Shown here: positions 1 to 64,000 of the stretch, one piece after another | Layout: each line of letters starts with the position of its first letter | Numbering within the stretch: the stretch's first letter is position 1 | Assembly (NCBI RefSeq): GCF_023544445.1 | Contig: NZ_JALPVJ010000001.1 | Coordinates: 496,001-560,000 of the forward strand | DNA: 64,000 nucleotides | Direction: 5' to 3' | Source: Actinoplanes sp. M2I2 | Lineage (GTDB): Bacteria; Actinomycetota; Actinomycetes; Mycobacteriales; Micromonosporaceae | Position numbers and translations under genes: made by a program | Notes under the pieces: model-generated | What the model saw: the letters and a program-made list of their open reading frames with translations, nothing else | Database searches by the model: none | What the model was told of the DNA's origin: nothing

Positions 1-1
1 C

Positions 2-202
2 CTCGGGTGCGCGGGCCTGGCCGCCCTGGTCGCCGACGTCGCCGACGAGCTCGGGGTGCCGGTGATCGACGGCGTGGCCGCGGCCACCCTGCTCGTGCAG
101 TCGCTGATCACGCTGGGCCTGCGGACCTCGGCGCGCGGGGAGTACGCCCGGCCGCCCGCCAAGCGCTACACGGGCCTGCTCGGCGGGTTCACGACGAGCT
201 GA
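2..202 (+). CDS. Asp/Glu/hydantoin racemase family protein, C-terminal fragment
   Basis: Only the last 66 codons are in the window; the gene begins before base 1. The visible part opens with an LGCAG motif, followed by a GVPVIDGVAAA stretch and a final LGLRTS segment. This is the arrangement around the second catalytic cysteine of the Asp/Glu racemase and hydantoin racemase superfamily, which racemises amino acids or hydantoins through a two-cysteine mechanism. The Cys of LGCAG would be that second cysteine. Substrate cannot be told from this fragment. Its last 37 bases overlap the end of the convergent diguanylate cyclase gene. Confidence 0.7.
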   Translation, partial: LGCAGLAALVADVADELGVPVIDGVAAATLLVQSLITLGLRTSARGEYARPPAKRYTGLLGGFTTS

Positions 203-1626
203 CGCGGGGTCTTCTCGGCGTACATCTCCAGGTCGGCCGCGGCGAGCAGGGCGTCGGCGTCGGGCTGGAGGAGCCGCCCGGCGGCGGCGACGCCGATGCT
301 CACCCCGATCCGGTACTCGTCGTCGCCCCGGCGCACCGGCTCGGCCACCAGGCGCCGCAGGCGGTCGGCCAGGGCCCGGGCCTGCCGCTCGTCGGGAACG
401 TCGTCCACCAGCACCACGAACTCGTCGCCGCCGAGCCGGGCCACCACGTCGACGGGACGCAGCGCGGCCACCAGCCGGCGGGCGCACTCGACCAGCACGA
501 AGTCGCCCGCCGCATGCCCGTACCGGTCGTTGACCTGCTTGAAGCCGTTGAGGTCGAGGTAGAGCAGCACCGGCCCGAAGTCGTCGTCGCGGGGCCGGGC
601 CAGCGCGTGTTCGAGGCGTGTCAGCAACGCCGGCCGGTTGGCCAGCCCGGTGAGCTGGTCGTGCTCGGCCTGATGCATCAGCACGGCCCGGATCCGCTCC
701 TGCTCGCGGACCAGCGCGACGAACCGGGCCAGGACCAGCCCGCTCAGCAGCACGACCGAGCAGATCAGCGAGAGCCGGCTGAGCAGGCTGTGGAAGCCGC
801 CCAGGCCGGCCGTGATCGGCAGCACCACCAGCGCGATGCCCAGGAACGTCACCCGGGCCGGGTGCAGCCGCTCGTCCCGGACGGCGTGATCGGCGCCCCG
901 CCCGGCGTCGGGATGCATGATCGCGGCCACGAGGAGGCTGTTGCCCAGCAGCAGCAGGCCGTCCAGCCGTTCCGCGTGGGCGTCGTCATAGAGGCCGGGG
1001 GACAGCTCGGGCAGGACCGAGAGGGTGAAGTCCCCGACCAGGGTCACCGCCAGCGCCAGGACCAGATAGGGAGTCGGCCCGCGTTTGGACCCGGGCACCA
1101 GCACCAGGGCCACGACCGCCGCGAACAGCAGCACGTCCCCGAGCGGGTAGAAGGCGGTGGCCAGCACCGCGAGCGACAACCGCTCGTTCTCGACCGCCGG
1201 CAGGATCACGAACTGCCAGCACAGCCAGGCGACCGCGGTGGCCATCGCCAGCGCGTCGAGGACGCCCTCGCTCAGCCGGCCCGGCGCGCGCACCTGGGCG
1301 AGCCGGACCAGCCCGGTGGCCAGCAGCGGATAGCCCGCGATCCAGAGCGCGTCACAGACCGACACATCGCCCAGCTCGGTCAGCCGGCTGAGGATCTCGT
1401 AGAGCACGTCGCCGGCCAGCCACACCGACAGCGCCGCCGCGATCAGGGCGTACCCGGAACGCGCCGGACCCCGCATTGCCCGCCACCTCGTCCAGGCCAG
1501 GGCGACCAGAATCGTGAAGACGATCTGGTACGACCACTGCGCCGCCGCGCTGCCCGGCCGGAGCGCGGAGACGAGACCCGCGGCCGTGGCCAGGGCCGGC
1601 GCCAGGAACAGGGGGACGCGTCGCAC
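166..1626 (-). CDS. membrane-anchored diguanylate cyclase (GGDEF domain)
   Basis: Protein of about 486 residues. The N-terminal 300 residues are a run of hydrophobic segments, so it is a multi-pass membrane sensor. The C-terminal domain carries the active-site GGDEF motif (about residues 399-403), preceded five residues earlier by an RPVD sequence that fits the RxxD inhibitory site for product feedback. It should make cyclic di-GMP from two GTP at the membrane. No EAL domain is present. I chose the GTG at 1626 because AGGGAG lies just upstream and the hydrophobic region begins a few residues later; an in-frame ATG at 1686 would overlap the upstream MBL gene by 22 bases with no ribosome site. 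The signal sensed is unknown. Confidence 0.85.
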   Translation of the reverse strand: MRRVPLFLAPALATAAGLVSALRPGSAAAQWSYQIVFTILVALAWTRWRAMRGPARSGYALIAAALSVWLAGDVLYEILSRLTELGDVSVCDALWIAGYPLLATGLVRLAQVRAPGRLSEGVLDALAMATAVAWLCWQFVILPAVENERLSLAVLATAFYPLGDVLLFAAVVALVLVPGSKRGPTPYLVLALAVTLVGDFTLSVLPELSPGLYDDAHAERLDGLLLLGNSLLVAAIMHPDAGRGADHAVRDERLHPARVTFLGIALVVLPITAGLGGFHSLLSRLSLICSVVLLSGLVLARFVALVREQERIRAVLMHQAEHDQLTGLANRPALLTRLEHALARPRDDDFGPVLLYLDLNGFKQVNDRYGHAAGDFVLVECARRLVAALRPVDVVARLGGDEFVVLVDDVPDERQARALADRLRRLVAEPVRRGDDEYRIGVSIGVAAAGRLLQPDADALLAAADLEMYAEKTPRQLVVNPPSRPV

Positions 1627-1664
1627 ATCTCCCTGATCGGCCCGATCCGGCCGTCGGTGAGCGG

Positions 1665-2312
1665 CTACCAGCCCCGGTCGCGCCATTCGGCCAGGTGCGG
1701 GCGCTCCCGGCCGAGGGTGGAGTCGTTGCCGTGGCCGGGGTAGAACCAGGTGTCGTCGGGCAGCCGGTTGAACAGCTTCAGCTCGACGTCGTCGAGCAGC
1801 GTCCGGAAGTTGTCCTTGTTGCCGCGGGTGTTGCCGACCCCGCCCGGGAAGAGGCTGTCCCCGGTGAAGAGGTGGGCGGTGCCCCGCGGGTCCTGGAAGA
1901 GCAGGGCGATCGACCCGGGCGTGTGGCCGACCAGGTGGATCACCTCGAGGGCGTGCTCACCCACCGCGACCAGGGCGCCCTCGCGCAGCGTGCCGGTGAC
2001 GACCGGGATCTCGGCGGCGTCGTCGGCATGGGCCAGCGAGGCGGCGCCGGTCGCCTCGACCACCTCGGCCAGCGCCTGCCAGTGGTCGCCGTGCCGGTGG
2101 GTCGTCACCACCGTCTCCAGCCCGGCCTCGCCGGCCAGGTCGATCAGCGTCCGGGCGTCGTTCGCCGCGTCGATCAGGATCTGCTCGTCACCGCTGCGCA
2201 GCAGGTAGGCGTTGTTGTCCATCTCGCCGACCGACACCTTGACGATCGTCAGGCTGCCCAGGTCGCGAACGGCCGGCTGCCCGCCGCGGGTCACTTCTCC
2301 GGTATAGGTCAT
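1665..2312 (-). CDS. MBL-fold metallohydrolase (glyoxalase II-like)
   Basis: A 215-residue metallo-beta-lactamase-fold hydrolase. The metal-binding signature reads THRHGDHW, giving the HxHxDH ligands, followed by VGHTPGS and FTGDSLF (third histidine and bridging aspartate) and a final YPGHG. The family hydrolyses thioesters such as S-lactoylglutathione analogues; actinobacteria use mycothiol or bacillithiol conjugates, so the exact substrate is open. The ATG at 2312 is preferred over one at 2339 because GAGGAG lies seven bases before it. It sits between the diguanylate cyclase and a DinB-like protein on the same strand. Confidence 0.85.
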   Translation of the reverse strand: MTYTGEVTRGGQPAVRDLGSLTIVKVSVGEMDNNAYLLRSGDEQILIDAANDARTLIDLAGEAGLETVVTTHRHGDHWQALAEVVEATGAASLAHADDAAEIPVVTGTLREGALVAVGEHALEVIHLVGHTPGSIALLFQDPRGTAHLFTGDSLFPGGVGNTRGNKDNFRTLLDDVELKLFNRLPDDTWFYPGHGNDSTLGRERPHLAEWRDRGW

Positions 2313-2329
2313 GTGCTCGCTCCTCGAGG

Positions 2330-3034
2330 TCACCGCCACCTCGCCGGTGTCGGGAGTACGCCGTCCGGCGACACGGTCAGGTCGGCGCCGTCGGCCCGGC
2401 CCGCGAGCCAGGCCGCGATCGATCTGGTCGGTCCGCCGACGACCGGCGGCCGGGGCTCGGCCCCGATGGTCAGCGCGTGCTCGATGCCGTACGGCCGCAG
2501 CTGCACCGCCGGCCAGTCGGCGCCCGCCCCGGCGACGATCTCGCGCAGCAGGCGCAGCGCGAAGGCGTCGGACCAGTCACCCGCCGTGTAGCCGAGCCCG
2601 AGGTCGACGTGGTGCACGGTCACCTCGCGCAGCCGCGCCCACGGCACCGCCGCGGCCGACTGCTCCAGCGGGGGCAGGAAGAACGCCCAGGCCGCGGCCG
2701 GCATGGCCGCCGCGGCGTCGGCGAAACGCTCGTGCGAGGCGCGGATGTCCTCGATCTGCTCGCGCAGCGGGCGGTCCGCGCCCTCCTGCAGGCCGGCCTC
2801 GCGCGCGTCGGGGGACGCGTACGGCGGGGTCTCGACCCCGGTGCGAGCCCAGGTCAGCAGGTTGGTCATCGCGTCGGCGTTGCGGGCCACATGGGTGAGC
2901 ACATGCCCGACGGTCCACCCGGGCAGCCGCGACGGCGAACCCACCGCCGCCGGTTCCAGGTCGGCCACCGTCCGCAGCAGGTCGTCGGTCGCCCGGTCGA
3001 CATCCGTCAACAAGACCAGCGGATCCATCGTCAT
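2330..3034 (-). CDS. maleylpyruvate isomerase family / DinB-like mycothiol-dependent protein
   Basis: About 234 residues. The first half has the MDMPI_N/DinB-like helical bundle pattern: a conserved LPGWTVGHVLTHVARNAD stretch containing the first metal-ligand histidine, and a VTVHHVDLGLGY segment with the HxxxD-type ligands. Family members bind a divalent metal and often use mycothiol as a thiol cofactor, as in mycothiol-dependent maleylpyruvate isomerase. The true substrate is unknown. Start is uncertain: ATGs at 3034 and 3028 lie within a 53-bp sequence that is duplicated upstream, and neither has a good ribosome site. Confidence 0.75.
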   Translation of the reverse strand: MTMDPLVLLTDVDRATDDLLRTVADLEPAAVGSPSRLPGWTVGHVLTHVARNADAMTNLLTWARTGVETPPYASPDAREAGLQEGADRPLREQIEDIRASHERFADAAAAMPAAAWAFFLPPLEQSAAAVPWARLREVTVHHVDLGLGYTAGDWSDAFALRLLREIVAGAGADWPAVQLRPYGIEHALTIGAEPRPPVVGGPTRSIAAWLAGRADGADLTVSPDGVLPTPARWR

Positions 3035-3141
3035 GACGGACTGCACCGAGCGCAGCGAGGGCCGGGACGGCATGACAACTGAAATTCAGTCATGACGGAC
3101 TGCACCGAGCGCAGCGAGGGCCGGGACGGCATGACAACTGA
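3030..3141. repeat. 53-bp direct repeat covering the start of the DinB-like gene
   Basis: Bases 3030-3082 and 3089-3141 are identical 53-bp copies, period 59. Each copy contains the GTCATGAC start region of the minus-strand gene, and the 6-bp spacer forms ACTGA-AAT-TCAGT with its flanks. The duplication places a second copy of the start codon and leader upstream of the gene, so it may affect initiation. Confidence 0.9.
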
Positions 3142-3338
3142 GATGGCGTCACGCCTTGAACCCTAGTGGAACGGAAATCGCTTTCGCTGGGGTAGCCGCG
3201 TCCGTACCGTCTGTGCTGACGCGTCGGTCAGATTCGCGGAGGAGGTGGGGAGCGTGCTGTTCGTTCTGGCGTCCCTTCACCCGGAGGCATCCGCCTGACC
3301 CGCGGGTCCGGCGTCCTCCCTTCCCGAAACGGGTTCCC

Positions 3339-4376
3339 ATGTCGCACGATCTGTCCCAGCTGGGCTGGGACGAGTCCCTCGCATCCGCATACCGTCCCTT
3401 CGACCGCTCCGACACCTCCGCCGGCCGCGTGCTGCGGGCCGACCGCGGCGTCTGCACCGTGTTCGGCGCGACCGGCGTCGGCCGCGCCAGTCTGGGCGGC
3501 GCCGTGCTGCTCACGGCCGCGAAAGACCCGGCCCGGCTGCCCTGCGCCGGCGACTGGGTGGTGCAGCGGCACTGGCCCGACCGGCGGATCACGGTCGAGG
3601 CGGTCCTGCCCCGGCGGACCTGTCTGATCCGCCGCACCTCCGACAAGGACAGCACCGGCCAGGTCCTCGCCGCGAACATGGACACGGTCGCCGTCGTCGA
3701 GCCGATCCACCCCGAGCCCGACGACGCGCGCATCGAGCGCCTGCTCGCCCTGGCCTGGGAGTCCGGCGCCCGGCCGCTGCTGGTGCTGACCAAGGCCGAC
3801 ACGTCGGCCGATCCCGAGGCGATCACCCGGCAGGTGGCCGAGATCGCGCCGGGTGTGCCGGTGGTCGCGGTGAGCGCGCGGCTGGCGCTGGGCGTCGAGC
3901 AACTGCGGTCGTACGCGGGGAAGGGCCGCACCCTGGCGCTGCTCGGTCGTTCCGGCGCCGGCAAGTCGACGCTGGTCAACGCGCTGGCCGGCACGCCGGT
4001 GATGCCGGTCCAGCAGATCCGCGAGGGGGACGGCAAGGGCCGGCACACCACGGCGTACCGGAATCTGGTCCTGCTGGCCGGCGGCGGCGCCGTGCTGGAC
4101 ACGCCGGGCATCCGCGGGGTCGGTCTGCTCGACACCGCGCAGGGGCTCAGCCGGGCCTTCGCCGACATCACCGCGCTGGCCGGGGGGTGCCGCTTCGACG
4201 ACTGCCGGCACGACGCGGAGCCGGGCTGCGCGGTGACGCTCGCGGTCGCCGACGGCTCGCTCGCGCCCCGGCGGCTGGCCAGCTGGTCCCGGCTGCGGCA
4301 CGAGATCGAGGTCGAGTCGGCCCGGCAGACGGCCCGGCTGGCCGGGGCGGCCGGGCACCGCCGCAGGCGTTCCTGA
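3339..4376 (+). CDS. rsgA: ribosome small subunit-dependent GTPase A
   Basis: A 345-residue circularly permuted GTPase that matures the 30S ribosomal subunit. An N-terminal OB-fold region is followed by the G domain in permuted order: G4 TKAD (about 151-154), then G1 GRSGAGKST (203-211), then G3 DTPG (254-257). The C-terminal zinc site is intact, with Cys284, Cys289, His291 and Cys297. The ATG at 3339 is chosen because the sequence upstream in frame is arginine-rich and unlike the family; no strong ribosome site is seen, and a CCCG-AAA-CGGG hairpin ends a few bases before the ATG. The stop codon is part of an inverted repeat before the next gene. Confidence 0.93.
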   Translation: MSHDLSQLGWDESLASAYRPFDRSDTSAGRVLRADRGVCTVFGATGVGRASLGGAVLLTAAKDPARLPCAGDWVVQRHWPDRRITVEAVLPRRTCLIRRTSDKDSTGQVLAANMDTVAVVEPIHPEPDDARIERLLALAWESGARPLLVLTKADTSADPEAITRQVAEIAPGVPVVAVSARLALGVEQLRSYAGKGRTLALLGRSGAGKSTLVNALAGTPVMPVQQIREGDGKGRHTTAYRNLVLLAGGGAVLDTPGIRGVGLLDTAQGLSRAFADITALAGGCRFDDCRHDAEPGCAVTLAVADGSLAPRRLASWSRLRHEIEVESARQTARLAGAAGHRRRRS

Positions 4377-4391
4377 CAGACCGCTCTGTCA
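4374..4391. promoter_or_regulatory. 7-bp inverted repeat before the membrane protein gene
   Basis: TGACAGA-CCGC-TCTGTCA is a perfect 7-bp inverted repeat. Its left arm includes the rsgA stop codon, and the downstream GTG start is 11 bases away. A CACAAT hexamer at 4390-4395 could be a -10 element giving a leaderless transcript, so the palindrome would overlap the promoter core as an operator. It could instead be a short hairpin ending rsgA. Confidence 0.45.
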
Positions 4392-4401
4392 CAATGCTCC
4401 G

Positions 4402-6192
4402 GTGCGTGCGGTGGAGGAAGTCGTCGAGAGCGCCGGTCCGCGGCCCGAGACGCCCGCTCCCCGGCGCTCCCGGGTCGATCTCTGGGCCGGGCTGTGTTAC
4501 GCGGCTCTCGCCCTGCTGGTGACGATCCGGTTGTGGCGCGACCCGAACGGCCGGGTGCTGGCCACCAACGACGACGACCACGGCGTCTTCCTGTTCATGC
4601 TGGCCCACGGCGAGCGGGTGCTGTTCCACGGGGCCAACCCGTTCTTCAGCGACCGGCTCAACGTGCCCGACGGCGTCAACATGATGGCCAACACGTCGGT
4701 GTTGGCCCTGAGCCTGCCGCTGGCCCCGGTCACGCACTGGTTCGGGCCCGGGTTCTCGGTCGCGCTGCTGATCACGCTCGGCCTGGCCGGCACGGCCTTC
4801 GCCTGGTATTGGGTGCTTTCCCGCCACCTGGTGACGAGCCGGGTCGCGGCCTGGATCGGCGGGCTGTGGTGCGGCTTCGCGCCGACCATGGTCTCGCACG
4901 CCAACGGGCATGTGAACTTCGTCAGCCAGTGGGTGCTGCCGTTCATCGTCTGGCAGGCGCTGCGGCTGCGCGAGCCCGGCCGGCACTGGTGCGGCGGGGT
5001 CGTCCTCGGCCTGCTGATCGTCGTGCAGGTGTTCATCAACGAGGAAAGCCTGCTGTTCACCGCGCTCGCCCTCGGGGTCTTCGTCGTTGCGTACGCGCTG
5101 ATGGCCCCGGCCCGCGCCAGGTCCGAGGCACGGCACCTGCTGGCCGGTCTCGGGGTGGCGGTCGGTGTCTCGGGCGCCCTGCTGGCGTACCCGCTGTGGT
5201 ATCAGTTCTTCGCCCCGGGCAACTACCACGGCCAGCCGTTCGCTCCCGACGAGTACGCGACCGACCTGGCCTCGCTGGTCGGCTTCGCCCGGCAGTCGGT
5301 GGCCGGCAACGCCGAGCTCACCCGGCAGATGAGCGTGAGTGGCACCGAGGACAACATGTTCTTCGGCCCGGTCGGCTTCGTGCTGGTGGTCGCGTCGGTG
5401 GTCGTGCTGTGGCGCTCGGTCGCGGCCCGGGCCCTGGCCATCTCCGCGCTGGTGCTGCTGATCGCGTCGATGGGGCCCCACCTGGTGGTTCTCGGCCACG
5501 ACACGGGCGTCCCGCTGCCGTTCGGGCTGATCAGCCACGTGCCGATCATCGACCTGGTCAGCGTGACCCGGTTCGCGATGGTGCCGGCGACGATCGCCGG
5601 TGTGCTGCTCGCCCTGGCGACCGACCGGCTGCCCACCTTCACGACCCGCGGACGGCGGCTCTGGCTGGTGGGGCTGGTGCTGGCCCTGGTGCCGCTGTTC
5701 CCCAAGCCGTTGCCGATCGTCGAGGGCGACCCGCTGCCGCCGTTCCTGACCCAGGGCACCTGGCGGCAGTACGTGACCGGCGACCGCAGCCTGGTGACCG
5801 TGCCGTTGCCCGAGGTGACATCGGGGCGCACGGGCATGCGGTGGGCGGCGCTGTCCGGGCTCGACTTCCGGGTGCCCCGCGGCTACTTCATGGGGCCGGT
5901 CAACCCGCCGCTCGACGACACCGGCTCGTGGAACGCGCCGCGCCGGTTCACCTCCGACCTGCTGTGGCAGGTACGCGAGTACGGCCGGCGCCCGCAACTG
6001 ACCGACAGCGACAAGGCCCGCATCACCGAGGATCTGATCTTCTGGCGGGCCGCCGTGGTGGTCCTGGTCCCGGGCAGCCGCAACGAGGGGCCTTTGCTCG
6101 ACACCGTCACCGCCGCGCTGGGGCCGCCTCAGCAGGTGGGCGGCGTGCGGCTGTGGGACGTACGCTTCTTGCCGGTTCCCCCGGAGGAGTGA
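4402..6192 (+). CDS. large multi-pass membrane protein, GT-C glycosyltransferase-like
   Basis: 596 residues with about a dozen hydrophobic segments spread over residues 30-430 and a C-terminal soluble part of about 150 residues. An acidic TNDDDHG stretch follows the first membrane segment, in the place where GT-C fold, lipid-linked sugar glycosyltransferases keep their catalytic Asp/Glu; a tryptophan- and histidine-containing loop follows. That suggests transfer of a sugar from a polyprenyl carrier on the outer face of the membrane, but the acceptor is unknown and no closer family was recognised. Starts at a GTG with a possible -10 (CACAAT) seven bases upstream and no ribosome site, so probably leaderless. 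Confidence 0.7.
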   Translation: MRAVEEVVESAGPRPETPAPRRSRVDLWAGLCYAALALLVTIRLWRDPNGRVLATNDDDHGVFLFMLAHGERVLFHGANPFFSDRLNVPDGVNMMANTSVLALSLPLAPVTHWFGPGFSVALLITLGLAGTAFAWYWVLSRHLVTSRVAAWIGGLWCGFAPTMVSHANGHVNFVSQWVLPFIVWQALRLREPGRHWCGGVVLGLLIVVQVFINEESLLFTALALGVFVVAYALMAPARARSEARHLLAGLGVAVGVSGALLAYPLWYQFFAPGNYHGQPFAPDEYATDLASLVGFARQSVAGNAELTRQMSVSGTEDNMFFGPVGFVLVVASVVVLWRSVAARALAISALVLLIASMGPHLVVLGHDTGVPLPFGLISHVPIIDLVSVTRFAMVPATIAGVLLALATDRLPTFTTRGRRLWLVGLVLALVPLFPKPLPIVEGDPLPPFLTQGTWRQYVTGDRSLVTVPLPEVTSGRTGMRWAALSGLDFRVPRGYFMGPVNPPLDDTGSWNAPRRFTSDLLWQVREYGRRPQLTDSDKARITEDLIFWRAAVVVLVPGSRNEGPLLDTVTAALGPPQQVGGVRLWDVRFLPVPPEE

Positions 6193-6347
6193 GTTCGGGC
6201 CGGTCGCCCACGACCACCCGAAAGCGGCGTTCAGGCCTTCCGAGCAGCGGGAATTAGCGCGATGTGACAAGCGCTGCACCTGGACGGCGCGGTCGGCGGC
6301 GAAACTTGTCGTACCCCATGGCTAGAGTGGCCGCGGCTCTGCTCTTT

Positions 6348-6363
6348 TCAAACACCTGTACGG
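6348..6363. promoter_or_regulatory. candidate LexA (SOS) box upstream of uvrA
   Basis: TCAAACACCTGTACGG matches 12 of 16 positions of the actinobacterial SOS palindrome form TCGAACACATGTTCGA. It ends 13 bases before the uvrA start codon. LexA control of uvrA is known in many bacteria, so the position is sensible, but the two half-sites are imperfect. Confidence 0.45.
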
Positions 6364-6375
6364 AGAGGCTGGCTG

Positions 6376-9336
6376 GTGGCCGACCGTTTGACTATTCGAG
6401 GCGCGCGCGAGCACAACCTGCGCGACGTCAGCTTGGACCTGCCCCGCGACGCCCTGATCGTGTTCACCGGTCTGTCCGGCTCCGGCAAGTCCAGCCTCGC
6501 GTTCGACACGATCTTCGCCGAGGGGCAGCGGCGCTACGTCGAGTCCCTGTCGTCCTACGCGCGGCAGTTCCTCGGGCAGATGGACAAGCCCGACGTCGAC
6601 TTCATCGAGGGCCTGTCCCCGGCGGTGTCGATCGACCAGAAATCGACCTCGCGCAACCCGCGCTCGACGGTCGGCACCATCACCGAGGTCTACGACTATC
6701 TGCGTCTGCTCTTCGCCCGCACCGGCATCCCGCACTGCCCGGTCTGCGGTGAGCGGATCAGCAAGCAGACCCCGCAGCAGATCGTCGACCGGGTCCTGGC
6801 CATGGACGAGGGCACCCGGTTCATGGTCCTGGCCCCGGTGATCCGCGGCCGCAAGGGGGAGTACGTCGACCTGTTCGCCGAGCTGCAGGCCAAGGGCTAT
6901 GCGCGGGCGAGGGTCGACGGCGTGGTCCACCCGCTGACCGAGCCGCCGAAGCTCAAGAAGCAGGAGAAGCACACCATCGAGGTGGTGGTCGACCGGCTCA
7001 GCGTCAAGGCGGGCAGCAAGCAGCGGCTCACCGACTCGATCGAGTCGGCGCTCGGCCTGGCCGGCGGCATCGTGCTGCTCGACTTCGTCGACCTGCCCGA
7101 GGACGACCCGCAGCGTGAGCGCCGCTTCTCCGAGCACCTGGCCTGCCCGAACGATCACCCGCTGGCGATCGAGGACCTCGAACCCCGGGTCTTCTCGTTC
7201 AACGCGCCCTACGGCGCATGCCCGGAGTGCACCGGCCTGGGCACCAAGAAAGAGGTCGACCCCGAGCTGATCATCCCGGACGAGGAACGCAGCATCCGCG
7301 ACGGTGCGATCCAGCCCTGGGCCGGCGGCCAGACCCAGGAATACTTCCTGCGCCTGCTCGAGGCGCTGGCCAAGTCCGAGAAGTTCAGCATCGACACCCC
7401 GTGGCGCCAGCTCTCCTCCCGCGTGCAGAAAACGATCCTGCACGGCGCCGAAGACCAGGTCCACGTCCGCTACCGCAACAAGTACGGCCGTGAGCGCTCC
7501 TACTACACCGGCTTCGAGGGCGTGGTGCAGTGGATCGAGCGGCGGCACAACGACACCGAGAGCGAGTGGTCCCGCGACAAGTACGAGGGATACATGCGCG
7601 ACGTGCCCTGCCCGGTCTGCGGCGGCACGCGGCTCAAGCCCGAGGTGCTCGCGGTGACGATCGCCGGCAAGAGCATCGCCGAGGTCTGCAACCTGTCGAT
7701 CGGTGACTGCGCCGAGCTGCTGGCGAGCATCGCGCTCGACGACCGGCAGAAGATGATCGCCGAGCGGGTGCTCAAGGAGATCAACGCCCGGCTGCAGTTC
7801 CTGGTCGACGTGGGCCTCGACTACTTGTCCCTCGACCGCGGCGCCGGCACGCTGTCGGGCGGCGAGGCCCAGCGCATCCGGCTCGCCACCCAGATCGGCT
7901 CGGGCCTGGTGGGCGTGCTCTACGTGCTCGACGAGCCGTCGATCGGCCTGCACCAGCGCGACAACCACCGGCTCATCGAGACGCTGGTGCGGCTGCGCGA
8001 CCTGGGCAACACGCTGATCGTGGTCGAGCACGACGAGGACACGATCCGCACCGCCGACTGGATCGTCGACATCGGCCCCGGCGCCGGTGAGCACGGCGGT
8101 CACATCGTGCACAGCGGCTCGGTCGAGGGCCTGCTGAAGAACAAGAAGTCCCCGACCGGCGCCTACCTGTCGGGCCGCAAGTCGATCCCGACCCCGGCCG
8201 GCCGCCGCCCGCAGACCCCGGGCCGCGAGCTGATCGTGCAGGGCGCCCGCGAGCACAACCTGCGCGGCCTGACCGTCGGCTTCCCGCTCGGACAGTTCAT
8301 CGCCGTCACCGGGGTGAGCGGGTCGGGCAAGTCGACGCTGGTCAACGACATCCTCTACACGGTGCTGGCCAACCAGATCAACGGCGCCCGCATGGTGCCC
8401 GGCCGGCACACCCGCATCTCCGGTCTGGAAAATGTGGACAAGGTCGTCGGCGTCGACCAGTCGCCGATCGGCCGCACCCCGCGGTCCAACCCGGCGACGT
8501 ACACGGGTGTCTTCGACAACATCCGCAAGCTGTTCGCCGAGACGACCGAGGCCAAGGTGCGCGGCTACGGCCCGGGCCGGTTCTCGTTCAACGTCAAGGG
8601 TGGCCGCTGCGAGAACTGCGCGGGCGACGGCACGATCAAGATCGAGATGAACTTCCTGCCCGACGTCTACGTCCCCTGCGAGGTGTGCAAGGGCGCCCGG
8701 TACAACCGCGAGACGCTCGAGGTGCACTACAAGGGCAAGACGATCTCCGAGGTGCTGGAGATGCCGATCGAGGAGGCGGCCACCTTCTTCGAGCCCATCA
8801 CGTCGATCCACCGCCACCTCAAGACCCTGGTCGACGTCGGCCTCGGCTACGTGCGGCTCGGCCAGCCCGCGCCGACCCTGTCCGGCGGCGAGGCCCAGCG
8901 CGTCAAGCTGGCGTCCGAGCTGCAGAAGAGGTCGACCGGCCGCACGGTCTACGTGCTCGACGAGCCGACCACCGGCCTGCACTTCGAAGACATCCGCAAG
9001 CTGCTGCTGGTGCTCAACGGCCTGGTCGACAAGGGCAACACCGTGATCACGATCGAGCACAACCTCGACGTCATCAAGACGGCCGACTGGCTGATCGACA
9101 TGGGTCCCGAGGGCGGCAGCAAGGGTGGGCTGGTGCTGGCCACCGGCACGCCCGAGGAGCTCGCCGAGGTGCCCGAGAGCCACACGGGCCAGTTCCTGCG
9201 GCACGTGCTGGGTCTCGAGGGCGAGGCCGGGGGAGCGTCGGCCGCGACGGCCCGCGCGGCCAAGGCCAACGGCAGCGCGGCCAAGGCGGCCCCCAAGGCC
9301 CGGGCCACGCGGTCGCGGGCCAAGGCCACCGTCTGA
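6376..9336 (+). CDS. uvrA: excinuclease ABC subunit A
   Basis: 986-residue UvrA, the damage-recognition ATPase of nucleotide excision repair, working as a dimer with UvrB. Two ABC-type nucleotide-binding modules are visible: first Walker [10 protein letters not shown] (32-40) with ABC signature LSGGEAQR near 493, second Walker [10 protein letters not shown] (from 646) with LSGGEAQR near 835. Zinc-binding CxxC pairs (CPVCG, CPEC, CPVCGG, CENC, CEVC) are all present. The last 50 residues are an Ala/Lys-rich tail not needed for the core. The GTG start follows GGAGAGG. A strong hairpin lies just after the stop. Gene length is normal for the family. Confidence 0.98.
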
Positions 9337-9378
9337 GGTCGCTCACTCTTCAGCAACATCACAGGTGACCCATAGCTA

Positions 9379-9416
9379 CGACACCCGGTCGAGGCCATAG
9401 CCTCGACCGGGTGTCG
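9379..9416 (+). terminator. strong hairpin terminator after uvrA
   Basis: A perfect 16-bp stem (9379-9394 with 9401-9416) closed by a 6-base loop, 42 bases after the uvrA stop. No U-tract follows, which is common for actinobacterial terminators. Confidence 0.8.
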
Positions 9417-9579
9417 CTGTACGGTCTGCGGGTGGGATGAACGCCCGCAAAACGGGAGGGATCGCCGCATCCGGCGGCGGATAATTTCGCGGTACGCCTG
9501 AACCCGGCAAGCCGCGGCAGCGTATGTAGAGGCGACGCCGTGTGACCACTCACGCGGACCAGGCACTGGAGGGCAACCG

Positions 9580-10113
9580 ATGACAGACGTGCAGACCACG
9601 ACCGACGCCGAGGAGCTCCGCGAGGAGGAACCCCGACGTCCGGCTACGGCCTCGACGCGCCGTCTGGTCCTGCTCGGCGCCGGCGCCGCGGGAGCCACGG
9701 CCGTCCTGGCGGCTTGCGGCACGGCCACGCCGTCCAGCAACACCAACGGCACCGATTTCAGCGACACCCCGGGCCCGGCCGGCAGCGCGGGCCCCGGCAA
9801 CGGCGACAGCGGCGGCTCCGGCGACGCCGGCGGCTCGGCCCTCGCGGCCACGGGCGACATCCCCGAGGGCGGCGGCATCATCGCCGGCGACCTCGTGATC
9901 ACCCAGCCGGTGGCCGGCACGTACAAGGCGTTCAGCAAGGTGTGCACCCACGCCGGCTGCGACGTCAACAAGATCGACGGCGGCCAGATCTCCTGCCCCT
10001 GCCACAACAGCAAGTTCTCGATCGAGACCGGCGAGCCGACCTCGGGCCCGGCCACCAAGGCCCTGCCCGAGACCAAGGTCAAGGTGGACGGCGACAACAT
10101 CGTCGCGGCCTGA
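9580..10113 (+). CDS. Rieske [2Fe-2S] lipoprotein
   Basis: 177 residues. An N-terminal twin-arginine-like STRRLVLLGAGAAG stretch leads to a lipobox LAAC (Cys near residue 46), predicting Tat export and lipid anchoring on the outer face of the membrane. A Ser/Gly-rich linker (about 47-85) precedes a Rieske domain with both cluster motifs, CTHAGC and CPCHNS, giving two Cys and two His ligands. Such proteins are small electron carriers; the redox partner is not evident here. It stands alone between the repair genes uvrA and uvrC, each separated by hairpins, so it is probably a single transcription unit. Confidence 0.88.
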   Translation: MTDVQTTTDAEELREEEPRRPATASTRRLVLLGAGAAGATAVLAACGTATPSSNTNGTDFSDTPGPAGSAGPGNGDSGGSGDAGGSALAATGDIPEGGGIIAGDLVITQPVAGTYKAFSKVCTHAGCDVNKIDGGQISCPCHNSKFSIETGEPTSGPATKALPETKVKVDGDNIVAA

Positions 10114-10115
10114 CC

Positions 10116-10265
10116 GTGCTCCCAGCGGCTCGGCTGCCGGTGGCTGTGCTTTCAGCGGCTCGGCTCCCGGTAGCTGGGCTCGCAGCGGCTTGGCTGCCGG
10201 TGGCTGTGCTTTCAGCGGCTCGGCTCCCGGTAGCTGGGCTCGCAGCGGCTTGGCTGCCGGTGGCT
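10116..10265. repeat. five tandem 30-bp repeats after the Rieske gene
   Basis: Five units of 30 bp (10116, 10146, 10176, 10206, 10236) built on a core GCAGCGGCTCGGCTGCCGGT. Units 2 and 4, and units 3 and 5, are identical, so the last duplication was of a 60-bp dimer. A partial sixth unit follows. No gene is supported here; frames through it are simple repeats of a decapeptide. Confidence 0.9.
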
Positions 10266-10300
10266 GTGCTGCCGGCGTCTTTCCCGGCGACTTGATCCGG

Positions 10301-10339
10301 CCGGAGGTCCGTGCCGTGGCGGCGGCGACGGACCTCCGG
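10301..10339 (+). terminator. 12-bp stem hairpin between Rieske gene repeats and uvrC
   Basis: CCGGAGGTCCGT (10301-10312) pairs perfectly with ACGGACCTCCGG (10328-10339) over a 15-base loop. It could end transcription from the Rieske gene. It lies 40 bases before the preferred uvrC start. Confidence 0.6.
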
Positions 10340-10379
10340 TCGGGTAATCATGTCAGTCCCCCGCACTAGTGTTGAGTCT

Positions 10380-13100
10380 GTGCCAGACCCCTCCAGCTAC
10401 CGCCCCGCGCCGGGAACGATCCCCGAGTCGCCGGGCGTCTACCGCTTCCGCGATCCGACCGGCCGCGTCATCTACGTCGGCAAGGCGAAAAATCTGCGGA
10501 ACCGGCTGAATTCCTACTTCGCCGACACCTGGTCGCTGCACGCGCGCACGCAGCAGATGGTGACCACGGCGGCCAGTGTGGACTGGGTGACGGTCGGCAC
10601 CGAGGTCGAGGCGCTGCAGCTCGAGTTCTCCTGGATCAAGGAGTTCGACCCGCGCTTCAACGTCAAATACCGGGACGACAAGTCCTACCCGTTCCTCGCC
10701 GTGACGCTCAACGAGGAGTACCCACGGCTGCAGGTGATGCGCGGCGCCAAGCGCAAGGGTGTCCGCTACTTCGGTCCCTATTCGCACGCGTGGGCCATCC
10801 GCGAGACGCTCGACCTGCTCCTGCGCGTCTTCCCGGCGCGCACCTGCTCGGCCGGCGTCTTCAAGCGAGCGGGTCAGATCGGCCGCCCCTGCCTGCTCGG
10901 CTACATCGGCAAGTGCTCGGCCCCGTGCGTCGGCTCGGTCAGCGCCGACGAGCATCGCGCCATCGTCGACGACTTCTGCGACTTCATGGCCGGGCGCACC
11001 GACACGTTCGTCAAGCGGCTCGAGCGCGACATGATGCAGGCCTCCGAGGAGCTCGAGTTCGAGCGGGCCGCGCGTCTGCGCGACGACATCGCCGCCCTGC
11101 GCCGCGCCATGGAAAAGCAGACCGTCGTGCTCGGCGACGGCACCGACGCCGACGTCGTCGCCTTCGCGGAGGACCCGCTCGAGGCGGCGGTCCAGGTCTT
11201 CCACGTGCGCGACGGCCGGGTCCGCGGTCAGCGCGGCTGGGTCGTCGAAAAGGTGGAGGACCTGAGCACCGGCGACCTCGTCCACCACTTCTGCAGCCAG
11301 GTCTACGGCGGCGAGGAGGGCGAGGGCGACGTGCCGCGCGAGGTGCTCGTGCCCGCGCTGCCCGACGACGCCGGGGCGCTGGCCGACTGGCTCTCCGACC
11401 ACCGGGGCAGCCGCGTCTCGCTGCGCGTGCCCCAGCGCGGCGACAAGCGCTCGCTGCTCGAGACGGTGGCCCGCAACGCCGGCGAGTCCCTGCAGCGCCA
11501 CAAGCTGCGCCGGGCCGGCGACCTGACCACACGCAGCAAGGCGCTCGACGAGATCGCCGAGGCGCTCGGCCTCGACACGGCGCCGCTGCGCATCGAGTGC
11601 TTCGACGTCTCGCAGATCCAGGGCACCGACGTGGTCGCCTCGATGGTCGTCTTCGAGGACGGCCTGGCCCGCAAGAGCGAATATCGGCGCTTCGCCATCC
11701 GCGGCAACCCCGACGGCAGCGGCACCGACGACCTGGCCGCGATGAGCGAGGTGATGCGGCGCCGCTTCGCCCGCTTCCGCGCCCGTCCCGGCGCCGACGC
11801 CCCTCAGGATCGCCCCGACCCCGACGACCCCGATGAGCTGGACGGGCCGGGCGGTGAGCCGGCCACCGGCGGGTCGACCGCTGGTGGCGCTGCTTCGTCC
11901 GGCGTCGGTGAGGCCGTCCCCAGTTGGACAGAGGCGGCAGCAGCCGCCGAGTCGGCCGCCGGTGGGGCACTCACCGGAACGGCAGCTACCGCGTCCGCCG
12001 CCGTCGAGGCCCCCGCCGGAAAGACGGAGGCGTCCGTCCTGGGCGAGGGCGACGAGATCGCCACCGCCGACCTGCCGGGCATCGACCCGCTGACCGGCCG
12101 GCCTCGCCGGTTCGCCTATCCGCCCCAGCTGGTCGTCGTCGACGGCGGCCAGCCGCAGGTGAACGCCGTCGCCGCCGTGCTGGCCGACCTGGGCATCACC
12201 GACGTGGCGCTGTGCGGCCTGGCCAAGCGCCTCGAGGAGGTGTGGCTGCCGGGGGAGGACTTCCCGGTGATCCTGCCGCGCACCTCCGAGGCGCTCTATC
12301 TGCTGCAACGCGTCCGCGACGAGGCCCACCGCTTCGCGATCACGTTCCACCGGCAGCGCCGTTCGAAGCGGATGACCGCCTCGGCCCTCGACAACGTGCC
12401 CGGGCTGGGCGAGACCCGCCGCAAGGCGCTGCTGCGCCACTTCGGATCGCTCAAACGGGTGGCCGCGGCGACGCCCGAGGAGATCACCGAGATCCCCGGG
12501 ATCGGCCGGCGCACGGCCGAGACGCTGTTGGCGGCCCTCAACCCCGACAAGGCCAAGCCGACCGACCAGAGCGACCCGGTGGACCAGGGCAACCCGGCGG
12601 ACGACAGCGGCCTGGCCGACCGGAGCGGCTTGGTGGATCAGGGCGGCCTGGCGGACGACGGTGGCCGGGCCGACCGGAGCGGCTTGGTGGATCAGGGCGG
12701 CCTGGCGGACGACGGTGGCCGGGCCGACCGGAGCGGCTTGGTGGATCAGGGCGGCCTGGCGGACGACAGTGGCCGGGCCGACCAGAGTGGCCGGGCCGAC
12801 CAGGGAGGCTCCGCGGACCCGGGTGGCATTGCGGACGAAGGCGGCCAGGTGGACCGGGGTGGCCCAATGGGCGAAGGTGGCTCGGCTGGCCAAGACGGCG
12901 CGTCTGACCAGGCCGGACCGGCCAATCAGGGCGGCGCAGGCGAGCAGGGCGGCGCAGCCGAACAGGGCGGCGCAGCCGAGCCCGGCACCGTGCCGGCCGG
13001 GGGAGCGGGCCGCACCAAGGCCGGTGCCAACCGGTCCAAGGCGTCCAAGCCCAAAGCCACCCGGCTTGAAGCGTCCTGGACCGAGACGTCCCGGCCGTAG
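10380..13100 (+). CDS. uvrC: excinuclease ABC subunit C, enlarged
   Basis: UvrC makes both incisions in nucleotide excision repair. Expected domains are present: GIY-YIG nuclease (about residues 16-95), UVR motif [13 protein letters not shown], the RNase H-like second nuclease (from DVSQIQGTD), and a double helix-hairpin-helix (about 666-720). At about 906 residues it is far longer than the usual 600-700. The excess lies in an Ala/Gly/Ser-rich insert of about 95 residues (about 470-565) inside the RNase H-like region, and a C-terminal tail of about 185 low-complexity residues with three 18-residue tandem repeats. I prefer the GTG at 10380 ([12 protein letters not shown]) to an ATG at 10350; there is no ribosome site, so it may be leaderless. 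Confidence 0.95.
12618..12779 (+). repeat. three 54-bp in-frame tandem repeats in the uvrC tail
   Basis: Near-identical 54-bp units start at 12618, 12672 and 12726, each encoding an 18-residue Gly/Asp-rich peptide (core [14 protein letters not shown]). More degenerate copies continue to about 12960. The period keeps the reading frame. Confidence 0.9.
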
Positions 13101-13238
13101 GAGTGGCGCCTCGCCGCGTCCTGGCCTGAGGGGTCCCGGCCTGAGGGGTCCCGGCCTGAGACGCCGTCGCCGCAGGTGCGTTCGTCGTCGTTCGGTCACC
13201 GGGACAGCGTGGCGGAAGAAGCGCCTCGCCACGCTGCC

Positions 13239-13247
13239 TGTGGACAA
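13239..13247 (-). promoter_or_regulatory. DnaA box TTGTCCACA, copy 1
   Basis: Exact match to the high-GC actinobacterial DnaA box. It is in the same orientation as a second copy 33 bp away, which is about three helical turns. Confidence 0.55.
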
Positions 13248-13271
13248 CGCTCGGCCGGCCGGGCCGCCCCC

Positions 13272-13280
13272 TGTGGACAA
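13272..13280 (-). promoter_or_regulatory. DnaA box TTGTCCACA, copy 2
   Basis: Second exact match in the uvrC-rapZ gap, in phase with the first. Two boxes are too few for an origin, but could bind DnaA as a regulator or titration site. Confidence 0.55.
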
Positions 13281-13590
13281 CGCGCCGGCGCTCTTGCGAG
13301 CGAGTAGGGTCTCCCTGCCCCGGGAGGGAGGGGGCTCGGGATGGCTTGGCCGCACGAAGCAAGATCGAAAAACGTGCGTCCGGGCGGAAGGCGGGACGGC
13401 GTGCCGGTGTTGTGACAGGCGGAGCTGGTTCAGCGGTGTCGTGGCGACCGAGCAGAGGATCTGTTGTGACGACCGGAGCAGAGGCACCGATCGGATGGAT
13501 GACATGCCTCCGAGCGGATGCCGGCCCCAGCTTCGGCCTAGGATGTTGTGTCCGCCGGGGGCGCGGGCGAAGCGACGCTGGGAGGCGTGC

Positions 13591-14502
13591 GTGACCGAGT
13601 CGATGCCGGAGTTCGTGGCCGACGCGACCGATCCCGACGAGGTGACCACCGACTTGGTGGTCGTGACCGGGGTTTCCGGCGGTGGGCGCAGCACGGTTGC
13701 CCGCGCGCTGGAGAATGTCGGCTTCTACGTGGTCGACAACCTGCCGCAGGCTTTGATGCTCGACATGGCTCAGCTCGCCTTCCAGGCCGGCGGGGCCGCG
13801 CGGCGTACGGCGATGGTTCTCGACGTCCGCAGCCGGGCCTTCTCCACCGACCTGGCCGGCGCCATCCGGGCTCTGCGCGAGCGTGGCTTCTCGCCGCGGG
13901 TCGTCTTCGTCGACGCCGAGGACGACGTGCTGATCCGCCGCTTCGAGTCGGTGCGCCGGTCGCACCCGCTGCAGGGGGACGGCCGCCTCGCCGACGGCAT
14001 CACGGCCGAGCGCAAGCTGCTCGAGGAGGCCCGCGAGCAGGCTGATGTGATCATCGACACCAGCCACCTGAACGTGAACCAGCTGCGCCGTCGCGTCGAG
14101 GAGCTGTTCGGCGGCGAGGACGTGCGGCGGCTGCGCATCACTGTGCTCTCGTTCGGCTTCAAGTACGGTCTGCCGCCGGACGCCGACTACGTGATGGACG
14201 CCCGCTTCCTGCCCAACCCGTTCTGGGTGCCCGAGCTGCGCGACCACACCGGCCTGGAGGACGCGGTCAGCTCGTACGTCCTCGACCAGGAGGGCGCGGG
14301 CGACTTCGTGAAGACGTACGCGGGTCTGATCGCGGCCACCGCGACGGGCTTCGAGCGTGAGGGCAAGCGCTACCTGACCGTGGCCGTCGGCTGCACGGGG
14401 GGCAAGCACCGCAGCGTCGCGATCGCCGAGGAGCTCACCGCCCAGCTGCGTGACATGCGCCTGGCCGCGCACCCGTCCCACCGCGACCTGGGGCGGGAGT
14501 GA
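13591..14502 (+). CDS. rapZ: RNase adapter RapZ / nucleotide-binding protein YvcJ
   Basis: 303 residues, normal family length. A P-loop GVSGGGRST (about 27-35) starts the N-terminal ATP/GTP-binding domain, and the C-terminal half carries the conserved FGFKYGLPPDADYVMDARFLPNPF stretch (split here as FGFKYG, DADYVMD, RFLPNPF) and GCTGGKHRSVA. In E. coli RapZ guides RNase E to GlmZ; in Gram-positives YvcJ binds nucleotides and its role is less clear. It is first in the conserved rapZ-yvcK-whiA block. The GTG start has GGGAGG five bases upstream. Its stop overlaps the region of the yvcK ribosome site, so the two are translationally coupled. Confidence 0.93.
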   Translation: MTESMPEFVADATDPDEVTTDLVVVTGVSGGGRSTVARALENVGFYVVDNLPQALMLDMAQLAFQAGGAARRTAMVLDVRSRAFSTDLAGAIRALRERGFSPRVVFVDAEDDVLIRRFESVRRSHPLQGDGRLADGITAERKLLEEAREQADVIIDTSHLNVNQLRRRVEELFGGEDVRRLRITVLSFGFKYGLPPDADYVMDARFLPNPFWVPELRDHTGLEDAVSSYVLDQEGAGDFVKTYAGLIAATATGFEREGKRYLTVAVGCTGGKHRSVAIAEELTAQLRDMRLAAHPSHRDLGRE

Positions 14503-14504
14503 CC

Positions 14505-15488
14505 ATGCCCCCGGTACGCGTGGTGGCCTTCGGCGGCGGCCACGGGCTGAGCGCCTCGCTGCGTGCCCTGCGGGGCAGCGCCGCCCAGCTCGATCTGGAC
14601 ATCACCGCGGTGGTCACCGTGGGCGACGACGGTGGTTCCAGCGGGCGCCTGCTGGCCGAGCGCGACGCGTTGCTGCCGCCCGGCGACCTGCGTCAGGCGC
14701 TCGCGGCGCTGGCCGACGACCAGCCAACCACCCAGCGCACCGCCAAACTGCTGCAGTATCGCTTCGCCGAGATCTCGGCGGTCGGTGGCGAGGGTCCCGA
14801 CCCGCTGGTGGGGCACGCCGTCGGCAACCTTCTGCTGCTCGGCCTCATGGAGATGCTGGGCGACCCGGTGGAGGCCCTCGATCAGGCGGCCGCCATGGTC
14901 GGCGCGCGCGGGCGGGTGCTGCCGATGGCCCGGCACGCGATCGGCATCGAGGCCGACGTCCGCGGGGCCGACCCGAAGCATCCGGACGAGATCGTCACCG
15001 TGCGCGGTCAGCACGCCGTGGCGGTCGCGCACGGGCACGTCGAGGCCGTCCGCATCGAGCCGGCCGACCCGCCGGTCTGCGCGCAGGCCATCACCGCGAT
15101 CGGCGAGGCCGACTGGCTGATCTTCGGCCCGGGCAGCTGGTTCACCAGCGTGCTGCCGCACCTGATGGTGCCGGGGCTGGCCGAGGCGATCATGAAAAGC
15201 CCGGCCCGGCGGCTGGTCACGCTCAACCTGGCCAGCGAGAACGAGACGCTCGGCCTGTCGGCCGCCGACCATCTGGCCGCCCTGCACTGGCATCAGCCCG
15301 GTCTGCGGGTCGACGTCGTGCTGGCCGACGGGCGCTGGGTGGGCGAGCCCGAGCCGGTGCGCCGGGCCGCGGAGGCTCTGGGCGCCCGCCTGGTCCTGGC
15401 CCCCGTGGCCGTTGCGGACGGCAGCCCGAAGCATGATCCTGCATCGTTGGGCGTTGCCCTGGTGCCTGTCCTCGGTGCCGATCGTTAA
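14505..15488 (+). CDS. yvcK: gluconeogenesis factor YvcK/CuvA (uridine diphosphate-sugar-binding)
   Basis: 327 residues. The N terminus has the glycine-rich nucleotide loop FGGGHGLSASLRAL, then VTVGDDGGSSGRL and PPGDLRQAL, typical of the YvcK/CofD-like fold. Members bind UDP-sugars and affect cell wall synthesis and growth on gluconeogenic carbon. The ATG at 14505 lies two bases after the rapZ stop, with GGGAG about five bases before it; a GTG at 14499 is an alternative. Second gene of the rapZ-yvcK-whiA operon. Confidence 0.93.
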   Translation: MPPVRVVAFGGGHGLSASLRALRGSAAQLDLDITAVVTVGDDGGSSGRLLAERDALLPPGDLRQALAALADDQPTTQRTAKLLQYRFAEISAVGGEGPDPLVGHAVGNLLLLGLMEMLGDPVEALDQAAAMVGARGRVLPMARHAIGIEADVRGADPKHPDEIVTVRGQHAVAVAHGHVEAVRIEPADPPVCAQAITAIGEADWLIFGPGSWFTSVLPHLMVPGLAEAIMKSPARRLVTLNLASENETLGLSAADHLAALHWHQPGLRVDVVLADGRWVGEPEPVRRAAEALGARLVLAPVAVADGSPKHDPASLGVALVPVLGADR

Positions 15489-15546
15489 AGCAAGGGCGTA
15501 ATGCGGCACTCACTGTTCAAGATCCGGCGCATGAGGTGACAACACG

Positions 15547-16527
15547 ATGGCTATGACGGCAGCGGTCAAGGATGAGCTGAGCCGGGTCGACGTGCCCAAG
15601 CCATGCTGCCGGCGGGCCGAGATGGCGGCGTTGCTCCGGTTCGCGGGCGGCCTGCACATCGTCTCGGGGCGCGTGGTGGTCGAGGCTGAGCTCGACACCG
15701 GTGCGGTGGCCCGGCGGCTGCGGCGCGAGATCGCCGATGTCTACGGGTACCCCAGCGAGGTGCACGTCCTCGCGTCGGGTGGGCTGCGCAAGGGCAGCCA
15801 CTACATCGTGCGCATCGTCAAGGACGGTGAGGCGCTGGCCCGCCAGACCGGCCTGCTCGACGTGCGTGGCCGTCCCGTGCGGGGTCTTCCGCCGCACGTC
15901 GTCTCGGCCAACGTCTGCTGCGCGGTCGCCGCGTGGCGGGGCGCTTTCATGGCGCACGGCTCGCTCACCGAGCCCGGCCGTTCCAGCGCCCTGGAGATCA
16001 CCTGTCCCGGCCCCGAGGCCGCCCTGGCCCTGCGGGGCGCGGCCCGGCGCATCGGCATCACCGCCAAGGACCGCGAGGTGCGCGGCGTCGACCGCGTGGT
16101 GATCAAGGACGGCGACGCGATCGCCGCGCTGCTCACCCGCATCGGGGCGCACTCGAGTGTGCTGGCCTGGGAGGAGCGCCGGGTGCGCCGCGAGGTGCGG
16201 GCCACGGCCAACCGGCTCGCCAACTTCGACGACGCGAACCTGCGCCGCTCGGCCCGCGCCGCCGTCGCCGCGGCCGCCCGGGTCACCCGGGCCCTGGAGA
16301 TCCTGGCCGACGAGGCTCCCAACCACCTCACCTCGGCCGGCCGGCTGCGCCTCGAGCACCGGCAGGCGTCGCTGGAGGAGCTGGGCGCGCTGGCCGACCC
16401 ACCGCTGACCAAGGATGCGATCGCCGGCCGTATAAGGCGTCTGCTCGCCCTCGCCGACAAGCGCGCCCGTGATCTCGGCATCCCCGACACCGAGGCCGCC
16501 GTCACCCCGGAGATGATGGCCTGCTGA
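15547..16527 (+). CDS. whiA: sporulation regulator WhiA
   Basis: 326 residues. The N-terminal two-thirds resembles a LAGLIDADG homing-endonuclease fold that has lost nuclease activity, beginning [13 protein letters not shown]. The C-terminal helix-turn-helix contains the conserved [34 protein letters not shown] region (quoted in part: [15 protein letters not shown]). In Streptomyces WhiA acts with WhiB to switch on septation and sporulation genes; it is present in non-sporulating actinobacteria too. GAGGTGAC precedes the ATG. It is last in the rapZ operon, and the 351-bp gap after it separates it from gap. Confidence 0.96.
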
Positions 16528-17874
<1,347 letters not shown>

Positions 17875-17880
17875 CACATC

Positions 17881-19077
17881 GTGAAGACTCTCGACGACCT
17901 GCTCGGCGAGGGTGTCTCGGGTCGGCGCGTGCTCGTGCGCGCCGACCTGAACGTCCCGTTCGACAAGAGCAACCCCGGCGTGATCAGCGACGACGGCCGC
18001 GCCCGCGCGGTGCTGCCCACGCTGGTCGCGCTGCGCGACGCGGGCGCCCGCGTCATCGTCATGTCGCACCTGGGCCGGCCCAAGGGCGCGCCCGACCCCA
18101 AGTACACGCTCGCCCCGGTCGCCACCCGTCTGGGTGAGCTCCTCGGCTCGCCGGTGATCTTCGCCGCCGACACCGTGGGTGCGGACGCGTCGGCCAAGGC
18201 CGGCGCGCTCGAGGACGGCCAGGTGCTCCTGCTCGAGAACCTGCGCTTCAACGCCGGCGAGACCGCCAAGGACGACGCCGAGCGCGGCGCCTTCGCGGAC
18301 CAGCTGGCCGGGTTCGCCGACGTCTACGTCGACGACGCGTTCGGCGCGGTGCACCGCAAGCACGCCTCGGTCTTCGACGTGGCGGCCCGCCTGCCGCACT
18401 ACGCGGGTGGTCTCGTCCTCAAGGAGGTCGAGGTGCTCAAGAAGGTCACCGAGAGCCCCGAGCAGCCGTACGTGGTGGTGCTCGGTGGTTCGAAGGTGTC
18501 CGACAAGCTGGCCGTGATCAAGGCCCTGCTGCCCAAGGTCGACAAGCTCCTCGTCGGCGGCGGCATGTGCTTCACGTTCCTCAAGGCCCAGGGCCACGAG
18601 GTCGGCAAGTCGCTGCTCGAGGAGGACATGGTCGGCACCTGCCGCGACCTGCTCTCCGAGGCGCAGGGACGGATCGTGCTGCCGGTCGACGTCGTCGCGG
18701 CGACCGAGTTCTCGGCCGACGCCGACCACGTGACCGTGCCGGCCTCCGAGATCCCGGCCGACCGGCTCGGCCTGGACATCGGTCCCGAGTCGGTCGCGCT
18801 GTTCGCCGAGGCCGTCGGGTCGGCCAGGACGGTCTTCTGGAACGGCCCGATGGGCGTGTTCGAGCTGGCGCCGTTCGCGGCCGGCACCCGGGGCGTGGCC
18901 GAGGCGATCACCAAGATCGACGGCTTCTCCGTGGTCGGCGGCGGCGACTCGGCCGCGGCCGTGCGGACGCTGGGCCTCGACGAGAGCGCCTTCGGGCACA
19001 TCTCGACCGGCGGCGGCGCCTCGCTGGAATACCTCGAGGGCAAGACCCTCCCCGGCATCGACGCACTGGAGAAGTGA
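17881..19077 (+). CDS. pgk: phosphoglycerate kinase
   Basis: 398 residues, normal for the family. Transfers phosphate from 1,3-bisphosphoglycerate to ADP. Signature [10 protein letters not shown] near the N terminus, the substrate-binding [14 protein letters not shown], and the C-terminal nucleotide-binding WNGPMGVFE and GGGDSAAA motifs are all intact. GTG start six bases after gap. Its TGA stop shares a base with the ATG of tpiA, so the genes are translationally coupled. Confidence 0.97.
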
Positions 19078-19865
19078 TGGCGGACGCTCGCCGGCCCCTG
19101 ATGGCCGGCAACTGGAAGATGAACCTCAACCACTTCGAGGCCAACCTTCTGGTGCAGAAGCTCGCCGCGAGCCTGAGCGAGCAGCAGCTGACCGACGTCG
19201 AGGTGGCTGTCCTGCCGCCGTTCACCGACCTGCGCACCGTGCAGACCGCGGTCGACGGCGACAAGCTCCGGATCGTGTACGGGGCCCAGGACATCTCGCA
19301 GCACAAGTCGGGCGCGTACACCGGCGAGATCGCCGGGTCCATGCTGGAGAAGCTGGGCTGCACGTTCGTGCTGGCCGGTCACTCCGAGCGCCGGGAGTAC
19401 CACAACGAGGACGACACGCTGGTCAACGCGAAGGTGAAGGCGGCCTTCGCGAGCAACCTGACGCCGATCCTGTGCGTGGGTGAGGGCCTGTCGGTCCGCG
19501 AGGCCGACGGCCACCGCGATCACTGCGTGTCGCAGCTGGACGCCGGCCTGGCCGGGCTGAAGCCCGAGCAGGTCAAGCAGATCGTCGTCGCGTACGAGCC
19601 GGTCTGGGCGATCGGCACGGGCAAGACGGCGACGCCCGAGGACGCCCAGGAGGTCTGCGGTGAGCTGCGCAAGCGGCTCGCCGACAAGTACGGCGCCGAG
19701 ATCGGCGACGCTGTGCGCATCCTCTACGGCGGATCGGTGAAGGCGGCGAACATCGCGGCCATCATGGCCCAGCCCGATGTGGACGGCGCCCTGGTCGGCG
19801 GCGCGAGCCTGGACGCCGAGGAGTTCGCCTCGATCGCCCGGTTCCGCGAGCACGTAGCGCGCTGA
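19077..19865 (+). CDS. tpiA: triose-phosphate isomerase
   Basis: 262 residues. Interconverts dihydroxyacetone phosphate and glyceraldehyde 3-phosphate. Catalytic residues are visible: Lys14 in GNWKMN, His102 in AGHSERR, Glu174 in [10 protein letters not shown], followed by the phosphate-gripping loop and the GGSVKAAN motif. Overlaps pgk by one base. It ends the glycolytic operon at a strong terminator. Confidence 0.97.
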
Positions 19866-19874
19866 TGTCTGTCC

Positions 19875-19907
19875 GTGTGCCCGGGCGCATAGAGCGCCCG
19901 GGCACAC
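19875..19907 (+). terminator. intrinsic terminator after tpiA
   Basis: A perfect 14-bp GC-rich stem (19875-19888 with 19894-19907) with a 5-base loop, ten bases after the tpiA stop and followed by a short T-containing tract. It separates the glycolytic operon from secG. Confidence 0.85.
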
Positions 19908-19955
19908 GCTATTGTTGACCCGCTGCAGTGCCCTTCGAGAGGATTCGGCCCGACT

Positions 19956-20213
19956 ATGCCCATGTGGTTCGCGTACACGTTGATCGTGTTGCTGGTGCTC
20001 ACCAGCATTCTGCTGACCCTGCTGATCCTGCTGCACCGCGGCAAGGGCGGCGGCATGTCGAGCATGTTCGGCGGCGGCGTCACGTCCAGCCTCGCGGGCT
20101 CCTCGGTCGCCGAGAAAAACCTGGACCGCTACACCGTTCTGGTGGGCATCATCTGGTTCGCCTGCATCGTCGGGCTCGGCCTGTGGCTCCGGCTCGCCAT
20201 CCCGGGCAGCTGA
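19956..20213 (+). CDS. secG: preprotein translocase subunit SecG
   Basis: 85 residues with two membrane spans (about 4-27 and 60-80) and the conserved LHRGKGGGMSSMFGG cytoplasmic loop between them. SecG assists SecYE in protein export. GAGAGGA precedes the ATG. Its place after tpiA is the usual actinobacterial arrangement. Confidence 0.95.
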   Translation: MPMWFAYTLIVLLVLTSILLTLLILLHRGKGGGMSSMFGGGVTSSLAGSSVAEKNLDRYTVLVGIIWFACIVGLGLWLRLAIPGS

Positions 20214-20258
20214 TTCCCCGCCCCGTGCTTCCTGACGGAGCGTCATAGTCGTAGAATC

Positions 20259-20291
20259 TGCCGCGCGTCCGGTTCTGCCGGGCGCGCGGCA
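20259..20291 (+). terminator. intrinsic terminator / possible attenuator between secG and rbpA
   Basis: TGCCGCGCG (20259-20267) pairs with CGCGCGGCA (20283-20291), followed directly by TTTTT. It would end secG transcription. A TAGAAT -10-like hexamer at 20252-20257 sits just before the hairpin, so a transcript started there for rbpA would carry the hairpin in its leader. Confidence 0.8.
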
Positions 20292-20360
20292 TTTTTCTTG
20301 CTCTGTTTCGGCCTGATTTCGGCCAGCAAACATCAGCGCCCTCGAGACAGGAGTTCCTCC

Positions 20361-20708
20361 GTGTCCAGTGGCAGTGCGATCCGTGGCAGCCGGGTCGGCT
20401 CGTCCCCGGTCCGCCCCGACGAGCGCAGCGAGCCCGCCCCGCGGCGTGAGGTGACCTATTTCTGCGCGGCAGGTCACGCCAGCGAGATTCTGTTCGCCGC
20501 CGAGGCGGCGCCGCCCGACGCCTGGGACTGCCCGCGCTGCGGTCAGCCCGCCGGCCTCGACCGGCAGAACCCGCCGGGACGGTCCCGCGCCGAGCCGTAC
20601 AAGTCGCATCTGGCGTACGTCAAGGAGCGGCGCACCGACGAGGACGGCGCCAAGATCCTCGAAGAGGCGCTGGCCAAGCTGCGGCAGCGCCGCGGCCGGG
20701 GCAACTGA
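20361..20708 (+). CDS. rbpA: RNA polymerase-binding protein RbpA
   Basis: 115 residues. RbpA is an actinobacterial activator that binds the principal sigma factor and stabilises the open promoter complex. The core-binding zinc fold is visible with Cys35, His39, Cys57 and Cys60, and the C-terminal sigma-interacting part contains the conserved KSHLAYVKERRT segment. GTG start at 20361 with GGAG about ten bases upstream; earlier in-frame codons fall in the terminator region and are unlikely to be used. Convergent with the GNAT gene. Confidence 0.95.
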   Translation: MSSGSAIRGSRVGSSPVRPDERSEPAPRREVTYFCAAGHASEILFAAEAAPPDAWDCPRCGQPAGLDRQNPPGRSRAEPYKSHLAYVKERRTDEDGAKILEEALAKLRQRRGRGN

Positions 20709-20714
20709 GCCCTC

Positions 20715-21314
20715 TCAGACAGCCGTGTCGCGGCCCAGGTAGATGACGCCGGGCTGCGACGGCACCACGATCTGCTCGAAGCCCAGCCGGTCGTAGAAGG
20801 CACGCGCGGCGGTGTTGGCCGGGGCCATGCCCAGGTGCACCCTCGGCACGCCGGCCGCGTGCAGCCCGGCCAGGAACGACCACATCAACCCGCGTCCGAG
20901 ACCACGGCCCTGCCATTCCGGCAGCAGGTCGATGTGCAGGTGCGCGGGATGGCCGGCGAGCTCGGGCACCAGCATGCGCTCGGGGTTGTGGTGCAGCTCG
21001 AGCCAGAACTCGTCGCGCGGGTCGTCGCCGTACCGGCCGGCGGTGACGGGCAGCCACTCGGTGCGGTAGCGGCGTACGAACTCGGCCGTGTCGGCAGTGC
21101 CGACGACGTAGCCGACCGCGTTGCCCCGTCCGTCGTCGAGGATGCGGGCCACGGCGGGTTCCAGGACGACGTACGGGGCGGCGAAGATGTCGCCGACGAG
21201 GCGGTCGGAGCTGTTCTGCCCCCGGGCGTCCCCGCCGGCGTCGGCGGTACGGACGCAGATGTCGTAGACGGCGTCGAGGTCGGAGGGCTGATAGGCGCGG
21301 ATCTCTGGCTGCAC
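20715..21314 (-). CDS. GNAT family N-acetyltransferase
   Basis: 199 residues with the acetyl-CoA-binding motif LPEWQGRGLGRGLM (about 132-145) and a following GMAPANTAARAFYDRLGF segment, the classic GNAT A and B motifs. The substrate is not evident. A GTG start; the stop is six bases from the rbpA stop on the other strand. It lies downstream of the pentose-phosphate operon on the same strand but 91 bases away, so co-transcription is possible. Confidence 0.85.
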   Translation of the reverse strand: MQPEIRAYQPSDLDAVYDICVRTADAGGDARGQNSSDRLVGDIFAAPYVVLEPAVARILDDGRGNAVGYVVGTADTAEFVRRYRTEWLPVTAGRYGDDPRDEFWLELHHNPERMLVPELAGHPAHLHIDLLPEWQGRGLGRGLMWSFLAGLHAAGVPRVHLGMAPANTAARAFYDRLGFEQIVVPSQPGVIYLGRDTAV

Positions 21315-21405
21315 ACCGGAAGTCTATGATCCGCGTTCGGTGTGGCCTCGATCACCGTCCGGCGACAGATGGTCGGAGAGCGCGGCTGCCGGAGCGAAGC
21401 AGACG

Positions 21406-22140
21406 CTAACTCGCCTTGGCGGCGGCCGCCTTGTCGAGCAGCCAGTACGTCTTCGTGCGGCCGGTCGCGTGGGCCGCCGGCACCAGCTTGTCGCCGTTGA
21501 GCGCCCGGCCGACCGAGTCGGTCTTGTCGGGGCCGGCCGCGATGAGCCACACCTCGTCGGCCGACTGGATCGTCGGCATCGTCAGAGTGATCCGGGTGGG
21601 CGGCGGCTTCGGGCTGTCGTGCACGGCGGCCGTGGTGCCGACGGTCTCGTTGAGCACCGGGTGCTCGGGGAAGAGCGAGGCCACGTGGCCGTCCTCGCCG
21701 ACCCCCAGCATCAGCACGTCGAACGGCGGCAGGCCGGCCTCGCCCTGGCGCAGCTCCCCGGCGTACCGCGAGGCGGCCGCCTCGGCGTCGTCGCCGTCGG
21801 GGCCGTCCGAGGCGGGCATGGCGTGCACCCGGGCCGGGTCGAGCGGCAGCGCGTCGAGCAGCGCCTCGCGGGCCTGGGTCTCGTTGCGCTCGGGGTCGCC
21901 GGCGGGCAGGAAACGCTCGTCGCCCCACCACAGGTCGACCCGGGTCCAGTCGATCGCCGCGGCTTCGGGCAGCGTCCGGAGGGCGGTCAGCACCCGCTTG
22001 GCGATCCGGCCGCCGGTCAGCACCACACCGGCCGAGCCCCGCTCGGCCTGGGCGTCCACGATCTTGGCGATCAGCCGGGACGCCACGGTCGCGGCCAGGG
22101 TGTCGGCGTCCGGTACCACCACGACCAGGGTCTTGCTCAC
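21406..22140 (-). CDS. pgl: 6-phosphogluconolactonase
   Basis: 244 residues. Hydrolyses 6-phosphoglucono-lactone in the oxidative pentose-phosphate pathway. It has the LTGG motif near residue 43, VDLWWGDERFLP, and the catalytic LGVGEDGHVASLFP stretch with the general-base histidine. It is last in the tkt-tal-zwf-opcA-pgl operon. A GGCCGTCC hairpin at 22171-22198 sits in the 78-base gap from opcA. Confidence 0.94.
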   Translation of the reverse strand: MSKTLVVVVPDADTLAATVASRLIAKIVDAQAERGSAGVVLTGGRIAKRVLTALRTLPEAAAIDWTRVDLWWGDERFLPAGDPERNETQAREALLDALPLDPARVHAMPASDGPDGDDAEAAASRYAGELRQGEAGLPPFDVLMLGVGEDGHVASLFPEHPVLNETVGTTAAVHDSPKPPPTRITLTMPTIQSADEVWLIAAGPDKTDSVGRALNGDKLVPAAHATGRTKTYWLLDKAAAAKAS

Positions 22141-22170
22141 TGTGCGTCTCCTGTCGGCGTCAATGGGAGA

Positions 22171-22198
22171 GGCCGTCCACCGGTTACGGCGGACGGCC
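22171..22198 (-). terminator. hairpin in the opcA-pgl gap
   Basis: GGCCGTCC (22171-22178) pairs with GGACGGCC (22191-22198) on a 12-base loop. There is no U-tract. It may reduce read-through into pgl or stabilise the upstream message. Confidence 0.45.
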
Positions 22199-22218
22199 CC
22201 ACTACTCGTTCCTGGAAC

Positions 22219-23232
22219 TCAGGCGGCCGTGCCGCCGGGACCGGCCATCGCGGCCTCGTCGCCGGCCTTGGCGGCCAGCGCCGGGTCCTTCCACACGTGG
22301 ACGCGCATCGGCGGCTTGTGGTCGAGCCCGGAGACGCCGGCCATCGAGCCGAGCGCGTCGGCGTAGATCTGGTCGGCGTCCAGCCGCCGCAGCTCCTCGG
22401 CCAGCTCGTCACCGACCGGGCGCTTGGGCAGCGGCATGTAACGGTCTTCCTGGCCCGTGCGGCTGAACAGCGCGGTGTTCTCCTCGCGGGTCACCGTCAC
22501 CGTGTCGCCGGTCTCGGTCTGCAGCATCACCGAGTGCATGCGCGGGGCACGGTCGGAGGCCTGCAGCTCGGGCACGATGCCCAGCCGGGACTGCAGCCAG
22601 CCCTTCATCAGCCAGGCCGTCGGGTCCTTGGGCGGGGCCACGATGGTCGCGCCGGTCACCCGGGCCTCGGTGGTGTCGAACGCGCCGGCCACCAGGGTGC
22701 GCCACAGCGTGATGCGGGTCCAGGTGAGGTCGGTGTCGCCCGGCGCGTAGTCGATCGCCCGCTGGCGCAGCGCGGCCACCGGGTCGGGCGCCTGCGCGCA
22801 GTCGGTGATGCGGCGGTCGGCGACCACCCCGAGGAAGTCGTTCGCGATCATGTCCGGTGGCTCCTGGTGCCACCAGCTGACGACCGGGACGTCCGGAGCG
22901 AGCAGCGGCATGACCACCGACTCGGCGTGCAGCGCGAGCCGACCGTACATGCGCATGACGACCGCCTCGGCCGGGCCGAGACGACCGCCGACGACGATCT
23001 CGGCGTCCAGGCGGCTGCGGCCCTCCAGATCGGAGCGCACCACGATGAGCAGCCGGCAGGGGTGCGCGGCGGCCGCGATGGTGGCCGCGGCCTCGGCCTC
23101 GCGGACCTTCTTCTCCTCGACGACAGCCACCAGCGTCAGGGCGAGGCCGGAGGCCACACCGCCGGCGCTGCGCCGCTCGGCGGCGAGCGCCTTGACCACC
23201 TCGTTGCCGGTGGTGTCCCACAACCCGATCAT
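22219..23232 (-). CDS. opcA: glucose-6-phosphate dehydrogenase assembly protein OpcA
   Basis: 337 residues. OpcA is an actinobacterial and cyanobacterial activator of glucose-6-phosphate dehydrogenase. Starts MIGLWDTTGNEVVKAL and carries the conserved VSWWHQEPP and WTRITLWR segments. Its ATG overlaps the zwf stop by ATGA, so the two subunits are translationally coupled, fitting their physical partnership. Confidence 0.95.
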   Translation of the reverse strand: MIGLWDTTGNEVVKALAAERRSAGGVASGLALTLVAVVEEKKVREAEAAATIAAAAHPCRLLIVVRSDLEGRSRLDAEIVVGGRLGPAEAVVMRMYGRLALHAESVVMPLLAPDVPVVSWWHQEPPDMIANDFLGVVADRRITDCAQAPDPVAALRQRAIDYAPGDTDLTWTRITLWRTLVAGAFDTTEARVTGATIVAPPKDPTAWLMKGWLQSRLGIVPELQASDRAPRMHSVMLQTETGDTVTVTREENTALFSRTGQEDRYMPLPKRPVGDELAEELRRLDADQIYADALGSMAGVSGLDHKPPMRVHVWKDPALAAKAGDEAAMAGPGGTAA

Positions 23233-24776
23233 GCTCGCCTCCAGGCGCGACCCTCGCGGGCCAGCAGTTCGTCCGCAGCGCGGGGGCCCCACTCGCCGGC
23301 CCGGTAGGGCTCGGGCTTGGTGCCCGCCCACGCGTCCTCCAGCGGGTCGATGACCTGCCAGCTCTGCTCGATCTCGGCGGCGTCCGGGAACAGGGTCCGA
23401 TCGCCGACCAGCACGTCCAGCACCAGACGCTCGTACGCCTCGGGGCTGGACTCGGTGAATGCCTCGCCGTACTGGAAGTCCATCGCGATGTCGCGGACCT
23501 CCATCGTGGTGCCCGGCACCTTGGAGCCGAACTTCAGCACCACGCCCTCGTCGGGCTGCACGCGGATGACCAGCTGGTTGTTGCCCAGCATCTCGACGTC
23601 GGCCGGGTCGAACGGCAGGTGCGGCGCACGCTTGAACAGGATCGCGATCTCGGTCACCCGGCGCGGCATCCGCTTGCCGACGCGGACGTAGAAGGGGACC
23701 TCGGCCCAGCGCCTGTTCTGGATGCCGAGGCGCACCGCGGCGTACGTCTCCGTCGTGGAGTCCGCCGGGATGTTCTTCTCCTCGAGGTAACCGACCGCGC
23801 GCTCGCCGGCGACCCAGCCCGGCAGGTACTGACCGCGGACCGTGCCCTGGGCGATGTCCTTCGGGATGGCGATCGCCTTGAGCACCTTGAGCTTCTCGGC
23901 GCGGACGTCGTCGTGGTCGAAGCTCGTCGGCTCCTCCATGGCCACCAGGGCCAGCAGCTGGAGCAGGTGGTTCTGCAGCACGTCGCGGGCGGCGCCGGAC
24001 GCGTCGTAGAACGCGGCGCGGGTGCCGATGCCGACGTCCTCGGCCATGGTGATCTGCACCGAGTCGACGTACTTGGAGTTCCACACGGGCTCGAACAGAC
24101 TGTTCGCGAAGCGCAGGGCCAGGATGTTCTGGACCGTCTCCTTGCCCAGGTAGTGGTCGATCCGATAGACGTCGACCGGCGTGAAGACCTCGTCGACCAG
24201 CTGGTTCAGCGCGATCGCGGTCTGCAGGTCGTTGCCGAACGGCTTCTCGACCACGACCCGGCGCCAGCCACCGGACTTGGCGTTGTCGGCCATCCCGGTG
24301 CGGGCGAGCTGGTTGAGCACCAGCGGGAACGCGGCCGGCGGGATGGAGAAGTAGAACGCGGCGTTGCCCGGGATGCCGTTGCGCTCGCGCAGGTCGTCGA
24401 GGGTCTCGGCCAGGCTGTCGAACGCGGCGTCGTCGTCGAACGAGCCGGGCACGAACTGGAACTGGCTGGCGAGCCGCTGCCAGACGTCCTCGCGCCACGG
24501 GGTCCGGGCGCCCTTCTTCGCCGACTCGTAGGCCAGCGATTCGAAGTCGCCGTCACCCCAGTCGCGGCGGGCGAAGCCCAGCACCACGAAACCGGGCGGC
24601 AGCAGACCGCGGTTGGCCAGGTCGTAGACGGCCGGGATGAGCTTCTTTCGGGACAGGTCACCGGTGACTCCGAAGATCACCAGAGCACACGGCTCCGGAA
24701 TCCGGGGAAGCCTGCGGTCCTGTGCGGTACGCAGCGGATTGCCCACGTGATCCATCCTGCCAGTTTTCGGTGTCAT
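23229..24776 (-). CDS. zwf: glucose-6-phosphate 1-dehydrogenase
   Basis: 515 residues. Oxidises glucose 6-phosphate to the lactone, making NADPH. Dinucleotide-binding FGVTGDLSRKK near residue 35, and the catalytic RIDHYLGKE motif near residue 205, are both intact, as is VVEKPFG. Start is uncertain: ATG at 24776, ATG at 24755 (MDHVGNP), or a GTG at 24746 with AGGA upstream; homologues usually begin close to the NPLR sequence, so the shorter forms are reasonable. Follows tal after a spacer that holds a hairpin. Confidence 0.96.
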   Translation of the reverse strand: MTPKTGRMDHVGNPLRTAQDRRLPRIPEPCALVIFGVTGDLSRKKLIPAVYDLANRGLLPPGFVVLGFARRDWGDGDFESLAYESAKKGARTPWREDVWQRLASQFQFVPGSFDDDAAFDSLAETLDDLRERNGIPGNAAFYFSIPPAAFPLVLNQLARTGMADNAKSGGWRRVVVEKPFGNDLQTAIALNQLVDEVFTPVDVYRIDHYLGKETVQNILALRFANSLFEPVWNSKYVDSVQITMAEDVGIGTRAAFYDASGAARDVLQNHLLQLLALVAMEEPTSFDHDDVRAEKLKVLKAIAIPKDIAQGTVRGQYLPGWVAGERAVGYLEEKNIPADSTTETYAAVRLGIQNRRWAEVPFYVRVGKRMPRRVTEIAILFKRAPHLPFDPADVEMLGNNQLVIRVQPDEGVVLKFGSKVPGTTMEVRDIAMDFQYGEAFTESSPEAYERLVLDVLVGDRTLFPDAAEIEQSWQVIDPLEDAWAGTKPEPYRAGEWGPRAADELLAREGRAWRRA

Positions 24777-24800
24777 GCAAGTGTCTAAGCAGGGACAGAG

Positions 24801-24829
24801 GAGGGGACCCGTGTCAGACGAGTCCCCTC
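24801..24829 (-). terminator. hairpin in the tal-zwf gap
   Basis: GAGGGGAC (24801-24808) pairs perfectly with GTCCCCTC (24822-24829) over a 13-base loop, between the tal stop and the zwf start. No U-tract on the minus strand. It probably modulates, not blocks, expression of zwf-opcA-pgl. Confidence 0.5.
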
Positions 24830-24839
24830 ACTGCGTTCG

Positions 24840-25976
24840 TCAGGCCGCGTCGCTCGGGCTGTCCGAGCCCTTGGCCGCCGCCTTGAGCGACTTGTCGACG
24901 CCCTCGAGCAGCTCTTTCCAGCTGGCCTCGAACTTGTCGACGCCCTCGTCCTCGAGGACCTTGAAGACGTCGGGCAGGTCGACACCGACCCGCTCGAGGT
25001 CGGCGAAGACCTTGCGGGCCGAGTCGTACGAGCCGGTCACCGCGTCGGGGCGGGTCTCGCCGTGGTCGGCGAACGCGTGGATCACGGACTCGGGCATGGT
25101 GTTGACCGTGCCCGGAGCCACCAGCTCCTCGACGTAGATGGTGTCCTTGTACTCCGGGTTCTTGGTGGAGGTGGACGCCCACAGCGGACGCTGCGGCTGG
25201 GCCCCGGCGGACTCCAGCGCCTTCCACCGGTCGGTCCCGAAGACCTCCTGGTACGCCTCGTAGGCCAGCTGGGCGTTGGCGATGGCCGCCTTGCCCTTGA
25301 GCGCCTTGGCCTCGTCGCTGCCGATCTTGTCGAGGCGCTTGTCGATCTCCGAGTCCACGCGGGAGACGAAGAACGAGGCCACCGAGCCGATCTTGGACAG
25401 GTCGTGGCCGTTGGCCTTGGCCTGCTCGATGCCGTCGAGGAAGGCGTCCATGACCTGGCGGTAACGCTCGTTCGAGAAGATCAGGGTCACGTTGACGCTG
25501 ATTCCCCGGGCCAGGACCTGGGTGATCGCCGGGAGACCGGCCATGGTCGCCGGGATCTTGATGTACAGGTTCTCCCGGTCGACCAGCCACCAGAGCGTCT
25601 TGGCCTCGGCCACGGTGCTCTCGGTCTGGTGCGCCTTGCGCGGGTCGACCTCGATGGACACGCGGCCGTCGACACCGTTGGAGGCGTCGTAGGCCGGGCG
25701 CTCGACGTCACAGGCGTCGCGTACGTCGCGGCCGGTCATCAGCCGGACCGCTTCCTCGACCGTGACGCCCTGAGCGGCGAGGTCCTTGAGCTGCTCGTCG
25801 TAGGCGTCGGCGTCGGACAGCGCCTTCTGGAAGATGCTCGGGTTGGTCGTCACGCCGACCACGTGCTGCTCGTCCATCAGCTTCTTGAGCCCGCCGGTGG
25901 TCAGGCGGGGGCGGGAGAGATCGTCGAGCCAGACCGCCACACCAGCGGCGGACAGCTCTGCAAGCCTGTCGGTCAT
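24840..25976 (-). CDS. tal: transaldolase
   Basis: 378 residues, the longer actinobacterial type. Transfers a dihydroxyacetone unit between sugar phosphates in the non-oxidative pentose-phosphate pathway. Active-site Schiff-base lysine lies in [10 protein letters not shown]; the N-terminal [13 protein letters not shown] motif and WASTSTKNP near the C-terminal end are typical. The ATG at 25976 has AGGGAG six bases upstream and sits 11 bases after the tkt stop. Confidence 0.96.
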
Positions 25977-25987
25977 CACGTACTCCC

Positions 25988-28120
25988 TCAGTTACCGGTC
26001 GTGTGACCGGTGATCTCGCCGACCTTGGCCAGGGCGGCGTTGGCCTTGGCCACCACGTTGTCCGCGGTGAACCCGAACTGCTCGAAGAGGATCTTGGCGG
26101 GGGCGCTCGAGCCGTAGTGCTCGATGCTCACGGGCTCGCCCGCCTCACCCAGGATCCGGTCCCAGCTCTGCCGGATGCCGGCTTCCACCGTCACCCGGGC
26201 CTTGACGCCACGCGGCAGCACCTGCTGCTGGTAAGCGGTGTCCTGCTCGTAGAACCACTCGAGGCACGGCATCGAGACCACCCGGGTCGGGGTGCCCTCG
26301 GCCTCCAGCCGCTCCTGGGCGGCCAGGCAGACGGACACCTCGGAGCCGGTGCCGATGAGGATCACCTTGGGCTCGACGCCGGACGCCTCGGACAGGATGT
26401 AGCCGCCCTTGAGCGTGCCCTCGGCCGACGCGTACTTGCTGCGGTCGATCGTCGGCAGGTTCTGCCGGGACAGCGCCAGACCGGTCGGGCGGTCGCCGTG
26501 CTCGAGGGCGCCACGCCAGGCCCACGCCGTCTCGTTGGCGTCGGCCGGGCGCACGACGTCGAGGCCGACGATGGCGCGCAGTGCGGACAGCGTCTCGATC
26601 GGCTGGTGGGTCGGGCCGTCCTCGCCCAGGCCGATCGAGTCGTGCGTCCACACGTAGATGACCGGCAGCTTCATGAGCGCGGAGAGGCGTACGGCGCCTC
26701 GCATGTAGTCGCTGAAGACCAGGAAGGTGCCACCGTACGGGCGGGTGCGCCCGTGGGCGGTGATGCCGTTGAGCACCGAGCCCATGCCGTGCTCGCGGAT
26801 GCCGAAGTGCAGCGTGCGGCCGTACTCGTTGCCGGGGAAGGCCTTGGTCGCGTACTCGGCCGGGATGAAGGACGGCTCGCCCTTCATCGTGGTGTTGTTG
26901 CTCTCGGCGAGGTCGGCCGAGCCGCCCCACAGCTCCGGCAGCGTCGGGGCCAGCGCCTCGAGGATCTTGCCGGACGCGGCCCGGGTGGCCAGGCCCTTCT
27001 CGTCGGCCGGGAACTCGGGGATCGACTTCTCCCAGCCCTCGGGCAGCTTGTGCGCCGACAGCCGGTCGAACAGCGCCTTGCGCTCCGGGTTGGCCTTGGC
27101 CCAGGTCTCGAACTTGGCGTCCCACTCGGCGTGCGCCGCCTTGCCCCGCTCGACCACCCCACGGGTGTGCGCGAGGACATCGTCGGCGACCGCGAACGAC
27201 TTCTGCGGGTCGAAGCCGAGGATCTCCTTGGTCGCGGCGACCTCGTCGGCGCCGAGCGCCGAGCCGTGGATCTTGCCGGTGTTCTGCTTGTTGGGCGCGG
27301 GCCAGCCGATGATCGTCTTCAGCACGATGAACGACGGCTTGTCGGTGACCTTGTTGGCCGCCACGATCGCCGCGTGCAGCGCCTCGACGTCCTCGTGGTA
27401 CTCGCTGCCCTTGGACGGGTCGCCCTTGCGCCAGTCGACGTGCTGGACGTGCCAGCCGTACGCGGCGTAGCGCGCGCCGACGTCCTCGTTCTTGGCGATG
27501 CGGGTGTCGTCCTCGATGGAGATCTCGTTGTCGTCGTAGATCACCGTGAGGTTGCCGAGCTTCTGCACGCCGGCGATGGCGCTCGACTCGTGGCTGACGC
27601 CCTCTTCGATGTCGCCGTCCGAGCACAGCACGTAGACGTTGTGGTCGAACAGAGAGTCACCGGTGGCAGGCTCGGGGTCGAACAGACCGCGCTCGCGCCG
27701 GGCGGCCATGGCCATGCCCACCGCGTTGCCGACACCCTGGCCGAGCGGGCCGGTGGTGACCTCGACGCCGGGGGTGTGGCCGTACTCCGGGTGACCCGGG
27801 GTCAGCGACTCCCACTGCCGCAGGGAGGCCAGGTCGTCGAGCTGCAGACCGAAGCCGTTGAGATACAGCTGAATGTAGAGCGTGAGGCTGGAGTGCCCAC
27901 AGGAGAGCACGAACCGGTCCCGGCCGGCCCACAGGGGATCGGTCGGGTCATGCCGCATGACCCGGTTGAACAGCAGGTAGGCGGCGGGCGCGAGGCTCAT
28001 CGCGGTGCCGGGATGGCCGTTACCGGATTTCTCGACCGCATCCATGGCCAGTACCCGGACAGTGTCCACCGCTTGGCGGTCTAGGTCGGACCAATTGAGA
28101 GCAGGATCTGTGGCAGCCAC
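25988..28120 (-). CDS. tkt: transketolase
   Basis: 710 residues. Thiamine-diphosphate enzyme moving two-carbon units between sugar phosphates. Visible motifs are [11 protein letters not shown], the ThDP-binding [11 protein letters not shown], and the catalytic [14 protein letters not shown] region with the downstream [15 protein letters not shown]. The GTG at 28120 is preceded by GAGGAG ten bases upstream; the open frame continues further upstream but that part is arginine-rich and unlike the family. It is the first gene of the five-gene pentose-phosphate operon, divergent from ctaB. Confidence 0.97.
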
Positions 28121-28376
28121 GTCGGTTGTGCTCCTCGGGCATGTTTTTTTGGGAACCCTTTTGAGCTTGACCCTATCCACTTGGGCTAAACCCGCGCCCG
28201 GGGAACGCCTCAGGCCCATACGCTGAGAGCGGACACGCCGACGTGTGACGCCGTGCACCTGCCAAGGGTCGCCAGAGCAGCGCAGATGGCTGAGCGTAGG
28301 CTGATCCAGCGTGCCGCCGGCTGGCGCCGGTAACGGTCGTGAATTGGCTAGTGCCGAAGCCGGAAGGTGGCAGTCC
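28121..28376. promoter_or_regulatory. divergent promoter region of tkt and ctaB
   Basis: 256 bases between divergent starts. On the minus strand a TAGGGT hexamer lies about 60 bases before the tkt GTG. On the plus strand TAGGCT at 28297-28302 could be the ctaB -10. An A/T run CATGTTTTTTTGGG at 28140-28153 is unusual for this genome and lies in the tkt leader. Confidence 0.45.
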
Positions 28377-29336
28377 GTGAGCATGATCACCGAGCGTCCC
28401 GTCCCAGGACGGCCGCCCGGCGGTCCGGAGAACGCCGCGGCAGCGGTGCGCTCCGAGACACGTCGCGATCCCGTAGCGCTGTTCCGCGCCTATCTGGCGC
28501 TGACCAAGCCGCAGATCGTCGAGTTGCTGCTGGTGACCACGGTCCCGGCCATGATGGTCGCCGCCGGCGGGTGGCCTGACCTGCGCACTCTTGCCGTGGT
28601 GCTGATCGGCGGGGCGATGGCGGGCGGCGCGGCCAGCGCCCTCAACTGCTATATCGACCGCGACATCGACCAGGTCATGCGGCGGACCAAGCGACGCCCG
28701 CTGCCGGCCAACACGGTCACCCCCCGAAGCGTGTTGATCTTCGGTTTGACGCTCGCCGTGATCTCCGTCGCGCTGATGGCCGTTTTCACCAACTGGCTGG
28801 CGACCGCGCTGACCGCCGCGGCGATCTTCTACTACGACGTCGTCTACACGCTCTGGCTCAAGCGGCGCACCCCGGCGAACACGTTCTGGGGCGGCATCTG
28901 CGGCTCGGCCCCCGTGATCATCGGCTGGGCCGCCGTCACGGGCAGCGTGGCCCCGCTGGGATGGGCGCTTTTTGCGGTTGTCTTCTTTTGGCAGATGCCG
29001 CACTTCTATGCGCTCGCCATCAAGTACAAGGACGACTACGCCCGCGCCGGCGTCCCGATGCTGCCGGTCGTGCGCTCGGCCGCGCGAGTCAACGGCGAAA
29101 TCGTCCTCTACACGGTGCTGACCGTGGCTGCCTCGCTGGTGGCGTGGCCGTTGGGGCTGGGCCCGATCTACGGCGTCGCGGCGATCGTCACCGGGATCGC
29201 CTTCCTGACCGAGGCCCTGCTGCTGGTCAAGCGTTCGCGGGCGGGGGAGCCGCTCAAGCCGATGCGGCTGTTCCACTGGTCCATCACCTACTTGACGATC
29301 CTGTTCATCGCCGTGGCGGTGGACGCGCTCGTCTGA
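28377..29336 (+). CDS. ctaB: protoheme IX farnesyltransferase (heme O synthase)
   Basis: About 319 residues with nine or so membrane spans. Adds a farnesyl group to heme B to give heme O for cytochrome oxidase. The prenyl diphosphate-binding motif [12 protein letters not shown] and following [10 protein letters not shown] are present, as is the second [12 protein letters not shown] region with [15 protein letters not shown] at 28377 is preferred, with GGAAGG about ten bases upstream; an ATG follows two codons later. Divergent from tkt, the common actinobacterial layout. Confidence 0.95.
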
Positions 29337-29897
29337 GTCGTCCGCTCCCGCGCTCGTCTGTCGCGCGCCCGCTTCCGCCACTGGCGGGACGGGCGCGCTG
29401 CCGTATCCGGCTTCGCGTCGGGGCGCTGCGGGCCCGGGTCCGGTGGGACGGCGCGCTGCGGGCCCGGGTCCGGTGGGACGGCGCGCTGCCGTAGAAGGGC
29501 CGGCTTGGCGGCCGGGCGGCTGCCTGTACGCCGTACCGCGACGCTGATCGGTCGAGCGGCTATCTCGGCCGCGGTTTGCGCCGGAACCCGAGCGGGCATG
29601 GTCACCGATGTATCAGAGTGGTGCTCGCGTCCAGCGCTGCTGAAAAGCTCGTCCTCCACGGGCGTTGCAGATGAGGCGAGTGTTGGGCCGAGGGTTACGG
29701 GTGTCGCACAACGTGCCCGAATCCGCCCTATTTTTCGTCACGGTGCGTCACTCCTTCGATGGAAACCTGTGTATGCGACAATTCGGTCAAAAGCGCGTTA
29801 TACCGACGTGTCCATAGCGTAAACCCGCAGGTAATTCCTCTCACAAAAGGCAGCAGAAGATACTTGCCTGCGCCTTGGGGCTGCTTACTCTTCCGTC
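29337..29897. other. 561-bp intergenic region with 30-bp duplication and A+T-rich promoter zone
   Basis: No gene is supported. A 30-bp unit is duplicated almost exactly at 29431-29460 and 29461-29490 (core GGCCCGGGTCCGGTGGGACGG). Just after ctaB the CGCGCTCGTCTG of its last codons reappears about 25 bases later. From about 29690 the composition becomes clearly more A+T-rich, leading to the leaderless promoter of the next gene. Confidence 0.6.
29864..29891 (+). promoter_or_regulatory. promoter of a leaderless gene
   Basis: TTGCCT (29864-29869) and TACTCT (29886-29891) with a 16-base spacer. The expected start point, seven bases past the -10, is the A of the ATG at 29898, so the transcript would have no leader. 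Confidence 0.65.
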
Positions 29898-30191
29898 ATG
29901 GCTCAAGGTTCCGATACGACACTGACCGCGGGGATCAAGTCCTTCGCCGCCGGCCACGGTGGTGCCAAGGCGGTCATCGAGTACGTCGGCAAGCGTGGTG
30001 CCCGCATCGTCCTCGTGGGCGAGGACGGCGAATGGTCCGACCAGTTCGCCGACGACACCAGCACCGCCCGCAAGGCTTGCGAGAGCGCCGGCGTCGAGGT
30101 GGAGAACGAGTGGGAGCGCGAGCTCATGGAGCAGATGCGCCCCAGCAACGACCTGTGGCGCTCGATGTCCCGCCGGAGCATGGCCCGCTGA
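29898..30191 (+). CDS. conserved hypothetical protein, 97 residues
   Basis: Begins MAQGSDTTLTAGIKSF and has a central RGARIVLVGEDGEWSDQFADD stretch (in part: IVLVGEDGEW) and an acidic C-terminal helix ending in basic residues. No membrane span, signal peptide or cysteine is present. I do not recognise the family. A good sigma-70-type promoter places the start of transcription at the ATG itself. The next gene, an ATP-grasp ligase, begins ten bases after its stop, so the two are probably co-transcribed and may work together. Confidence 0.8.
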   Translation: MAQGSDTTLTAGIKSFAAGHGGAKAVIEYVGKRGARIVLVGEDGEWSDQFADDTSTARKACESAGVEVENEWERELMEQMRPSNDLWRSMSRRSMAR

Positions 30192-30201
30192 TTTGACCGA
30201 G

Positions 30202-31101
30202 ATGTCCTCTCCTCAAGCGGCCCGGGAGCGATCCCGGGTCGCTCTCGTCACGTGTGACCTCTTCCCCGACCTGTGGGAGGACGACGTCGAGCTGCGAGAT
30301 GCCCTGCGCTCCCGCGGTGTCGACGTCGACGCGGTCAGCTGGGACGACGCCGCAGCGGACTGGGCGTCGTACGACCTCGCGGTGATCCGCTCACCGTGGG
30401 ACTACGTTCCCCGCCGGCCACAGTTCCTGGCTTGGGCCCACAGCGTGCCCCGCCTGCTCAACCCGGCCGACGTGCTGGAGTGGAACACGGACAAGCGCTA
30501 CCTCGCCGAGCTGGCCGAGGCCGGGCTGCCGGTCACGCCCACCGAGTTCGTGGCCCCCGGCCAGACGTGGACTCCGCCGACGACGGGCGAGTGGGTGGTG
30601 AAGCCGTCGGTCAGCGCCGGCAGCCAGGACACCGGCCGCTACGTGCTGCCCGCCCAGAGCGACCTGGCCGAGGCCCACGTGGCCCGCCTGACCGCCGAGG
30701 GCCGGACGGCGATGATCCAGCCCTACCTCGCGGCCGTGGACGAACTGGGCGAGACCGCGCTGATCTTCCTGCCCGACTCCTCCGGCGACCTCGGCTACAG
30801 CCACGCGATCCGCAAGGGCGCGATGCTCACCGGCCCGGACGAGGGCCTGATCGACCCGGGCAGCGAACAGATCGACCCCCGCACCGCGACCGAGGCCGAG
30901 CGCCGCACCGCCGAGCGGGTCCTCGAGGTCATCCCCGGCGGCACGAAGCGCCTGCTCTACGCCCGCGTCGACCTGATCCCCGGCCCCGACGGCACCCCGC
31001 TGCTGGTCGAGCTCGAACTGGCCGAGCCCTCGCTCTTCCTCACCGAAGGCGGCGACGCCGCCACCACCCGCCTGGCCGAGGCCATCATCGGCCGGCTCTG
31101 A
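30202..31101 (+). CDS. ATP-grasp domain protein (RimK/DcsG-like ligase)
   Basis: 299 residues. The order of motifs fits the ATP-grasp group that includes the D-cycloserine ligase DcsG: VTCDLFPDLWEDD at the start, WDDAAADWASYDLAVIRSPWDY, NTDKRYLAELAEAGLPVTPTEFV (in part: NTDKRYLAEL), VVKPSVSAGSQDTGRY for ATP phosphates, and LLVELELAEPSLFL for magnesium. Such enzymes join a carboxylate to an amine or similar nucleophile through an acyl phosphate. Substrate unknown; there is no cycloserine cluster around it. ATG at 30202; a TTG three codons earlier is also possible. Confidence 0.85.
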   Translation: MSSPQAARERSRVALVTCDLFPDLWEDDVELRDALRSRGVDVDAVSWDDAAADWASYDLAVIRSPWDYVPRRPQFLAWAHSVPRLLNPADVLEWNTDKRYLAELAEAGLPVTPTEFVAPGQTWTPPTTGEWVVKPSVSAGSQDTGRYVLPAQSDLAEAHVARLTAEGRTAMIQPYLAAVDELGETALIFLPDSSGDLGYSHAIRKGAMLTGPDEGLIDPGSEQIDPRTATEAERRTAERVLEVIPGGTKRLLYARVDLIPGPDGTPLLVELELAEPSLFLTEGGDAATTRLAEAIIGRL

Positions 31102-31110
31102 CCATCCGCC

Positions 31111-31350
31111 GCGTCCGGTTGCCCGCCGGCGTCGCAGCGCGCGTCCGGTTACCCGCCGGCGTCGGAGCCCGCGTCCGGCGCTTACTCGCGTCGGAGCCCG
31201 CTTCCGGCGCTTACTCGCGTCGGAGCCCGCTTCCGGCGCTTGCTCGCGTCCGGCGTTTGGCTGCGTTCGATGTTCGGCCGTGTTGGGTGTTCGGCCGCGT
31301 TGAGCGTTTGGCTGCGTTGAGCGTTTGGCTGCGTGAGGCGGTTGCTGCGT
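31111..31350. repeat. degenerate 29-30-bp and shorter tandem repeats
   Basis: Units start at 31111, 31141, 31171, 31200 and 31229, the first two 30 bp, the next 29 bp, with a shared GCGTCCGG start and GTCGGAGCCC end. From about 31255 a different unit based on GCGTTTGGCTGCGTTGA takes over to about 31350. Confidence 0.75.
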
Positions 31351-31456
31351 GGGGCGGAGGATCGCCTGTGGGTAAATCCCGTCGCTTGTCCGGTCTGGCC
31401 TGAGCCCAGCAGGTGTTCTGCGGTGGGTTGGCCCGGCTTGAGAACGCCTGGACGGC

Positions 31457-31870
31457 GGGTGGTGGCCGGAGAGGGGGGCCACCACCCGTGCCCTGGTGGT
31501 TTGGCGTGGCGGTCGCGCAGAGACACCGGGAACGACCGCCCGCGCCGACGAAAGCCTCCGTATAGGCCCACCTCCTCTCGTATGGCGTGGTTATCGGGAT
31601 GCCGGCGGCATGCCGGTGGGCGGCGCGGCCGGACGACTCGGCCGCGCCGGTCCGGCACCTGGCATGCGGCGCCGGTTGACTGGGTGGCGTCCGAGGAGCC
31701 GTCTCGGTGGGGAATCCGATGTCGACGGCTGGAAACGGACGCCACCCCTTCGGCAGGGCTCGCGGGATGCCGGTCCGCCTGACGAGTAACGGACCGACAG
31801 CCCTGCCGGGTCTGAGGGCCGGCCGGATCAGGCCGGCGCGGCCAACGCGCCGGCCCTGCGGCAAGCCGCA
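31457..31870. other. cluster of strong hairpins, candidate structured RNA
   Basis: Perfect stems in order: 31457-31467 with 31477-31487 (11 bp); 31622-31631 with 31639-31648 (10 bp); 31751-31760 with 31799-31808 (10 bp), enclosing 31772-31777 with 31790-31795 (6 bp); 31815-31823 with 31849-31857 (9 bp); 31857-31862 with 31865-31870 (6 bp). The CCACCA at 31480-31485 can also pair with TGGTGG at 31494-31499, giving a choice of folds at the left end. No known RNA family was recognised. Confidence 0.4.
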
Positions 31871-32017
31871 GTGTCGGCGGGATACTCGCGGCGCGGTGCG
31901 ACGCGTCGGGGCAGGCTTCCGCTTCGCGGAGCGCAGTCCTCGGCGCCCCAGCTGGGCGCGGCTTTGCCAACTAAGTGGTGGCCGCTCAGGAGGGTCGCGG
32001 TGGCCACTCGCCGAGGC

Positions 32018-32260
32018 TCGACTGGCGCAGGCTCGGGGGACTGGCTCCGCTGGTTACAGCTCGGCTAGGACCGGCTCGACTGGCGCAGGCCCGGCCGGGA
32101 CCGGCTCCGCTGGTTGCGGCTCGCCTAGGACCAGCTCGGCTGGGACCGGCTCGCCTCGGGCCAGCTCGGCTGGGAGCGGCTCGGCTGGGAGCGGCTCGGC
32201 TGGCACAGGCTCTGTTCGGACCAGCTCGATTGGTGTCGGCTCGACTGACATCGGTCGGGC
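32018..32260. repeat. 15-bp minisatellite
   Basis: About sixteen degenerate copies of a 15-bp unit with core GGCTCGGCTGGGACC. All six frames read as pentapeptide repeats, which produces spurious open frames. Confidence 0.85.
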
Positions 32261-32416
32261 TTGCCGCAGCCGGCTGGGGAGAATTTCGTTGGAAGATCGC
32301 GGAGGCGATAGACGCCAGCGCCGTTTCCGTTTGCTGTTCGAAGGCGATGAGGCTTGTTCGCGGCATGGGGACAGCGTGCCGAAGTGAGCCGATCAATGCC
32401 GGGCCGATGTTTTTCC

Positions 32417-32442
32417 TGTGGACGACACGCCGCTTATCCACA
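32417..32442. promoter_or_regulatory. pair of inverted DnaA-box-like sequences
   Basis: TTATCCACA at 32434-32442 is an exact consensus DnaA box on the plus strand. TGTGGACGA at 32417-32425 is an 8 of 9 match on the other strand. They face each other across 8 bases. No A+T-rich unwinding region or dnaA/dnaN gene is nearby. Confidence 0.4.
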
Positions 32443-32762
32443 GGGGCGAATCGCATAGGGCCTGTTCAGTGCGTTTCATAGCCGAGGGCGCCGACGCTTT
32501 TCGTAGTCGGAAACGCAAGGTCTTCGGGATGGCCGGCAAGAAACAGGCTGGCTGGAGAAGGTGGTCCGGAGAGTAGGCGGTCGAGGTGATCTAGTGGCGA
32601 GCCGGAACTGCGGAGATCGGCATTCGCGGCAAGCGTCGGGGAACTTCGTCGGCCACCGGCCAGCTCGGCAAGCCGGCCCGCCAGGTCGCCGCGGCCAGAG
32701 CCGACCGGGCGGAACTGACCGGTGCCCCGGCGGGCCACGAGCTTGCGCGGCTCGGTCGGCGC

Positions 32763-32941
32763 GGTGAGGGCTGCGTGCCGGGCCAGCGAGGTGGGGCTGC
32801 GTGCCGGGACAGTGCGGTGAGGGCTGCGTGCCGGGTCAGCGAGGTGGGGCTGCGTGCCGGGACAGTGCGGTGAGGGCTGCGTGCCGGGTCAGCGAGGTGG
32901 GGCTGCGTGCCGGGACAGTGCGGTGAGGGCTGCGTGCCGGG
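32763..32941. repeat. 53-bp tandem array abutting the ctaA stop
   Basis: Units start at 32763, 32816, 32869 and 32922; the last runs into the ctaA gene, whose TCA stop (32942-32944) sits at the same place in the unit as TCA in the copies at 32889 and 32836. Each unit consists of two related halves of 27 and 26 bp sharing GGCTGCGTGCCGGG. Confidence 0.9.
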
Positions 32942-33895
32942 TCAGCGTGGGGCGGGGACCGGCTCTTCGGCTGCGACGGTGGGGGACGGCTCGGCGGGCG
33001 CTTCGACCGCGGCGGGCACGTCGGGGCGGCTGCGCAGGGACCAGATCACGGCCAGCGTGGACGTCCAGACCAGGGCGGCGCCGAGCATGTGGGCGCCGAC
33101 CAGCAGGACCGGCAGGTGGGTGAAGTACTGCACGAAGCCGATCAGGCCCTGCGCCAGCTCGACGGCCAGCAGCACCACCGCGGCCCGGACCGTGGCCCGG
33201 GGGGCGTTCACCGCGCGGAGGGCGAAGACCAGCGCCAGCGTGAGGCCGAGCAGCAGGAACACCACGTCGGCGTGGGCCTGGGAGATCGCGGCCGGGTCGA
33301 GGCCGTTGCGCTTGGCGTCCAGGTCGCCGGCGTGCGGGCCGCTGCCGGTCACCACCACGCCCAGGGCGATCACCGCGGCGCTGACCGTGGAGAGGATCCA
33401 GACGAGGTGGCGTAGCGGGCGCGGCACCAGCTGCACCGGCGGACCGTCGCCCTCGGCGGCTCGCCTCCACAGGGCGTACGCGAAAGCGATGATCACGATG
33501 GAGATGAGGAAGTGGACGCCCACGACCCAGGGGTTGAGGTCGGTGAGCACCGTGATGCCGCCGACCACGGCCTGCAGGGGGATGTAGAGCAGCACGGCCA
33601 GGGCCAGCAGGACCCGTGAGCGGCGGCGTGGCTTTTCCAGCAGGGCGGCGATCACACAGGCCACGGCGATGATGCCGAGCGCGAAGGTGAGCAGCCGGTT
33701 GCCGAACTCGATGACGCCGTGGACGCCCATCTCGGCGGTCGTCGTGTACGAGGTGTCGGTGCACCGCGGCCAGGTGGGGCAGCCGAGGCCCGACCCGGTC
33801 AGCCGGACCGCGGCGCCGGTGACGACCAGCGCGACGTTCGCGACCAGCGACGCCAGGGCCAGGGGGCGCAGCGGCAGGAATCTCACCTCTGGCAT
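32942..33895 (-). CDS. ctaA: heme A synthase
   Basis: 317 residues with about eight membrane spans arranged as two four-helix halves. Oxidises heme O to heme A for aa3-type cytochrome oxidase. Conserved features are GLGCPTWPRC in the first external loop, with the two regulatory cysteines, HGVIEFGNRL with a heme-ligand histidine, and in the second half QAHADVVFLLLG and VGAHMLGAALVW histidines. A hydrophilic, Pro/Glu/Ala-rich tail of about 35 residues follows the last span. Divergent from sufR; the 107-base gap should hold both promoters. Confidence 0.94.
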   Translation of the reverse strand: MPEVRFLPLRPLALASLVANVALVVTGAAVRLTGSGLGCPTWPRCTDTSYTTTAEMGVHGVIEFGNRLLTFALGIIAVACVIAALLEKPRRRSRVLLALAVLLYIPLQAVVGGITVLTDLNPWVVGVHFLISIVIIAFAYALWRRAAEGDGPPVQLVPRPLRHLVWILSTVSAAVIALGVVVTGSGPHAGDLDAKRNGLDPAAISQAHADVVFLLLGLTLALVFALRAVNAPRATVRAAVVLLAVELAQGLIGFVQYFTHLPVLLVGAHMLGAALVWTSTLAVIWSLRSRPDVPAAVEAPAEPSPTVAAEEPVPAPR

Positions 33896-34002
33896 CGTAC
33901 GCAGGGATTTGATCTTGATTGGCAGGGCCCGGAGGCGTCGGTGGCGTGGATCACCGGGGAGTCGGTTTGCAGGGCTCCGCGGAAATACGTAACGTTGGAG
34001 TA

Positions 34003-34731
34003 GTGAAAAACGAGGTGTTGATCCCGATCGGGGCGGTGGCGTCGGCCAGCGCTTCGGACGGTCGCACCCGTGACCGGGTCGCCCAGCTCCTGCTGGAGCG
34101 TGGGTCGGCCACCGCGGCCGAGCTCGGCGCCCTGCTCGGGCTGAGCCCGGCGGCCATCCGCAAGCACCTCGACGCGATGCTGGCCGATCAGCTCGTCGAG
34201 ACCCGCGAGGTCCGCAACGCCGGTCCGCGCGGCCGGGGGCGCCCGGCGAAGGCGTTCGCCCTCACCGCGGCCGCCCGCGAGAATCTCAACCCGCACTTCT
34301 ACGACGGTATAGCGACGGCCGCGCTTCGCTGGATCGAGCAGAACCACGGGCCCGAGGCCGTCACCGCCTTCGCGTCGGCGCAGGTCGCCGGTCTGGAGGA
34401 GCGGTGCCGGGCCGCGCTGCTCGAGGCCGGCGACGACCCGATCGCCCGGGCCGAGGCGCTCGCCGAGGCATTGACCGCCGAGGGCTACGCTGCCAACGCG
34501 ACCGTGATCGCGTCCGGCGGCCAGCTGTGCCAGCACTCCTGCCCGGTGGCGCACGTGGCCGCCGAGTTCCCTCAGCTGTGCGACGCCGAGACCGCGGTCA
34601 TCTCGCGGCTCATCGGCACCCACGTGCAGCGTCTCGCCACGATCGCGCATGGCGACCGGGTGTGCACCACGCACATCCCAGCCCCGGCGCGAGGAGTAAC
34701 TCCAGCAACCACGGTTAGGACAGATACATGA
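34003..34731 (+). CDS. sufR: iron-sulfur-sensing repressor SufR (ArsR/DeoR-type winged helix)
   Basis: 242 residues. The N-terminal winged helix is clear ([25 protein letters not shown], in part: [12 protein letters not shown]) followed by the [12 protein letters not shown] wing. Near the C terminus [18 protein letters not shown] supplies three cysteines (CX3C then 12 residues to C) that hold the [Fe-S] cluster in SufR. It represses the suf operon when clusters are plentiful. The GTG at 34003 follows GGAG closely; ACGT-A-ACGT just upstream may be part of its own operator. Its stop overlaps the sufB ATG (ATGA). Confidence 0.93.
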
Positions 34732-36149
34732 CCGACCAGATCGTCAGCCAGGAAGAGCACCTCGCCGCCCTGGGCCGGTACGAATACGGGTGGGCCGACG
34801 CCGACGTGGCGGGCTCGACCGCCCAGCGTGGGCTGTCCGAGGCCGTGGTGCGCAACATCTCCGCGCTCAAGAACGAACCGCAGTGGATGCTCGACCTGCG
34901 GCTCAAGGGTCTGCGCCTGTTCGACCGCAAGCCCATGCCCAACTGGGGCGCCGACCTCACCGGCATCGACTTCCAGAACATCAAGTACTTCGTGCGCTCG
35001 ACCGAGAAGCAGGCGGCCACCTGGGACGACCTGCCGGCCGACATCAAGGCCACGTACGACAAGCTGGGCATCCCCGAGGCCGAGAAGCAGCGCCTCGTGT
35101 CGGGCGTCGCGGCGCAGTACGAGTCCGAGGTCGTCTACCACAAGATCCGTGAGGACCTCGAGGAGCAGGGCGTCCTCTTCCTCGACACCGACACGGCTCT
35201 GCGCGAGCACGAGGACATCTTCAAGGAGTACTTCGGCACCGTGATCCCGGTCGGCGACAACAAGTTCGCCGCGCTGAACACGTCGGTGTGGTCGGGTGGC
35301 TCCTTCATCTACGTGCCGAAGGGTGTGCACGTCGACATCCCGCTGCAGGCCTACTTCCGGATCAACACCGAGAACATGGGCCAGTTCGAGCGGACGCTGA
35401 TCATCGCCGACGAGGGCAGCTACATCCACTACGTCGAGGGCTGCACGGCGCCGATCTACTCGTCGGACTCGCTGCACTCCGCGGTCGTCGAGATCGTCGT
35501 CAAGAAGAACGCCCGGGTGCGCTACACGACCATCCAGAACTGGTCGAACAACGTCTACAACCTGGTCACCAAGCGCGCCACCTGTGAAGAGGGCGCGACC
35601 ATGGAGTGGGTCGACGGCAACATCGGCTCCAAGGTGACGATGAAGTACCCGGCCGTCTACATGACCGGCGCGCACGCCAAGGGCGAGGTCCTCTCGATCG
35701 CCATGGCCGGCGAGGGTCAGCACCAGGACTCGGGCGCCAAGATGGTGCACGCCGCGCCGCACACCTCCTCGACGATCATCTCGAAGTCGATCGCCCGGGG
35801 CGGCGGCCGTACGTCGTACCGCGGTCTCGTGCAGGTGCTGGAGGGCTCGTCGTCCTCCAAGAGCACGGTCAAGTGCGACGCGCTGCTGGTCGACACCATC
35901 TCCCGGTCGGACACGTACCCGTACGTCGACATCCGCGAGGACGACGTGTCGATGGGGCACGAGGCGACCGTCTCCAAGGTCAGCGAGGACCAGCTCTTCT
36001 ACCTGATGAGCCGCGGTCTCACCGAGGACGAGGCGATGGCGATGATCGTGCGCGGCTTCATCGAGCCGATCGCCAAGGAACTCCCGATGGAGTACGCGCT
36101 CGAGCTGAACCGCCTGATCGAGCTCCAGATGGAAGGGGCTGTGGGCTAA
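34728..36149 (+). CDS. sufB: Fe-S cluster assembly protein SufB
   Basis: 473 residues, normal length. Scaffold subunit of the SufBC2D complex. The beta-helix core and conserved [21 protein letters not shown] (in part: [12 protein letters not shown]), YVEGCTAP with the scaffold cysteine, and [10 protein letters not shown] are present. No intein is inserted, unlike SufB of mycobacteria. Overlaps sufR by four bases and is followed 46 bases later by sufD. Confidence 0.97.
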
Positions 36150-36195
36150 TCCCACCGCCGCGCCCGATGGTCAAGCTGCAAGCCATAAGGACGAG

Positions 36196-37326
36196 ATGAC
36201 TACCGAGACCACGATCGCCCCGCCCAGCACCAAGTCGCAGGTGCTGAGCTCCTTCGACGTCACCGAGTTCCCGGCCCTCAACGGCCTGGAGGAGGAGTGG
36301 CGATTCACCCCGCTCAAGCGGCTGCGCGAGCTGGTCACGGCCACGTCGCTGACCGGCACCGCACCGCAGTTCGAGACCGGTGACCTGCCGGCCGGCGTGA
36401 GCGTGCGGAGCGTCGACCAGGTCGACCCGGTGCTCACGCCGTTCGACCGGGTCAGTGCGCTGGCCTTCGGCGCGGCCGCGGGCGTGACCCTGATCGAGGT
36501 CGCGCCCGAGACCGAGCCCGAGCAGGCCGTGGTGATCCGCGTGGTCGGCAAGGGCGGCGACGCGGCGGCCGCGCGCACCTTCGTCAAGGTGGGCGCGTTC
36601 GCCAAGGTCACCCTCGTCCTCGAGCAGACCGGCACGACCACACTGGCCGACAACATCGAGGTCGTGGTGGGCGACAGCGCCCAGCTGACCTTCGTGACGG
36701 TCGCCGGCTGGGACGCCGGCGCCGTGCAGGCCCAGCACGTCAAGCTGCGGGTCGGCAAGGACGCCCGGGCCGTGCACGTGCAGGTGGCGCTCGGCGGCGA
36801 CCTGGTCCGCCAGTTCACCAGCGTCGAGTACACCGGGCGGGGCGGCGACGCCGAGCTGTGGGGTCTCTACTTCGCCGACGCCGGCCAGCACTTCGAGCAC
36901 CGCCAGCTGGTCGACCACTCGGTGCCGGACTGCCGCAGCTACGTCGGCTACCGCGGCGCGCTCCAGGGCGCGTCGGCGCACACCGTCTGGGTCGGCGACG
37001 TGCTGATCCGCGCCACGGCGACCGGCACGGACACGTACGAGATCAACCGCAACCTGATCCTGACCGACGGGGCCCGGGCCGACTCGGTGCCCAACCTCGA
37101 GATCGAGACCGGTGAGATCGTCGGGGCCGGGCACGCCAGCGCGACCGGCCGCTTCGACGAGGAGCAGCTGTTCTACCTGATGGCGCGCGGCATCCCCGAG
37201 GGCGAGGCCCGCAAGCTGGTGGTGCGCGGCTTCTTCGCCGAGCTGCTCAACAAGATCCCGGTCGAGGAGCTGCGCGAGCGGCTCGGCGACGCGATCGAGG
37301 CGAGGCTGGCGGAGAGCGGCGCGTGA
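36196..37326 (+). CDS. sufD: Fe-S cluster assembly protein SufD
   Basis: 376 residues, homologous to SufB but lacking its cysteine-rich core. The C-terminal half has the conserved QHFEHRQLVDHSVPDCRSYVGYRGAL stretch (in part: HFEHRQLVDH) and ends EEQLFYLMARGIPEGEARKLVVRGF as in SufB. It forms a heterodimer with SufB. Its stop overlaps the GTG of the ferredoxin-like gene. Confidence 0.96.
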   Translation: MTTETTIAPPSTKSQVLSSFDVTEFPALNGLEEEWRFTPLKRLRELVTATSLTGTAPQFETGDLPAGVSVRSVDQVDPVLTPFDRVSALAFGAAAGVTLIEVAPETEPEQAVVIRVVGKGGDAAAARTFVKVGAFAKVTLVLEQTGTTTLADNIEVVVGDSAQLTFVTVAGWDAGAVQAQHVKLRVGKDARAVHVQVALGGDLVRQFTSVEYTGRGGDAELWGLYFADAGQHFEHRQLVDHSVPDCRSYVGYRGALQGASAHTVWVGDVLIRATATGTDTYEINRNLILTDGARADSVPNLEIETGEIVGAGHASATGRFDEEQLFYLMARGIPEGEARKLVVRGFFAELLNKIPVEELRERLGDAIEARLAESGA

Positions 37327-37651
37327 GCTTCGAGCTGGTCGGCTCGGCAGCCGACGTCGCCAAGGGCGCCGCGATCTCGGTCGAGGTCGACGGTGTGGAC
37401 GTCGCGGTGGTGCACGCCGACGACGACAACTTCTATGCCGTACGCGACGAGTGCTCGCACGCCACGGTCCCCCTCTCCGAGGGTGAGGTCGAGGGCTGCA
37501 TGCTCGAGTGCTGGCTGCACGGCTCCCGGTTCGACCTGCGCACCGGTGAGCCGAGCGGCCCGCCCGCGTTCACCGCGGTGGCGACCTACCCCGTCGAGAT
37601 CCGCGACGGCGACATCTATGTATCGACGACCCCGAGTAATGGAGTAAACCC

Positions 37652-37655
<4 letters not shown>
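37323..37655 (+). CDS. Rieske-type ferredoxin of the suf operon
   Basis: 110 residues, cytoplasmic, with the cluster motifs CSHATV and CWLHGSRFD (CxH then CxxH), so a non-membrane Rieske ferredoxin of the type annotated as non-heme iron oxygenase ferredoxin subunit. It is embedded between sufD and sufC with four-base overlaps at both ends, an arrangement common in actinobacteria; it probably supplies electrons for, or carries, clusters during assembly. No oxygenase is nearby. Confidence 0.9.
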
Positions 37656-38413
<758 letters not shown>

Positions 38414-38426
38414 CGGGGGCTGGCAC

Positions 38427-39656
38427 ATGACGTTCGACGTGGCCCAGGTCCGAGCCGATTTCCCCATCCTCACGCGGGAGATCAACGGCCACCCGCTGGT
38501 CTATCTGGACAGCGCCAACACCTCGCAGAAGCCTCGGCAGGTCATCGAGGCGATGCGGGTGCACAACGAGCGGCACAACGGCAACGTGTCCCGCTCGGTG
38601 CATACGCTCGGCACCGAGGCCACGTCGGCGTACGAGGACGCCCGCGCCAAGGTGGCGGCCTTCATCAACGCCGCCACCCCGGACGAGATCGTCTTCACCA
38701 AGAACTCGACCGAGGCGATCAACCTGGTCGCCCACTCGGCCGGGCAGCACCTGCGGCTCCAGCCGGGCGACGAGATCGTGATCTCCGAGATGGAGCATCA
38801 CTCGAACATCGTCCCGTGGCAGTTGCTCTGCGAGCGCACCGGCGCCACGCTGCGCTGGTTCGGCGTGACCGACGACGGCCGGCTCGACGAGTCCCAGCTC
38901 GAGACGCTGGTCAACGAGCGCACCAAGCTGGTCTCGGTCGTGCACATGTCGAACGTGCTGGGCACGATCAACGACGTCTCCCGGATCGTCGCGCGGGCCC
39001 GTGAGGTCGGCGCGCTGGTGCTGCTCGACTGCTCGCAGTCGGTGCCGCACCTGCCGGTCGACGTGCGCACGCTCGGCGCCGACTTCATCGCGTTCACCGG
39101 TCACAAGATGCTCGGCCCGACCGGCATCGGCGTGCTGTGGGGGCGTTACTCCCTGCTCGCCGAGATGCCGCCGTTCCTCGCCGGTGGCTCGATGATCGAG
39201 ACGGTGACGATGGGCGGCACCACCTATGCCGCGCCGCCGGCCCGCTTCGAGGCCGGCACCCCGCCGATCGCCGAGGCGGTCGGGCTCGGCGCGGCGGTCG
39301 ACTACCTGACCGGGCTGGGCATGGAGGCGGTGCACCAGCACGAGCAGGACATCACCGCGTACGCCCTCAAGACCCTGCTGGACGTGCCGGGAGTCCGCCT
39401 CTTCGGCCCGGCCACCCCCGAAGGCCGTGGCGGCACGCTGTCGTTCGGCGTGGACGGGGTGCACCCGCACGACGTCGGGCAGGTCCTCGACGCGCTCGGG
39501 GTCGAGGTGCGGGTCGGGCATCACTGCGCCAAGCCGACCTGCGTGCGTTTCGGCGTCCCGGCGATGACCCGCGCGTCGTTCTACCTCTACACCACCACGG
39601 ACGAGATCGACGATCTTGCCCGCGGCCTCGACCAGGTCAAGAAGGTGTTCGGCTGA
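38427..39656 (+). CDS. sufS: cysteine desulfurase SufS
   Basis: 409 residues, PLP-dependent. Removes sulfur from cysteine for cluster assembly. The PLP lysine is in FTGHKMLGPTGIG, the substrate-binding EMEHHSNIVPWQ is present, and the catalytic cysteine is in VGHHCAKPTC. The ATG at 38427 has GGGGGC upstream. Ends one base into the sufU start. Confidence 0.97.
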   Translation: MTFDVAQVRADFPILTREINGHPLVYLDSANTSQKPRQVIEAMRVHNERHNGNVSRSVHTLGTEATSAYEDARAKVAAFINAATPDEIVFTKNSTEAINLVAHSAGQHLRLQPGDEIVISEMEHHSNIVPWQLLCERTGATLRWFGVTDDGRLDESQLETLVNERTKLVSVVHMSNVLGTINDVSRIVARAREVGALVLLDCSQSVPHLPVDVRTLGADFIAFTGHKMLGPTGIGVLWGRYSLLAEMPPFLAGGSMIETVTMGGTTYAAPPARFEAGTPPIAEAVGLGAAVDYLTGLGMEAVHQHEQDITAYALKTLLDVPGVRLFGPATPEGRGGTLSFGVDGVHPHDVGQVLDALGVEVRVGHHCAKPTCVRFGVPAMTRASFYLYTTTDEIDDLARGLDQVKKVFG

Positions 39657-40141
39657 TGATGCTCGACGGGCTGTACCAGGAGATCATCCTGGACCACTAC
39701 AAGCACCCGCACGGCCGTGGCCTGCGCGACCCGTTCAACGGCGAGGCCCACCACGTCAACCCGACGTGCGGCGACGAGATCACCGTCCGGGTCACCGCCG
39801 CCGGCTCGTCCTTCTCCGACATCTCGTACGACGGCCTGGGGTGCTCGATCAGCCAGGCGTCCGCCTCGGTGCTGTACGAGCTGCTGCTCAACCGGTCCAC
39901 GGCCGACGCGGCGGGAATCCACGAGGCTTTCGTGGCGCTGATGCAGGGGCGCGGCCAGGTCGAGCCCGACGAGGACGTGCTCGGCGACGGCATCGCGTTC
40001 GCCGGGGTGGCGAAGTTCCCGGCCCGGGTCAAATGCGCGCTGCTGCCGTGGATGGCGTTCAAGGACGCCGCCGCCCGGGCAGGCGTGGACGTTTCCTCGA
40101 CAGACGCAACCGCTCCAGAGGCTTCAGAGGTGAAGGCATGA
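39656..40141 (+). CDS. sufU: sulfur transfer/scaffold protein SufU
   Basis: 161 residues. Zinc-containing partner that accepts persulfide sulfur from SufS. Conserved ligands are Cys38 and Asp40 in NPTCGDE, Cys63 in GLGCSISQ and Cys127 in RVKCALLPW. Two ATGs are adjacent (39656 and 39659); either may be used. The stop overlaps the next gene by ATGA. Confidence 0.95.
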   Translation: MMLDGLYQEIILDHYKHPHGRGLRDPFNGEAHHVNPTCGDEITVRVTAAGSSFSDISYDGLGCSISQASASVLYELLLNRSTADAAGIHEAFVALMQGRGQVEPDEDVLGDGIAFAGVAKFPARVKCALLPWMAFKDAAARAGVDVSSTDATAPEASEVKA

Positions 40142-40527
40142 CTGACACTCCCGTTACCGCTCCCGAGGACGGCGCCACCGCGGTCGCCCCGGCGGAGGTC
40201 TCCAAGGCTTCCATCGCGGACGTCGAAGAGGCGATGAAGGACGTCGTCGACCCCGAGCTCGGGATCAACGTCGTCGACCTCGGCCTCGTGTACGACGCGT
40301 ACGTCGACGACGACAACATCGCCACCCTCGACATGACGCTCACCTCGGCGGCCTGCCCGCTGACCGACGTCATCGAGGACCAGACGCGGACGGCGCTGAC
40401 CACCGGCCCCGGCGGCGGCCTGGTCAAGGACTTCCGCATCAACTGGGTGTGGCTGCCGCCGTGGGGCCCCGACAAGATCACCGACGACGGCCGCGAGCAG
40501 CTGCGGGCGCTCGGCTTCAACGTCTGA
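40138..40527 (+). CDS. sufT: SufT-like MIP18 family (DUF59) Fe-S maturation protein
   Basis: 129 residues. Has the DUF59 core DPELGINVVDLGLVYDAYVD and TSAACPLTDVIEDQ, with the conserved cysteine. The family helps deliver iron-sulfur clusters to target proteins. It is the last gene of the suf operon, overlapping sufU. No terminator hairpin is obvious after it. Confidence 0.93.
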   Translation: MTDTPVTAPEDGATAVAPAEVSKASIADVEEAMKDVVDPELGINVVDLGLVYDAYVDDDNIATLDMTLTSAACPLTDVIEDQTRTALTTGPGGGLVKDFRINWVWLPPWGPDKITDDGREQLRALGFNV

Positions 40528-40559
40528 GTTCTGTCGGACCCCCCTGCTACAAAAAGGGC

Positions 40560-41303
40560 ATGGAACTTCCCGCCCTCATCACCCTGATCGACGAGCGGTC
40601 GGCGGCGCTGCGTGACGCAGTCGCCGCCGCTGCTGTTCCCGGCGCCCGGGTGCCCGGCTGCCCCGACTGGGATCTCGGCGATCTCGTGGCTCACCTGGGC
40701 GCGGTCCAGCGTTTCTGGGCCGTGGTGGTGACCGAGGGCGACCCGACCGGCCCGCCGCCGGCCGCCGCGCTGGGCGACCGCGAGCCGCGCGGTGACCTGC
40801 TGCAGTGGTCGGCCGAGTCGACCGACCTGCTGCTCAAGGCGCTTCACAGCTCGTCCGCCGACGCCCCGGCGTGGGCCTGGTGGGGCGCTTCCTCCGCACC
40901 CCTGACCGTCGGTGCGATCGCCCGCCACCAGGTGCAGGAGGCGGCCGTCCACGCCCGCGACGCGCAGGAGGCGGTGGGCCGGGCCGAGCCGCTGCCCGGC
41001 GTTGTCGCGGTCGACGGAGTGGCCGAGTTCCTTCAGGTCGGGGTCGGCTCGCTGGGCGCGTGGCCGCACCGCCCGGCCCGGATCGCCTTCGCCGCCGTCG
41101 ACGGCCCGACTCACACTCTCGATCTGTCACCGTCGGGCGGCCGGCTCGATCCCGCGGCCGGCGGCGACCCGGTGGTCACCGTGCGCGGGCCGGCCGGTGA
41201 TCTGGTGCTGGCGCTCTACGGCCGGGTGCCGTTCCACAACCTACGGATCGAGGGCGACCGGGAGGTGCTGACGCAGCTGCGCTCTTGGTCGAACCCCGAC
41301 TGA
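40560..41303 (+). CDS. maleylpyruvate isomerase family mycothiol-dependent protein (TIGR03083-like)
   Basis: 247 residues. N-terminal DinB-like bundle with VPGCPDWDLGDLVAHLGAVQRFWA, whose histidine is the first metal ligand, and AIARHQVQEAAVHARDAQ with the later His/Asp ligands, followed by a C-terminal MDMPI domain. The substrate is unknown. A TACAAA hexamer at 40548-40553 lies seven bases before the ATG, so the gene may be leaderless and independent of the suf operon. Confidence 0.8.
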   Translation: MELPALITLIDERSAALRDAVAAAAVPGARVPGCPDWDLGDLVAHLGAVQRFWAVVVTEGDPTGPPPAAALGDREPRGDLLQWSAESTDLLLKALHSSSADAPAWAWWGASSAPLTVGAIARHQVQEAAVHARDAQEAVGRAEPLPGVVAVDGVAEFLQVGVGSLGAWPHRPARIAFAAVDGPTHTLDLSPSGGRLDPAAGGDPVVTVRGPAGDLVLALYGRVPFHNLRIEGDREVLTQLRSWSNPD

Positions 41304-41603
41304 ACGCGGCCGGGCCTGCCTCGTGCTTCGGCCTGTTTCGCGCGGCCGGCTTTGTCTTGCGCGGCCGGTCTGACTCGCGCGGGCCGGTCTGTCTTGCGCG
41401 GTTGACTTGGCTCGCGGGCTGACTGTTCAGTCTTGCGCGACCGGCCCGCCTCGCGGCGCTCGCCGGCCGACGCGGGGCTACCGCCAGCCGTGCCGAGTCG
41501 TCGGGAACGTCGGATTCGGTCCGTCGGTCGGACGTTGACGCAAATCGTCGGCGTGACCATCAGGCGGGTTCCGCCTCGGTCACGTGTGTGCGCTGGTCGT
41601 GGG
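41304..41603. other. 300-bp intergenic region, low complexity
   Basis: No gene seen. The first 140 bases are degenerate copies of a roughly 22-bp unit around CTTGCGCGGCCGGTCTG. Lies between convergent genes. Confidence 0.5.
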
Positions 41604-42299
41604 CTACGCGGGCGGCAGGTGGTCGACCGCGTTGTAGTAGGCGAGCTCGAGCCGTCCGTCGACAGCGACGAAGCGGCTCAGCGACGCGTTGCGGACGCTG
41701 CCGGCGGAACGCTCGGCCTCCAGCACCTGGTCCCAGGTCAGTTGCTCGATGACGGCGCGCATCATGAGCACCACCGCGTCGTGGGCGACCACGATGACCC
41801 GTTCGCCGGCGTGGTCGCGGTTGAGGTCGTCGAGGAAGGCGCCCAGTCGCACCTCGATGTCCGCGAAGGACTCGCCGCCCGGCGGAGCGTAGTGATGCTC
41901 GCCGGCGTCGGCGCGCCGCTGGGCCTCGTCCGGGAAGCGCTGGGCCACGGCGGCCCGGGTCAGCATCTCGAGGTAGCCGAGCAGCCGATCGACGAGGCGG
42001 TCGTCAGTGGTCGGCGCGGGCAGCTCGACGCCGGACTTCTCCGCCGCGATCCGCCACGTCTCCCGGGCCCGCAGATAGGGCGAGGTGATGGCGACCTGGG
42101 GCCGCTCGTCCTCGGGCAGCTCCCCGATCCACTCGCCGAGCGCCGCGGCCTGTTCCTGGCCGTACTCGGTCAGCGGCACCTCGGCATCACGCCCGCTGAC
42201 CTCGGCCTCGAGCAGCCCTCCGGCATCGGCGGCGGGAAAGGCGACGTTGGCCAGGCTCTGCCCGTGCCGGACGAGGAGAAGTTCGGCAACCACACTCAT
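41604..42299 (-). CDS. histidine phosphatase family protein
   Basis: 231 residues. The phosphohistidine motif LVRHGQS is at residues 9-15, and SPYLRARET and VIVVAHDAVV supply the second arginine and second histidine of the phosphoglycerate mutase-like fold. Likely a phosphatase for a small molecule or sugar phosphate; substrate not evident. Isolated single gene. Confidence 0.87.
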   Translation of the reverse strand: MSVVAELLLVRHGQSLANVAFPAADAGGLLEAEVSGRDAEVPLTEYGQEQAAALGEWIGELPEDERPQVAITSPYLRARETWRIAAEKSGVELPAPTTDDRLVDRLLGYLEMLTRAAVAQRFPDEAQRRADAGEHHYAPPGGESFADIEVRLGAFLDDLNRDHAGERVIVVAHDAVVLMMRAVIEQLTWDQVLEAERSAGSVRNASLSRFVAVDGRLELAYYNAVDHLPPA

Positions 42300-42545
42300 G
42301 ATCCGACCCTACCGAGCGAGCTGCTCCGGTGTGACGCCCGACGGCACCAAGACGGCGCCGGCGGTCGGTCGCTGGAGCTTGCGCGGGCGGCGCGATAAAT
42401 CGGTCGCGGTGGTGTGCCGGGAACGCGACCATGGGCCCGTGACGAAGTCGATCCCGCACCCCGCTGTCTCTGTCGCTGTGGCCGATCGGGCCGCGCGACA
42501 GCAGCGGACCGGCCCCCGCGGAACGGCGGTTCGTCAGCAGCGGTC

Positions 42546-43148
42546 ATGAGCGCGGCGTTTCTGGCCGGCGTCGTCGCGGGCTACGGGGTCGCGCTGCCCA
42601 TGGGAGCCATCGGCGTGCTCATCGCCGGTCTCAGCGCGCGCACGTCCCTCCGGGTCGGCGCGGCGGCCGGGTTGGGCGCAGCCACGGCGGACGGCCTCTT
42701 CGCGGCTATCGCCGTGGCCGGGGGAGCAGCCGTGGCCAGCCTGATCGCGCCGATGGCCGCACCGCTGCGCTGGGTCGCGGCCGTCGTCTTGCTGATCATC
42801 GCCGCGCTGACAGCCCGGGCGGCCTTTCGTGAGCCGGGTACCGCCGCCGTGGGCGATCGGCCTGTCAAGCCCGGGCGGGCCTACGTCGGCGTGCTCGGCC
42901 TGACCTTGCTCAACCCGGCGACCGTCATCTACTTCGCCGCGCTGGTCCTGGGCCGGGCCGGCGAGGGCGGCGGCGTGCCCTTCGTCGCCGGCGTCATCCT
43001 GGCCTCCGCCAGCTGGCAACTCGTGATCGCCGCCGGCGGCTCGCTCATCGGCCGCCGGCTGACCGGCCCACGAGGCCGCACCTGGACGGCGCTGGTCTCC
43101 AGCATCGTCATAGCTGCCCTGGCTGTCCGCCTGGTGCTCCCGGCCTGA
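42546..43148 (+). CDS. LysE family amino acid exporter
   Basis: 200 residues with about six membrane spans. The N-terminal GVVAGYGVALPMGAIGVLIAGLSAR resembles the LysE/RhtB start (in part: GYGVALPMGAIG), and LTLLNPATVIYFAAL matches the conserved second motif. The family exports amino acids and related compounds. The substrate is not evident. Divergent from the histidine phosphatase gene. Confidence 0.85.
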   Translation: MSAAFLAGVVAGYGVALPMGAIGVLIAGLSARTSLRVGAAAGLGAATADGLFAAIAVAGGAAVASLIAPMAAPLRWVAAVVLLIIAALTARAAFREPGTAAVGDRPVKPGRAYVGVLGLTLLNPATVIYFAALVLGRAGEGGGVPFVAGVILASASWQLVIAAGGSLIGRRLTGPRGRTWTALVSSIVIAALAVRLVLPA

Positions 43149-43979
43149 GTCGGCCCCACCCGTCTACGTCAGTGCGACTTCGTGGCGGAATGCTGTAGGG
43201 CGGGCGAGCGGAAACGGCTCAGTCCGGAGTCACCGCTTTCTCGCCCGCTCTCGCCCGCTCTCGCCCGCTCTCGCCCGCTCTCGCGGTGGAGTGCTGGGAG
43301 CGGGCAACTGGAGCGGCTTGGCTGGGCGACTGCTTCCTCGCCCGCTTTCGAGGTGAAACGCCGGGGACAAGCCGGGCGGCTCGGCCGCAGTGACCGTTCT
43401 CTCGCCTGCTTCGCGGTGGAGCGCTGGGGGGAGACGAGCCGGGCGGCTCGGTCGGGGTGACTGTTTCTTGCCTGCTCTCGTTGCGGAACGCTGTAGGGCG
43501 GACAATTGGAGCGGCCAGTCCGGAGTCACCGCCTTCTCGCCCGCTCTCGCGGTGGAACGCTGAGGGACAAGCCGGGCGGCTCGGCCGCGGTGACCGTTTT
43601 CTCGCCTGCTTCGCGGTGGATCGCGGGGGAGGACAAGCCGGGCGGCTCGGTCGGGGTGACCGCTTTTTCGCCTGTTCTCGTGGCGGAACGTTGTAGGTCA
43701 GGCAAGCGGAACGGCTCAGTCCGGAGCCACTGCTTCTTGCCCGCTCCTCGCGGTGGAGCGCTGTGGGGTGGGCAAATGGAGTGGCTCGGCCGGGGCGATC
43801 GCTTCCTCGACTGCTCTCCTGGCGGAGCACTGTAGGGCAGGCAAGTGAAACAAAACTCGGTCCGGGGCGCCCGCTTTCGCGGTGGAACGCTGGAGGAGGG
43901 CAAGAGGAACAGCTGACGGGACGCGTGCTCGCAAGGCCGGAGAACCGCAGTCGGCCCGGCCTGCACGACGCAGGGGCGT
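43149..43979. repeat. 831-bp region of degenerate ~69-bp tandem repeats
   Basis: About ten to eleven degenerate copies of a unit of roughly 69 bp fill 43200-43910. Typical parts are GCGGTGGAGCGCTG, CAAGCCGGGCGGCTCGG, and GGTGACCG followed by TTTTCTCGCCTGCT. Between 43241 and 43280 a decamer TCGCCCGCTC is repeated four times exactly. The long open frames on both strands in this region read as repeats of the same peptide and match no family; I regard the region as non-coding. Confidence 0.8.
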
Positions 43980-44855
43980 TCAGCGGGACAGGTGGGCTAC
44001 CGCGCCGGTTTCCAGGGCGGCCCAGACGCCGCCGTCCGGGCCGATGGTGATGCCGTGCGGCTCGGAGGACGGGGTGGGCAGGTCGAATTCCTCGATCTTG
44101 CCGGCCACGCTGATGTGAGCGATGCGGTTGGCGCCCCACTCGGTGAACCAGCAGCCACCGCCGGGATCGGCGGTGATGGCGTGTGGGCGGGCCGCTCGGT
44201 CGGGGAGCGGGAATTCGGTGACGGTGCCGTCGGGCGTGATGCGGCCGACCTGGCCGGCGCCGATCTCGACGAACCACAGGGCCCCGTCGGCGCCCAGGGT
44301 GACGCCGACCGGCGACGCGCCCTTGGTGGGCAGCGGGTGCAGCGTCACCTGGCCGTCGAGTGTGATGCGGCCGATCGCGTCGGCCTGGTTGAGGGTGAAC
44401 CAGAGCGCTTCGTCGGGGCCGGGGGTGATCATCGAGGGGAAGCCGCCGGCCCTGGGCAGGGGAAACTCGGTGAGCCGGCCGTCGACCGTGAGGCGGCCGA
44501 CGGCGTCGCCGTTCATCTCGGTGAACCACAGGGCGCCGTCGGCGCCGGGAGCGATGCCGAAGGGTGCACCACGCACGGTGAAGGAGGTCTGCTTGCCGTC
44601 CGTGGTGAGGCGTCCGATGCGGTCGTCGCGGTTACGGGTGAACCACAACGCTCCGTCACCGCCCACGGTGACGACCGACGGTCCGCTCGTGGCCGAGTCG
44701 AGTGGATGTTCCTCCGTGGTGCCGTCCATGGCCAGCCGGGCGACGCGACCACCGTGGACGAGTGTCATCCACAAGGCGTTGTCGGGCCCGGCGACGATGC
44801 CGTAGGGCCCGGCCGCCGCGTCGGTGACTCCGATCTCGCGCACCGGCTGCCTCAC
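43980..44855 (-). CDS. vgb: virginiamycin B lyase family protein (streptogramin B lyase)
   Basis: 291 residues forming a seven-bladed beta-propeller: repeated GxDGALWFTE-type blades occur every 42 residues or so. Vgb linearises streptogramin B antibiotics by a metal-dependent elimination. The residues known to matter in the staphylococcal enzyme have counterparts here at matching spacing: Tyr18, His225, Glu265, His267 and Glu282. No signal peptide is present, so it is cytoplasmic. The GTG at 44855 has AGGGAG upstream. Propeller lyase homologues are common in soil actinobacteria and not all have been tested for resistance, so the function is likely but not certain. Confidence 0.85.
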   Translation of the reverse strand: MRQPVREIGVTDAAAGPYGIVAGPDNALWMTLVHGGRVARLAMDGTTEEHPLDSATSGPSVVTVGGDGALWFTRNRDDRIGRLTTDGKQTSFTVRGAPFGIAPGADGALWFTEMNGDAVGRLTVDGRLTEFPLPRAGGFPSMITPGPDEALWFTLNQADAIGRITLDGQVTLHPLPTKGASPVGVTLGADGALWFVEIGAGQVGRITPDGTVTEFPLPDRAARPHAITADPGGGCWFTEWGANRIAHISVAGKIEEFDLPTPSSEPHGITIGPDGGVWAALETGAVAHLSR

Positions 44856-44871
44856 ACCCTCGCTCCCTCAC

Positions 44872-45058
44872 TCACAGAACCATGACCCTCTCGCGGACCG
44901 ACCGAACTCACCGATGCTTCGTCCCCTCGCGGACCGACCGAACTCACCGATGCTTCATCCCCTCGCGGACCGACTGAACTCACGGATGCTTCATCCCCCG
45001 GCGGGCCGACTGAACTCACGGATGCTGACCGACTGAACCGCTCGCGGGCCGATACGCC
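44872..45058. repeat. 36-bp tandem array copying the alkD 3' end
   Basis: Units start at 44872 (degenerate), 44908, 44944, 44980 and 45016, exactly 36 bp apart. On the minus strand each encodes a form of SVREGxKHR followed by TGA, close to the SVREAMKHL-stop that ends alkD. The array is also the leader region of vgb. Confidence 0.9.
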
Positions 45059-45739
45059 TCACAGATGCTTCATCGCCTCGCGGACCGACAGGCCGGAGAG
45101 CGTCGACCGGTGAGCCTCGACGAAGGCGCGGACGGCGTCGGGGTCGGTGCGGGCGTACTGGCGCAGGGCCCAGCCGATCGCCTTGCGCACGAAGAAGTCG
45201 CGATGGCCGGCCTGGGCCCGGCAATAGCCGAACAGGCGGTCGACGTCCGTCGCGCCGCCGTAATGCAGCTGGTGCAGGATCGCCGTGCGGACCAGCCACA
45301 GGTTGTCGTCCCTCGACCACTCGTCCATGACGGCGACCAGCGACGGGTGGTGCGTGACCAGCCCCCCGGTGAACCGGGTGGCCAGCGGGTCGATCGTGTC
45401 CCACCATGACTTCGTGGTGATCAGCTCGCGCAGTGTGGGCACGAAGCCGGGGCCCGGCACCGTCACGTTGGCGCCGAGGTAGGAACAGCCGACGTACTGG
45501 AACTCACGCTCCGGACGGGACCACAGCGCCAGGGCGATCGAGCGAAGATCATCCTCCGTGGGCCGGGGCAGGTCTCGCACGGCCTCGCGTTGCATCGTTC
45601 GCAGGGCCGGCGAAGCCAGGCCGAGGAACGGGAACCGGCCTTTCATGTACGCCGCCTGGCCCGCGGCCCGAACCGGGTCGGCCGCGGGCAGCAAACGCTC
45701 GTCGAGCCGTTCCAGCAGCGTCGCGGTCAGGTCGGTCAT
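45059..45739 (-). CDS. DNA alkylation repair protein, AlkD-like
   Basis: 226 residues of HEAT-like helical repeats. Motifs include FPFLGLASPALRTMQRE, EREFQYVGCSYLGA, KSWWDTIDPLATRF and DFFVRKAIGWALRQYARTDP, all typical of AlkD, the glycosylase that removes bulky or cationic alkylated bases without flipping them. The catalytic Asp and DNA-contacting Trp pair of AlkD are matched by WWDTID. ATG at 45739; another ATG three codons upstream is possible. Divergent from the acVLRF1 gene. Confidence 0.88.
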   Translation of the reverse strand: MTDLTATLLERLDERLLPAADPVRAAGQAAYMKGRFPFLGLASPALRTMQREAVRDLPRPTEDDLRSIALALWSRPEREFQYVGCSYLGANVTVPGPGFVPTLRELITTKSWWDTIDPLATRFTGGLVTHHPSLVAVMDEWSRDDNLWLVRTAILHQLHYGGATDVDRLFGYCRAQAGHRDFFVRKAIGWALRQYARTDPDAVRAFVEAHRSTLSGLSVREAMKHL

Positions 45740-45758
45740 GGCCCGCATCCTGCCACCG

Positions 45759-45764
45759 TAGTCT
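45759..45764 (+). promoter_or_regulatory. -10 element of leaderless acVLRF1 gene
   Basis: TAGTCT, seven bases before the ATG at 45772, leaving no room for a leader or ribosome site. Confidence 0.5.
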
Positions 45765-45771
45765 GACAAGA

Positions 45772-46404
45772 ATGGGCGAACGGACGGCCGCGGGCGGCGG
45801 CAAATGGGTCGATGTCGCGCCGGAGCGGATGACCCGGTGGCTGGAGAACTTCGCGCGCCGCCACGGCCCGTACCGGGAAGAGGGGTTGACCCTGATCGCC
45901 GAGGACGGCGCCTCGGCGGACTGGCGGACGCCGCCCGGCGCGGCCGGCGTGGCGACTCTGGCCGAGCTGATCGAGACGGCTCAGCGGCCGCGCAAGCTGG
46001 GCCTGCTGCTCGCCCGTAAGGGCGCGGTGGCGGTGGGCGTCGCCGACGGTGCCACGCTCCTCGCGTCCAAGGTGGACAGGAACTATGTGCAGGGGCGCAC
46101 GGCGGCTGGTGGCTGGTCACAGCAGCGCTTCGCGCGCCGCCGCGACAACCAGGCCAAGGCGGCCGCCGCGGACGGCGCCGACATCGTCGCGCGTGTTCTG
46201 CTGCCCTCCGTACGGGACCTCGCCGCGCTGGTGACGGGCGGTGACCGCACCGCGGTGGAGGCCATCCTGACCGCGCCGAACCTGGCCCCGCTGGCCGCCG
46301 CGCGGGCCGAGCGGTTCCTGGACGTGCCCGAGCCCCGGCACGCGGTGCTGATCTCCGCGGTGGCCGGGGCCCGGGCCGTGTCCGTCCTGGTGAAGGAACC
46401 TTAG
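45772..46404 (+). CDS. acVLRF1 family peptidyl-tRNA hydrolase
   Basis: 210 residues. The actinobacterial branch of the Vms1-like release factor 1 family, predicted to release peptides from stalled ribosomes. The diagnostic loop GGWSQQRFARRRDNQAK at about residues 112-128 contains the glutamine thought to act like the GGQ glutamine of class I release factors. The N-terminal part forms the eRF1 domain 2-like fold with WVDVAPERMTRWLENFARRH. Leaderless, divergent from alkD, and its stop overlaps the end of the convergent metallopeptidase gene by four bases. Confidence 0.9.
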   Translation: MGERTAAGGGKWVDVAPERMTRWLENFARRHGPYREEGLTLIAEDGASADWRTPPGAAGVATLAELIETAQRPRKLGLLLARKGAVAVGVADGATLLASKVDRNYVQGRTAAGGWSQQRFARRRDNQAKAAAADGADIVARVLLPSVRDLAALVTGGDRTAVEAILTAPNLAPLAAARAERFLDVPEPRHAVLISAVAGARAVSVLVKEP

Positions 46405-47303
46405 AACGAGGTGTTGCAGCTCTCCGGATTGCCCGAGTCGTAACCCTTCTGGAAGTTCTGCTGCCGCTGGGCCGCGGTGCCGTGCGTGAACTCCTCCGGG
46501 TTGACCGGGTTGCCGCTGCGCTTCTGGAGCACGTCGTCACCGATCTGGCCGGCCGTCTGGATGCCTTCCTCGATGTCCTGCTGGGTCAGGCTCGTGAAAA
46601 GTTTCTGGCCCTTGGTGTCGGTCGTCTCGGTGGCCGCCTTGGACCACACCCCGGCGTAGCAGTCGGCCTGCAGCTCGAGCTTCACCGACAGCGCGTTCTT
46701 CTCGCTCTCGCCCGCGCCCTGCTGAGCCCGGCGCATCTTGGCCTCCTGGCCGGTGATGTCCTGGATGTGGTGGCCGTACTCGTGGGCCAGCACGTAGGGC
46801 TGGGCGAACTCGCCGGGCGCGCCGAGCTGCTGGGACAGCACGTCGTAGAACGTGAGGTCGATGTACACCTGGTTGTCGCCGGGGCAGTAGAACGGCCCGA
46901 CGCCGGAGTCGGCCGCGCCGCACGCCGTGTTCACCTGGCGGGAGAAGATCACCGTCTTGGCCGGTTGGTACTGCGTGCCGAAATACTGCGGCGTCGCCTT
47001 GTTCCAGTACGCCTGGATCGAGTTGATGTAGAGGACGTTCCGGCACTCCAGCTGCTGGGTGGCGTTGTCCTGGGAACACGTTTGCTGGATGTTGGTGTTG
47101 TTACCCGTGTCGGTGCCACCACCACCGATCTGGTTGATGCCGAAGTAACCACCGACCACGGCGACGACGATCGTGATGATGATGCCGACCAGGCCACCAC
47201 CGCCGATCGGCAGCCCGCCGAGGCCGCCGCCCCCGCCACCGCCGGAACCACGTCGATCCTCGACCTGACTGGTATCGATGTCGGCGTTCTCGTTGAGTTC
47301 CAT
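46401..47303 (-). CDS. neutral zinc metallopeptidase (YpfJ family)
   Basis: 300 residues. A cytoplasmic Gly-rich stretch (21-36) is followed by one membrane span (about 38-55), then an extracellular domain. The zinc site HEYGHH is near residue 172, and ELQADCYAGVW about 37 residues later supplies the third ligand. The C terminus has two further cysteines that may pair. Target unknown. The family is found in most actinobacteria. Confidence 0.92.
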   Translation of the reverse strand: MELNENADIDTSQVEDRRGSGGGGGGGLGGLPIGGGGLVGIIITIVVAVVGGYFGINQIGGGGTDTGNNTNIQQTCSQDNATQQLECRNVLYINSIQAYWNKATPQYFGTQYQPAKTVIFSRQVNTACGAADSGVGPFYCPGDNQVYIDLTFYDVLSQQLGAPGEFAQPYVLAHEYGHHIQDITGQEAKMRRAQQGAGESEKNALSVKLELQADCYAGVWSKAATETTDTKGQKLFTSLTQQDIEEGIQTAGQIGDDVLQKRSGNPVNPEEFTHGTAAQRQQNFQKGYDSGNPESCNTSF

Positions 47304-47534
47304 TTCTTCCTCACTGAGGGAGTGCGGCGGGAGTCCCCGATGCGTACCCGATGATCTTGCTGGTTAATCGGGTGGGAGGTACAGCGGGCCGCCCGGTACT
47401 ATTGCCGGGTGCTGCTCTGCGAAGGCTGACCTGCCCCGCGCCGACCCTTGGCTGTTCCGACGGAGGAACAGCGCGAAGGCCGGCGTTCTTCTGTGCCCGG
47501 AGCCAGCCTTCTTCTGAGAGTGAGCAGTCAAAAC

Positions 47535-49139
<1,605 letters not shown>

Positions 49140-49566
49140 TCGCGGGATCATCGCCATCGTCTCTTGTCAACCGGTGCCCACACAGACAGTGCGACGTTCG
49201 GGCGTTTGCGGTCAGGTCGGGCACCGGTCCGGGCAGTCCCCCGTGGGCCCTCCCGGCTCGGCAGCGGTGGGTAGGGGACGCATCGACGCTCAGTCATGTC
49301 CGGTCGACGACGGCTCTCGATCGCGAGTTTTCGCAGGTGATCGATGGTCTTGGCGGAAAGGTGAGCGAAGCCTTACGCGGGTTCCGAAAGCCTGTCGCCC
49401 TAACGACTGTGAACTGTCTGACATTGATGGCCGTGGTCATCGTCAAGTTCCTGACAGTGATAAATGGGCACGTTGGCTAGGCCTGGATACCTAGCGCATG
49501 ATCGTTGGAGGCGGTCTAATAGGTGAGACCGTATGAACCGCACTGTCTGGGACGTGAGGATTCAAG
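49140..49566. other. 427-bp intergenic region upstream of the HTH gene
   Basis: No gene is supported. From 49300 the composition is less G+C-rich. It contains direct repeats TCTGACATTGATGG and CCTGACAGTGATAA near 49420 and 49450, an inverted repeat CTAGG-N8-CCTAG at 49477-49494, and CGGTCT-N8-AGACCG at 49512-49531 with a -10-like TAATAG inside. This looks like a regulated promoter for the HTH-crotonase pair. Confidence 0.5.
49512..49531. promoter_or_regulatory. 6-bp inverted repeat overlapping the HTH gene promoter
   Basis: CGGTCT-AATAGGTG-AGACCG, perfect arms. TAATAG (49517-49522) within it could be the -10 element. It lies 36 bases before the ATG, and 18 bases after another N8-spaced palindrome (CTAGG/CCTAG). 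Candidate autoregulatory operator. Confidence 0.45.
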
Positions 49567-49794
49567 ATGCCAGCCACGGGCACTGCCACCAGTACTGAGA
49601 AGGGTCGCCGAATCGTCGGCAGCGAGCGCCAGTCATTGGCGAAGGATCTGGTGAAGCGTTACACGTCGGGGGAGAGCATTCGCGCCCTCGCCGCTTCGAC
49701 CGGCCGGTCCTACGGATTCGTGCACCGGGTACTCACCGAGTCCGGTGTGCAGCTCCGCCAGCGTGGTGGCGCTCGTCGCCGCAAGAAGGCGTGA
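49567..49794 (+). CDS. small helix-turn-helix protein
   Basis: 75 residues. A single helix-turn-helix (about 26-62: LVKRYTSGESIRALAASTGRSYGFVHRVL, in part RALAASTGRSYGFVHRVL) with a basic C-terminal tail. This short HTH protein is conserved across actinobacteria. It probably binds DNA; no ligand or oligomerisation domain is present. Its stop overlaps the GTG of the enoyl-CoA hydratase gene (GTGA), so they are translated together. Confidence 0.88.
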   Translation: MPATGTATSTEKGRRIVGSERQSLAKDLVKRYTSGESIRALAASTGRSYGFVHRVLTESGVQLRQRGGARRRKKA

Positions 49795-50576
49795 CGATCG
49801 GCGACGCCGCACCCGGCCTCCCCGCCGACGAGTCGGGCGTTCGCTACGACCTGGACGGGCCGGTGGCAACGGTGACGTTGTCCCGGCCCGAGGTCCTCAA
49901 TGCGCAAACGCCGGCGATGTGGGCCGAGCTCGCGAACATTTCGCGGAAATTACCTGGCGACGTACGAGTCGTCATTGTCCGCGGCGACGGACGCTCTTTT
50001 TCCGCAGGCCTGGATCTGTCGGCCGCACGGGGCGAAGGCGATTCTTCACTTGCGAAGCTTTCGCAGTTGTCACCAGAGGAGTGCGCGGATCGGATTGCCG
50101 GCTTCCAGTCGGCGTTCACGTGGCTGCGTAACCCCTCGATCGTGACGATCGCGGCCGTGCAGGGACATGCGATCGGCGCCGGATTTCAACTCGCGCTCAA
50201 CTGTGACATGCGAGTACTGGCCGACAACGCGCGATTCTCGATGGCCGAGGTGACCCTCGGGCTCGTGCCCGATCTGGGCGGCACCAAGCGGCTCACCGAG
50301 CTGGTCGGGCCCTCCCGCGCGCTCGAGATCTGCGTGACCGGCCGGCGCATCGAGGCCGACGAGGCCGTACGCATCGGTCTGGCTACCGCCGTCGTGCCGG
50401 CCGCCGAGCTGGAGGGCGCCGTCGCCGACCTCGCCGCCGCGGTGCTCGCCGCCGATCGCGGCGCGGTCGCCGAGATCAAGGCGCTGCTGTCCGGGGCCAC
50501 CCAGCGAACGTACGCCGAACAAGACCGCGCCGAGCGCGAGGCGCAGACCCGCCGCCTGCGGGATCTGTCGGAATAG
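49791..50576 (+). CDS. enoyl-CoA hydratase/isomerase family protein
   Basis: 261 residues, crotonase fold. The oxyanion-hole segments are GRSFSAGLDLSA and VQGHAIGAGFQLAL. At the first catalytic-glutamate position the sequence reads FQLAL in place of the usual GxEL-type glutamate, while MAEVTLGLVPDLGGT keeps a Glu near the second position and an Asp that may substitute. So either hydratase activity is altered or another crotonase-type reaction is carried out. Coupled to the HTH gene. Confidence 0.87.
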   Translation: MTIGDAAPGLPADESGVRYDLDGPVATVTLSRPEVLNAQTPAMWAELANISRKLPGDVRVVIVRGDGRSFSAGLDLSAARGEGDSSLAKLSQLSPEECADRIAGFQSAFTWLRNPSIVTIAAVQGHAIGAGFQLALNCDMRVLADNARFSMAEVTLGLVPDLGGTKRLTELVGPSRALEICVTGRRIEADEAVRIGLATAVVPAAELEGAVADLAAAVLAADRGAVAEIKALLSGATQRTYAEQDRAEREAQTRRLRDLSE

Positions 50577-50668
50577 TCTCCTCACCACCCGGAGTTGTCA
50601 TACCCGCCGGGCAGAATCCTTTCTGCCCGCACGATGTGACACCGAGCCGAAACCCGGGAGGTGACGAG

Positions 50669-52600
50669 ATGAGCATGCCCTCGTGGTCCATGCTGCGCTC
50701 GATCCAGAACTCGGACCGGGTGGCCGAACACCGCCTCCGCCAGGGCACGACCCGGCGGATCCTTCGTTACGCCCGGCCCTACCGCCGGGACATCCTGGTC
50801 TTCCTCATCACCGTGGTGCTCGCCGCCGGCATCGGCGTCGCGACACCCCTGCTCGCCGGTCACGTGATCAACGCCATCACCGACGGCGACCCCGACGCGG
50901 CGTCCACCGTCATCCGGCTGGCCGTGATGATCGCGGTGCTCGCGGTCGTCGACGCGTTCCTGTCGCTGGCCCAGAGGTGGTATTCCGCCCGCATCGGCGA
51001 GGGCATCATCCTCGACCTGCGCACCAAGGTGTACGACCACGTGCAGCGCATGCCGTTGCAGTTCTTCACCCGCACCCAGACCGGCGCCCTGGTCAGCCGG
51101 CTCAACAACGACGTCACCGGCGCCCAGCGGGCCTTCACGTCCACCCTGTCCGGCGTGGTCAGCAACGTCATCCAGCTGGTGCTCACGGCCGCGGTGATGT
51201 TCAGCCTCTCGTGGCAGATCACCACGCTGTCGCTCATGATGCTGCCGCTGTTCATCATCCCGGCGCGCCGGGTCGGCAAACGCCTCGCCGAGATCACCCG
51301 CGAGTCGTACAACCTGGACGCCAAGATGAACGCGACGATGACCGAGCGGTTCAACGTCGCCGGCGCGATGCTGGTCAAGCTCTTCGGCCGTCCCGGCGCC
51401 GAGGCCGACCGCTTCGGTGAGCGGGCCGCCCGGGTCCGCGACATCGGCATCCAGCAGGCCATGTTCTCGCGCACGTTCTTCGTCGCGATGTTGCTGGTCG
51501 CCTCGCTGGCGCAGGCCCTGACCTACGGCCTCGGTGGCTGGCTCGCAGTCACCGGCAGCGTCACGGCCGGCACGGTGGTCACCCTGGCACTGCTGCTGAC
51601 CCGGCTCTATGGCCCGCTGACCGCGCTCAGCAACGTGCGGGTCGACGTGATGAGCGCGCTCGTGTCGTTCGACCGGGTGTTCGAGGTGCTCGACCTCAGG
51701 CCCGGCATCGAGGAGCGCCCCGGCGCCGTCGACCTGCCGGCCGGCGCCGGTCGGGTCGAGTTCCGCGACGTGCACTTCCGCTACCCCAGCGCGAGCGAGG
51801 TCTCCCTGGCCACGCTCGAGGATGTGGCGACCCTCGACCGGACGGAGAACGCGCCCATCCTGCGCGGGGTCGACTTCACCGTCGAGCCCGGCCAGATGGT
51901 CGCGCTCGTCGGCCCGTCCGGCGCGGGCAAGTCGACCACGTCGATGCTGGTCTCCCGCATCTACGACGTCACTTCGGGCGCCGTACGGATCGACGGGGTC
52001 GACGTCCGCGACGCGACGCTCGACTCCTTGCGCGACACGATCGGGGTCGTCACGCAGGACGCCCACCTGTTCCACGAGACGATCGCCGAGAACCTGCGAT
52101 ACGCGCGTCCCGACGCGACCGACGAGGACATGTGGGAGGCGTTGCGCGGCGCCCAGGTCGCTGAGCTGGTGGCGGCGCTGCCCGAGGGGCTCGACACGGT
52201 CGTGGGCGAGCGTGGCTACCGCTTCTCCGGCGGCGAGAAACAGCGGCTGGCGATCGCCCGGCTGCTGCTCAAGCGCCCGTCGATCGTCGTGCTCGACGAG
52301 GCCACCGCCCACCTCGACAGCGAGTCCGAGGCGGCGGTGCAGCGGGCCCTGGCCGTGGCGCTCGAGGGTCGCACGGCGTTGGTGATCGCCCACCGGCTCT
52401 CCACCGTCCGCGACGCCGACCAGATCCTGGTGCTCGACGCGGGCCGCGTCGTCGAGCGCGGCCGCCACGAGGAGCTCGTGGCCGCGGGCGGCCTCTACGC
52501 CGAGCTCTACCGCACCCAGTTCGCGGCCGCTTCCCCGGCGGCCACCTTCGCCGACGACGTCGAGATCGTCACGGTGCCGGCCGGCCAGATCGAGCCCTGA
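50669..52600 (+). CDS. ABC exporter, fused permease and ATPase
   Basis: 643 residues: six-span ABC membrane domain (about 30-330), then an ATPase domain with Walker A GPSGAGKST (near 421), signature FSGGEKQRLAIARLLL and Walker B IVVLDEATAHLD. The half-transporter type works as a dimer, usually exporting drugs, lipids or peptides. About 25 residues of linker (SLATLEDVATLDRT) interrupt the strand region just before Walker A, which is typical of a subgroup of actinobacterial exporters. ATG has GGGAGGTGA upstream. No partner gene is adjacent. Confidence 0.92.
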   Translation: MSMPSWSMLRSIQNSDRVAEHRLRQGTTRRILRYARPYRRDILVFLITVVLAAGIGVATPLLAGHVINAITDGDPDAASTVIRLAVMIAVLAVVDAFLSLAQRWYSARIGEGIILDLRTKVYDHVQRMPLQFFTRTQTGALVSRLNNDVTGAQRAFTSTLSGVVSNVIQLVLTAAVMFSLSWQITTLSLMMLPLFIIPARRVGKRLAEITRESYNLDAKMNATMTERFNVAGAMLVKLFGRPGAEADRFGERAARVRDIGIQQAMFSRTFFVAMLLVASLAQALTYGLGGWLAVTGSVTAGTVVTLALLLTRLYGPLTALSNVRVDVMSALVSFDRVFEVLDLRPGIEERPGAVDLPAGAGRVEFRDVHFRYPSASEVSLATLEDVATLDRTENAPILRGVDFTVEPGQMVALVGPSGAGKSTTSMLVSRIYDVTSGAVRIDGVDVRDATLDSLRDTIGVVTQDAHLFHETIAENLRYARPDATDEDMWEALRGAQVAELVAALPEGLDTVVGERGYRFSGGEKQRLAIARLLLKRPSIVVLDEATAHLDSESEAAVQRALAVALEGRTALVIAHRLSTVRDADQILVLDAGRVVERGRHEELVAAGGLYAELYRTQFAAASPAATFADDVEIVTVPAGQIEP

Positions 52601-53021
52601 CCGCCCACGGCGCCGGAGCTCCGGGAGGCCGGGCCCGGTAACCCGACTACTGCCGGTGCGCTGGGACAACTCGGTGACGGTGGACGGTGGACGGCGGATG
52701 GTCGCGGGTCGGCTCGGGCGCCGCCGAGATGGTCAGTGAGCTGGTCCGGGACTTTGCGGCCGCGCGGGCGTCTGGGCCATCCGGCGCCCGATCAACGCGT
52801 TGGCGCAGCGTGGCGATGTCTGCGGGCTGCCTTTGTGAGGGCGGAGCACCGGCAGGGCTTGCGACGCGGTCCGGCGGCCCCGAGCTACCGCAAAGCCGAG
52901 GCCGTCCCCGCTGGTCGTCCGGCCTGCTCCAGCACCGGGTCGGGGTGGAGTCAGCTCGCCTGGTGAGTGCTGTTGTGGAGCGAGGCGGTGCGGCCCCTTT
53001 CGCCTCGGCCGGGGACGGCTG
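52601..53021. other. 421-bp intergenic region
   Basis: Between convergent genes. No gene, repeat or clear terminator was seen; the open frames are without motifs or ribosome sites. Confidence 0.5.
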
Positions 53022-53579
53022 TCAGGCGGGGGTGCGGCCGCTGATCGCGAGGAGGCGCTCGAACATCTCGGCGTCGGCCGGGGCCTGAGCCTCCGCACCG
53101 AAAACGCCCATCGTGCGGCCGGTCGGCGCCATCTGCTCGACGAACGGCAGCAGCGCTTCGACGGCGGCTTCGGCCGGCCGGTAGGGCTGGCCCGTGGCCG
53201 TGGCCAGATCCCAGCCGTGCACGGTGAGGTCGGTCAGGGCGAGATTGCCGACCATCGGCTGAGGCATGCCCATGCCGGGGGAGATGCCGTCGAGGGCGGC
53301 CGGGTCGGACCAGGCGGCGATGAGACGATCGGTCTCGGCGGCGAACCGGTCGCGCCAGCCCTCGGCGAGGAAATCGGGCGTGCTGGAGAAGTCCATCGCC
53401 TCCTTCCGCGCGGCGGCCTGGAAGTTGACGACCACCTGGAAGAGGTGGTTGAGCAGGTCACGCACCTGGAACTCGGCACACGGCGTCGAGTCGCCGAGCT
53501 GGTCGTCGCGGATGCCCCGGACGATGGGGACGGTCCGCTCGGCCGCCGCTGCCATCAGGGTGCTGGTCTCCGTCGTCAT
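53022..53579 (-). CDS. TIGR03086 family DinB-like metal-binding protein
   Basis: 185 residues. DinB-like four-helix bundle with DSTPCAEFQVRDLLNHLFQVV (first His) and LALTDLTVHGWDLATATGQP (His and Asp), the signature of the TIGR03086 group related to mycothiol-dependent maleylpyruvate isomerases. Third such protein in this window. Function unknown. ATG start. Confidence 0.85.
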   Translation of the reverse strand: MTTETSTLMAAAAERTVPIVRGIRDDQLGDSTPCAEFQVRDLLNHLFQVVVNFQAAARKEAMDFSSTPDFLAEGWRDRFAAETDRLIAAWSDPAALDGISPGMGMPQPMVGNLALTDLTVHGWDLATATGQPYRPAEAAVEALLPFVEQMAPTGRTMGVFGAEAQAPADAEMFERLLAISGRTPA

Positions 53580-53683
53580 GGCCCCGACCGTAGCTAAAAC
53601 AGCACCTCTCTCGTCGCCCCGACACCCCGATCGAGTCAGGACCGGGGGTGCTCAAGGCACGGGGAACCACCCGGCCGGCGCGG

Positions 53684-54088
53684 TCAGTCGGCCACCCAGG
53701 CGGCGATCGTCGCTGCCGGCGGGGTGAGGGTGAACACGGCGTAGGCGGTGGTGAGCACGGCGGCCGAGACGCTCCACCAGCGCAGTCGGGCGGACAGGGT
53801 GCGGTACCGCAGCGCCGTCGCGCCGGCACCGAGGAGCGCCAGGGGGACGGCGAGCACTGCCCCGAGCAGAGTGATCCAGAAGCCGGGCACGCCGAGCAGC
53901 CAGCCCGGCACGATCCAGACCCACGTCGGCGGAGCAGCGTTGTCGCGCCAGAGATAAGGGATGACGGCGGCGGAGACATAGGCGGCGACCACGTACAGCT
54001 GGAGGGCGATCAGCGTACGCATGAGCACGGTCCTGCCGGCTGCCGTGGTGGCGGGTTGTGCGGCCGGGGTGAGGCTCAGGTCCGTCAC
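53684..54088 (-). CDS. hypothetical membrane protein, four spans
   Basis: 134 residues with four hydrophobic segments (about 22-42, 52-76, 72-92, 103-123). No motif I recognise. GTG start with AGGAG six bases upstream supports it as a real gene. It lies between two single genes on the same strand. Confidence 0.7.
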   Translation of the reverse strand: MTDLSLTPAAQPATTAAGRTVLMRTLIALQLYVVAAYVSAAVIPYLWRDNAAPPTWVWIVPGWLLGVPGFWITLLGAVLAVPLALLGAGATALRYRTLSARLRWWSVSAAVLTTAYAVFTLTPPAATIAAWVAD

Positions 54089-54210
54089 GCTTGCTCCTGT
54101 CGTGTGCGCTCGTCCAGCTCGCGCAGCGAGTCCGCCGCCTCCAGTGGAGAGTCGTGGGACAGCACGCTACCGGGCGTTGTCGATATTCGGCGGCTGTCGT
54201 CCGGCGCTTG

Positions 54211-54753
54211 TCAGGTCGCGGCGGCCCGTAGCTCGGCGAACTGGATGGCCAGGTCGCCGATCTGATATCTCGCGTTCAGGCCGCTCGGGTTGGGCAGGAC
54301 CCATACCGGGACGCCGCCGATCGCGTCGGGCTGCGGACCGATCGTGGCTTTGGGCCGGGCGAAGGCGGTGCGGTAGGCCGTGACGCCGAGGACGGCCAGG
54401 TATCGCGGGCGCCACCTGTCGGCCAGCGCGGCCAGGATCTCGCCGCCGGTGATCAGCTCGGCCGGGGAGAGCTCGTCGGCCCGGGCGGTGGCGCGGGCCA
54501 CCACGTTGGTGCTCCCGAGGCCGAGGCCGGGTAGTTGGTCCTGTTCGGACGGGTGCAGTTGGCGGTCGGTGAAGCCGGAGCGGTGCAGCGCCGGCCAGAA
54601 GCGGTTCCCGGGGCGGGCGAAGTGGTGGCCGGTCGCCGCCGAGTACAGGCTCGGGTTGATGCCGGAGAAGAGCACCCGGAGACCCGGGCCGATCAGGTCG
54701 GGAATGGTGCGGCCGGCGGCGGCCGCCACCTCGGCGGGGGTGGGCGCGGGCAC
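54211..54753 (-). CDS. mug: mismatch-specific DNA glycosylase (MUG/TDG type)
   Basis: 180 residues of the uracil-DNA glycosylase superfamily, Mug branch. Motif 1 is FSGINPSLYSAATGHHFARPGNRFWPAL (in part: SGINPSLYS), with the Asn characteristic of Mug, and motif 2 is PNPSGLNAR, which inserts into the DNA helix. Removes uracil or thymine opposite guanine, important in a very GC-rich genome. The GTG at 54753 lies six bases after TACGCT, so it is probably leaderless. Confidence 0.9.
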   Translation of the reverse strand: MPAPTPAEVAAAAGRTIPDLIGPGLRVLFSGINPSLYSAATGHHFARPGNRFWPALHRSGFTDRQLHPSEQDQLPGLGLGSTNVVARATARADELSPAELITGGEILAALADRWRPRYLAVLGVTAYRTAFARPKATIGPQPDAIGGVPVWVLPNPSGLNARYQIGDLAIQFAELRAAAT

Positions 54754-54824
54754 CGTACGAGCGTATCCACCGAACCGCGGACAACACCCGCCGGCCGGAC
54801 CGGCACCGACCACGCGGCCGGCAA

Positions 54825-54920
54825 TCAGAGCGCCCCGAGGTCAGAGCGCCCCGAGGTCAGAGCGCCCCGAGGTCAGAGCGCGCCGAGGTCACAGCGCGCC
54901 GAGGTCACAGCGCGCCGTGA
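54825..54920. repeat. six 16-bp tandem copies of the SDR gene 3' end
   Basis: Units of 16 bp (TCAGAGCGCCCCGAGG and variants) start at 54825, 54841, 54857, 54873, 54889 and 54905; the seventh, at 54921, is the 3' end of the SDR gene itself, with its TCA stop. On the gene's strand the units place TGA codons successively in all three frames (the fifth and sixth copies have TGT-like changes removed by a TCA to TCAC shift but keep TGA). Confidence 0.9.
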
Positions 54921-55682
54921 TCAGAGCGCGCGGAGGTTGCCACCGTCGACGGCCACCGTGCTGCCGGTCATGTAGCTGGCCGCCGGGGAGAGCAGGAACG
55001 CCGCGACCCGGCCGAACTCGGCGGGCTCGCCCAGACGACGCATCGGGATGCTCCTGGCGACGGCCGCCGCCGCGGCGGCCGGGTCGTCGGCGGCGGCGAA
55101 GAGCTCCAGGTTGCGGTCGGTCAGGAAGCGGCCGGGGAGCAGGTTCAGGATGCGGACGCCGCGCGGGGCGTACTCGTCGGCCATGTCCTTCGCGGCCATG
55201 GCCAGGCCGGGGCGCAGGCCGTTGGAGAGCCCGAGGCCGGTCAGCGGCGTCTTGACCGACGTGGACAGGACCAGGCCGATCACGCCGCTTTCGGGCAGCG
55301 CCGAGGCGAAGACGCGGGCGGCCCGGATCGAGCCCAGGAACACCGTCTCGAACGCGTTGCGCCACTGCTCGTCGTCCATCGCGGCCGCGGTGCCGGGGGC
55401 CGGGCCGCCCACCGAGATGAGGGCGCCGTCGAAGCGGCCGAAGCGATCGCCGGCCGTGTCGATCAGCGTGCGCGGGGTCGCGGGGTCGGTCAGGTCGGCG
55501 GTCACCCCCACGGCGTGCTCGGCACCGCCGAGAGCGTCGACGGCTTCCGTGACCCGTTTCTCGTCGCGCGCGGAGATCACCACCTTGGCGCCGTCGGCGA
55601 CCAGCGCCTTGGCGGTGGCGTAGCCCAGCCCCCGCGAGGCTCCGGTCAGCACGTAGACGCGATCAGCCAGTCCGAGATCCAT
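54921..55682 (-). CDS. short-chain dehydrogenase/reductase family protein, atypical active site
   Basis: 253 residues. NAD(P)-binding TGASRGLG is at residues 13-20, the second-strand SARDEKR suggests NADP, and the VDGG near the C terminus is typical. However, the usual catalytic Tyr-x3-Lys is not found: after the catalytic Ser region (LSTSVKTP) the aligned segment reads SNGLRPGLA, so Ser and Arg stand where Tyr and Lys are expected. It may therefore be inactive as an oxidoreductase, or belong to a known divergent subgroup. Its 3' end is reiterated downstream as a tandem array. Confidence 0.88.
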   Translation of the reverse strand: MDLGLADRVYVLTGASRGLGYATAKALVADGAKVVISARDEKRVTEAVDALGGAEHAVGVTADLTDPATPRTLIDTAGDRFGRFDGALISVGGPAPGTAAAMDDEQWRNAFETVFLGSIRAARVFASALPESGVIGLVLSTSVKTPLTGLGLSNGLRPGLAMAAKDMADEYAPRGVRILNLLPGRFLTDRNLELFAAADDPAAAAAAVARSIPMRRLGEPAEFGRVAAFLLSPAASYMTGSTVAVDGGNLRAL

Positions 55683-55706
55683 GCCCCGATCCTCCCATCG
55701 CCACGG

Positions 55707-56456
55707 TCAGCGGTGCAGGGCGGCGGCGGTCGCCGGGTCGGCCGGCAGGAACGACTCGATCGCCAGCTCGGACAGGGTGACGTCCAGCGGTGTGCCCAGA
55801 ACCGACGTGATGCTGAAGAAGGCCAGATCGTCGAAGCGCAACGGCACGACCAGCCCGTGCGGCGGCTCGCCGGCCGTGGTGGCGCCGCCGGGGTAGGCCG
55901 TCAGCTCGGCGTGCAGCTCCCGCAGCACCGGGTCGTTCGTGGCCTCCGCCTGCCGGCCGAGGCGGTGCAGCACGTGCGTACGCCACTCGGGCAGGTTGCC
56001 GATGCGCGGCGCCATGCCGTCCGGGTGCAGTGAGAGACGCAGGACGTTGACCGGTGGTTCGAGCAGCCACGGCGCGCAGCCGTCGGTGAAGCGGGCCACC
56101 GCGTCGTTCGCGTCGACCATCGTCCAGTGCCGGTCGATCAGCACAGCCGGATACGGCGCATGCCCGACCAGCACGTCCCGCAGCGACGAGAGCACCGCTG
56201 CGAGCGGCGGCCCGTGCAGAGCCGTTTCCCCGTACGCCGGTGCGAAGCCCCCGGCCAGCAGGAGCTCGTTGCGGGACCGCAGGGGCACGCCCAGCTCCTC
56301 GGCCAGCCGCAGGATCATGTCGCGGGTCGGCCGGGAGCGCCCGGTCTCCAGGAACGACAGGTGCCGCGCGGACACCCCGGCCCGCACCGACAGCTCCAGC
56401 TGGCTCAGCCGCCGGTCGGTCCGCCACTCCCGCAGGAGCCCGCCCACCGCGCTCAT
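55707..56456 (-). CDS. XRE family regulator with MmyB-like ligand-binding domain
   Basis: 249 residues. The N-terminal helix-turn-helix (SQLELSVRAGVSARHLSFLETGRSRP, in part GVSARHLSFLETG) is followed by a PAS-like MLTR/MmyB ligand domain with APYPAVLIDRHWTMVDAND. Members of this group often control a neighbouring enzyme. The ATG at 56456 has GAGGAGGTG upstream. Divergent from the NTF2-like gene; a palindrome ATTACC-N5-GGTAAT lies between them. Confidence 0.9.
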   Translation of the reverse strand: MSAVGGLLREWRTDRRLSQLELSVRAGVSARHLSFLETGRSRPTRDMILRLAEELGVPLRSRNELLLAGGFAPAYGETALHGPPLAAVLSSLRDVLVGHAPYPAVLIDRHWTMVDANDAVARFTDGCAPWLLEPPVNVLRLSLHPDGMAPRIGNLPEWRTHVLHRLGRQAEATNDPVLRELHAELTAYPGGATTAGEPPHGLVVPLRFDDLAFFSITSVLGTPLDVTLSELAIESFLPADPATAAALHR

Positions 56457-56530
56457 CCCGCACCTCCTCCGCGCGCAGGGAAGGTCGAGCTGCGCCCCCG
56501 CAGCGTAGGCGCGCACCGGGAAGCGCGGCC

Positions 56531-56547
56531 ATTACCTCGCGGGTAAT
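56531..56547. promoter_or_regulatory. operator-like palindrome between XRE regulator and NTF2-like gene
   Basis: ATTACC-TCGCG-GGTAAT, perfect 6-bp arms, in the 157-base divergent region. The likely binding site of the XRE regulator. Confidence 0.5.
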
Positions 56548-56613
56548 CGACCGGCGTCCGTCCGCGGGCGACAGTGATCGTCATCAGCGACTTTCGTCCG
56601 GGAGGACAGAACG

Positions 56614-56979
56614 ATGAGCGACTTCGACGCCCTGGTGGACCGCTACCTCGCCGTGTGGAACGAGCCGGACCCGGTCACCCGCCGCAAGGCTGTGGACGAC
56701 CTCTTCGCCGACGACGTGCGCTACGTCGACCCGTTGGCCGCGGTCGAGGGCCGGGCGGCGCTCGATGGCCTGATCGGCGCCGTGCAGCAGCAGTTCCCCG
56801 GTCACACCCTGACCGTCGGCGGGCCGGTGGACGGCCACCACGACCAGGTGCGCTTCACCTGGAATCTGGCCGCCGGCGCCGGAGATCCCCTGGTTGTCGG
56901 CTTCGACGTGGCCGAGCTGGACGCCGGCGGGCGCATCCGCCGGGTGCATGGCTTCCTCGACAAGGTGCCCGCTGCGTAG
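56614..56979 (+). CDS. SnoaL/NTF2-like small protein
   Basis: 121 residues. Cone-shaped NTF2-like fold pattern: MSDFDALVDRYLAVWNEPD, then RRKAVDDLFADDVRYVDP and a central strand run ending FTWNLAAGAGDPLVVGFDVAEL. Families of this type include ketosteroid isomerase and polyketide cyclases. GGAGGACAGAACG precedes the ATG. Target of the divergent XRE regulator by position. Confidence 0.83.
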   Translation: MSDFDALVDRYLAVWNEPDPVTRRKAVDDLFADDVRYVDPLAAVEGRAALDGLIGAVQQQFPGHTLTVGGPVDGHHDQVRFTWNLAAGAGDPLVVGFDVAELDAGGRIRRVHGFLDKVPAA

Positions 56980-57033
56980 CAGGGGCCCGGCCACGCAGAG
57001 CGACGCCGACGACGCATAGGCCCTGGGGGTACG

Positions 57034-57492
57034 TCAGGGCCGTCGCAGAAGCCAGACCCGGCCGGCCACTTGGAGGGCCGCGGCGCCGGAGGTGACCCGC
57101 AGGGCCGGCCCGCGGCGGGAGCGGGGCGCCGACGCGCCGTCGTAGTGCCAGGCGGCCTCGCGCTCGGCCAGCTCGGCGGCGGCCACCGACGGCAGGCCGC
57201 CCCGCCGGGTGAGGTCGCGGGCCAGGTCCCAGCCGTCGCGCAGCGAGCCCTGAGCCGGGCGGGCCGCGGCCCACGCGGCGAACTCCCGCTTCCACCGGTC
57301 GCCGAAGCCGGCGGCGAGCATCGGCCACTGCCGCGCGACCTCACCGGCCCGCTTGCGCAGCAGAGCCACCCTCGCCGCCTCGAACCGGAAACCGTCGAAG
57401 CCTTCGGGTACGGGTCGACCGGCCGTGAGCGCCGCTACAAGCGCGGCCTGCCGCTCGCCCAGACCGCCCGCCCCGGCCGGGGGAGCGGTCAT
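57034..57492 (-). CDS. SCO6045-like partner protein of the DUF692 enzyme
   Basis: 152 residues, basic, no signal or membrane span, no cysteine. A helical N-terminal part (LGERQAALVAALTAGRPVPEGFD) resembles the DNA-binding-like partner domain found with DUF692 enzymes, where such partners bind the substrate peptide for the oxidase; the C-terminal half fits the SCO6045-like domain. The ATG overlaps the DUF692 stop by ATGA, so it is made together with the enzyme. A substrate-presenting role is inferred from position, not from a motif. Confidence 0.75.
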   Translation of the reverse strand: MTAPPAGAGGLGERQAALVAALTAGRPVPEGFDGFRFEAARVALLRKRAGEVARQWPMLAAGFGDRWKREFAAWAAARPAQGSLRDGWDLARDLTRRGGLPSVAAAELAEREAAWHYDGASAPRSRRGPALRVTSGAAALQVAGRVWLLRRP

Positions 57493-58316
57493 GTGACCGA
57501 GGGGTAGCCGGAGGCCTTCGCGATGGCGTCCAGCTCGGCCGCCAGGGCCGCAGCCGGCGGGTAGTCGCCGTCGCGTTCGAGCATCAGGGCCGGTGGGCGC
57601 TGCCGCTCACACAGGGCCGTGACCAGATCGAGCACCGGCTCGGGGACCGCGTCGGTGTGGGTGTCGTGGTAGAGGCCCTGGTGTTCGGCGCCGCCGGCTA
57701 CGTGCACGTAGGCCACCCGTTCCAACGGCAGGTGGTCGAGCAGCTCGGCCGGGTCGGTGCCCCGGTTGCGGGCGTTGGCGTAGACGTTGGCCACGTCCAG
57801 CAGCAGCCGGGCGCCGGAGCGGTCGAGGATCTCGGTGAGGAACTGGGCCTCGGTCAGCTCGTCGTCGGGCCAGTCGAACAGGGCGGCGATCGGCTCGAGG
57901 GCGATCGGCACCGGCAGCGACGCCTGCACCCGGCGGACGTTGGCGACCACCGCGTCGACCGCCTCGCGCGTGCGGGGCAGCGGCAGCAGGTGGCCCGCCT
58001 CGATGCCGCCCGCCCGCACGAACGCGATGTGTTCGCTGACCAGCGGCGCCTCCAGGCGCGCAGCCACCGCCGCGAAGTGCTCGACCCGGGCCGGGTCGAC
58101 CGGGTCGGCGCCGCCCAGCGACAGCCGGACGCCGTGCGGGATCACGGTGACGCCGCGGTCGAGAAGCTCTTGCAGGCCGGGCGGCAGCTCGCCGTGGGCG
58201 TGCACCGACTCGGCGACGACCTCGACGAAGCGCAGGCCGGGCAGCTCCGCCACGAAGCCGGCGATCTCCGGCCGCCAGCCGACCCCCACCCCGTACGGGT
58301 CAGCCACCGCAGCCAC
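57489..58316 (-). CDS. DUF692 / MNIO family multinuclear iron oxidase
   Basis: 275 residues, a TIM-barrel of the DUF692 family, now called MNIO, which uses two or three iron atoms and oxygen to modify cysteines or other residues in ribosomally made peptides (as in methanobactin and bufferin pathways). Likely metal-binding sites are visible as HGVRLSLG, SEHIAFV, ALEPI, LLLDVANVYANA, YVHVAGG, HDTHTD and LERDGDYP. The GTG start lies inside the last codons of the upstream membrane-protein gene (17-base overlap); a second GTG at 58307 is possible. Substrate not proven; the Cys/Gly-rich tail of the upstream protein is the best candidate. Confidence 0.9.
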   Translation of the reverse strand: MAAVADPYGVGVGWRPEIAGFVAELPGLRFVEVVAESVHAHGELPPGLQELLDRGVTVIPHGVRLSLGGADPVDPARVEHFAAVAARLEAPLVSEHIAFVRAGGIEAGHLLPLPRTREAVDAVVANVRRVQASLPVPIALEPIAALFDWPDDELTEAQFLTEILDRSGARLLLDVANVYANARNRGTDPAELLDHLPLERVAYVHVAGGAEHQGLYHDTHTDAVPEPVLDLVTALCERQRPPALMLERDGDYPPAAALAAELDAIAKASGYPSVT

Positions 58317-59208
58317 CCCCGCCGCCGCAACCGCCTCCGCCGCCTCCGCCGCCTCCGCAGGAGGAGCCGGAATCGCCCGAGCTGCCGCCGCCGCTGCTGT
58401 CGCCGCCGCCCGTGGTGCCGCCCGAAGCGGCGATGCGCTGAACCTCGGCCTCGGCCGCGAACGCCGGGTCCATCGAGTAGAGCGCGGCGCCGCCGTAGAG
58501 CGCGACGCCCATGGCCGCCCCGGTCGCGCCGTACGTCGCGTACGACGGGGAACTGCTCGGGGCCAGGTGGTGGTGCCGGCGGCGCAGGTCGCGCAGGCCC
58601 TTGACGGCCGCGTCGGTGGCCCAGCGGCGGGTGCGCAGCAGGGTCAGCGTCAGGATGAACGCGGCGATGGTGGCGACGATCAGGAAGCCGACCGGTTTGT
58701 CGTTGCTGAGACCGGCGAGGACCCGGGCGATCCCGATCGCGACGAGGGTGAGGCCGCCGAGCACCCAGACGCGGGCCTCGCGCATCTTGCCGGCGCTGAC
58801 GGCCAGGCCACCGCGCTCGAGGTGGTCGCGCAACTGCTCGATCGCGGAGGCGACCCACTGGTCGTGCTGCAGGTCGCGGGTGCGGGCGCCGTGGCCGGCG
58901 GCGTTGTAGACGGCGCTGTCGAGCGGCGTGACGCCGGCCGGCAGGGGGCCGGAGCGGACCAGCGTGCCGCCGGGGCCGGTGCCGAGCGCGCCGGCCGCTC
59001 GCAGACCACCCATCGACGAGTAGATCGCCAGCCGGTCGCCGCCGTTGAGATAGGCCACCTGCTGCGGGCCGAGGTGGTCGACCTGGGCCGTGCGGTCGCC
59101 ACGGAACAACGCCTTGCGGTGGAACGCCGCGATGATCACGATCGCGATCATCGCGCCGAGGTAGTAGGTGAGGAAGGTCGGGCCGGAGATGCCCCAGGTG
59201 TCGTTCAT
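58300..59208 (-). CDS. TIGR04222-like membrane protein with Gly/Cys-rich tail
   Basis: About 302 residues. One membrane segment near the N terminus (about 10-28), a soluble or amphipathic middle with PQQVAYLNGGDRLA and DSAVYNA, two further spans (about 128-146, 152-170), and a basic region before the tail. The last 40 residues are almost wholly Gly and Ser with just three cysteines (284, 294, 300), in GSSCG, GGCGG and GGCGG contexts, ending CGG. Such tails are typical of TIGR04222 proteins encoded beside DUF692 enzymes. ATG at 59208 with AGGAAGG upstream. Its end overlaps the DUF692 gene. I infer that the tail is the substrate of the enzyme. Confidence 0.85.
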   Translation of the reverse strand: MNDTWGISGPTFLTYYLGAMIAIVIIAAFHRKALFRGDRTAQVDHLGPQQVAYLNGGDRLAIYSSMGGLRAAGALGTGPGGTLVRSGPLPAGVTPLDSAVYNAAGHGARTRDLQHDQWVASAIEQLRDHLERGGLAVSAGKMREARVWVLGGLTLVAIGIARVLAGLSNDKPVGFLIVATIAAFILTLTLLRTRRWATDAAVKGLRDLRRRHHHLAPSSSPSYATYGATGAAMGVALYGGAALYSMDPAFAAEAEVQRIAASGGTTGGGDSSGGGSSGDSGSSCGGGGGGGGGCGGGGGCGG

Positions 59209-59275
59209 GGGCTGGGCCTTCCTGCTCGTCGCGGCGCTCAGGCCCTCATTGTGCAGAGTGACGCAAGGCCTGTGA

Positions 59276-59845
59276 TCAGGCCCTTCGGACGGCTTCCTCG
59301 ACCAGATCGAGGACCCGGCGGAGCTCTCCGGGCGGCCGGCCGGTGGCCAGGTGCAAAACGAGCCCGTCATAGGCCAGCTCGAGGAACTGGGTGAGCACCT
59401 CGACCGGGACGTCCTCGCGCAGCACACCGGCCTCGCGCTGGCGCTCGAGCCGGTCGCGGGTGGCGCCGGCGATGGCCGCGGAGCGTTCGGCCCAGCGCTG
59501 GGCGAACGCCGGGTCGGTGCGGAGCCGGCGCGACACCTCGAGCTGGGTGCCGAGCCAGCCGGCGGTGTCGCCCTCGCTGCCGCCGGCCCGGGCCAGCAGG
59601 TCACGCATCACCTGGACGAGGCCGTTGCGGGCCACCGTCTCGACCATCGCGGCCGCGTCGTCCTCGGCGACGGCCAGGAACAGCGATTCCTTGTCACGAA
59701 AATGGTGGAAAATCGCACCACGGGACAGCCCGGTTGCGTCCTCGAGCCGCCGTACTGTCGCACCCTCGTAGCCGAACCGCGCGAAACAGTCGCGGGCCGC
59801 GGCGAGGATCTCGGTGCGACGGGCGTCCAGCTGGTCCTGACTCAC
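59276..59845 (-). CDS. acnR: AcnR-like TetR family regulator
   Basis: About 189 residues. N-terminal TetR helix-turn-helix with the sequence FGYEGATVRRLEDATGLSRGAIFHHF (in part: TVRRLEDATGLSRGAIF), then DKESLFLAVAEDDA and VSRRLRTDPAF, close to AcnR, the citrate-sensing repressor of aconitase in corynebacteria. No aconitase gene is in this window, so the target may lie elsewhere or be different. GTG at 59845 has AGGAG about nine bases upstream; a GTG at 59854 is an alternative. The divergent region to the HAD gene holds the palindrome CGTACGTACG at 59893-59902. Confidence 0.85.
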   Translation of the reverse strand: MSQDQLDARRTEILAAARDCFARFGYEGATVRRLEDATGLSRGAIFHHFRDKESLFLAVAEDDAAAMVETVARNGLVQVMRDLLARAGGSEGDTAGWLGTQLEVSRRLRTDPAFAQRWAERSAAIAGATRDRLERQREAGVLREDVPVEVLTQFLELAYDGLVLHLATGRPPGELRRVLDLVEEAVRRA

Positions 59846-59892
59846 TCTGGGCACTCCTGGATCGTGTCACGTGGGCCCTTTCGCATGCAATC

Positions 59893-59902
59893 CGTACGTA
59901 CG
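59893..59902. promoter_or_regulatory. palindrome CGTACGTACG in the acnR-HAD divergent region
   Basis: A perfect 10-bp palindrome, 48 bases before the acnR start. It includes the GTAC core seen in AcnR sites of other actinobacteria. Candidate autoregulatory operator. Confidence 0.4.
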
Positions 59903-60017
59903 TCTTGGCAAGGGAGCCGACAGCGACGGACGGATAGTACGAATTCCGACATAACGCCCTTAGTTGTTAACAGTGCTGGACTGTTCGCTGCCCTCCTCGC
60001 TCACGTAAAGTGCCCGG

Positions 60018-60668
60018 GTGCCTCTTGTCCTGATAGCTCTCGACGACACTCTGCTCGACCGCAGCGGTGCGTTCCGGCTGTGGGCAAAAGGATTCCTCGA
60101 TGAGATCGGCGCGCCCCAGGACGACCTGGACTGGTTACTGTCCGTCGATGCCGATGGATTGACCTCGCGCTGGGACCTGGCCGATCTGATCCGCGAGCGC
60201 TATCAGCTGACCATCCCCTCGATCGACGTGGTCGAGGAGTTGCACGAGGGCCCGCTGGCCTTCGAGAAGCTCGACCCGCTGGTCGGCTGCGCGCTGCAGA
60301 TCGCCGGGGACGCCGGCCTGGTCCCGGTGGTGGTCACCAACGGCCAGGCCGAGATCCAGGACAGCCGCATCCGGCGGACGGGGTTGGACCGCTATGTCGC
60401 CGACTGGGTGATCTCGGAGCGGGCCGGGGTGAGCAAGCCCAATCCGCGCATCTTCGCGCTCGCCGCGCAGCGGGTACGGATGCGCCTGGGTGGCGCCTGG
60501 GTGGTCGGCGACAGCCCCGAGGCCGACATCGGCGGCGCCGCGGCCATGGGCCTGCCCAGCGTCTGGCTGCATCGCGGCCGCGAGTGGACCGACAACCGGT
60601 TCGCGCCGACCCAGATCGTGGGCAACGTCATCCAGGGGATCTCGGCCATCATGGCCGCCGCGAAATAA
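60018..60668 (+). CDS. HAD-like protein without the nucleophilic Asp
   Basis: 216 residues of the haloacid dehalogenase superfamily. Motif II VVVTNGQ, motif III lysine SKPNPRIF and motif IV VVGDSPEADIGGA are all present. Motif I reads IALDDTLLD, with Ala where the nucleophilic Asp of the DxDxT motif is expected, so phosphatase activity through an aspartyl intermediate should be lost. It may be a regulatory or binding protein. GTG at 60018, with TAAAGT seven bases upstream, so probably leaderless. Confidence 0.88.
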   Translation: MPLVLIALDDTLLDRSGAFRLWAKGFLDEIGAPQDDLDWLLSVDADGLTSRWDLADLIRERYQLTIPSIDVVEELHEGPLAFEKLDPLVGCALQIAGDAGLVPVVVTNGQAEIQDSRIRRTGLDRYVADWVISERAGVSKPNPRIFALAAQRVRMRLGGAWVVGDSPEADIGGAAAMGLPSVWLHRGREWTDNRFAPTQIVGNVIQGISAIMAAAK

Positions 60669-60749
60669 ATCGGTTGCGCCGCCCGGAGCCGGTCCGGGAA
60701 AGTGTGCGCGTAGCCCGCAGAGGGCTCGAGAGAGAAGGGGGTGGACTCC

Positions 60750-60890
60750 ATGGCTGTCATTGCGATGCCTGCTGTCCCGATGTCACTTCCTTTCTTTTCT
60801 CTCGAGGAGACCCTCCAGTGCGTGAGCACGACTCTTTCGGCCCGGCCACCATCCGCCGCGGCCGTCGCAAGTTCGACGACGACGAAACCT
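60750..60890 (+). other. possible upstream open frame before the RIO1 gene
   Basis: ATG at 60750 follows the strong ribosome site GAAGGGGGTGG and begins MAVIAMPAVPMSLPFFSLEE. It overlaps the start of the RIO1 gene in another frame and includes the RIO1 ribosome site (GAGGAG). It may be a short regulatory leader rather than a protein gene; the end given is approximate. Confidence 0.35.
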
Positions 60891-61732
60891 TCCTGAAGCG
60901 CGGGCGGCCCGAGCCGCAGCTGAAGGAGGATCCCGATCTGCCCGAGACCGGCGACCGCTGGTCCACCTGGGACGGCGCGTTGCACGGCCCGGTGCCCCGG
61001 CCCGATTGGGTCCGCACCGAGCACGGCGCGGTCGACACCGAGCTCGGCATGCTGAAGACCGGCAAGGAAGCCGACGTCTTTCTCGTACGCCGGGCTCTTC
61101 CCGACACCGACGCGGTGAGCATGCTGGCCGCCAAGCGATACCGCGACGGCGACCACCGCCTGTTCCACCGCGACGCCGGCTATCTCGAGGGGCGCCGGGT
61201 CCGGCGCTCGCGGGAGATGCGGGCGATGACCAACCGTACGGCGTTCGGCAAGGAGATGATCGCCGGGCAGTGGGCGGTGGCCGAGTTCGGCGCGCTCAGC
61301 CAGCTCTGGCAGCTCGGCCAGGAGAGCGGTCTGGTGCGGGTGCCCTATCCGGTGCAGCTGATCGGCACCGAGGTGATGCTCGAGTTCATCGGCGACTGGG
61401 AGACCGGCGAGGCGGCGCCCCGGCTCGCGCAGGTGCGGGCCGACCGGGACCAGCTGGCCGACCTCTGGCAGCAGATGACCGACGCGTTGTCGGTGCTGGC
61501 CCGCGCGCAGGTGGCGCACGGCGACCTCTCGCCGTACAACACGATGGTGCACGAGGGGCGGCTGGTGCTCATCGACCTGCCGCAGATCGTGGACGTGGTG
61601 GCCAACCCCCAGGGCGGCGACTTCATCGCCCGCGACGTGCGCAACGTCGCCGCCTGGTTCACCCAGCGCGGCCTCGAGGTGGACGCCGACGAGCTGGTGG
61701 AGAGGCTGCTCTACGAGGCCGGCCTCAAGTGA
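60818..61732 (+). CDS. RIO1 family serine protein kinase
   Basis: 304 residues. RIO-type kinase fold: nucleotide-binding loop LGMLKTGKEADVFLVR, catalytic lysine AAKRYRDG, catalytic loop VAHGDLSPYNTMV and metal-binding LIDLPQIVD. In archaea and eukaryotes RIO1 acts in small ribosomal subunit maturation; the bacterial form is poorly known. GTG start with GAGGAG eight bases upstream. Confidence 0.9.
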   Translation: MREHDSFGPATIRRGRRKFDDDETFLKRGRPEPQLKEDPDLPETGDRWSTWDGALHGPVPRPDWVRTEHGAVDTELGMLKTGKEADVFLVRRALPDTDAVSMLAAKRYRDGDHRLFHRDAGYLEGRRVRRSREMRAMTNRTAFGKEMIAGQWAVAEFGALSQLWQLGQESGLVRVPYPVQLIGTEVMLEFIGDWETGEAAPRLAQVRADRDQLADLWQQMTDALSVLARAQVAHGDLSPYNTMVHEGRLVLIDLPQIVDVVANPQGGDFIARDVRNVAAWFTQRGLEVDADELVERLLYEAGLK

Positions 61733-61814
61733 GACGCAGCCGGCCTCCGGAGAGATGCCGGGATGGCTTCCGGCCGCGACCGCCCAGGACTCGGCGGCCG
61801 CGGCCGGGGCCGCG

Positions 61815-62060
61815 TCACTGCAGGTAGCCCTCGACCTCGCCGACGCTGTGCGCCTGCACGGCGTTCGGGTCGTCGCCCGCCTCGCGGGCGGCCCGGCGCC
61901 GGCGCAGCAGGTCCCAGCACTGGTCCAGGGCCTCCTCCAACTCCTTCAGCCGGGCGTGCTCCTCGCTCGACGAGATCTCGCCCTTGGCCAGCTGCCCGCG
62001 CAGCTGGTGCTCCTCATCGACCAGGCCGTTGATCCGGCTCAGCACAGTCTTGTCATCCAT
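61815..62060 (-). CDS. DUF2630 family protein
   Basis: 81 residues, mostly one long helical hairpin: MDDKTVLSRINGLVDEEHQL, then EISSSEEHARLKELEEALDQCWDLLRRRRAARE. The ending VGEVEGYLQ is typical of the DUF2630 group, which is almost confined to actinobacteria. Function unknown. ATG at 62060 gives the family's normal start. Confidence 0.88.
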   Translation of the reverse strand: MDDKTVLSRINGLVDEEHQLRGQLAKGEISSSEEHARLKELEEALDQCWDLLRRRRAAREAGDDPNAVQAHSVGEVEGYLQ

Positions 62061-62153
62061 GCCCGGAAGCCTATGCGCACCCGCCACTGTTCTCATCCGG
62101 CCCCGCCATGACCCTCGTTACGCCGGCCCTGTCCCCGCGCCGCCGCCGGAGCC

Positions 62154-62207
62154 TCACAGGTCCCGGCGCTGGAACGCGCCTCACAGGTCCCGGCGCTGGA
62201 ACGCGCC
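62154..62207. repeat. two 27-bp tandem copies of the ABC permease gene 3' end
   Basis: Units at 62154-62180 and 62181-62207 are exact copies of each other, and match the gene's own last 27 bases (62208-62234) nearly exactly. On the gene's strand each encodes GAFQRRDL then TGA, in frame after the true stop, so the gene end is present three times. Confidence 0.95.
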
Positions 62208-63050
62208 TCACAGGTCCCGGCGCTGGAACGCGAGCCCGGCCAGGGCCAGCACCAGTGCCGTCCAGGCCACCGCCCAGATCAGGTACGTGCCGGTCAGCGG
62301 GGCCGCGCTGAGGAACGGGTGACCCTCGAACGCCTCGCTGAACTGCGAGAGCAGCGACGGGTCCTGGAACGAGCGCATCGCGCCGCGCCACAGCCCGTCG
62401 GTGGGCAGCAGCACCTGCGACACCGTGCCGATCCGCTCGACACTGGCGTTGCCGAGGGCGCCGCCGAGCCCGCCGACCACCCCGGCGATCCAGGTGGCGC
62501 CGAACAGGCCGACCGCGACGATGCCCGAGGCCATCGGCGAGATGACCGTGGACAGCAGCAGCCCCAGCGTGAGCAGGGCGACCGCCTGCCCGGCCAGCAG
62601 GGCCAGACCGGCCACCGGATCGGGTGGCCAGTACCCGGTCGTGAGCTTGACGATCAGCAGCTGGGCGGTGCCGGCGACGGCCACGAAGCCGGTGCCGAAC
62701 ACGACCAGGCCGAGCCACTTGCCCAGCAGCACGGCCGTCCGGCGTACCGGACGGGCCAGCACTGCCAGGGCGATCCCGGACTCCGCCTCGCCGGACACGG
62801 TCGGGCCGGCCAGGAAGGCCGTGCCCAGCGCCGCGATCAGGCTGAGCCCGAACATGACCAGGTTGAGCACCATGGCGGCGATCAGTTTGGACTCGCCGCT
62901 GGTGAGCCCGCCGAACTCCGCGTCGATGCGGGAGAAGCCCCAGGCGCTCAGCGACAACAGCAGGACGGTCAGCACGGCCAGCGAGCGCAGCACCTTGCGG
63001 CGTACCGCCTCGCGCAGGGTCAGACCGGCGATGGTGAGCACGATCGTCAT
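62208..63050 (-). CDS. ABC transporter permease, NosY-like
   Basis: 280 residues with about six membrane spans. Begins MTIVLTIAGLTLREAVRRKVLRSL, matching the ABC-2 permease family seen in NosY and similar transporters. Its ATG overlaps the stop of the ATPase gene (ATGA). Substrate unknown; no nos genes are present in the window. Confidence 0.88.
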   Translation of the reverse strand: MTIVLTIAGLTLREAVRRKVLRSLAVLTVLLLSLSAWGFSRIDAEFGGLTSGESKLIAAMVLNLVMFGLSLIAALGTAFLAGPTVSGEAESGIALAVLARPVRRTAVLLGKWLGLVVFGTGFVAVAGTAQLLIVKLTTGYWPPDPVAGLALLAGQAVALLTLGLLLSTVISPMASGIVAVGLFGATWIAGVVGGLGGALGNASVERIGTVSQVLLPTDGLWRGAMRSFQDPSLLSQFSEAFEGHPFLSAAPLTGTYLIWAVAWTALVLALAGLAFQRRDL

Positions 63051-63973
63051 CGGTCCTCCCCGGCCCGGATGACCTCGAGCAGCCGCTCCTCGAGGGTGAT
63101 CCGGCCCGGCTCCACCGCGTGCACCCGCACGCCCAGCTTGACCAGGCCGGCGACGATCTCCGGCACGTCGTCCGGATCCCTGATCGGCAGGACGAACGCG
63201 TCGCCGTCCCGGGCCGCCCCGTCGAGCAGCGCCTCGGCCTCGGGGGTCACCCCCTCGAGCCGCAGCCGCAGCTCGCGCTGCCCGAGCAGTTCGGCCAGCG
63301 TCCCGGAGGCGGCGACCCGGCCGTGGTCGAGGATGACGACCCGGTCGCAGACCCGTTCCACCTCGCCGATCAGATGCGAGTTGAGCAGCACCGCGACCTG
63401 CCTTTCGCGCAGGGAGAGCAACAGGTCCCGGACGTCGGCCCGGCCGATCGGGTCGAGGGCGCTGGTCGGCTCGTCCAGCACGACCAGCTCGGGCCGGGCG
63501 ACCAGGGCGACCGCCAGCCCGAGGCGTTGCTGCATGCCCTTGGAGAAGCCGCCGACCCGGTCGCCGGCCCGGTCGGCCAGCCCGACCAGCCCGAGGCAGG
63601 CGCGTTGCTCGGCGGCCGGCACGGCCGCGCCGGCCAGCCGGGTGTGCAGCCGCAGCACCTCGTCTGCGGTCAGCCACGGCTGATAGCGGAACAGCTCGGG
63701 CAGATAGCCGATCCGGGCCCGGGACGCCGGGTCGGTCCCGTGCCGCCCGAGCAGCATGATCTCGCCCGCGTCGGGCCGGACGAGGCCGAGCAGCATCTTG
63801 ATGACGGTCGTCTTGCCGGCGCCGTTGGGCCCGAGCAGCCCGACCACCTCGCCGCGGGCCACGGTGAACGTCACGTCGTCGACGGCCTGCCGGCGGCGGT
63901 AGCGCTTGCGCAGCCCCGAGGCCCACACCGCCGGCGAGCTCCCCGCTGCCTGAGCGACAGCGGCGGTGCTCAC
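63047..63973 (-). CDS. ABC transporter ATP-binding protein, NosF-like
   Basis: 308 residues. Walker A GPNGAGKTT (about 48-56), signature FSKGMQQRLGLA, Walker B LVVLDEPTSALDPIGR and the H-loop NSHLIGEVER are intact. The FSKGMQQR form is typical of ABC-2 type exporters. Partner of the following permease. Its GTG overlaps the stop of another gene upstream (GTGA), so the operon continues beyond the window. Confidence 0.93.
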   Translation of the reverse strand: MSTAAVAQAAGSSPAVWASGLRKRYRRRQAVDDVTFTVARGEVVGLLGPNGAGKTTVIKMLLGLVRPDAGEIMLLGRHGTDPASRARIGYLPELFRYQPWLTADEVLRLHTRLAGAAVPAAEQRACLGLVGLADRAGDRVGGFSKGMQQRLGLAVALVARPELVVLDEPTSALDPIGRADVRDLLLSLRERQVAVLLNSHLIGEVERVCDRVVILDHGRVAASGTLAELLGQRELRLRLEGVTPEAEALLDGAARDGDAFVLPIRDPDDVPEIVAGLVKLGVRVHAVEPGRITLEERLLEVIRAGEDR

Positions 63974-64000
63974 CGCAGCCCCCGGGCCACCGAGAGCACC
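63970..64000 (-). CDS. C-terminal end of the next operon gene
   Basis: Ten codons reading VLSVARGLR then TGA, ending in a GTGA overlap with the NosF-like gene. The close coupling supports a real gene, probably another part of the transporter operon, but too little is visible to name it. Confidence 0.5.
   Translation of the reverse strand, partial: VLSVARGLR

Follow-up and report, generated by a model that had tools for sequence, protein, structure and literature searches.

Which protein does the MNIO (DUF692) enzyme of a three-gene actinobacterial cassette act on, and on which side of the membrane does its target lie? The question arises in a window of 64,000 nt, the whole stretch of DNA analysed here, from the soil actinobacterium Actinoplanes sp. 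M2I2 (contig NZ_JALPVJ010000001.1, positions 496,001-560,000). The Cys-rich tails of TIGR04222 membrane proteins were proposed as MNIO substrates in 2025 by Antoine et al. (PMC12452194), and the TIGR04222-MNIO-PME type 2 clusters described in the available part of that paper have the same three components as the cassette, which therefore belongs to a kind already proposed in print. The same text illustrates a Micromonospora TIGR04222 protein of 300 aa, and its model B is a PME-type 2 protein of 158 aa from Micromonospora matsumotoense; the partner at the M. matsumotoense locus in our set (L037) is also 158 aa long, a comparison of length only. The MNIO-partner fusions, the relation to DUF2207, and the counts of tails against MNIO genes reported below were not found in that part of PMC12452194.

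Gene content and the cysteine-bearing tail

All three genes are read directly from the minus strand. Gene 1 (58300..59208) starts with ATG and encodes a 302-aa membrane protein, the presumed substrate, which matches NCBIfam TIGR04222 at 143.6 bits against a cut-off of 43. Gene 2 (57489..58316) starts with GTG and encodes a 275-aa MNIO enzyme (Pfam PF05114, 281 bits, cut-off 25), while gene 3 (57034..57492, ATG) encodes a basic PME-type 2-like partner of 152 aa with a pI of 11.6. Genes 1 and 2 overlap by 17 bases and genes 2 and 3 by 4, and since gene 2 has a second in-frame GTG nine bases in, the first overlap could be 8. The first-pass annotation had described this arrangement, the small basic third protein, and a membrane protein whose Gly/Ser tail has exactly three cysteines, at 284, 294, and 300, and the open reading frames and sequence bear it out; of the family names it gave, TIGR04222 and DUF692 are matched by profiles and SCO6045 is not, no family so named being hit. 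A TetR-type regulator (59276..59854, minus strand; Pfam TetR_N) lies 67 bases upstream and possibly shares one transcript with the cassette. Among the best 80 of 353 loci, 76 have a relative inside the fetched stretch.

The enzyme retains the conserved site residues. Residues H61, H96, E141, D174, N177, H205, D218, and H220 are invariant in all 93 MNIO rows, 91 of them distinct, with D249 present in 92/92 and E247 in 91/92; this His/Asp/Glu/Asn set presumably includes the iron ligands. Relatives in the PDB are 3bww and 8hci/8hi7/8hi8. Against the bufferin maturase model MNIO_BufB, gene 2 scores 194.8 bits, short of the cut-off of 310.

Gene 3 finds no counterpart in Pfam or NCBIfam at E<=1, and among its 45 aligned relatives no Pfam family is matched by more than one member. 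It follows the MNIO gene directly and lacks a DUF2063 signature, which places it in the position of a PME-type 2 protein; a distant relative (L252) matches DUF2063 at E 0.0023 and 18.6 bits, below the cut-off of 27.2. Its predicted structure (pLDDT 92.2) has a helical domain followed by three strands. When 254 chains were re-aligned, MbnC ranked first (Z 5.2, rmsd 5.0, 126 aligned) and NGO1945 (3dee) second (Z 4.6, rmsd 4.1, 105 aligned), both weak scores below the tool's advised trust level, and the next chain had Z 2.9; Foldseek alone gave no significant match in the PDB. Of 91 distinct MNIO places, 86 have the partner, and at 42 it is fused to the enzyme (27 in family f4, 11 in f80, 4 in genomes with no family recorded). 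The five places without it are two contig or stretch ends (L122, L198), two high-scoring MNIOs of another type (L253, L254), and L234. A protein search of the fusion against plasmid records returned 340 records, each of which covered less than 80% of it. The partner role previously suggested for gene 3 is thus supported by the fusion and by the weak fold match to the MNIO partners MbnC and NGO1945.

The tail itself (residues 263-302; 58303..58422, minus strand) holds all the cysteines of gene 1 and ends in Cys-Gly-Gly. It is modelled with low confidence, the block means being 56 and below. As a control for chance, 420 stop-to-stop frames of at least 80 codons in the window were scanned, and gene 1 alone ends in a Gly/Ser tail containing three or more Cys. 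A separate short precursor was considered and set aside, as no further tail of this type was seen among those frames, in keeping with the earlier view that the tail, and not such a precursor, is the substrate.

Relatives were taken from the best 80 of 353 loci, 74 of which yielded a usable best-matching TIGR04222 copy; left out were four cut at a contig end, L075 (TIGR04222 gene lost), and L059 (tail split over two frames). In these 74 copies and that of the window, Cys-Gly-Gly forms the last three residues in 75/75, and the last 60 residues contain three to seven Cys in 74 and two in one. The residue after each tail Cys is Gly (263) or Ser (47) and never any other, and the cysteines are mostly six apart. 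Extra TIGR04222 copies at L036 and L069 have tails with Cys that lack the Cys-Gly-Gly end. Across the same 80 Micromonosporaceae loci, 74 of 6730 frames carry a Cys tail of this type and 72 of the 74 end in CGG, so that no second kind of Cys-tailed gene is seen among the tail-bearing frames scanned.

Topology and relatives of the membrane protein

The predicted topology places one transmembrane segment near the N-terminus and a hairpin within a soluble domain. Segment 1 (residues 9-35; 59104..59184), predicted to run from out to in, exceeds a hydropathy of 1.6 in 93% of 197 relatives. The N-half of the soluble domain (residues 45-138; 58795..59076), related to DUF2207_C and GOLPH3-like according to hhalign and fold matches, is followed by the inserted hairpin of helices 139-168 and 174-192 (58633..58794), whose hydropathy exceeds 1.6 in 91% and 99% of 198 relatives, and then by the C-half (residues 197-262; 58423..58620), all on the minus strand. 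Within the C-half, helices 223-246 reach a hydropathy window value of 1.09, and exceed 1.6 in just 12% of 208 relatives; because of this weak hydropathy they are judged not to cross the membrane. Hydropathy therefore suggests three spans rather than four. Lys and Arg are richer on the domain-side flanks in 75/75 members of the Micromonosporaceae set and in 163 of 186 usable rows (of 209).

Comparison by hhalign of TIGR04222 with 15 DUF2207-like C-terminal regions gave a probability of 95 and E 2.6e-8 over residues 3-246; the reversed control gave E 0.094 at default settings, the forward run having used a lower alignment threshold. Gene 1 itself has no Pfam match at E<=1, and hence none to PF09972, the DUF2207 N-terminal domain, while PF20990, the C-terminal model, weakly matches 18 of 45 relatives (best E 0.00024). 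In DUF2207 proteins (PF09972 plus PF20990) the membrane spans and soluble domain align with TIGR04222 and both have a Gly-rich end, but the N-domain, which precedes the aligned region in 7/7 DUF2207-like proteins scanned, is lacking from TIGR04222, and the Gly-rich end of ten DUF2207-like proteins examined contains no Cys. The N-domain of these proteins looks exported. TIGR04222 would appear to be related to the DUF2207 C-terminal domain and to have no counterpart of the exported N-domain.

A resemblance to GOLPH3 was also followed. The gene 1 model matches GOLPH3 folds with Z 6.6 and 6.1 (143-144 aligned, approximately residues 45-259), below the tool's advised trust level; among the re-aligned folds the top rows are helix bundles lying on the membrane helices, with GOLPH3 at ranks 15 and 22, and Foldseek alone found no significant match for the model in the PDB. 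A shallow hhalign alignment to GOLPH3 was not significant; with a deeper alignment the N-half reached E 1.2e-4 to 4.6e-5, and no match came from the C-half on its own. PF05719 (GPP34/GOLPH3) is not matched at E<=1, and a literature search for GPP34/GOLPH3 with Streptomyces returned, among the matches listed, no title tying them to TIGR04222. GOLPH3 was set aside as the family, as a resemblance of fold only; the relation to the DUF2207 C-terminal region is the better one.

From the DUF2207 C-terminal homology, the hydropathy, and the charge distribution, we infer that the soluble domain and tail lie on the cytoplasmic face, and not in the periplasm, where the available part of PMC12452194 places the tail and large domain. 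The first-pass annotation is silent on the side of the membrane. It has to be asked whether the tail is an MNIO substrate that ends up outside, modified before the last segment inserts and acting in a bufferin-like way on the outer face. This is what PMC12452194 predicts, as far as its available text goes, and the same text describes bufferins as exported and holding copper in the periplasm, but three spans instead of four, a charge bias that puts the domain side inside, and homology to a region that follows an exported-looking domain make an outer-face tail improbable.

Co-occurrence of cysteine tails with MNIO genes

Two genome samples supplied 229 TIGR04222 domains among the matches listed. 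The first comprised 134 listed matches over the cut-off, with G329, which exceeds it only jointly with its neighbours, left out; from the second, five over-cut-off rows were dropped, namely G702 (internal stop, contig start), a pair on G666:C288 (contig break), and two rows of a further G633 domain that lies beyond the fetched stretch. A tail counted as a Cys tail only if Gly/Ser/Cys/Asp also made up at least 50% of its last 30 residues, a rule under which the G277 and G715 rows fall out; the Gly-rich class was set at 60%, with Cys counted among its letters. G433, whose neighbourhood is obscured by a contig break, was left out of the adjacency count, and G573, 5.7 kb from its MNIO, was scored as non-adjacent. 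Three assignments were made by hand: G312 as adjacent, an MNIO start being visible at the contig edge; G408 as having no Cys, the tail being a read-through of an assembly gap; and G697, with three Cys of which one follows Arg, as a Cys tail in the combined-sample test only.

Among these listed domains, with one row left out, a Cys tail is observed in 115 of 135 copies adjacent to an MNIO gene, in 11 of 43 with an MNIO elsewhere in the genome (12/43 without the 50% composition rule), and in none of 50 in genomes without MNIO. For Gly-rich tails only, the counts are 115/115, 11/22, and 0/16, and all 115 have at least three Cys. Three rows in the MNIO-less class were flagged at first, one with an MNIO cut by the contig end right behind the tail, one an assembly-gap read-through, and one not Gly-rich, leaving no Cys/Gly tail in the 44 MNIO-less genomes (50 domains among the matches listed). 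One observation that the first-pass annotation had named as refuting it, the same cysteines in a genome with no DUF692 gene, was accordingly looked for and not made. The comparison it had suggested, of the cysteines with the presence of a neighbouring DUF692 gene, also shows the 11 listed Cys tails in genomes whose MNIO is non-adjacent, and these count against the reading.

Adjacent and non-adjacent copies occur together in 23 genomes; the Cys tail is on the adjacent copy only in 14 of these, on the non-adjacent only in 0, on both in 4, and on neither in 5. Tree-based independent pairs (n=10) gave 6.3 differing the same way, 0.1 the opposite way, and 3.6 with no difference (median p 0.031; p 0.016 with roles reversed), which modestly supports the association. 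The test was not significant when the first sample was taken by itself (p 0.25 from 6 pairs, with 2 pairs available for Gly-rich tails) nor, for both samples, with MNIO anywhere in the genome (p 0.125) or with Gly-rich tails only (p 0.125).

The association has exceptions. Of the MNIO-adjacent domains among the matches listed, 20 lack a Cys tail (18 in f4, one in f6, and one in f80), and 13 f4 genomes have only tail-less copies beside MNIO; in the nine of these where the fetched stretch includes the MNIO, no Cys-tailed frame occurs beside the enzyme to the end of that stretch. At L075 the MNIO and partner are kept and the TIGR04222 domain is lost. Together with the tail-less f4 neighbours, this indicates that an MNIO can persist without an adjoining Cys tail, and it suits a reading in which the cysteines are not oxidised but bind metal as plain thiols, perhaps feeding iron to the MNIO or buffering copper, while the enzyme acts on something else. 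We consider this unlikely: characterised MNIOs, in the portions of the literature available, act on peptide residues, and the 6730 frames at the best 80 of 353 loci offer no second kind of Cys-tailed gene. The idea of the tail as substrate is partly supported: Cys tails track MNIO, and the 18 tail-less neighbours in f4 weigh against it.

Tail-less TIGR04222 adjoins MNIO-partner fusions in some genomes, and five f80 genomes (G328, G337, G423, G549, G572) have no Cys-tailed frame near their MNIO loci, as would be expected if TIGR04222 were a membrane scaffold for the enzyme and the true substrate a separate peptide or protein encoded elsewhere; the contrast between 115/135 and 0/50 listed domains makes such a scaffold very unlikely. 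Finally, meaningless drift in a Gly-codon repeat (GGC to TGC), already disfavoured, accords with a low-complexity tail that varies among relatives, but is scarcely credible given the Cys-Gly-Gly end in every best copy and three Cys in 0/16 MNIO-less Gly-rich tails against 115/115 beside MNIO.

A proposed membrane-tethered substrate and its implications

The account we favour, with moderate confidence, is that the C-terminal Gly/Ser tail of the TIGR04222 protein is itself the substrate of the MNIO and its partner. The MNIO would dock to the partner and oxidise Cys in the repeated [GS]-Cys-[GS] units of a tail held, with its domain, on the cytoplasmic side of three spans, and the product would be a membrane-tethered tail that probably binds metal. 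Both the modification and the metal binding are proposed by analogy with MNIO peptides that, according to the available parts of PMC12668002 and PMC12452194, bind copper via Cys-derived thiooxazoles.

Comparison with other systems brings out what would be distinctive. Bufferins and captophorins (MNIO plus PME type 1) share with the cassette an MNIO enzyme and a modified stretch in which Cys is followed by Gly, but their precursors carry a signal peptide for export and are served by a DUF2063 partner, whereas here an integral membrane protein would be the substrate and the partner, a short protein, has no DUF2063 signature. The methanobactin system MbnABC offers the partner's likeness to MbnC; the methanobactin precursor is a short separate peptide.

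A fuller evolutionary version can be offered only tentatively, and we would place it slightly below even: MNIO chemistry may have come to operate on the cytoplasmic membrane face, where the ancestral Gly tail of a DUF2207-related protein gained MNIO-processed Cys-Gly units and became a tethered intracellular metal trap or sensor, and not an exported peptide. If the tail is cytoplasmic, it can be reached by a cytoplasmic enzyme without an export step and its function concerns the cell interior, so that different experiments make sense from those suggested by the published side. Should the favoured account hold, MNIO enzymes would modify full-size membrane proteins and not just small exported peptides, an integral membrane protein would serve as substrate on the side opposite to that predicted, and a cytoplasmic, membrane-bound counterpart of the copper-binding bufferins would be widespread in the Actinomycetota.

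Gene content and neighbourhood of the cassette

Three minus-strand genes, with overlaps of 17 bases between the first and second and 4 bases between the second and third, encode a membrane protein that scores far over the cut-off of NCBIfam TIGR04222 (59208-58300), a DUF692/MNIO enzyme (58316-57489, Pfam PF05114), and a small basic protein identified as an open reading frame (57492-57034), for which no match was found in Pfam or NCBIfam at E ≤ 1. The cysteines of the first protein (284, 294, and 300) all lie inside its Gly/Ser tail. This arrangement had been described in a first-pass annotation, and it is borne out by the open reading frames, family models, and residue positions. A search of the 420 frames of 80 or more codons in the window gave no second tail of this type. 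Among the matches listed, the closest named relatives of the MNIO are from Paractinoplanes and other Micromonosporaceae. The genome itself contains a single MNIO gene and two matches to TIGR04222; the one outside the cassette (locus L002, contig C5) is a tail-less protein of 197 amino acids on a contig without an MNIO gene.

The region 54921-60668 is a neighbourhood kept across Micromonosporaceae. Within the best 80 of 353 loci, relatives of a short-chain dehydrogenase (54921-55682) and of a TetR gene (59276-59854) are each found at 76, and relatives of the gene at 60018-60668 at 73.

The cassette is a sound observation of a kind of system already proposed in print. In the available text of PMC12452194, TIGR04222 proteins are putative MNIO substrates with Ser/Gly-rich, cysteine-bearing C-termini, and PME-type 2 partners are named. 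About one-third of the genomes holding TIGR04222 are described there as having no MNIO gene, and a C-proximal cysteine as absent from more than one-quarter of TIGR04222 proteins. The same available text contains no count of whether the cysteine tails are those that accompany an MNIO.

Co-occurrence of cysteine tails and MNIO genes

Two samples of TIGR04222 domains over the cut-off were taken among the matches listed: 134 domains from 394 Actinomycetes genomes, and 95 more from 150 genomes of one family. Each frame was read to its stop, and cysteines were scored in Gly/Ser context. Cysteine tails largely track the MNIO among these matches: they are present on 115 and absent from 20 of the 135 domains less than 4 kb from an MNIO gene, present on 11 and absent from 32 where the MNIO is elsewhere in the genome, and found on none of the 50 domains in MNIO-less genomes. 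When only Gly-rich tails in these matches are considered, cysteines occur in 115/115, 11/22, and 0/16, respectively. Per genome (n = 167, matches listed), 103 have both an MNIO and a cysteine tail, 20 an MNIO alone, 44 neither, and 0 a cysteine tail alone. The first-pass annotation, which proposed the tail as the MNIO substrate, had set cysteine tails in MNIO-less genomes against its own proposal; none was found in the 44 such genomes among the matches listed. In 23 genomes with both adjacent and non-adjacent copies, the cysteine tail is only on the adjacent copy in 14, only on the other in 0, on both in 4, and on neither in 5.

Three rows flagged by script as cysteine tails without an MNIO were inspected individually and rejected: in one the contig stops inside an MNIO gene directly behind the tail, in another the frame passes through an assembly gap, and the third (genome G715) is not Gly-rich.

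Related genomes are not independent, and the domain counts were accompanied by tree-based tests. The first-sample tree provided 6 independent pairs (p 0.25). Both samples together provided 10: 6.3 agreed in direction, 0.1 ran counter to it, and 3.6 showed no difference (median p 0.031; p 0.016 with roles reversed). Across both samples, the tests using an MNIO anywhere in the genome and using Gly-rich tails only were not significant (p 0.125 each).

The pairing is not universal, as exceptions in families f4 and f80 make clear. Among the matches listed, f4, a family of large genomes that are probably Streptomyces, holds 18 of the 20 adjacent tail-less domains. In 13 of its genomes, every copy adjoining the MNIO is tail-less; in the 9 of these 13 whose stretch covers the MNIO, no cysteine-tailed frame was found within that stretch. 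The MNIO and partner form one fused gene at both loci that were read completely. At L138 and L255 (f4), an MNIO-partner fusion adjoins a TIGR04222 protein without a cysteine tail, and at L255 the genes flanking the fusion on both sides encode mutually similar proteins, again without one. In five f80 genomes (G328, G337, G423, G549, and G572), cysteine-tailed TIGR04222 genes are far from the MNIO-partner pair, and any modification would therefore act in trans. At locus L205 (genome G277), a cysteine-tailed TIGR04222 frame (2276-3292, plus strand) continues in frame into a partner remnant with the MNIO absent between them, which looks like a deletion scar.

Tail sequence and membrane side

Tails were compared using the usable best copy from 74 of the 80 Micromonosporaceae loci (best 80 of 353) and that of the window. 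Cys-Gly-Gly forms the C-terminus of all 75, and the final 60 residues contain three to seven cysteines in 74 of them and two in the other. A spacing of six is commonest, and the residue after each cysteine is Gly or Ser without exception. At two loci (L036, 4952-5992; L069, 3725-5992), a second TIGR04222-type frame adjoining the MNIO has a cysteine tail ending in Gly-Gln or Gly-Ser, in tandem with a copy ending in Cys-Gly-Gly. At L075 (upstream of 6001), the MNIO and partner are present and the TIGR04222 domain is absent; a short Gly-rich stretch with one cysteine, immediately preceding the MNIO, resembles what is left of a tail.

The TIGR04222 model has helices at 9-35, 139-168, and 174-192, plus a broken helix at 223-246. 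The first three exceed a hydropathy of 1.6 in 93, 91, and 99% of relatives, respectively, but the fourth does so in 12%. With three spans, the soluble domain and tail would share one face of the membrane. Lys/Arg are more frequent on that face in 75/75 of the Micromonosporaceae set and, among 209 rows of which 186 were usable, in 163; some N-termini in these rows are uncertain. Furthermore, TIGR04222 residues 3-246 align with 15 DUF2207-like proteins in their C-terminal regions (E 2.6e-8, against 0.094 for a reversed control), and a DUF2207 N-domain precedes the aligned region in 7/7 scanned. The N-terminus of one DUF2207-like protein (L099), read by eye, resembles a signal peptide; this would place the N-domain outside and the next domain and the tail inside. 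These sequence features suggest that the TIGR04222 tail is probably on the cytoplasmic face, in contradiction to the periplasmic tail predicted in the available text of PMC12452194, which would need correcting. Residues 45-259 of the TIGR04222 model resemble GOLPH3 (Z 6.6 and 6.1 over 143-144 aligned residues; ranks 15 and 22), a predicted fold that is compatible with a cytoplasmic domain and not decisive.

Partner, enzyme, and possible function

A profile of the small partner matches 86 of 91 distinct MNIO places. Its fusion to the MNIO at 42 of the 91 (27 in f4, 11 in f80, and 4 with family not noted) argues that the two act together, as the first-pass annotation had supposed. Likeness of fold is fainter: the predicted partner structure (pLDDT 92.2), re-aligned to 254 solved chains, ranked the known MNIO partners MbnC first (Z 5.2) and NGO1945 second (Z 4.6), weak scores with the next at Z 2.9, and Foldseek's own ranking gave no significant match. 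The MNIO metal site looks intact because its residues are near-invariant across the aligned rows: H61, H96, E141, D174, N177, H205, D218, and H220 in 93/93 rows (91 distinct), D249 in 92/92, and E247 in 91/92. Solved relatives by sequence are 3bww, 8hci, 8hi7, and 8hi8.

The small third gene may correspond to SCO6045, the name it received in the first-pass annotation. Streptomyces coelicolor SCO6045 is described in the available text of PMC4991794 as up 3-fold under peroxide, alongside cysteine-synthesis genes; for the HbpS-SenS-SenR mutant, that text records no up-regulated gene. The peroxide response offers a possible lead on cassette function by way of this shared name.

With the exceptions described, the proposal that the tail is the substrate passes the comparison with MNIO-less genomes. 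Characterized MNIO relatives make copper-binding thiooxazoles (PMC12668002, as available). For the cassette, gene content, the conserved metal site, the fusion, and the co-occurrence are observed; membrane side, substrate, chemistry, and metal binding are proposed. The partner would dock on the MNIO, which would oxidize cysteines within the [GS]-Cys-[GS] units that the TIGR04222 tail carries on the cytoplasmic side; the product would be a membrane-tethered tail that probably binds metal.
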